A stretch of DNA of 22,326 nt. Source: a virus. The stretch's first letter is position 1, and each line of letters begins with the position of its first letter. The position numbers were made by a program, and so were the translations under genes. Shown piece after piece: positions 1 through 22,326 of the stretch. The notes under the pieces are model-generated. The model saw nothing but the letters and a program-made list of their open reading frames with translations. It ran no database searches and was not told the DNA's origin. Location of the stretch: the IMG/VR virus record IMGVR_UViG_3300049207_000004, positions 1 through 22,326 of that record; one strand, 5' to 3'.

Positions 1-1
1 C

Positions 2-181
2 TATCTGTTCCTCTGGGACGGCGGCTCCGGTGTGCTGGAGGCCAAGAGCAAGACCGGATCGCTCACGCCGTCGCAGAAGGACTGGCGCGAATGGTGCCAG
101 CTGCATGGGGTCCGCCATGCCGTGTTTCGGTCGGTCGATGAGGGCGAGACCGCGCTGCGCGATTGGGGAGTGCTGCAATGA
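2..181 (+). CDS. VRR-NUC domain nuclease, C-terminal part
   Basis: The reading frame is open from the window edge to a TGA and encodes the last 59 residues of a protein that starts upstream. The stretch FLWDGGSGVLEAKSKTG followed by LTPSQKDW and HAVFRSVDE matches the end of the VRR-NUC (PF08774) fold. The E-x-K pair of EAK is the usual metal-binding and catalytic element, and the SQ-x3-W segment follows it. Phage VRR-NUC proteins are small stand-alone nucleases found in replication and recombination blocks, thought to act on branched DNA. The stop overlaps the next start as ATGA, so the two genes are probably translationally coupled. The catalytic Asp-containing N-terminus lies outside the window, so activity cannot be judged. 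Confidence 0.8.
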   Translation, partial: YLFLWDGGSGVLEAKSKTGSLTPSQKDWREWCQLHGVRHAVFRSVDEGETALRDWGVLQ

Positions 182-1137
182 CCGAACCTCTCACCCCTGC
201 CGAGTGCGACCTTCAGGACTTCCCCTTCATGCCGCTGCATGTTGCTCGCCTGCGTGACAGCGATCTGGCGGCCACGGTCGACCCGGAGGCCGCATGGTAT
301 GCGGTCATGCTGTGGGCCGCGTCATGGCATCAGATCCCGGCCGCCAGCCTCCCGAACGACGATCAGGTGCTGACCCGTTTGTGCGGTTTGGGACGCGACG
401 TGAAAACTTTTCGGAAAAATCGCACCGGCGCCATGCACGGCTTCGTCCTGTGCGATGATGACCGCTGGTATCATCCTGTCGTCGCCGAGCAGGCAAATGC
501 CGCATGGAAGGCGAAGCAGGAGCAGCGGTGGCGGACGGAGTGCGCTCGCATCAAAAAGCATAATCAGCGGCATGAAACCGACGTTTCTGCGCCGTCGCTG
601 GAAGAGTTCATCGCGTCCGGATGCCAGCCCGTCCCCCTGACCGCTCCATCCAAGTCCCCAACTTGTCCCCAGGGACACGGAGGGGAAGTCCCTCGGGAAA
701 ACCCCTCCAAGGGAGAGGGACAGAGAGAGGGAGAGGGACAGGGAGAATCTATAATAGAAGTTGAAGAGGAGCGCACGGGCGCGAAGCCCGACAGCGTGGA
801 AGAGACCGCCCGCCTCGTGGGGAATGCCGCAGGCATCAACCACAACCCGGCGAACGACCCGCAGCGCTACGCCGACAATCTTGCTCACGTCCGGGAATGG
901 GTGAAGCTCGGGGCGACGGTCGAAGAAATGACCGACTGCGCCCAGCGCGCCTGCGCCGCTCAATCCGAGCCGATCCGCACCTTCCGCTACCTCGACGCCG
1001 CTATTCGCCAAACTGTTGCCCGAAGGGAAATCCCCAATGGAACACGTCAATCCCCTGCTCGATCGTCGCCCCGCTCCAGCGCTTCCGGCCGTCTCCTCGC
1101 CGCAATCGCAGCGGAGGAAGCCGAGCGCCCGCACTGA
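178..1137 (+). CDS. DUF1376 (YdaU-like) phage replication protein
   Basis: This is a 319-residue protein. Residues about 12-110 (DFPFMPLHVARLRDSDL, then PEAAWYAVMLWAASWHQ, SLPNDDQVLTRLCG and WYHPVVAEQ) match the DUF1376 winged-helix domain of YdaU-like phage proteins. These are placed with replication initiation genes and often precede a helicase loader. The C-terminal two thirds is poorly ordered and contains a Gly/Glu/Gln-rich stretch encoded by a purine-rich repeat. ATG 178 is chosen because GGGAG lies 7 bases upstream and it overlaps the previous stop as ATGA; a TTG at 163 is the only longer option. DNA binding at the phage origin is a family-based inference. No origin was recognised nearby. 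Confidence 0.8.
   Translation: MTEPLTPAECDLQDFPFMPLHVARLRDSDLAATVDPEAAWYAVMLWAASWHQIPAASLPNDDQVLTRLCGLGRDVKTFRKNRTGAMHGFVLCDDDRWYHPVVAEQANAAWKAKQEQRWRTECARIKKHNQRHETDVSAPSLEEFIASGCQPVPLTAPSKSPTCPQGHGGEVPRENPSKGEGQREGEGQGESIIEVEEERTGAKPDSVEETARLVGNAAGINHNPANDPQRYADNLAHVREWVKLGATVEEMTDCAQRACAAQSEPIRTFRYLDAAIRQTVARREIPNGTRQSPARSSPRSSASGRLLAAIAAEEAERPH
711..741 (+). repeat. Purine-rich in-frame direct repeat
   Basis: The 13-mer GGGAGAGGGACAG occurs at 711-723 and again at 729-741, offset by 18 bases (six codons), within an almost pure purine tract. It encodes the Gly/Glu/Gln-rich linker of the DUF1376 protein. The offset keeps the reading frame, so repeat-number changes would lengthen or shorten a flexible linker without breaking the gene. 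Confidence 0.7.
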
Positions 1138-1570
1138 GCGGATGATCCGCGAGCTCGATGTCAGGTTCCCGCCCAATGCTACGATCAGCGAGGAGGACCG
1201 CGAAGCCCGCGTACTGCTGCTCGCCAGCGACGTCGCCGACATGATCGAGGATCAGCTGGAGGCGGCAGTGCGGGAGTGGATCCGGACCAAGGCCTTCATG
1301 CCCAAAGCGTCGGAGCTTCGTTCGCTCGCTGGCGATCTGCGGCAGAAGGCGCTGTCCGATCCGGATGATCTGGCCGCCATCGGCCGCCGTGTCGCCGAGA
1401 ATTACAACACCCGCCTCCAGGGCGAGGGAAAGCAGCTGCGTTGGGTCTACAACGAGAAGGCCGACACGATGCACCTCGTCCCGTTGGAAGATTACCGACG
1501 GCAGCAGGAACCGCGCTGCACTCCCGAAGAGGCGAATGACATCCGCGATCGCCACCGGCGGGCCGCATGA
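1037..1570 (+). CDS. Hypothetical replication-block protein, possible helicase-loader-like
   Basis: This gene encodes 177 residues and overlaps the end of the DUF1376 gene by about 100 bases in another frame. ATG 1037 is preceded by GAAGGGA at a suitable distance; a TTG at 1016 is a weaker alternative. An N-terminal Pro/Ser/Arg-rich tail is followed by a helical domain with EWIRTKAFMPKASELRSLA. That 'aromatic-M-P-x-x-x-E-L' pattern is seen in small phage proteins lying after replication initiators, including loader proteins of the lambda P and G39P type. The position immediately after a DUF1376 gene fits such a role. No ATPase motif is present. The functional assignment is inference only. Confidence 0.65.
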   Translation: MEHVNPLLDRRPAPALPAVSSPQSQRRKPSARTERMIRELDVRFPPNATISEEDREARVLLLASDVADMIEDQLEAAVREWIRTKAFMPKASELRSLAGDLRQKALSDPDDLAAIGRRVAENYNTRLQGEGKQLRWVYNEKADTMHLVPLEDYRRQQEPRCTPEEANDIRDRHRRAA

Positions 1571-1689
1571 AGCGCATCATCGAGCTGGCCTGTCTCTGCG
1601 GGGCTCGTGAGGCCGATACCGGCCAGCCCCGCCCTCGCCATTGCTGGAACTGCAAGAAACCCGATGGAATGGGGGAATTCCCGAAATGA
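1567..1689 (+). CDS. Tiny Cys-rich protein (40 aa), possible zinc ribbon
   Basis: A 40-residue ORF starts with an ATGA overlap on the preceding stop and ends with an ATGA overlap on the next start, an arrangement typical of real small phage genes. It contains CLC near residue 9 and CWNCKK near residue 32, giving a C-x-C ... C-x2-C set that could hold one zinc ion. No family was recognised. Its role is unknown. Confidence 0.5.
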   Translation: MKRIIELACLCGAREADTGQPRPRHCWNCKKPDGMGEFPK

Positions 1690-1832
1690 CCGAACTGTTC
1701 ATCGTCTTGAACGTGATCAGCAGCCTCGCCTGGCTTGGCTGGAAAGTGGGCTCAACCATCCGCCGCAACCGGATCCGCAAGCGCCACTTTGATCGCTGGT
1801 TGGAGGAAACTGGCCGGGTCAGGACCCGCTAG
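1686..1832 (+). CDS. Small single-pass membrane protein (48 aa)
   Basis: The start codon overlaps the previous stop (ATGA), with GGGGGA about ten bases upstream. Residues about 2-23 (LFIVLNVISSLAWLGWKVG) form one hydrophobic segment. A strongly basic tail follows (RRNRIRKRHFDRW), which predicts an N-out, C-in orientation by the positive-inside rule. No family was recognised. The position among replication genes argues against it being the holin. Confidence 0.55.
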   Translation: MTELFIVLNVISSLAWLGWKVGSTIRRNRIRKRHFDRWLEETGRVRTR

Positions 1833-1858
1833 CTCACTGAACGACAAAGGGGGACCGC

Positions 1859-2071
1859 ATGGCTGAAACATCATCACGCAGCAAACCGCCACCGCCCGGC
1901 TTCGCGGAGGTCTTCATCCGCTGGGGATGGCGCGGCGTCGAGACCGTCTTCGGCTCGCGCACCAACTGCAACAAGCGGTGGGTGGCACAGTGCGGTGGCG
2001 GCGAACTGATCCGGCGCCGGCGGGAATATCGATCGAGGCTCAGGGAGATCAGACATGATTGTGCCGCTTGA
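1859..2071 (+). CDS. Hypothetical protein (70 aa)
   Basis: ATG 1859 follows a clear ribosome-binding site (AAGGGGGA). The product is basic, with a Pro-rich start, a central aromatic segment (FIRWGWRGVETVFGSRTNC) and an Arg-rich C-terminal helix. No family was recognised. Its end overlaps the next start by 17 bases, keeping it in the same co-transcribed cluster. Confidence 0.55.
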   Translation: MAETSSRSKPPPPGFAEVFIRWGWRGVETVFGSRTNCNKRWVAQCGGGELIRRRREYRSRLREIRHDCAA

Positions 2072-2321
2072 TCACACGATCTGCGAGGTCCGGCTCGAGC
2101 GGCGTTCCCTATGTGTCGAGTTCGGGGACGGCCGCAGCCTCTGCGCGCCGCTTGAATGGTTCCCGATCCTCAACGCTGCCCGTGGCAGCCAGCTGGACGA
2201 GTTCGTCATCGCTGATGATGGCATGTCGGTCGCGTGGCCGGCTCTCGGCGAGGTGGTGAGTTCCGATTTCCTGCTGGGGCGGCGGGTCAGCGGTGCTTCT
2301 CGCGGGGAGAGGATGCTGTGA
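2055..2321 (+). CDS. DUF2442 domain protein
   Basis: The 88-residue product carries the DUF2442 pattern. A beta strand with VEFGDGRSLCAPLEWFPIL is followed by an Ala/Arg helix start, then a strand with DDGMSVAWPALGEVVSSDFLLG. ATG 2055 has GGGAGA upstream. DUF2442 proteins are small and are often paired with DUF4160 partners in toxin-antitoxin-like loci; no DUF4160 gene is visible here. The following small gene begins on its stop codon (GTGA) and is the only candidate partner. A role in DNA or protein binding is inference. Confidence 0.75.
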   Translation: MIVPLDHTICEVRLERRSLCVEFGDGRSLCAPLEWFPILNAARGSQLDEFVIADDGMSVAWPALGEVVSSDFLLGRRVSGASRGERML

Positions 2322-2545
2322 CCGAGATCAGCGATCATGCCGTCATCCGGTACCTCGAGCGCGTGAAGGGCGTCGACATCACAGCGATTCGTGCGGAGAT
2401 GAACACGCCTGCGCTGGCGAAGGCCGACGAGTTCGGCGCCCCGGTGCTGATTGGTCGCAATGGTGAGCGGCTCGTGATCCGCAACGGCGTCGTTGTGACG
2501 GTCATCGCCAAGAGCCGGAATGTGGGAAGGACGATTGCGCGATGA
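2318..2545 (+). CDS. Small phage protein with HAVIRYLERV motif (75 aa)
   Basis: GTG 2318 overlaps the DUF2442 stop (GTGA) and has GGGGAGAGG upstream, so it is preferred to the longer start at 2234 inside the previous gene. The N-terminal ISDHAVIRYLERVKGVD is a recurrent motif of short prophage proteins. The C-terminal half, with GERLVIRNGVVVTVIAKSRN, looks like a beta sheet of the kind found in RelE/DUF4258-like folds. A toxin-like or RNA-binding role is only a possibility, because no catalytic residues can be assigned from the sequence. Confidence 0.6.
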   Translation: MTEISDHAVIRYLERVKGVDITAIRAEMNTPALAKADEFGAPVLIGRNGERLVIRNGVVVTVIAKSRNVGRTIAR

Positions 2546-3165
2546 GGCCCTACCCGCCCGAAGACCTTGCCACCTTCTCGGAAATCGAGATGATGGACCG
2601 GTTCGTTCCCGCCTTCGATCTGCGGGACTGGATCGCCGACACCTTCCTGAGCGAGGGGAGCGACGTGTTCAACGCTGACCATGCCCACCTGCGCGACGCC
2701 ACCCTGGGCGTGCTGTGGACTAACTGCGACAACAGCCGGAACATGCGCAGCGTCATCGGCCAGGCTGAGCTTATGCCCCCGACCGCGATGGGAAAATGGC
2801 AGAAAACCCGTGCCGCGCAGCAGGTCGAGGAATGGTTCGGGGATATGCCGGATTTCCTGCTGACCTTCAGCGCGCCGGCTGCGCACGGGATGGATGATGC
2901 CTCGTTCTGTGCGCTGGTCGAGCATGAGCTTTATCACTGCGGCCAGGCGCTCGACCTGTTCGGGATGCCCAAGTTTCGGAAGGACGGATCGCCGTCTTTC
3001 ACGATCAAAGGCCATGACGTAGAAGAGTTTGTGGGCGTGGTTGCTCGCTATGGCGCTAAGGCAGCAGGCGTCGAACAGATGGTGGAAGCGGCGAACCGCA
3101 GGCCACTGATCGGCTTGGCATCGATCGCGGGTGCCTGCGGCACCTGCTCCCTTAAGGCAGCCTGA
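2542..3165 (+). CDS. Putative phage metallopeptidase (HExxH)
   Basis: This 207-residue protein has the zinc-peptidase motif HELYH at residues 128-132, preceded by a hydrophobic helix (FCALVEHELYHC). A later H158 or E161/E162 in GHDVEEF could be the third ligand. It resembles the family annotated as putative phage metallopeptidase (PhageMetallopep), found near terminase genes in many prophages. The substrate is unknown; there is no signal peptide, so it would act in the cytoplasm. The start overlaps the previous stop (ATGA). The C-terminus has two close Cys residues (ACGTCS). Confidence 0.75.
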   Translation: MRPYPPEDLATFSEIEMMDRFVPAFDLRDWIADTFLSEGSDVFNADHAHLRDATLGVLWTNCDNSRNMRSVIGQAELMPPTAMGKWQKTRAAQQVEEWFGDMPDFLLTFSAPAAHGMDDASFCALVEHELYHCGQALDLFGMPKFRKDGSPSFTIKGHDVEEFVGVVARYGAKAAGVEQMVEAANRRPLIGLASIAGACGTCSLKAA

Positions 3166-3167
3166 TC

Positions 3168-3641
3168 ATGGCAGCGCGAAACAAGCAGATGACAGACCAG
3201 GTGAAAGCCTTTGTCGTTCAGGCGCTCGCCTCGTTCGACACCCCCACACAGGTGGCCGACGCGGTAAAACAGGAATACGGGATCCAGATGACCCCGCAGA
3301 CGGTGCAGGCCTATGACCCGACGAAGTATGCCGGGCGCAATCTCGCACCGAAATGGAAGATATATTTCGAGAAAGCCCGCGAGGCGTTCGTCACAGATTC
3401 ATCCAGCATTCCTATCGCCCACCGTTCCACCCGGCTCCGAGCGCTCCAGCGCATGGCAGCGAAGGCTGAGGCCAAGGGCAATTTCCCGCTCGCGGCGGCC
3501 CTGAACAAGCAGGCGGCCGAGGAGATGGGCAACGCCTACACGAACAAGCGCGAGATCACCGGGAAGGATGGGAAGGATTTGCCGGTCGCCGCGCCCGCCA
3601 TCGCGATCTTCGCGCTGCCGGATAATGGGAGGGATGGGTGA
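3168..3641 (+). CDS. terS: DUF2280 protein, probable small terminase subunit
   Basis: The 157-residue product begins with a helix-turn-helix-like region (VKAFVVQALASFDTPTQVADAVKQEYGIQMTPQTVQAYDP). A helical oligomerisation segment rich in Ala/Lys follows (RLRALQRMAAKAEAKGN). This is the DUF2280 pattern. DUF2280 genes typically sit one or two genes before a large terminase, as here, and are taken to recognise phage DNA at the packaging start. The small-terminase role comes from synteny plus the HTH; it is not shown by a unique motif. Confidence 0.75.
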   Translation: MAARNKQMTDQVKAFVVQALASFDTPTQVADAVKQEYGIQMTPQTVQAYDPTKYAGRNLAPKWKIYFEKAREAFVTDSSSIPIAHRSTRLRALQRMAAKAEAKGNFPLAAALNKQAAEEMGNAYTNKREITGKDGKDLPVAAPAIAIFALPDNGRDG

Positions 3642-3913
3642 TGGAGCTTGATCGCCTCCTCTGGTGGGCTGCTTTGGCTGGCTGTTGGTGGTATTCCTGG
3701 ACCGTCAATCAGCGCGCACAGCGCGCGCCTCTCTGCAACTGCAATGAGGAAGGTTCGCGCATCCTCGCCCGTCTCGTCCTCAAGATTGACGAGGCCCGAA
3801 AGTTCGTCGGCAAGCCCGAAGGTATGACTGTAGAGGCGCACCACAATTTCACCTGCAAGGGGCGTTCATATCGGCTGACCGCCGTCGAAGTGGAAAAGCA
3901 GGGGGAACCGTGA
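3641..3913 (+). CDS. Hypothetical small membrane protein between terminase genes
   Basis: A 90-residue ORF starts at ATG 3641, sharing one base with the previous stop (TGATG); the in-frame GTG at 3638 is less likely. Residues about 7-21 (LWWAALAGCWWYSWTV) form a hydrophobic, Trp-rich segment. A CNC pair and a soluble domain follow (LARLVLKIDEARKFVG, then KGRSYRLTAVEV). No family was recognised. Its place between the terminase subunits suggests only co-expression. Confidence 0.55.
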   Translation: MELDRLLWWAALAGCWWYSWTVNQRAQRAPLCNCNEEGSRILARLVLKIDEARKFVGKPEGMTVEAHHNFTCKGRSYRLTAVEVEKQGEP

Positions 3914-5337
3914 ACGCCCATGCGTCGATCACCCCCGGAATAAGCCACAACGGCGGCCCAGCAATCGGCCCCGAGACGATCAAGCCCCAGCCCGGCCCCC
4001 AGACGGCCTTCCTCTCCAGCGCGGCCGACATCGCCATCTACGGCGGAGGCGCCGGCGGCGGAAAGACCTGGGGTCTGCTGATGGAGCCGCTGCGCCATGT
4101 CAGCAATCCCGGATTCGGCGCAGTGTTCTTCCGTCGCTCCACGGTCCAGATCCGCAACGAGGGCGGCCTGTGGGACGAAAGCGCGGTCCTCTACCCACAG
4201 ATCGGCGGCGACCCGAAAGAGCACACCCTGTCGTGGACCTTTCCGACAGGCTCGTCCGTCAGCTTCGCCCACCTCGAACACGACAAGACCCGGTTCAACT
4301 GGCAGGGCTCGCAGATCCCGCTCATCTGCTTCGACGAGTTGACGCACTTCAGCGCGGTCCAGTTCTGGTACATGGTCAGCCGCAACCGCTCGATGTGCGG
4401 CGTGCGGCCATACATCCGCGCGACCTGTAACCCTGATGCCGACAGCTGGGTCGCCGAGCTCATAGCGTGGTGGATCGACCAGGACACCGGCCTGCCAATT
4501 CCGGAGCGCGCGGGCAAGCTGCGGTGGTTCGTGCGTGTCGGCGAAGATCTGCGCTGGGCGGATGATCCCGCCGACCTCGCCTGCTATACCATGCTGAACG
4601 ACGCGGGCGAGACGGTCCCGATCCCGGCAAAGTCGCTAACGTTCATCCCAGCCAAGCTGACCGACAACAAGGCGCTGATGGCGGCGGACCCCGGCTATAT
4701 GGCGTCCCTGCTGGCGCTGCCGCTGGTCGAACGCGAGCGGCTGCTGGGCGGCAATTGGAAGATCAGACCGGCGGCCGGGCTGTATTTCCAGCGCTCATGG
4801 TGTCGGGTGGTCGACGCGGTGCCGGCGGGCACGAAGTTTGGGCGCGGCTATGACCTTGCCGCGACGCCGCCGACTGCTGACAATCCCGATCCGGACGCCA
4901 CGGCCTCGACCAAGATTGGACGCGCGCCTGACGGGCGCTATATCGTCGTTGACTGTCGCAAGGTGATGACCACGCCTGCGGGCGTAGAGCGGTTCATAAT
5001 GAACACGGCAAGCGAGGACGGAGTTGAGGTGGAAATCTCCCTGCCTCAAGATCCCGGCCAAGCGGGCAAGAGCCAGGTTGCGGCGCTGGTGAAGATGCTC
5101 AGCGGCTATACGGTTCGATCCAGCACGGAGACGGGCGACAAGGTGACGCGCTTCGGCCCGTTCTCCGCGCAGGCTGAGGCGGGCAATGTCGATGTGCTAC
5201 GCGGGCCTTGGAATGATGGATGGTTCAGCGCCCTGGAGGGTTTTCCGGTCGCCAAGCACGATGACGAGGCAGATGCGACGTCACGGGCTTTTGATGTTGT
5301 GTCGCTGCGGAAGGGCTCGGCGTTTGATGTGTTATGA
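3910..5337 (+). CDS. terL: Terminase large subunit
   Basis: This 475-residue protein is the DNA-packaging motor. The ATPase part shows Walker A (GGGAGGGKT, residues 45-53) and Walker B with the catalytic Glu (LICFDE, 138-143). TCNPD at 172-176 is the usual coupling-motif region. The RNase H-like nuclease part has D315 in GYDLAAT, D381 in LPQDPG and the acidic cluster HDDEADATSRA at 450-460, which are the expected three metal-binding positions. Length is normal. GTG 3910 overlaps the previous stop (GTGA). The 3' end overlaps the tail of the opposite-strand gene by six bases, so the downstream portal gene is separated from it by cargo. Confidence 0.95.
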   Translation: MNAHASITPGISHNGGPAIGPETIKPQPGPQTAFLSSAADIAIYGGGAGGGKTWGLLMEPLRHVSNPGFGAVFFRRSTVQIRNEGGLWDESAVLYPQIGGDPKEHTLSWTFPTGSSVSFAHLEHDKTRFNWQGSQIPLICFDELTHFSAVQFWYMVSRNRSMCGVRPYIRATCNPDADSWVAELIAWWIDQDTGLPIPERAGKLRWFVRVGEDLRWADDPADLACYTMLNDAGETVPIPAKSLTFIPAKLTDNKALMAADPGYMASLLALPLVERERLLGGNWKIRPAAGLYFQRSWCRVVDAVPAGTKFGRGYDLAATPPTADNPDPDATASTKIGRAPDGRYIVVDCRKVMTTPAGVERFIMNTASEDGVEVEISLPQDPGQAGKSQVAALVKMLSGYTVRSSTETGDKVTRFGPFSAQAEAGNVDVLRGPWNDGWFSALEGFPVAKHDDEADATSRAFDVVSLRKGSAFDVL

Positions 5338-6162
5338 TTGCGACCCGGTGCGATATCTCGCCCGCTGCCGGGTCGCGTCATCGGGCAGGCCATCTTCGCT
5401 TAAGGCCACCCGCCTGCGAGCTCGGCTTAGTACCTGAGGATCATACCTAATTTCAGAACTCGCCCCCGCATCGCTCGCGAGCCTCGCCGCTTCAATGGCC
5501 GCTGATACATTTCTGAATTTGGGCTCGGTCGCCCTGATCGCGGCCTCGTAAGCAATCGTTGAGAGGCTGCTATGCATTCCGTGGACTGAGCGCTGAAGCT
5601 CTCGCATTTCTTCTGCCATTTGTGAGAGCGACACAGTCTGATCGCCGATTTCGGTCGCCTTGATGTTGCCGAACTGCTGAAGATAGCCGCGGTAGTTTGG
5701 ATTTTTTACGGCCTCCATTGTTCCTGCAATCGTGTCGCAAATGTCGGCTTTCAGACTCATCATTCCGCTAAAGCGAAGTGAGCTCGGGTAAGTCAGGTGT
5801 TTGACCGGCGCGACGTCAAAAGAAAACGGGGTTACGTCGTCCTTAATGATGATCACGGGCTTCTCAAACGCGACGCGCATCCCTAGCTCAAACATAACAT
5901 TGGGGTTTCGGCCGCTGACATCGCAAACGACGATCTCGTCGTCGTACAGATTAGTGACGATATTTCCCTGGATCACGCCCGCAGATTCGCTGTCACTGAC
6001 TAAGCGCGGCAAATAGCCCGCCTCACGGGCGGCATCTGCGATGATCGAGTGAACTTCTTTCCAGTGCCCAGAAGGGTAAGGATCGAAGTCAGCAATAGGG
6101 CGAACGACGCCACAATATCTAACTGACCCAGCCGCCGCGTTGTCGTTTTCCTGCTCTGCCAT
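5332..6162 (-). CDS. Moron: TIR/deoxyribosyltransferase-like protein, possible defence effector
   Basis: This 276-residue protein is encoded against the late operon. Residues about 15-125 look like the TIR-like or nucleoside 2-deoxyribosyltransferase-like fold seen in many defence proteins. There is an opening strand and PYPSGHWKEV, then GNIVTNLYDDEIVVCDVSG, then RNPNVMFELGMRVAFEKPVIIIKDD. D81, N86 and E92 are the likely active-site positions (E in the FELG helix). A helical C-terminal part (about 170-276) could be a sensor or oligomerisation region. NAD or nucleotide cleavage is an inference. It has its own Shine-Dalgarno (AGGGGGAA). It reads as visibly less GC-rich than its neighbours, which suits horizontal acquisition. 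Its stop lies inside the terminase stop region. Confidence 0.75.
   Translation of the reverse strand: MAEQENDNAAAGSVRYCGVVRPIADFDPYPSGHWKEVHSIIADAAREAGYLPRLVSDSESAGVIQGNIVTNLYDDEIVVCDVSGRNPNVMFELGMRVAFEKPVIIIKDDVTPFSFDVAPVKHLTYPSSLRFSGMMSLKADICDTIAGTMEAVKNPNYRGYLQQFGNIKATEIGDQTVSLSQMAEEMRELQRSVHGMHSSLSTIAYEAAIRATEPKFRNVSAAIEAARLASDAGASSEIRYDPQVLSRARRRVALSEDGLPDDATRQRARYRTGSQS
5340..5376. repeat. Perfect 9-bp inverted repeat at the terminase/moron junction
   Basis: GCGACCCGG at 5340-5348 pairs with CCGGGTCGC at 5368-5376 across a 19-base loop. It begins three bases after the terminase stop and lies within the last codons of the opposing gene. Neither strand has a T-run after the stem, so it is not a classic Rho-independent terminator. 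A stem between convergent genes could still slow polymerase in both directions. Confidence 0.55.
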
Positions 6163-6181
6163 CCCGAATCAATTCCCCCTG

Positions 6182-6194
6182 CTGGCGTCCGTAG
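6182..6194 (+). repeat. Late-boundary motif copy 1: CTGGCGTCCGTAG
   Basis: This copy lies 19 bases beyond the start codon of the reverse TIR-like gene and 33 bases before the portal ATG. It is identical to the copies at 9987 and 13556. GCTGGCG (6181-6187) can pair with CGCCAGC (6209-6215) downstream. Confidence 0.8.
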
Positions 6195-6227
6195 CTTTCC
6201 TGCCTCACCGCCAGCACCGTCGCAAGC

Positions 6228-8132
6228 ATGGGAACCGTCTCGCCACTCCGCCGCTTCGCCGATGGCCTGGCGAATGTCCTCACCGGTCGCGGCACTACCG
6301 TCGATCGCGCCGCCGCGAATTTCTGGACGCGCCGCTTCACCACGCCTGATCAGGTCGAAGCCGCCTATCTCGGCTCCTGGCTGCATCGCAAGATCGTCGA
6401 CATCCCCGCGCAAGACATGTGCCGCGCCGGCCGCGATTGGGACGCGGAAGACGACGAGATCGCCAAGATCGAAGCCGAGGAAAAGCGGCTCGGGCTGTGG
6501 GCGAAGGTCTATGAGGCGCTGACCCTTGGCCGCCTCGGTGGCGGTGCAATCCTGATCGGGCTGGGCGATGATCCGTCTCAGCCCCTGCCCCGCACCATCC
6601 GCCCGCAGCAGATCCAGTATCTGACCGTGCTGTCCCGCTGGCAGTTGTCGATCGGCGACATGGAGATGGACCCGGCTCTGCCGACCTTCGGCCAGCCTAA
6701 ATATTTCGGCCTGTCCGGCTCCGCGCGGGCCATCCGCATCCACCCGAGCCGCGTCGTCTGCTTCAAAGGCCTGCCTGTTCCTGCGATCCGGGTCGCCACA
6801 TGGGAAGAGCGGTTCTGGGGCATGTCCGTGGTGGAAGCGGTGGACGAAGCCGTGCAGCACGCCACTACCGCTTGCGCCGGATTCGCGTCGCTCATCGATG
6901 AGGCGAAGATTGACGTCTATCGCTTCAACGGCACCGTGGAGCAGCTGAGCCAGCCCGGCGGCGAAGAGAAGCTGATGCGGCGCGTCGAGCTGACCAACAC
7001 CGGCAAGAGCGTTCACCGCGCCGTCATCCTCGACAAGGAGGACGAATGGGAGCAGCGCCAGTTGACGCTGGCAGGCGTGCGCGACGTCATCATCACCTAT
7101 GACGCCCGCGTGGCTGGTGCGGCCGACATCCCGGCGACCCGGCTGTTCGGCAAGGCGCCTGATGGCATGAACGCGACCGGCGAAGGTGACCTCGCCAACT
7201 ATTTCCAATCGATCGGCGCGAAGCAGGACATGCAGCTGCGGCCCGCGCTGCAGCAGATCGATGCGGTCATGCTGCCATCCGCTGGCGTGAAGGCTGATCT
7301 GCCGTGGGCCTTCTCCACGCTCATGGTGCTGACCGAGCAGCAGCAGGCGGAGATCGAGGCGAAGGAAGCGGACACGATCACGAAGATCGCCGCCGTCGCC
7401 CTGATGCCTGAAAGCGCGCTCGCCAAGACGGTGCAGAATCGGCTGATCGAAAGCGGGCGCTGGCCCGGCCTTAAGAAGCTGATCGAGGAAGCCGAGAAGG
7501 CGGGTGAAGGCCTGCCCGAAGGCGAAGAAACCGAGCTGGGCATTGTGCCGGTCGGGTCGGAAGGAGGTGATCGGACATCTGCCGGTGCTGGCGGGGGAAC
7601 CCCCGTTAATTCCTCCGCCCGCCGTGCTGCGAATGATGCCGCCGTGTTTTTTGGCGATGCGGCACCGCGCCCGCTCTATGTCCAGCGCAAGCTGTTGAAC
7701 GCCTCCGCGCTGATCGCCTGGGCCAAGGAAAACGGCTTCACGTCGACGCTGGCACCCGACGACGTGCATGTCACGGTGCTGTATTCGCGCTTGCCAGTCG
7801 ACCCGATGAAGATGGGCGAAAGCTGGTCCGGGGACGATCAGGGCCGCATCCGTGTCAAGCCTGGTGGTCCACGGGCGATCGAGCGCTTTGGCGAGAATGC
7901 TGTCGTGCTGCTGTTCGCGTCGTGGGAATTGGAAAGCCGCCACCGGTCCATGGTCGAGGCGGGCGGCAGCCACGACTTCGACAATTATCACCCGCACGTC
8001 ACCCTCTCCTATGAGGTTCCGGCGGACATCGATCTGGCGGCGATCAAGCCATATGCGGGCGCACTGGAGTTCGGGCCGGAACTGTTTGAACCGCTCGATC
8101 TGGATTGGAAGCGGAAGGTGGTGGAGGAATAA
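6228..8132 (+). CDS. Portal protein (DUF1073) fused to Acb1-like 2H phosphoesterase
   Basis: The protein has 634 residues. Residues about 25-430 follow the DUF1073 portal pattern: an N-terminal AAYLGSWLHRKIVDIPAQDM, then GGGAILIGL, WGMSVVEAV and a helical region to about 430. The portal forms the dodecameric DNA gate at the capsid vertex. After a flexible Gly/Glu linker (about 425-470), residues 480-634 form a second domain. It contains PLYVQRKLLN, DDVHVTVLYSRLP (H514, T516) and YHPHVTLSY (H590, T592). These paired H-x-T motifs define 2H phosphoesterases and closely resemble T4 Acb1, which cleaves cyclic oligonucleotides made by CBASS. Databases name such portals 'anti-CBASS Acb1 family'. ATG 6228 has no strong Shine-Dalgarno. 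Confidence 0.92.
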   Translation: MGTVSPLRRFADGLANVLTGRGTTVDRAAANFWTRRFTTPDQVEAAYLGSWLHRKIVDIPAQDMCRAGRDWDAEDDEIAKIEAEEKRLGLWAKVYEALTLGRLGGGAILIGLGDDPSQPLPRTIRPQQIQYLTVLSRWQLSIGDMEMDPALPTFGQPKYFGLSGSARAIRIHPSRVVCFKGLPVPAIRVATWEERFWGMSVVEAVDEAVQHATTACAGFASLIDEAKIDVYRFNGTVEQLSQPGGEEKLMRRVELTNTGKSVHRAVILDKEDEWEQRQLTLAGVRDVIITYDARVAGAADIPATRLFGKAPDGMNATGEGDLANYFQSIGAKQDMQLRPALQQIDAVMLPSAGVKADLPWAFSTLMVLTEQQQAEIEAKEADTITKIAAVALMPESALAKTVQNRLIESGRWPGLKKLIEEAEKAGEGLPEGEETELGIVPVGSEGGDRTSAGAGGGTPVNSSARRAANDAAVFFGDAAPRPLYVQRKLLNASALIAWAKENGFTSTLAPDDVHVTVLYSRLPVDPMKMGESWSGDDQGRIRVKPGGPRAIERFGENAVVLLFASWELESRHRSMVEAGGSHDFDNYHPHVTLSYEVPADIDLAAIKPYAGALEFGPELFEPLDLDWKRKVVEE

Positions 8133-8527
8133 TGGGTGCCGACCTTCCTGAACGTTGGCGCCCGCCGGTTGAGGTTCGTCCCGCCATCCGGGCGGTATGC
8201 GAGAGACTGCTTCCGGTCATTCGCGTTGCCGCGCGCCAGCATGGCTATGCGATCGGCGCCCATGGAAGCTTTGAGCGCGACCTTGATGTAATCGCCTGCC
8301 CGTGGGCTGAGGAAGCAAGCGACGCGAAAGAATTGGTCCGGGCGGTGCAATCCGCCCTCGCTGACGAACTTGGAGTAGAAGTCGTGCGCAGCGGGGATGT
8401 GGGGCAGAAGCCCCATGGTCGACAAGTCTGGACCATGATCATTTTAGACTACGACCATGCGGTAACGGTGCGCAGCACGGCAGGCTCTCACCCTTTCATC
8501 GACTTCTCGGTCATGCCGAGGCGCTGA
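8132..8527 (+). CDS. Nucleotidyltransferase-fold-like phage protein
   Basis: The 131-residue product starts with a TAATG overlap on the portal stop, with GGAGG just upstream. Residues 45-58 (GSFERDLDVIACPW) carry a G-S ... D-x-D arrangement like the first catalytic motif of small (MNT-type) nucleotidyltransferases, with D50 and D52 as metal ligands. A later strand (VWTMIILDYDHAVTVRS) could supply the third acidic residue. Small proteins with an RDLD motif are common near phage portal or lysis genes, but their role is not established. The transferase assignment is inference; the ORF itself is secure. Confidence 0.7.
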   Translation: MGADLPERWRPPVEVRPAIRAVCERLLPVIRVAARQHGYAIGAHGSFERDLDVIACPWAEEASDAKELVRAVQSALADELGVEVVRSGDVGQKPHGRQVWTMIILDYDHAVTVRSTAGSHPFIDFSVMPRR

Positions 8528-8528
8528 A

Positions 8529-9380
8529 GTGCCCCGCTACAGCCTCGCCCTACTCGCCCGCCGCGCTGGAAAGCGCCGCGACATCACCTTGCGGCCGATC
8601 ATCCCGACCCAAGCCCAGGCAACCGACCTTGCCACGATCTACGCTCCCGCCTGGCGCATCTGGGCCGACAGCATCGACCGCATCCTTGTCGGCTACGATC
8701 CGCAGCCCCTGCCCACCGGCGACGCGCTGACGATCGACACCGCCGACCAGGTGCAGACCGCGATCAACAGTGTGGCGAACGAGTTCCTGACGATCCTGAC
8801 CGCGCGGATCACGCCATCGTTGCGCGACTGGATCGTCCGCGCTGAGCGCGTTCACCGCGAAAAGTGGGCCGCCGCTGTGAAGGCTGGCGTCGGTGTGGAT
8901 CTCGACATGATGCTGGGCGCGGGCGAGGTGCAGGAGACGCTGTCCACCTTCCTCCAGCGTAATGTCGCCCTATGCCGAAATGTGAGCGATCAGGCGCAGG
9001 GCCGAATCTCCGACGCCGTGTTCCGCGGCTATGAACGGCGCGCGCCTGTAGCCGAGGTGGCGAAGGAAATCCGCGAGGCGACGGGCATGGGCCGCGATCG
9101 CGCAGTCCGCATCGCTGCCGACCAGAACAGTAAGCTATCGTCCCAGCTGGACCGCGAGCGCCAGGCAGAGGCCGATCTGACGCAGTTCAAATGGCGGCAT
9201 TCCGGGAAAGCGCACCCGCGATCATGGCACCGCGCGCGCGACGGCAACGTTTATGACAGCCGCACCGGCAAGCCCGTTGGTGGCGGCGACGCCATCCCCA
9301 GCGATGATCGCGCAGGGATGGCGCCTTGGTGCGGGTGCCGGGAGCAGGCTTATATCCCGCTGCTGGATGAGGTGGATTAG
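8529..9380 (+). CDS. Minor head protein, SPP1 gp7 / Mu F-like
   Basis: The 283-residue product has a helical N-terminal region and a C-terminal domain from about residue 160. That domain contains the helix DAVFRGYERRAPVAEVAKEI and GMGRDRAVRIAADQNSKLSS. It then has the signature RHSGKAHPRSWHRARDGNVYD (about 223-243), and PWCGCREQAYIP near the end. This matches the SPP1 gp7 / phage Mu F head morphogenesis domain, in which the final W-C-x-C element is usual. Such proteins are few per capsid, sit near the portal, and are often ejected with DNA. GTG 8529 directly follows the previous stop. The gene ends two bases before the reverse moron's stop. Confidence 0.85.
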   Translation: MPRYSLALLARRAGKRRDITLRPIIPTQAQATDLATIYAPAWRIWADSIDRILVGYDPQPLPTGDALTIDTADQVQTAINSVANEFLTILTARITPSLRDWIVRAERVHREKWAAAVKAGVGVDLDMMLGAGEVQETLSTFLQRNVALCRNVSDQAQGRISDAVFRGYERRAPVAEVAKEIREATGMGRDRAVRIAADQNSKLSSQLDRERQAEADLTQFKWRHSGKAHPRSWHRARDGNVYDSRTGKPVGGGDAIPSDDRAGMAPWCGCREQAYIPLLDEVD

Positions 9381-9382
9381 CC

Positions 9383-9976
9383 TCAGAACTCAGACCCGAT
9401 AGCAATGCCGGGAGGAAGCTCAACCCATGTAACCTCTGGGTTTTCAACCGCCCAAAAGAAACGGTACTCGCGCTGCCATCTGTCCTCACGACCTTTTAGA
9501 AAATGATGGCGCTGCATGGTTACCGTGTACCTGACTTCGTCTGCCAGGCTCTGCCTCCCGATCGCCTTGTCGAGCACCGATCGCAGTCTGGCGATGTCAA
9601 CTAGGCGCACGCAGGCCTGCTTCCCCTCCTGTTTCCACCGAGCAACACTGCCACGGCTAATGCTAAGTATCAGTCCATCTTCATCTCTTGCATGGACGGT
9701 ACCGTTCAGCGGGGTCTCACCTAGCGGGGTTCGGACCGTGCAATCTTTAAAGGTGACGATCCCTGCATTCACCTGGAGTGCTCCCCATGTCGGGCCTGGC
9801 CGGAAAACATGCTCTGGGATCCCGGTGCTTTGAAAGATCCTATTCTCATCTGGCGTGAATACACCTTGTCGCGTTTCGGATTTATACCGACTGGCGGGGC
9901 TGATGGGCACCAGGCCGCCATTGATCCACGTCTCAGCGTGAGCAGGTTCGTTTAGGTAGATTCGATAGTCGTTCAT
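9383..9976 (-). CDS. Moron: unrecognised 197-residue protein
   Basis: The ORF runs against the late operon. Its stop is two bases from the minor head gene's stop, and its ATG has GAGGGAG a few bases upstream. The protein starts MNDYRIYLNEPAHAE and has WINGGLVPISPASRY near residue 18. Near the C-terminus it has HHFLKGREDRWQREYRFFW followed by a beta-strand segment. The 'EYRFFW' element and the overall order weakly recall DUF2971-type cargo proteins. No catalytic motif could be assigned, and there is no signal peptide or membrane segment. By position it is a moron that could act in superinfection exclusion or host change; that is inference. It reads less GC-rich than the genes around it. Confidence 0.7.
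   Translation of the reverse strand: MNDYRIYLNEPAHAETWINGGLVPISPASRYKSETRQGVFTPDENRIFQSTGIPEHVFRPGPTWGALQVNAGIVTFKDCTVRTPLGETPLNGTVHARDEDGLILSISRGSVARWKQEGKQACVRLVDIARLRSVLDKAIGRQSLADEVRYTVTMQRHHFLKGREDRWQREYRFFWAVENPEVTWVELPPGIAIGSEF
9422..9444 (+). terminator. Weak terminator-like hairpin inside moron 2 (plus strand)
   Basis: AACCCA (9422-9427) pairs with TGGGTT (9437-9442) over a 9-base loop, and the run TTTT ends at 9444. It lies about 40 bases past the minor head gene and could stop late transcripts before they run through the opposing gene. The stem is short and AT-containing, so support is modest. Confidence 0.3.
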
Positions 9977-9986
9977 CTCGCTCCCT

Positions 9987-9999
9987 CTGGCGTCCGTAG
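9987..9999 (+). repeat. Late-boundary motif copy 2: CTGGCGTCCGTAG
   Basis: This copy lies 10 bases beyond the start codon of the second moron and 33 bases before the DUF2213 gene ATG, the same leader length as at copy 1. It is followed by a small palindrome, GCCTGTCAGGC (10011-10021). Confidence 0.8.
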
Positions 10000-10032
10000 A
10001 AGGTACCGTCGCCTGTCAGGCACACAAGCCCC

Positions 10033-11130
10033 ATGCTTTTTGCCGACGCCCTCACGCTCGACGCCCCCCGCCGCACTAGCGACGGCTACATGGCTGTGCG
10101 GGCAAAGGCGGCGCGCACCGGCACCTATCAATATCTCGGCAGCGAGATCGACCCGCAGAACGCGCACGGCCTGCGCGATGCTGGCATGGTCCATGTCCTA
10201 CGCGATGACGCCGCCGTGTTCGACAGCAAGTCGGCTCATAGCTTCATCGGCAAGCCGATCACGGACAATCACCCGTCCGTCGCGGTGAATGCCGCCAACT
10301 GGCGCGATCATGCCCGCGGCGTCGTCATGGGCGCGATGCGGGACGGCGAATATCTCGCCTTCGATCTGCTGCTGACCGATCGCGACACCATCAGCGCTGT
10401 CGATGCGGGCAAGCGCGAGCTGTCCAACGGCTATGCGGCCGATCTCCAGTTCGGCGACTTCACCGGCCCCGGCGGCGTGAAGTGCGTTGCGCGGCAGAAG
10501 TCCATCACCGGCAATCACGTCGCGATCGTCGACAAGGGCCGTGCCGGCCCCTCCTGCGCCATCACCGATTCCGTCGCACTTTGTGACGCGAACCCCGCCG
10601 CTGTGGCGGACCTCACCCCTCCATTGGAGAAGACTGCAATGAAAATCCGGATCGGCGACGCCGAAGTCGATGCGACCAACGGTGAGGCCGTTCGGATCGC
10701 AGTGGACGCTCTGAATGTGAAGCTCGGCGGCCTGACCGCTGACAACGCCACCCTCAAGACTTCGCTCGAGGCGAAGGACGGCGAGATTGCCGCCCTCAAC
10801 GCCAAGCTGAAGGATGCGGAAGTCACTCCCGAACGCCTGCAGGCTCTGGCTGATGCCCGTGCCAAGGTGATCGCCCAGGCACAGGCACTGAAGCCCGGCA
10901 TCGTCGTGGACGGCAAGTCCGACATTGAGATCCGGAAGGAAGCTGTTTCGGCCAAGCTGGGGGATGCCGCCGCCAACATGGCTGACGCGGCGATCGAGGG
11001 GGCGTTCCTCGCTCTCACCAAGGATGGCGGCTCCGCCGATCCCCTGCGCCAGACGCTGAAGGACGGCCTGACCGCTCCGACCAACATCGCCAACATCCGC
11101 GACGCCGCCCGCGCCGCGAGCAACCGCTAA
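10033..11130 (+). CDS. DUF2213 prohead protease with C-terminal scaffold region
   Basis: The protein has 365 residues. Residues 1-185 match DUF2213, the family of capsid maturation proteases. Likely catalytic positions are H80 (TDNHPS), S131 (RELSNGYAAD) and H162 (ITGNHVAIVD), the His-Ser-His order of herpesvirus-type prohead proteases. Residues about 203-365 are a helical, Lys/Glu/Ala-rich region (DNATLKTSLEAKDGEIAALN) that looks like a scaffolding domain. The protease cuts scaffold and itself during head maturation. It is followed by cement and major capsid genes, the expected order. ATG 10033 has only a weak Shine-Dalgarno. Confidence 0.88.
   Translation: MLFADALTLDAPRRTSDGYMAVRAKAARTGTYQYLGSEIDPQNAHGLRDAGMVHVLRDDAAVFDSKSAHSFIGKPITDNHPSVAVNAANWRDHARGVVMGAMRDGEYLAFDLLLTDRDTISAVDAGKRELSNGYAADLQFGDFTGPGGVKCVARQKSITGNHVAIVDKGRAGPSCAITDSVALCDANPAAVADLTPPLEKTAMKIRIGDAEVDATNGEAVRIAVDALNVKLGGLTADNATLKTSLEAKDGEIAALNAKLKDAEVTPERLQALADARAKVIAQAQALKPGIVVDGKSDIEIRKEAVSAKLGDAAANMADAAIEGAFLALTKDGGSADPLRQTLKDGLTAPTNIANIRDAARAASNR
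10639..11130 (+). CDS. Nested in-frame scaffold protein (predicted internal start)
   Basis: An in-frame ATG at 10639 (residue 203 of the protease gene) has the strong ribosome-binding site GGAGAAG at 10626-10632, six bases before it. The start lies exactly at the junction between protease and coiled-coil parts. It would give a 163-residue free scaffold, as lambda Nu3 is made from inside gene C. The signal is seen directly; use of this start in the cell is inference. Confidence 0.55.
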   Translation: MKIRIGDAEVDATNGEAVRIAVDALNVKLGGLTADNATLKTSLEAKDGEIAALNAKLKDAEVTPERLQALADARAKVIAQAQALKPGIVVDGKSDIEIRKEAVSAKLGDAAANMADAAIEGAFLALTKDGGSADPLRQTLKDGLTAPTNIANIRDAARAASNR

Positions 11131-11142
11131 GGAGGCCGGGAC

Positions 11143-11598
11143 ATGGCTGTCAATCAGGACACTTATCTCACCAACCTCGCTGCTGCCTATGCGGGCATGG
11201 TGGCGAACGGCGAGACTTCGAACCGCATCACGCGCACCTGCGAAGTGGCGGCGGGCATCGGCTTCGGCAAGGTCGTGTTTCGCGGCTCTGGCGATCACGG
11301 CTGCACCACCGACCAGACCGGCACCCCCCAGGTGCTGGGCATCACGATTGCCGACGAAACGCTGGGCCTGCTGCCCGGTGCGGATGCTGACGAATATCAG
11401 CAGTACGACAATGTCGCGATCATGACCGAGGGCGTGATCTGGGTGGTTGCCGGTGAGGCTGTCACCGATGGGGCGCAGGCTTACGTCACCAGCGGCGGCG
11501 CCATCGTCGACACCTCGACCTCGAACACCATCCTGCCGGGTTGGTTCTTCGACACGACCGGCGCGAACGCCGATCTCGTCAAGCTCGCTCGTCGCTAA
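11143..11598 (+). CDS. Capsid cement / decoration protein (gp24-like, DUF2190-type)
   Basis: The 151-residue, beta-rich protein follows a very strong ribosome-binding site (AAGGAGG), in keeping with high expression. It starts MAVNQDTYLTN. It then has short strands such as GIGFGKVVFRG, TPQVLGITIADE and VAIMTEGVIWVVAGEAVTDGA, the layout of structural cement proteins between the scaffold and major capsid genes. It would stabilise the expanded shell. The family assignment rests on pattern and position. Confidence 0.75.
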   Translation: MAVNQDTYLTNLAAAYAGMVANGETSNRITRTCEVAAGIGFGKVVFRGSGDHGCTTDQTGTPQVLGITIADETLGLLPGADADEYQQYDNVAIMTEGVIWVVAGEAVTDGAQAYVTSGGAIVDTSTSNTILPGWFFDTTGANADLVKLARR

Positions 11599-11612
11599 AG
11601 GGGGACATACAA

Positions 11613-12704
11613 ATGCTCATCAATTTCTCTGACGCGACCGGGGGCATGTTCCGGGACGCTGCTGCCTTCCTCGCTGCCGACGCTGCGGCGCAGGCGCTCG
11701 CCTTCGATCGCTGGGCGGCTTATGATGCTGAACTTGCACGGACCTTCGGCGATCGTGCCGACGAGTTCTTTGTCGACGCCCAGGTCGGCCGCGCGTTCCT
11801 GACGCCGCAGCTGTTCCGCATCGAAACGCAGGTCTATCTGCGCCGCTATCCGAACGCAGATCTGAACGGCCTTCTCCCCATCAACACCGATGGCGATATG
11901 TGGGACGTCGGCACCGTGTTCTACAGCATGGACGAGGTCGGCAAGGCCGAGTTCCTGAGCGGCAAGGGCTTCGATATGCCCTATGCCTCGACGCTGACCG
12001 GCCAGAACAGCCGTGGCTTCCACCTGGCCGGTATCGGCTATGAGTGGTCGACGCAGGAACTCCAGCGCGCCGCCAAGCTGGGCCGCTCGCTGTCTGCCGA
12101 CAAGGCTGGCGCTGCTCGTAAGGCTGCTCAGTTCTTCAAGCGCTCGGTTGCCATGACCGGCAAGACGCCGGGCGCATCCTCGTCCGAAAAGGGTTGGACC
12201 GGCTTCGTGAACGACGCGAACGTGCCCGCGGCGAACGTCACTGCCGACGGCACCGGCTCGACCACGACCTGGGCCACCAAGACCCCGGATCAGATCAGCC
12301 GCGATATTTGGGCAGCGGTCAACGCGGTAGAATCGCAGACCGGCGAAACGCACACCGCCACCACCGTCGCGCTGCCGACCGCCAAGCTGCGCTACATCGA
12401 GCAGACCCGCATGTCGGACACCGGCTCGACCATCCTCGCTTACATCCGTGGCAACCGCGACGGCGGCGAGAACATCCAGTTCAAGGCGATCCGCGAATTG
12501 GCTGGCGCTGGCGCATCGGGCACCGAGCGCATGGCGGCCTACGACAGCTCGGAAGAAGTCGTGCAGTTCCACCTGCCCGGCGACCACGAGTTCCTGCCCC
12601 CGTTCCAGAAGTCGTCCATGACCTATGAGGTCGGCGGCATCATGAACGTCGGCGGCACGGAAGTGCGTCTGCCCAAGGCAATCACCTATCGGGATGGTAT
12701 CTGA
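11613..12704 (+). CDS. Major capsid protein (DUF2184)
   Basis: The 363-residue product has the DUF2184 major capsid pattern. There is an N-terminal helical part and VDAQVGRAFLTPQLFRIETQVYLRRYP, then the extended AGIGYEWSTQELQRAAKLG, a long spine-helix region, and a C-terminal FLPPFQKSSMTYEVGGIMNVGGTEVRLPKA. It forms the HK97-fold shell. ATG 11613 is chosen for the AAAGGGGGA site just upstream; a longer in-frame start at 11541 lies inside the cement gene. Codon use is strongly biased to GC-ending codons, as expected for the most abundant virion protein. Confidence 0.9.
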   Translation: MLINFSDATGGMFRDAAAFLAADAAAQALAFDRWAAYDAELARTFGDRADEFFVDAQVGRAFLTPQLFRIETQVYLRRYPNADLNGLLPINTDGDMWDVGTVFYSMDEVGKAEFLSGKGFDMPYASTLTGQNSRGFHLAGIGYEWSTQELQRAAKLGRSLSADKAGAARKAAQFFKRSVAMTGKTPGASSSEKGWTGFVNDANVPAANVTADGTGSTTTWATKTPDQISRDIWAAVNAVESQTGETHTATTVALPTAKLRYIEQTRMSDTGSTILAYIRGNRDGGENIQFKAIRELAGAGASGTERMAAYDSSEEVVQFHLPGDHEFLPPFQKSSMTYEVGGIMNVGGTEVRLPKAITYRDGI

Positions 12705-12706
12705 CC

Positions 12707-13087
12707 ATGGCGAAGTTCACGAACTATGCGCGCGGCCCGCGCGGCATCAGCATGAAGGATGGCTCCACGATCTGGCTCGACCCGGGCCAGTCGGAGGACA
12801 TCAAGAAGGACGACATCGCCGGACCGCTGCCCGATCTGGGCACGGCACCGGCTGTGTCGGCAAATGATGGCGATGACGATCGGGTTGCCGCCCTGGCCGC
12901 CGAGATCGACAGCCTGAAGGCCGATCACGAGAAGGCGCTGGCTGCCGAGAAGCAGCGCGCCGACGATGCTGAGAAGCTGCTGTCTGAAGCGTCCGCCGAG
13001 ATCGACAGCCTGAAGGCTCAGGTCGCGAAGTTCGATGCGGACGGCGATGGCAAGACCGGCGGGTCGAAGGCTGCCGACAAGAAATAA
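12707..13087 (+). CDS. Small head-region protein with C-terminal coiled coil
   Basis: The gene encodes 126 residues and starts two bases after the capsid gene stop. Residues 1-45 (FTNYARGPRGISMKDGSTIWLDPGQ) form a small beta domain, common in short proteins that follow major capsid genes. Residues about 58-115 are an acidic/Lys/Ala coiled coil with the segment AEIDSLKA repeated. The tail is charged and disordered (GDGKTGGSKAADKK). Its exact role is not known; a head accessory or joining role is likely from position. It is the last gene before a terminator. Confidence 0.65.
   Translation: MAKFTNYARGPRGISMKDGSTIWLDPGQSEDIKKDDIAGPLPDLGTAPAVSANDGDDDRVAALAAEIDSLKADHEKALAAEKQRADDAEKLLSEASAEIDSLKAQVAKFDADGDGKTGGSKAADKK
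12897..13017 (+). repeat. 25-bp direct repeat, 32 codons apart
   Basis: An identical 25-base sequence starts at 12897 and again at 12993 and encodes AEIDSLKA in both copies. The offset of 96 bases preserves the reading frame and the coiled-coil register. It points to a recent in-frame duplication or gene conversion within the coiled coil. Confidence 0.8.
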
Positions 13088-13110
13088 CCTCGGTCGCTCT
13101 GGGGGGAGAC

Positions 13111-13143
13111 GGGCCGCTGCTCTATCGGGCGGCGGCCCTTTTC
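13111..13143 (+). terminator. Rho-independent terminator after the head genes
   Basis: GGGCCGC (13111-13117) pairs with GCGGCCC (13132-13138), followed at once by TTTTC. It lies 23 bases after the stop at 13087 and just before the reverse TM2 gene. There is no T-run on the minus-strand side, so it acts on late (plus-strand) transcripts only. Confidence 0.8.
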
Positions 13144-13145
13144 GT

Positions 13146-13481
13146 TCAGGCCATGGCGTCGAGCGTCATCCGCTGACGGAGTGTGTTGACCCGTTCCCTG
13201 ATAATGCCAGGGATAAGGAACAGGTCGATAAACGCCCAAAGACCTGAGATGATGAGACCAATGATTGTGATGCCAAGGATCAGCATCACCGCGCCAGTCC
13301 CCTTTTGCCCCAAGTAGAAGCGGTGAATGCCGAACGCGCCCAAAAACAGGCAAAGCAGATAGGCAGCACCGGTGGACGGCTTCTCGTTAGCGATCCGCTG
13401 CTCAATGAGTATCCGCTGCGAATCCGTGAGGCGCCCGCCCGCCACCTGTTCGGTAGCTGGTGCCGTTGCTTCAATATTCAT
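13146..13481 (-). CDS. Moron: TM2-domain membrane protein
   Basis: The 111-residue protein has a TM2 domain. A first membrane segment is at about 39-53 and contains the signature GAFGIHRFYLG (48-58). After a short turn comes a second hydrophobic stretch at about 63-90, ending in AFIDLFLI, where D86 matches the conserved Asp. The polar N-terminus and basic C-terminal helix are predicted cytoplasmic. TM2 proteins are found in bacteria and phages with no settled biochemical role; in a lysogen one could change the envelope or exclude other phages (inference). It has the ribosome-binding site AGGGGGAATT, shared with the first moron, and a possible promoter upstream. Confidence 0.88.
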   Translation of the reverse strand: MNIEATAPATEQVAGGRLTDSQRILIEQRIANEKPSTGAAYLLCLFLGAFGIHRFYLGQKGTGAVMLILGITIIGLIISGLWAFIDLFLIPGIIRERVNTLRQRMTLDAMA

Positions 13482-13517
13482 AATTCCCCCTATTCTCGCT
13501 CTCGACGAGCGACCCTT

Positions 13518-13548
13518 CGTATACCGCCATATCCTTACAGGCCGTCAA
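13518..13548 (-). promoter_or_regulatory. Possible sigma70-type promoter of the TM2 moron
   Basis: Reading the minus strand, TTGACG (13548-13543) is followed after 19 bases by TATACG (13523-13518), about 37 bases before the start codon at 13481. Sequence fit is good at both boxes but the spacing is one or two bases long. It lies between the boundary motif and the gene, as expected for a self-contained moron. Confidence 0.35.
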
Positions 13549-13555
13549 CGCCTAT

Positions 13556-13568
13556 CTGGCGTCCGTAG
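13556..13568 (+). repeat. Late-boundary motif copy 3: CTGGCGTCCGTAG
   Basis: This copy lies 74 bases beyond the TM2 gene start and 31 bases before the ATG of the connector gene. It is identical to copies 1 and 2. It is followed directly by the small palindrome GGCTGAGCC (13569-13577). Confidence 0.8.
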
Positions 13569-13599
13569 GGCTGAGCCATAGCCGAGGATATGATGCGGC

Positions 13600-14055
13600 A
13601 TGGCTTACTCTGCTCCCGCTAAAGCGACCTTCACCGGCATCTTTCCCGCCTTCACGGCGGTCACCGATGAAGCCTATGCCTTCTGGTCCGCCCGCGCCGC
13701 GCGCATCGTGGACCCCCTCCAGGAATGCCTCGCCGATGATGCCGAACTGGCCTGCATGCTGGCGACGGCGCATTATCTGACGCAGCAGGGCGTAGGCACC
13801 GGCACGGAAAGCGAGATGGCCGCCCAGGGCGCCAGCGGGTTCAAGCGGCTGAAGTCCGGCTCGCTCGAGCTGGAGAAGGCGGACAATGCCAGTGCGGCCG
13901 GCATGGGCGATTGGGGCACGACCAGTTATGGCGTGCGGCTCTATCCGATGCTGAAGGCTTGCGTCGGCGGCCCACGTGTGACCGGCACCGGTTGCGTCGT
14001 CGGAGGTGGCGGGTTCAATGGCTTTGCGGGCGCCATCCCGCCTTGGGTGCGGTGA
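13600..14055 (+). CDS. DUF4054 head-tail connector protein
   Basis: The 151-residue protein begins with helices typical of DUF4054 / gp6-like connectors (FPAFTAVTDEAYAFWSARAARIVDP, then DDAELACMLATAHYLTQQG). It continues with GFKRLKSGSLELE and a segment ending in TSYGVRLYPMLKACVGGPRV, the usual 'T-x-Y-G ... L' end of the family. It would sit below the portal as a ring closing the head. It starts the connector/tail block after the third moron. Confidence 0.85.
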   Translation: MAYSAPAKATFTGIFPAFTAVTDEAYAFWSARAARIVDPLQECLADDAELACMLATAHYLTQQGVGTGTESEMAAQGASGFKRLKSGSLELEKADNASAAGMGDWGTTSYGVRLYPMLKACVGGPRVTGTGCVVGGGGFNGFAGAIPPWVR

Positions 14056-14411
14056 TGGGTCTGTTGGACGGTGGCATCGCGGCGATCTTCGGCGCGGCCT
14101 TTTCTGGTATCTATCTCGACGCCACGCTGCACACCGGCACCGGCGCGCCGGTTTATGGGGCGGGCGGGGTCATCACCGGCTATGCGGGTGGCGATAAGGC
14201 GGTCAAGGTGCAGGTCGATGCGGCGACCGATGCCATGCGCCGCGGCGACGGCTATGCCGAGGGCGACGTCCGGCTCATCATCTTGGCCCAAGGGATCGGC
14301 TCGGTGACGAGCGATCACCGCCTAACGGTCGGCGCTGTCGCCTACAGCCTGCAATCCACCGAGCTGGACGCCGCGGCTTCGCACTGGATCTGCCGCGGGC
14401 GTCGCATCTGA
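14055..14411 (+). CDS. Head-tail joining protein (hypothetical)
   Basis: The 118-residue product starts on the previous stop (TGATG). N-terminal GLLDGGIAAIFGAAFSGIYLDATLH is followed by a beta-rich part (KVQVDAATDAMRRGDGYAEGDVRLIILAQGI) and a C-terminal half with LTVGAVAYSLQSTELDAAASHWIC. The order and style match the head-tail stopper/adaptor genes that lie between gp6-like and gp10-like genes. No single family motif proves this. Confidence 0.7.
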   Translation: MGLLDGGIAAIFGAAFSGIYLDATLHTGTGAPVYGAGGVITGYAGGDKAVKVQVDAATDAMRRGDGYAEGDVRLIILAQGIGSVTSDHRLTVGAVAYSLQSTELDAAASHWICRGRRI

Positions 14412-14821
14412 TGGGCATCAAGTTCGCCGATCGCCACCTGAAGCGGTTGCGCAAGATGACAACCGGGATGCGCAAGGAAGCTGGCAAGTTGGTCCATACT
14501 CTCGCCGACATGCACGCGACCGAGGCGGCGCTCAGCGTCACGACGGGGGCAGTGTCGGGGAAGAACCATAAGGCTTCGCTCCCGGGCCAGCCACCCAATG
14601 CGGACACGCACGGCCTCGATCGATCGGTCCATGTCGAGCAGACCGGGCCGCTGACCGCGCAGTCAATTGCGGATGCGCCCTATGCGGCCGCGCAGGAATT
14701 CGGCACGCAGGAGATGGCGGAACGCCCCTTCATGCGCCCGGCCGCCAAGAAGGTCCGCAAGCAGGCGGACAAACTCGCGAAGGTGGCAGTCGACCGGATC
14801 GTCAAGGGCGGGAAGCTGTAG
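14411..14821 (+). CDS. HK97 gp10-like tail-component protein
   Basis: The 136-residue protein has long basic helices at the start (LKRLRKMTTGMRKEAGKLVHTLADMHATEAA). It has the family ending YAAAQEFGTQEMAERPFMRPAAKKVRKQADKLA, where the 'E-F-G-T ... R-P-F-[ML]-R-P-A' pattern is characteristic of HK97-gp10 morphogenesis proteins. It helps build the neck/tail junction. The start shares one base with the upstream stop. Confidence 0.85.
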   Translation: MGIKFADRHLKRLRKMTTGMRKEAGKLVHTLADMHATEAALSVTTGAVSGKNHKASLPGQPPNADTHGLDRSVHVEQTGPLTAQSIADAPYAAAQEFGTQEMAERPFMRPAAKKVRKQADKLAKVAVDRIVKGGKL

Positions 14822-14832
14822 CAGCGGGGCGC

Positions 14833-14840
14833 CGTCCGTA
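14833..14840 (+). repeat. Degenerate late-boundary motif (CGTCCGTA)
   Basis: Eight of nine core bases are present (CGTCCGTA followed by T). It starts 12 bases after the gp10-like stop and before the next small gene, so its position matches the exact copies. Confidence 0.4.
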
Positions 14841-14895
14841 TCGCTCCCCGCCTTTACCCTTAGCATGGGCACCATGGCGACAGCGTTTTCAGATC

Positions 14896-15120
14896 GTGAT
14901 ACACCTGCCCATTGTGGCAATCCGGCTCAACCTGCATCATCTAGGATTGTGGCTGGACGCCATCATGGAGCGGCTCGAAACGGAGCACGCGCCGACCAAC
15001 TGGAACCTGCTGGAGACGCTCGGCGAAGCGCTGGCCTTTCCGCGCTTCCTGGGGCCAGACAATGACGATCAGCCCGACCTTCCATGTTCGCCAGACGATC
15101 CTGACCGCCCTGCAGGCTGA
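14896..15120 (+). CDS. Hypothetical small protein between gp10-like and DUF3168 genes
   Basis: The frame beginning at GTG 14896 encodes 74 residues with natural composition (IVAIRLNLHHLGLWLDAIMERLETEH) and strongly GC-rich third codon positions. It overlaps the next gene by 59 bases. No clear ribosome-binding site precedes it; ATG 14968 is an alternative start. A competing frame with ATG 14865 ends in an ATGA overlap with the next gene, but its product has a shadow-like composition. I favour the GTG frame. Confidence 0.45.
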   Translation: MIHLPIVAIRLNLHHLGLWLDAIMERLETEHAPTNWNLLETLGEALAFPRFLGPDNDDQPDLPCSPDDPDRPAG

Positions 15121-15469
15121 TGCGGGCGTCCTAGCGTTCATCCCGGCCGACAGCCTCTATCCGAGCAAGACCCCGAACAATCCCGCCAAGCCCTTCGGGC
15201 GCTATGGCGCGGAAACCAATATCCCGTCACGCCCGTCGGGCTGGCGCGGCGGCGAAGTCTCGACCGCCTATCATGTATGGGTCGGCGTGACCGACGCTAT
15301 CCCGGACCCCAAAACCTATTGCGAGCAGTCGGTCGACGCGATCGCCGAAGCTATCGACGCCCTGCCCGACTGCACCGTCGAGCGCACGCAGCTGCTGGAG
15401 GATGCTTCCGAGCCGGACCTCTGGCACGGCGTCGTCCAGTTCACCTTTACCGCGCTTGCCGAAATCTGA
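15062..15469 (+). CDS. DUF3168 tail completion protein
   Basis: The 135-residue product matches DUF3168. It begins with an N-terminal helix (FHVRQTILTALQADAGVLAFI) and VDSLYP-like turn, and has YHVWVGVTD. It continues with CEQSVDAIAEAIDALPDC and ends with the strand WHGVVQFTFTALAE. Members cap the tail tube at the head-proximal end, as in HK97/SPP1-type and gene-transfer-agent gene orders. The gene directly precedes a boundary motif, which starts one base after its stop. Confidence 0.88.
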   Translation: MTISPTFHVRQTILTALQADAGVLAFIPADSLYPSKTPNNPAKPFGRYGAETNIPSRPSGWRGGEVSTAYHVWVGVTDAIPDPKTYCEQSVDAIAEAIDALPDCTVERTQLLEDASEPDLWHGVVQFTFTALAEI

Positions 15470-15470
15470 T

Positions 15471-15479
15471 CGTCCGTAG
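15471..15479 (+). repeat. Late-boundary motif copy 4: CGTCCGTAG ('empty' site)
   Basis: The core begins one base after the DUF3168 stop codon, with no cargo in between. The next gene starts 63 bases downstream. The palindrome AGGCTGACGCCT (15480-15491) follows immediately. Confidence 0.75.
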
Positions 15480-15542
15480 AGGCTGACGCCTGCCTGATCC
15501 ATGTGAAGCGGGACGACAAATCCCCTCGCAGGAGCCAGGCAC

Positions 15543-16061
15543 ATGACCGCAGGCGTTACCCTCCAGACCAAGCTCTCGATCGCGGGGGGCCTCGAAGGCG
15601 CCGCCGCCAAGGGCAGCATGAAGCTCAAGCTCGACGACATCCTCGAATCGCTGGAGCTGACTCCCGGCACCAACACGACCGGCAAAGCGGATTTGCTCTA
15701 TACCGCCACCCGGACGGTCAACGCGTCGAGCAACGAGGATCTGGATCTTGCCGGCGCGCTCGCCAATGCCTTCGGCGCGACCATCACCGCCGCCGAGATC
15801 GTCCTGATCTTCATCAAGGCGGCCGCGGGCAACAGCAACAACGTCAATGTTAGCCGACCGGCCTCGAACGGTTTTGTCGGGCCGTTTCTCGCGGCCGGCG
15901 ATGGCGTGAAGATCGCGCCCGGCGAATGGGCCGTGTTCCAATCCAAGGCGGGCTGGGCCGTGACGCCCGGCACCGGTGATCTCCTCAACGTCGCCAACAG
16001 CGGCGCCGGCTCCGGCGTGACTTATGACATCCTGATCGTCGCTCGTTCTGTGGTGGCCTGA
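15543..16061 (+). CDS. Virion structural protein (unrecognised)
   Basis: The 172-residue protein follows a good ribosome-binding site (CAGGAG). It is Ala/Gly/Thr-rich and appears all-beta. Strands surround TGKADLLYTATRTVNASSNEDLDLAG, EIVLIFIKAAAGNSNNVNVSR and a C-terminal YDILIVARSV. The GNSNNVNVSRP and FVGPFLAAGDGVKIAPGEW segments are typical of proteins that decorate tails or heads. Its place between tail completion and tail tube genes supports a structural role. No family could be named. Confidence 0.65.
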   Translation: MTAGVTLQTKLSIAGGLEGAAAKGSMKLKLDDILESLELTPGTNTTGKADLLYTATRTVNASSNEDLDLAGALANAFGATITAAEIVLIFIKAAAGNSNNVNVSRPASNGFVGPFLAAGDGVKIAPGEWAVFQSKAGWAVTPGTGDLLNVANSGAGSGVTYDILIVARSVVA

Positions 16062-16062
16062 C

Positions 16063-16308
16063 ATGGGCCGCCGCATCATCTTCGAGCGGACCTATAATCA
16101 CCGCTGGCCTTCGCGGGCGATCACCGAATTTCGGGCATCCGACACCCCCTTGCTCGTCAAGCGCGAGGTCCAGAAGGCGGCGCTTGAAGGGGGCTATGCC
16201 CGGTTCGCGACGAAGGCCGAGTGTTCGGCGGCGGACCGGGAGCTGGAGGCTGTGCCGGCGAGCGATGCGACACCTGATGCTGATCCGGAGCAGGTCGGGC
16301 GTCCGTAG
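16063..16308 (+). CDS. Hypothetical protein (81 aa)
   Basis: The start lies one base after the previous stop. The product begins GRRIIFERTYNHRWPSRAITEF and has a helix TPLLVKREVQKAALEGGYA. The acidic, Pro/Asp-rich tail looks disordered. Short proteins of this type (a basic beta start, then a helix with Ala/Gly) often precede tail tube genes in prophages. The stop codon TAG is itself part of a boundary motif, so the last codons CGT-CCG are fixed by that element. Confidence 0.6.
   Translation: MGRRIIFERTYNHRWPSRAITEFRASDTPLLVKREVQKAALEGGYARFATKAECSAADRELEAVPASDATPDADPEQVGRP
16298..16308 (+). repeat. Late-boundary motif copy 5: GGCGTCCGTAG ('empty' site)
   Basis: The motif overlaps the end of the 81-residue ORF and supplies its TAG stop. 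The tail tube gene starts 68 bases downstream. There is no cargo here. Confidence 0.75.
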
Positions 16309-16376
16309 AGCCAGCCCCCGCCCCGGTCCAAAGTCGCGAGGTCTTCTAAACTTGCCCAAGCGAAGGGGTTAGCACC

Positions 16377-16832
16377 ATGGGTTTCACAACTGGCCGCGTG
16401 AAGGGCAATTATGCCGACATCCTCTATGGCGACGGCGGCTCTCCGACCGAGACGTTCACCCAGCTCTGCGGCATCAACACGCGCGGCCTCGAAGTCACCT
16501 ATGCCAATGCCTTCGAGGCCACGGACTATGATTGCGCCGATCCTGAAGCGGCGGCGCAGACGCTACGCGACGTCGGGGCGCAGGACTGGTCGATCTCGGG
16601 CTCGGGCCTCTATAACCGGACGCAGATGGCTGCGCTGCGCGGCCTGCTGGGCGCATCGCAGAACTGGCGCTTCGCAATCGACGAGCCTTCGACCGAAAGC
16701 GTTGATGATGGCTGGTGGCAGGGCCCCGGCATGATCTCGAGCTTCAAGGTCGACGGCAATGACGGCGAATATACACAGGTTTCGCTGACCATCACCGGTA
16801 TGGGCCTGCTGACCTGGGCAGACGCGGCGTAA
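16377..16832 (+). CDS. Major tail tube protein
   Basis: The 151-residue protein starts after AGCGAAGGGG. It shows the tail-tube pattern of TP901-1/GTA-type phages: FTQLCGINTRGLEVTYANAFEATDYDCADP, then DWSISGSGLYNRTQMAALRGLLG, WRFAIDE and a C-terminal DGEYTQVSLTITGMGLLTW. Hexameric rings of this protein make the tube of a non-contractile tail. No sheath gene is seen nearby, supporting a siphovirus. Confidence 0.88.
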   Translation: MGFTTGRVKGNYADILYGDGGSPTETFTQLCGINTRGLEVTYANAFEATDYDCADPEAAAQTLRDVGAQDWSISGSGLYNRTQMAALRGLLGASQNWRFAIDEPSTESVDDGWWQGPGMISSFKVDGNDGEYTQVSLTITGMGLLTWADAA

Positions 16833-16841
16833 GGGTGGCGG

Positions 16842-17234
16842 ATGCAGACCCATCTGACCCTCGATTGGGCTGACGGTAGTTATGATTTCCGGCTGACCTG
16901 GAGCGGCTGCGCCGAGATCGAGCGCAAGTGCAATGCGGGTATCCAGGCGGTCTATGAGCGCGTGATGCTCGCCGGGTCTTCCACCGTCGACGTCGTCGAG
17001 ATCATCCGACAGGGTCTTCTCGGCGGCAAAACGGGCCTGGTCGACGAACAGCCGGTCGAGCTGGTGCCCGCGACCGTCAACGCCCTCATCGCTCGCTATG
17101 TCACCGGCGAGAACGCTCCGCCCTTCGCCTCCAGCTGGAACGTCGCCAAGGCGGTCCTCCACACCTTCATGGTCGGCCACGAAGCGGCTCAAAAAAAAAG
17201 GGAGGACGAGGACGAGATGGCGGGGAGCGAATAG
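16842..17234 (+). CDS. Tail assembly chaperone, GTA family (G-like)
   Basis: The 130-residue product matches the gene-transfer-agent family chaperones: THLTLDWADGSYDFRLTWSGCAEIERKCNAGIQAVYERV, then STVDVVEIIRQGLLGG and a C-terminal helical region. It lies between tube and tape measure genes, the fixed place for such chaperones, which hold the tape measure during tail assembly. Near its end is a run of nine A residues in frame as CAA-AAA-AAA-AGG, a slippery site for -1 frameshifting into the next ORF. The normal product ends in the acidic EDEDEMAGSE. Confidence 0.88.
   Translation: MQTHLTLDWADGSYDFRLTWSGCAEIERKCNAGIQAVYERVMLAGSSTVDVVEIIRQGLLGGKTGLVDEQPVELVPATVNALIARYVTGENAPPFASSWNVAKAVLHTFMVGHEAAQKKREDEDEMAGSE
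17192..17198 (+). promoter_or_regulatory. -1 programmed frameshift site (A AAA AAA)
   Basis: The run of nine A's spans 17191-17199. In the zero frame it contains the canonical heptamer A-AAA-AAA, followed by a purine-rich stretch (GGGAGGACGAGG). A -1 slip moves reading from the chaperone frame directly into the downstream ORF, with no stop between. The fusion would be 200 residues: 119 codons to 17198, then 81 sense codons from 17198. Confidence 0.8.
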
Positions 17235-17443
17235 ATCCCGCCGAGATCTTCGCCAACTGCGCGCTCATGAATATCCAACCGAGCGAAGCCAAGCAGCTCA
17301 CGCTCGCTGAATATCAGGGGATCTTGCACCACTGGAACAAGGCGCAGGGCGGCGAAGACGACGAGCTTGAACCCCCCGATCCGCAGAAGGTGGCTGAACG
17401 CCGCCGGGCGCTCGAGGCCAAAGGTGTGAAGGTGCTCTACTGA
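17198..17443 (+). CDS. Second chaperone ORF (T-like), expressed by -1 frameshift
   Basis: The -1 frame relative to the chaperone is open from before the slippery run to TGA 17441-17443. It reads DPAEIFANCALMNIQPSEAK then LTLAEYQGILHHWNKAQGG, followed by an acidic linker and DPQKVAERRRALEAKGVKVLY. The segment around LAEYQGILHHWN is common in small ORFs just before tape measure genes. ATG 17267 could give a separate 58-residue protein, but it has no clear ribosome-binding site, so the fusion is the more likely product. The stop overlaps the tape measure start (TGATG). Confidence 0.75.
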   Translation, partial: KGGRGRDGGERIDPAEIFANCALMNIQPSEAKQLTLAEYQGILHHWNKAQGGEDDELEPPDPQKVAERRRALEAKGVKVLY

Positions 17444-20400
17444 TGCCCACCGCTGACGAAGTCATCGTCGAATTCGAGGCGCGGGTCGGCAAATATGAGG
17501 CCGATCTCAAGCGAGCGACCAAGACCTTCGAGAACGCGACCAACGCCCAGCGCGACCAGATGGCGCGTCTAGAGCGGCAGATCGCGTCCAGCTCCAGCGC
17601 CATCGGCGCGCAGTTGCGCAATCTTGCCGGCGTGTTCGCTGGCGCCTTTTCGGTGCAGCAGATCCAGCAGCTCGCGGACGGCTATACCCGCTTCACGAAC
17701 CAGTTGAAGGTCGCAGGGCTCGAGGGCTCGAACCTGGGGCGCACCCAGGAGCAGCTCTTCGGGATCGCGCAGAAGTATGGCGTTGAGCTGGAATCGCTCG
17801 GCACCCTGTTCTCGCGCGGGTCGCAGTCGGCGAAGGAGCTGGGCGCCAGCCAGGCTGACCTGTTGAAGTTCACCGAGGGCGTCTCTGCCGCGCTCAAGAT
17901 CCAGGGCTCGAGCGCCACCGAGGCGCAGGGGGCGCTGCTCCAGCTTTCGCAGCTGCTCGCCTCCGGCACGGTGCGGGCGGAGGAGTTCAACTCGGTCAAT
18001 GAAGGCGCGCTGCCGATTCTCCAGGCGGTCGCCCGGAACCTCGACGCGGCCGGCGGCTCGGTCGGGAAGCTCAAGCTGCTGGTCAATGACGGGAGGATCT
18101 CGTCGCAACAGTTCTTCCGCGCCTTCCTCCAGGGATCGTCGGATCTGCAAGCGACCGCCGAAACCACGGCGCTGACGATCGGCAACAGCTTCACCGTGCT
18201 CAACAATGCCCTGGGCAAGTTCATCGGCGAAACCGACCAGTCGCTCTCGGCCACCCAGCGGATCAGCGCGGCGATCATCAGCCTGTCGGAGAACCTCGAC
18301 ACGGTGGTCAAGGCGATCGGGGTGCTCTCCGCGCTGCTGCTCGGCCGCTATGTCGCTGGAGCTGTGGCGGCCGCCCGGTCCACCACGATCGTCTCGACCG
18401 CGATCTTCGCAATGCAGGCGCGCGCGGCTGGCGCGGCAACGACAATGGAGGCGCTGGCGCTCACGTCCGCCACGGCTGGCCGCGCCATGCTGGCTGCCTT
18501 TGGAGGGCCGGTCGGGGTCGCCATCACGGCGCTCACGCTTGGTATCGGCTTTCTGGTCGAAAGCCACAACGACGCCGAAGCAGCTGTGGATGACCTGGCC
18601 GCGTCGATCCACGCGCAGTCGGCAGAGTTCAAGACCGTCCGCGACAAGACCGCGCAGGCCGCCGCCGAGGCCGGCACCATGAGCGACAAGCAGCGGAACC
18701 TCCAAGCGGCGACCGCGAACCTCACCGGCGAAGTGGGCCTGCTGGCGAACGCCTGGGCGCGGGTAGCGGCCGAAGCGAAGGCGGCGGCGCTCGAGCAGGC
18801 GCGCGCGGCTGCCAATTCGGCCAAGTCGAATTACGAGCTGGCGAAAAAGCGGTTCGAGGAGAAGGTCGACGAGGGCTTCCGCGCCGCGCCCCGGCCGGTC
18901 GTCGAGCGTGGCCTGGGCCGCGAGCTGAACCCGATCAATCCCGAGGCGGCGCGCGCGGCGGCGTTGAAGGGCGCTGCGCCCGAAGCGCAGCTGATGCTCG
19001 AGGCGGCGAAGAATTGGGAGACGGCGGCGAAGGAGCTTCGGAAGACCCAGCAGCAGGGGCTCGCCGAGTTCAAGCAGGCTCCGGCGAAACCGCCCGAGGA
19101 GAAGCCGAAGAAGGACAAGGCGAAAAAGGACAAGAAGCCCAGCGGGCCGACCGCCGAGGAGATCGAGGCGCGGCACAACGAGGCGCTGTCGCGGACCAAC
19201 CAGGAGGAGTTGCAGGCTCGCATCCAGCTTGCGACCGATGCTGCCGAGCGCGCGTCGCTCATGGATCAGCTCTACGCGGAGGAATACAAGGAGCGGGTCG
19301 CTCAGATCGAGAACGACAAGCACTTCACCGAGGAGCAGAAGAAGGCGCAGATCGCCGCGCTGGCCGTGCTCTATGGCAAGGCCGACCAGGCGCAGACCGG
19401 GCCGAACGGCGAGATCGTCGTCTCCGCCCCCGACCGCGGGCTCTACGGCAAGCAGGTCGAGAAGGAGCTGCAAGACCGGCGCAACCGCCAGGCGCAGGAC
19501 ATGCTCGAGCGCGAGGCCGAAGCCCTCGAGGCCGAGAAGGACATCGCGCGTGGCAGCAAGAGCCGGCTCGATCTGGCGCTCCGCATCCTCGAGATCCAGC
19601 AGGACATTGAGCGCAAGATGCTCGAGCAGCAGATCGCCAATGGCGAGATTGCCGACGCCGATAAGGCGCGCGCGCTCCTGGCGAAGAAGCAGGCGGCAGA
19701 CAAGACCGGCGTCAAGAAGGGCGAGGGCGGGCCGCTCCAGCAGTGGATGGACAGCGTCCCGCAGACAACCGGCGAGATCAACGACGCGCTCGAGAATATC
19801 GGCACCCACGGCATTGACGCCTTTGCCAGCGGGCTTGCGGACGCGATCGTCAACTTCAAGTCGCTGGGCGACGTCGCCAAGAACGTCCTCCAGATGATTA
19901 CGCAGATGCTGATCGAGCTGGCGATCCGTATGCTCGTCATGAAGGCATTGAAAGCCATCGGCATCGGTATCTCGACCGGCGGCTCGGTGCAGGGCAAGGC
20001 GACCGGCGGGCGGATCGAAAAGCGCGCGACCGGCGGGCAGACCAGCGGCGGGCTGCTGCGCGGGCGCGGCACCGGCCTCTCCGATAGCATAGGGCCGCGT
20101 GGACCAATCATGCTCTCGGATGGCGAGTTCATCATGAAGGCGTCTGCGACGAAGAAGCTCGGCGCGCAGGCGCTCACCTACATGAACCAGTTTGGCGAGA
20201 TTCCGCCAGTGGCTCGCCGTGCCGGCGGTGGACCGATCGCGCCCTATATCCCCGGCGCGATGGGCGCTTTGCCCAATGGCATGAGCCCCAGCCGCCCGGG
20301 CGGGTTCGGCATGGACAGCTCCTTCAAGACGATGCTCGCGGACTCGATCCGGCAGGCGACGTCTGCCATGCCGCCGATCAACCTCTATCCGACGCTGGAC

Positions 20401-20508
20401 CCGGCGACGGTGGTGCGCGCCGCGTTCAACACCCCCGGCGGGCGCAAGGCGGTGTTCGAGACGGTCAGCAAGAACAGCGGTGCGTTCCGCTCGAGCCTTG
20501 ACCGATGA
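17443..20508 (+). CDS. Tail tape measure protein
   Basis: The 1021-residue protein has a tape measure domain at about 70-265 (TRFTNQLKVAGLEGSN, then LESLGTLFSRGSQSAKELG, and EEFNSVNEGALPILQAVARNL). Hydrophobic segments at about 291-312 and 350-372 are suited to membrane insertion during DNA entry. A long charged helical region (about 375-790) includes the Lys/Pro hinge EEKPKKDKAKKDKKPSG. The C-terminal part is Gly-rich and carries the LSDGEFIMKASATKKLG motif usual near tape measure C-termini. At roughly 1.5 Å per residue, it predicts a tail of about 150 nm. It is the longest gene in the window. Confidence 0.93.
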   Translation: MPTADEVIVEFEARVGKYEADLKRATKTFENATNAQRDQMARLERQIASSSSAIGAQLRNLAGVFAGAFSVQQIQQLADGYTRFTNQLKVAGLEGSNLGRTQEQLFGIAQKYGVELESLGTLFSRGSQSAKELGASQADLLKFTEGVSAALKIQGSSATEAQGALLQLSQLLASGTVRAEEFNSVNEGALPILQAVARNLDAAGGSVGKLKLLVNDGRISSQQFFRAFLQGSSDLQATAETTALTIGNSFTVLNNALGKFIGETDQSLSATQRISAAIISLSENLDTVVKAIGVLSALLLGRYVAGAVAAARSTTIVSTAIFAMQARAAGAATTMEALALTSATAGRAMLAAFGGPVGVAITALTLGIGFLVESHNDAEAAVDDLAASIHAQSAEFKTVRDKTAQAAAEAGTMSDKQRNLQAATANLTGEVGLLANAWARVAAEAKAAALEQARAAANSAKSNYELAKKRFEEKVDEGFRAAPRPVVERGLGRELNPINPEAARAAALKGAAPEAQLMLEAAKNWETAAKELRKTQQQGLAEFKQAPAKPPEEKPKKDKAKKDKKPSGPTAEEIEARHNEALSRTNQEELQARIQLATDAAERASLMDQLYAEEYKERVAQIENDKHFTEEQKKAQIAALAVLYGKADQAQTGPNGEIVVSAPDRGLYGKQVEKELQDRRNRQAQDMLEREAEALEAEKDIARGSKSRLDLALRILEIQQDIERKMLEQQIANGEIADADKARALLAKKQAADKTGVKKGEGGPLQQWMDSVPQTTGEINDALENIGTHGIDAFASGLADAIVNFKSLGDVAKNVLQMITQMLIELAIRMLVMKALKAIGIGISTGGSVQGKATGGRIEKRATGGQTSGGLLRGRGTGLSDSIGPRGPIMLSDGEFIMKASATKKLGAQALTYMNQFGEIPPVARRAGGGPIAPYIPGAMGALPNGMSPSRPGGFGMDSSFKTMLADSIRQATSAMPPINLYPTLDPATVVRAAFNTPGGRKAVFETVSKNSGAFRSSLDR

Positions 20509-21704
20509 CCTATGATCTCAACACCCCCGCGCTGGCGCGGCTGTGGCCCCATGAGCCGAATTGGTCGGCGCCCTATCGGGTGACGCGCTCCTTCCTGACC
20601 GACATCAACACCAGCCGCTCGAAGAAGGAGCGTCGCCGCGCTCTTCGGGACATCCCTCGCCTGTCGATCGCCTTTGGGGCGCTCGTCTCCAATGCGACCC
20701 AGCGCGCCGCTGACCAGTTCATGCGCGGCGGGCAGAACGCGCCAGCCGTGGTGCCCGACTTCTCCCGCTATGCTGCGCTCACTGGCAGCAGCTCGGCCGG
20801 CGCGTCGACCCTGACGATGGCCTCCCCGCCCGCCTGGGTGGCCGTGGGGCAGATCCTTGTGCTCTGCGCGCCCAACGGCACCCGAGAGGCGGTGGTGGCG
20901 GATGCGGTCGCAGGCTCGACCATCACCACGCTCGACCCGATCGAGAACGCCTGGGCCTCTGGCCGCATCGTCCGCCCCGGCATCTTCGGGCTGATGAAGG
21001 ATTCGATCAGGACATCGTGGCACAAACCGAATGCCTCTGGCTTCGACATTGAGTTGGCAGCCTATCCCGGCGGCGAACCGCCTGAGGATGAAGGCACGGC
21101 GTCCGACACGTTCAACGGGCTCGAGGTCGTCACCATCGATCCTGACTGGTCGGGCAGCCCCAAGATGGATCATATCTGGCCGGTCGAGCAGGTCGACAAG
21201 GGCTATGGCCGCACGGCGCAATTCCGGCCGGTCACGCGGATGCAGGGCGTTATCGAGCAGCAGTTCACCGGGCTTTCGTCCGCCCAGGCGCAGGCGTTCG
21301 AGCAGGTCTTCCTGCGGGCCAAGGGGATGCGCGGCAGCTTCTACCGATCGACCTGCAAGCCCGACATGGTGCTGAACGCGAACGCCACCGCGTCCACCAC
21401 CATCGTCGTCCAGGGCCGGGACATCGCCGACGACTTTGCGAGCAGCAACTTCGCCAGCATTTCCCAGGCGATCGAGATCATCAAGCGCGACGGCACTCGC
21501 CTGCGCCGGCTGGTCACAGACATCAATGCGAGCGGCGGCAACACGGCGCTTGTGCTCAATGCGAGCGTGACGATCACCACGGCGAACGTCGCCCGGATCA
21601 GCTGGCTCCCGCGCACCCGCTTCGCGGCGGATGATCTCACGACCGAATGGGTGAGCCCGCGCTTTGCCAATATTCGCGCCGTTTTCCAGACCGTCGATGA
21701 ATAG
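20505..21704 (+). CDS. Distal tail protein (unassigned family)
   Basis: The 399-residue protein overlaps the tape measure stop (ATGA). It is beta-rich. The start (PHEPNWSAPYRVTRSFLTDI) resembles tail-tip proteins that contact the tube. Residues about 90-165 form a small domain of strands (SSSAGASTLTMA, then GQILVLCAPNGTREAVVADAV and TTLDPIENAWASGRIVRPG) seen as an inserted module in other phage tail proteins. The C-terminus contains FRPVTRMQGVIEQQFTGLSS and SFYRSTCKPD. Its position right after the tape measure indicates a distal tail or baseplate role. I could not name the family. Confidence 0.7.
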   Translation: MTYDLNTPALARLWPHEPNWSAPYRVTRSFLTDINTSRSKKERRRALRDIPRLSIAFGALVSNATQRAADQFMRGGQNAPAVVPDFSRYAALTGSSSAGASTLTMASPPAWVAVGQILVLCAPNGTREAVVADAVAGSTITTLDPIENAWASGRIVRPGIFGLMKDSIRTSWHKPNASGFDIELAAYPGGEPPEDEGTASDTFNGLEVVTIDPDWSGSPKMDHIWPVEQVDKGYGRTAQFRPVTRMQGVIEQQFTGLSSAQAQAFEQVFLRAKGMRGSFYRSTCKPDMVLNANATASTTIVVQGRDIADDFASSNFASISQAIEIIKRDGTRLRRLVTDINASGGNTALVLNASVTITTANVARISWLPRTRFAADDLTTEWVSPRFANIRAVFQTVDE

Positions 21705-21713
21705 GGGGCGGGT

Positions 21714-22326
21714 ATGACGTTCGCGACATATGAGGGGAGCCGGGAGAGCGGGAATCCGATCCAGCTCTATCGCTTCACCTATGGCACCGAGGACAGCGAG
21801 TTCTTCGCCTATACCGATCACACCGAGGAAGTGACGGTCGACCATGGCGGCTCGATCGGCCTGATTGCCTATCAGCCGGTGCCGGTGGAGCGCGACGAGA
21901 TCGTCTCGAACGGGACGCTCGATCGCTCCTCGTTGAAGATGGGGCTCGACGTTTCGACCGAGCTGTCCGAGCTGTTCCGCGTCTATCCGCCCGACAATGT
22001 CGTGCAGTTGACCGTCTATCAGGGCCATGTCGACGACCCCGACAGCGACTTCAAGGTCATTTGGGCGGGGCGTGTCGTGTCGGCCAGCCGCGCGCATAGC
22101 GAGCTGGAGCTGCAAGGCGAGCCGATCTCGACGCAGATGAAGCGTCCTGGCCTGCGGCGGCACTATCAATATGGCTGCCCTCACGCGCTCTATTCGACCG
22201 TCTGCGGCGCCAACAAGGCGGCGGCAACCTCGTCGGCGACCGTCGCGTCCGTCTCGGGAACCGCGGTCACGCTTGATGCGGGCTGGGAGGGATCGCTGCC
22301 ACCGGCGAAGTTCCTACGCGGGCAGC
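21714..22326 (+). CDS. BR0599 / DUF2163-type tail tip protein, 5' part
   Basis: The frame is open from ATG 21714 (after AGGGGG) to the end of the window, giving 204 residues of an incomplete protein. The N-terminal half is a beta domain (IQLYRFTYGTEDSEFFAYTD, then SNGTLDRSSLKMGLDVSTE and WAGRVVSASR). At about residues 145-165 is YQYGCPHALYSTVCG, the Cys-containing signature of the phage BR0599 C-terminal family. In gene transfer agents and related phages, proteins of this kind precede the cell-wall hydrolase and the host-contact hub. The remainder lies outside the window. Confidence 0.85.
   Translation, partial: MTFATYEGSRESGNPIQLYRFTYGTEDSEFFAYTDHTEEVTVDHGGSIGLIAYQPVPVERDEIVSNGTLDRSSLKMGLDVSTELSELFRVYPPDNVVQLTVYQGHVDDPDSDFKVIWAGRVVSASRAHSELELQGEPISTQMKRPGLRRHYQYGCPHALYSTVCGANKAAATSSATVASVSGTAVTLDAGWEGSLPPAKFLRGQ

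Follow-up and report, generated by a model that had tools for sequence, protein, structure and literature searches.

Repeated copies of a short, asymmetric box, CGTCCGTAG, probably form the upstream half of the late promoters of a temperate alphaproteobacterial phage, and the factor most likely to bind them and recruit host RNA polymerase is a small phage protein, here called R, with R and box forming lineage-specific pairs. The stretch of DNA analyzed (the window) spans an entire IMG/VR record of 22 kb, 96% coding and 4% non-coding, that carries the terminase, portal, DUF2213 protease, capsid, and tail genes of such a phage; a longer contig with the same sequence (L001) adds an S24-type repressor gene upstream.

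Five exact copies of CGTCCGTAG lie on the plus strand of the window, at 6186, 9991, 13560, 15471, and 16300; the minus strand has none. These are the positions and orientation given in a preliminary description of this DNA, which had also correctly reported a sixth copy with one mismatch at 14833 (CGTCCGTAT) and a 13-base extension, CTGGCGTCCGTAG, shared by three copies. A further one-mismatch copy, CGTCCGTCG, lies within a gene at 10274. The same description had estimated that chance would supply well under one copy, and 200 third-order Markov shuffles of the window agree, with a mean of 0.025 forward copies and a maximum of 1. The best score reached by any 9-mer in any shuffle was 7.2, compared with 10.9 for the real CGTCCGTAG; no shuffled 9-mer is as surprising, so the signal holds after testing all 9-mers. 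A chance origin of the array was rejected on the copy count and these shuffles. The features on which the argument depends are as follows.

1859..2071, plus strand: gene R, encoding a 70-aa helix-turn-helix-like protein, the candidate box reader, just before the terminase gene
6186..6194, plus strand: box 1, CGTCCGTAG (extended form CTGGCGTCCGTAG at 6182-6194), putative portal-gene promoter; portal ATG at 6228, 37 nt from the G of GTA
6215..6220, plus strand: predicted -10 element CACCGT at the fixed offset of +24, with a predicted leaderless start at 6228
6228..8132, plus strand: portal protein gene, after box 1
9991..9999, plus strand: box 2 (extended CTGGCGTCCGTAG at 9987-9999), putative promoter of the DUF2213 protease gene; ATG 10033 at +37
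10020..10026, plus strand: predicted -10 region GCACACA, a weak match
10033..11130, plus strand: DUF2213 protease-like gene, after box 2
11613..12704, plus strand: major capsid protein gene, the query for collecting relatives
13560..13568, plus strand: box (extended CTGGCGTCCGTAG at 13556-13568), putative head-tail connector promoter; ATG 13600 at +35
13589..13594, plus strand: predicted -10 element TATGAT, almost consensus
14833..14841, plus strand: variant box CGTCCGTAT; ATG most likely 14874, at +36 from the G of GTA
15471..15479, plus strand: box of a leadered gene; ATG 15543 at +67, with an AGGAG Shine-Dalgarno sequence in front
16300..16308, plus strand: box, putative promoter of a tail-tube-like gene; ORF 16063-16308 uses its TAG as stop codon; ATG 16377 at +72

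All copies had been placed at gene boundaries. Five of the six, counting 14833, are indeed wholly non-coding, and the copy at 16300 falls inside the end of ORF 16063-16308. Sites 1 to 4 fit leaderless starts, and sites 5 and 6 fit leadered ones.

Relatives were gathered by capsid protein, yielding 80 viral and 14 bacterial contigs, mostly from Sphingomonadaceae and Brevundimonas; a nucleotide-level search for close phages found none. One related prophage, L091, is in the record of Sphingobium scionense DSM 19371. Many relatives carry several copies of CGTCCGTAG on the late-gene strand, ahead of portal (for example, in L002, L003, L034, and L044), protease, connector, and tail genes, and the same boundaries are used in relatives down to 40 to 45% capsid identity. 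The late-gene boundary element of the preliminary description is real, and its suggestion to look at the same boundaries in relatives was borne out. Relatives without CGTCCGTAG have other repeated, strand-biased boxes in the same places: TGACGGCGGTAA, TGACGGAGGTAA, CGACGGTAAAC, GGGGTATAAA, GAACCTACA, CGCCGTAATCAC, CAGCCGTAATC, and CCCTCCGTAAC. L035 has a GCGGCGGGAA box, as does a Synechococcus phage record. We defined nine box types in 40 related phages, among them CGTCCGTAG (type A, the window's own), TGACGGCGGTAA, GAACCTACA, and CAGCCGTAAT. A third group of relatives, which includes Brevundimonas prophages, has plain Shine-Dalgarno starts and lacks a box.

The boxes of one genome share a type, and that type is unrelated to capsid ancestry: L002, L003, and L004 have almost identical capsids, yet the box of L004 differs, and on the capsid tree box type requires 20 changes, compared with 20.4 when labels are shuffled. 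A trans-acting factor is therefore likely. Absence of the motif from close relatives, which the preliminary description had taken as grounds for doubting it, is a misleading guide, because phages that are close by capsid often have a different box at the same place.

To define the geometry of these sites, we took 165 of them, non-redundant and covering nine box types, and used the G of GTA as the common reference for alignment. TA occurs at exactly +24 in 59% of them; the average over the offsets examined is 2.7%, and no other offset exceeds 10%. The hexamer at this fixed offset has the sigma70 -10 signature (T-12 in 59%, A-11 in 81%, and T-7 in 41% of the 165 sites), with all three positions at 100% in type D and a value of 91% in type F. 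The -10 elements of type A are weak, and automatic per-locus box finders that demanded the exact TA spacing proved too noisy for them. A TTGACA-like -35 element was not found; the lineage-specific boxes occupy that position. The distance from box to -10 is fixed, whereas the distance from box to ATG spans 26 to 87 nt, which indicates that the box belongs to a promoter. The preliminary description had held that the box is neither a Shine-Dalgarno sequence nor a sigma70 box. The first statement stands. So does the second, insofar as the box is not a complete sigma70 box, but it appears to supply one half of a promoter whose other half, a sigma70-like -10, lies a constant 20 nt away.

TA at +24 and the sigma70 -10 signature together predict that transcription begins at about +36. 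Counted from the G of GTA, first ATGs are most frequent at +36 to +38, are missing from 42 to 51, and form a second group from 52 onward. Shine-Dalgarno sequences precede 6 of 107 near ATGs and 31 of 39 far ones (p=2e-18), and 31% of the other ORFs of the same contigs. Since in many genes the ATG stands at the predicted start and has no Shine-Dalgarno sequence, many late mRNAs should be leaderless. The box, -10, and ATG geometry and the split between leaderless and Shine-Dalgarno starts can be read from the sequences themselves; we infer that the predicted sites are transcription start sites. The simplest reading is that transcripts would be either leaderless or equipped with a leader long enough for a Shine-Dalgarno sequence. 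An RNA hairpin with a conserved loop, seen by eye in the six window copies, was dropped as a candidate, the box-to-TA spacing being fixed and the box-to-ATG spacing not.

We next consider R as the reader of the box. The R family comprises 48 ORFs in related loci, with pN/pS values of 0.16 to 0.28 that point to purifying selection. R matches nothing in Pfam, NCBIfam, or PHROG, although a second domain, to which it is fused in two phages, does have a PHROG match, and a sequence-profile search of the PDB returned chance matches only. Its structural model (pLDDT 82.8) has three helices in a helix-turn-helix-like arrangement. Comparison of this fold with the PDB and with viral models gave nothing at E<=0.001; among the best viral matches, which were weak, are a small terminase, a protein of homeodomain type, and one resembling a transcription regulator.

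The presence of R follows that of the boxes. Upstream coverage was available for 57 loci: box and R occur together in 41, both are missing from 12, 3 have only a box, and 1 has only R; R thus accompanies 41 of 44 box-bearing loci and 1 of 13 box-less loci, counts that are uncorrected for phylogeny. Two of the box-only loci (L052 and L077) carry R slightly further upstream in longer DNA, and the R-only locus (L043) does bear CGGCGGTAAC boxes. R is absent from the fuller records of five unboxed phages. Among the bacterial genomes, it is present in 11 of 11 that are not Brevundimonas and in 0 of 3 Brevundimonas. At least 12 of 301 Sphingomonadaceae genomes, with 20 candidates scored per genome, encode R, as expected of a prophage gene.

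Box type also follows R in descent. On the R tree it requires 9 changes (minimum, 8; shuffled, 20.3). L080 and L093 share an R clade and box D and have different portals, and L089, whose portal belongs to the A/F clade, has box B and an R from the clade to which most type B entries belong. There is a counter-case: L082 has an R resembling that of L002 but a different box. Association and co-inheritance of R and box are apparent in these genomes; we infer further that the box is bound by R, with activation, not repression, as the outcome.

Searching with R alone among phages outside the earlier set provided a prediction test. This R-first search predicted a box in ten independent phages (L128, L129, L135 to L138, L141, L142, L165, and L166). 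L128 and L129, which have the window type of R, carry CGTCCGTAG. L135 to L138, L141, and L142, which have another R, carry CGGCGGTAA, in a single copy only in L137; L136 and L138 combine CGGCGGTAA and R although their heads are unrelated, a portal or capsid of this kind not being recognized in them. The bacterial prophages L165 and L166 carry CGGCGGTAA, matching their nearest R neighbors except L020, whose box, CGGAGGTAA, is a one-base variant of CGGCGGTAA. L168, with an intermediate R, carries a further box type, CCAGCGTCGGTAA, whose geometry is the same. Related phages have at least 10 interchangeable types. R is also present in the prophages L164, L167, L170, and L171, in which we saw no clear box array, with single candidate sites in L164 and L171; these may be either true exceptions or decayed prophages. 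The R-bearing record L173 leaves the late genes uncovered.

A second account keeps the same late promoters but has the box read by another phage factor, such as a CII-like regulator, the small terminase, or an early gene product, with R hitchhiking in the terminase-portal module. On the portal tree, box type requires 10 changes, nearly as few as on the R tree; R is a short protein with a poorly resolved tree, so a linked gene could determine the box. Across all ten extended genomes, the only genes shared by all are R, one CII-like regulator, and virion genes, and the CII-like gene is likewise missing from unboxed genomes. Neither the small terminase nor the CII-like protein tracks box type, however: phages with CGTCCGTAG have at least three small-terminase types, and the CII-like proteins of L103 (type A) and L121 (type D) have similar helix-turn-helix regions despite their different boxes. 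Nor does hitchhiking sit well with L004, L005, and L080, in which the portals are close and both R and boxes (E, B, and D, respectively) differ, or with the joint occurrence of R and boxes behind the unrelated heads of L136 and L138. We consider this account unlikely.

The boxes might instead keep late genes silent in the prophage, as repressor operators or stoperators. Mycobacteriophage stoperators are asymmetric, lie in one orientation, are dispersed at boundaries, and vary in type among phages, all of which is true of these boxes, and the phage has an S24-type CI repressor. A roadblock would need neither a fixed distance to a -10 nor a relation to start codons, and phages that share CGTCCGTAG have repressor genes of different types; we find silencing very unlikely. 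The box could also be a host promoter element used by an alternative sigma factor or activator of the host, as the host-type -10 and the lack of a recognizable phage sigma factor or RNA polymerase among the proteins scanned might suggest. This is highly improbable, given that prophages of related Sphingomonadaceae hosts carry different box types and that CGTCCGTAG is under-represented in host chromosomes, with its copies concentrated in prophage. In the comparison with a host chromosome that the preliminary description had proposed, the 6 Mb of one host contained 12 copies, 4 of them in prophage, compared with 113 for the reversed-pattern control. That the box acts in RNA or translation, as a start-associated sequence or hairpin leader, is scarcely credible: it lies near start codons, and short hairpins are possible by eye in some copies, but it would be untranscribed if the start site is as predicted, and an Rfam scan found no relevant RNA family near it.

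We return to R as an activator. In the proposed mechanism, early transcription would reach R, which is among the last early genes just before the terminase. After induction, R would bind the box upstream of the sigma70 -10 and bring host polymerase to it, with CGTCCGTAG at -41 to -33 standing in for an ordinary -35 and the host sigma70-type -10 (T-12, A-11, T-7) retained. The late operons would then fire together. Transcripts would begin about 36 to 37 nt past the G of GTA; in many genes this would be the A of the ATG, and in the remainder a position 16 to 50 nt before the ATG, mostly with a Shine-Dalgarno sequence. Each lineage would have its own R/box pair, giving one box type per genome despite capsid exchange. 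The preliminary description is thus supported in part; it overlooked the promoter half, the interchangeable box types, the leaderless prediction, and the accompanying small phage protein.

We regard as evenly poised the broader proposition that widespread temperate phages of alphaproteobacteria run their virion genes from many leaderless promoters, under a lineage-specific code of -35-region boxes read by a tiny phage protein, with box and reader switching together genome-wide. If true, the code would insulate the late program of each phage from relatives in the same host, and capsid modules could be exchanged while promoters are re-coded, leaving late genes under one switch. R/box pairs would form a natural series of matched activators and promoters for studying the evolution of DNA specificity, and might serve as orthogonal expression parts for sphingomonads. 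Leaderless late phage mRNAs would be frequent, and R, from a protein family absent from current libraries, would gain a testable function.

Neither these boxes nor R turned up in a literature search of open-licence papers. Among the closest known systems are the middle promoters of T4, in which a MotA box centered near -30 replaces the -35 and the sigma70 -10 is kept (PMC6755090). Here, too, a phage-factor box appears to replace the -35 beside a retained sigma70 -10, with reader binding and transcript start being predictions. The present box, at -41 to -33, is placed about 7 bp farther upstream and serves virion genes; it comes in at least 10 interchangeable types, and its starts are predicted to be leaderless. 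A scan of about 20 proteins (early, terminase-region, and cargo) recognized no MotA or AsiA homologue; for this reason, and because of the more upstream box, we do not class the system with T4 MotA/AsiA middle promoters. The start-associated sequences (SAS) and extended SAS (ESAS) of Cluster K mycobacteriophages are also short, asymmetric repeats that sit in one orientation immediately before gene starts; a single conserved 13-mer, GGGATAGGAGCCC, makes up the SAS, and the extended repeats vary between subclusters (PMC3203893). As the preliminary description had noted, the box does not match: its sequence differs, it is separated from the start by about 36 nt and coupled to a -10, and a candidate reader is encoded nearby. 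Compared by description, Caulobacter GafY/GafZ and Rhodobacter GafA, phage-derived regulators of gene transfer agents that work with host RNA polymerase (PMC11150451, PMC9638019), are similarly alphaproteobacterial and act at late-type gene promoters; Gaf systems rely on a single main promoter together with IHF and an anti-terminator, in contrast to the many small promoters here. Activator-dependent phage promoters are thus already known, and it is the interchangeable code and the predicted leaderless transcripts that would set this version apart.

In the window, a predicted CTGGCGTCCGTAG promoter lies directly after each of three minus-strand cargo-like genes, and the late genes beyond them would therefore retain their own promoter. 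The three genes are as follows:

5332-6162, minus strand, cargo-like gene
9383-9976, minus strand, cargo-like gene
13146-13481, minus strand, cargo-like gene

At many loci of related phages and prophages, the region upstream of the DUF2213 protease gene carries an inverted repeat, often on both sides of the predicted -10 element and touching the ATG (e.g., L078, ~8332-8400, and L024, ~8340-8400; example sequence, CATGCCCGC-acaac-GCGGGCATG). Arms of at least 6 occur in 40% of protease upstream regions versus 2.3% of shuffles and at only 3% of portal genes; their sequences vary from phage to phage. Relatives lacking both the box and its candidate reader, the helix-turn-helix-like protein R (L063, L065, L067, and L069), share a different element upstream of the protease, GTCAA...TTTCGTTTG..., which occupies the same position as the box in boxed relatives and perhaps represents another activator system. 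Strand-biased repeated 9-mers that the boxes do not account for are also present in L034 (TGCGGGACGGT-like, 7 to 8 copies) and L003 (GTTACCACC, 6 copies).

A CGTCCGTAG box directly precedes the R gene in L047 (position 2749) and L086, suggesting autoregulation of R in the L047 phage. Two loci encode R as a fusion with another domain:

L019, 1337-2239, R fusion
L066, 690-1457, R fusion

This additional domain, to which the phrog_8252 match (PHROG families) is confined, resembles the small protein adjoining R in other phages (window 2318-2545).

Synechococcus phage Ssp-JY40 (L125, PP438430.1) encodes R and has a GCGGCGGGAA box. Its capsid is close to those of these alphaproteobacterial phages, and a companion bacterium may be its true host.
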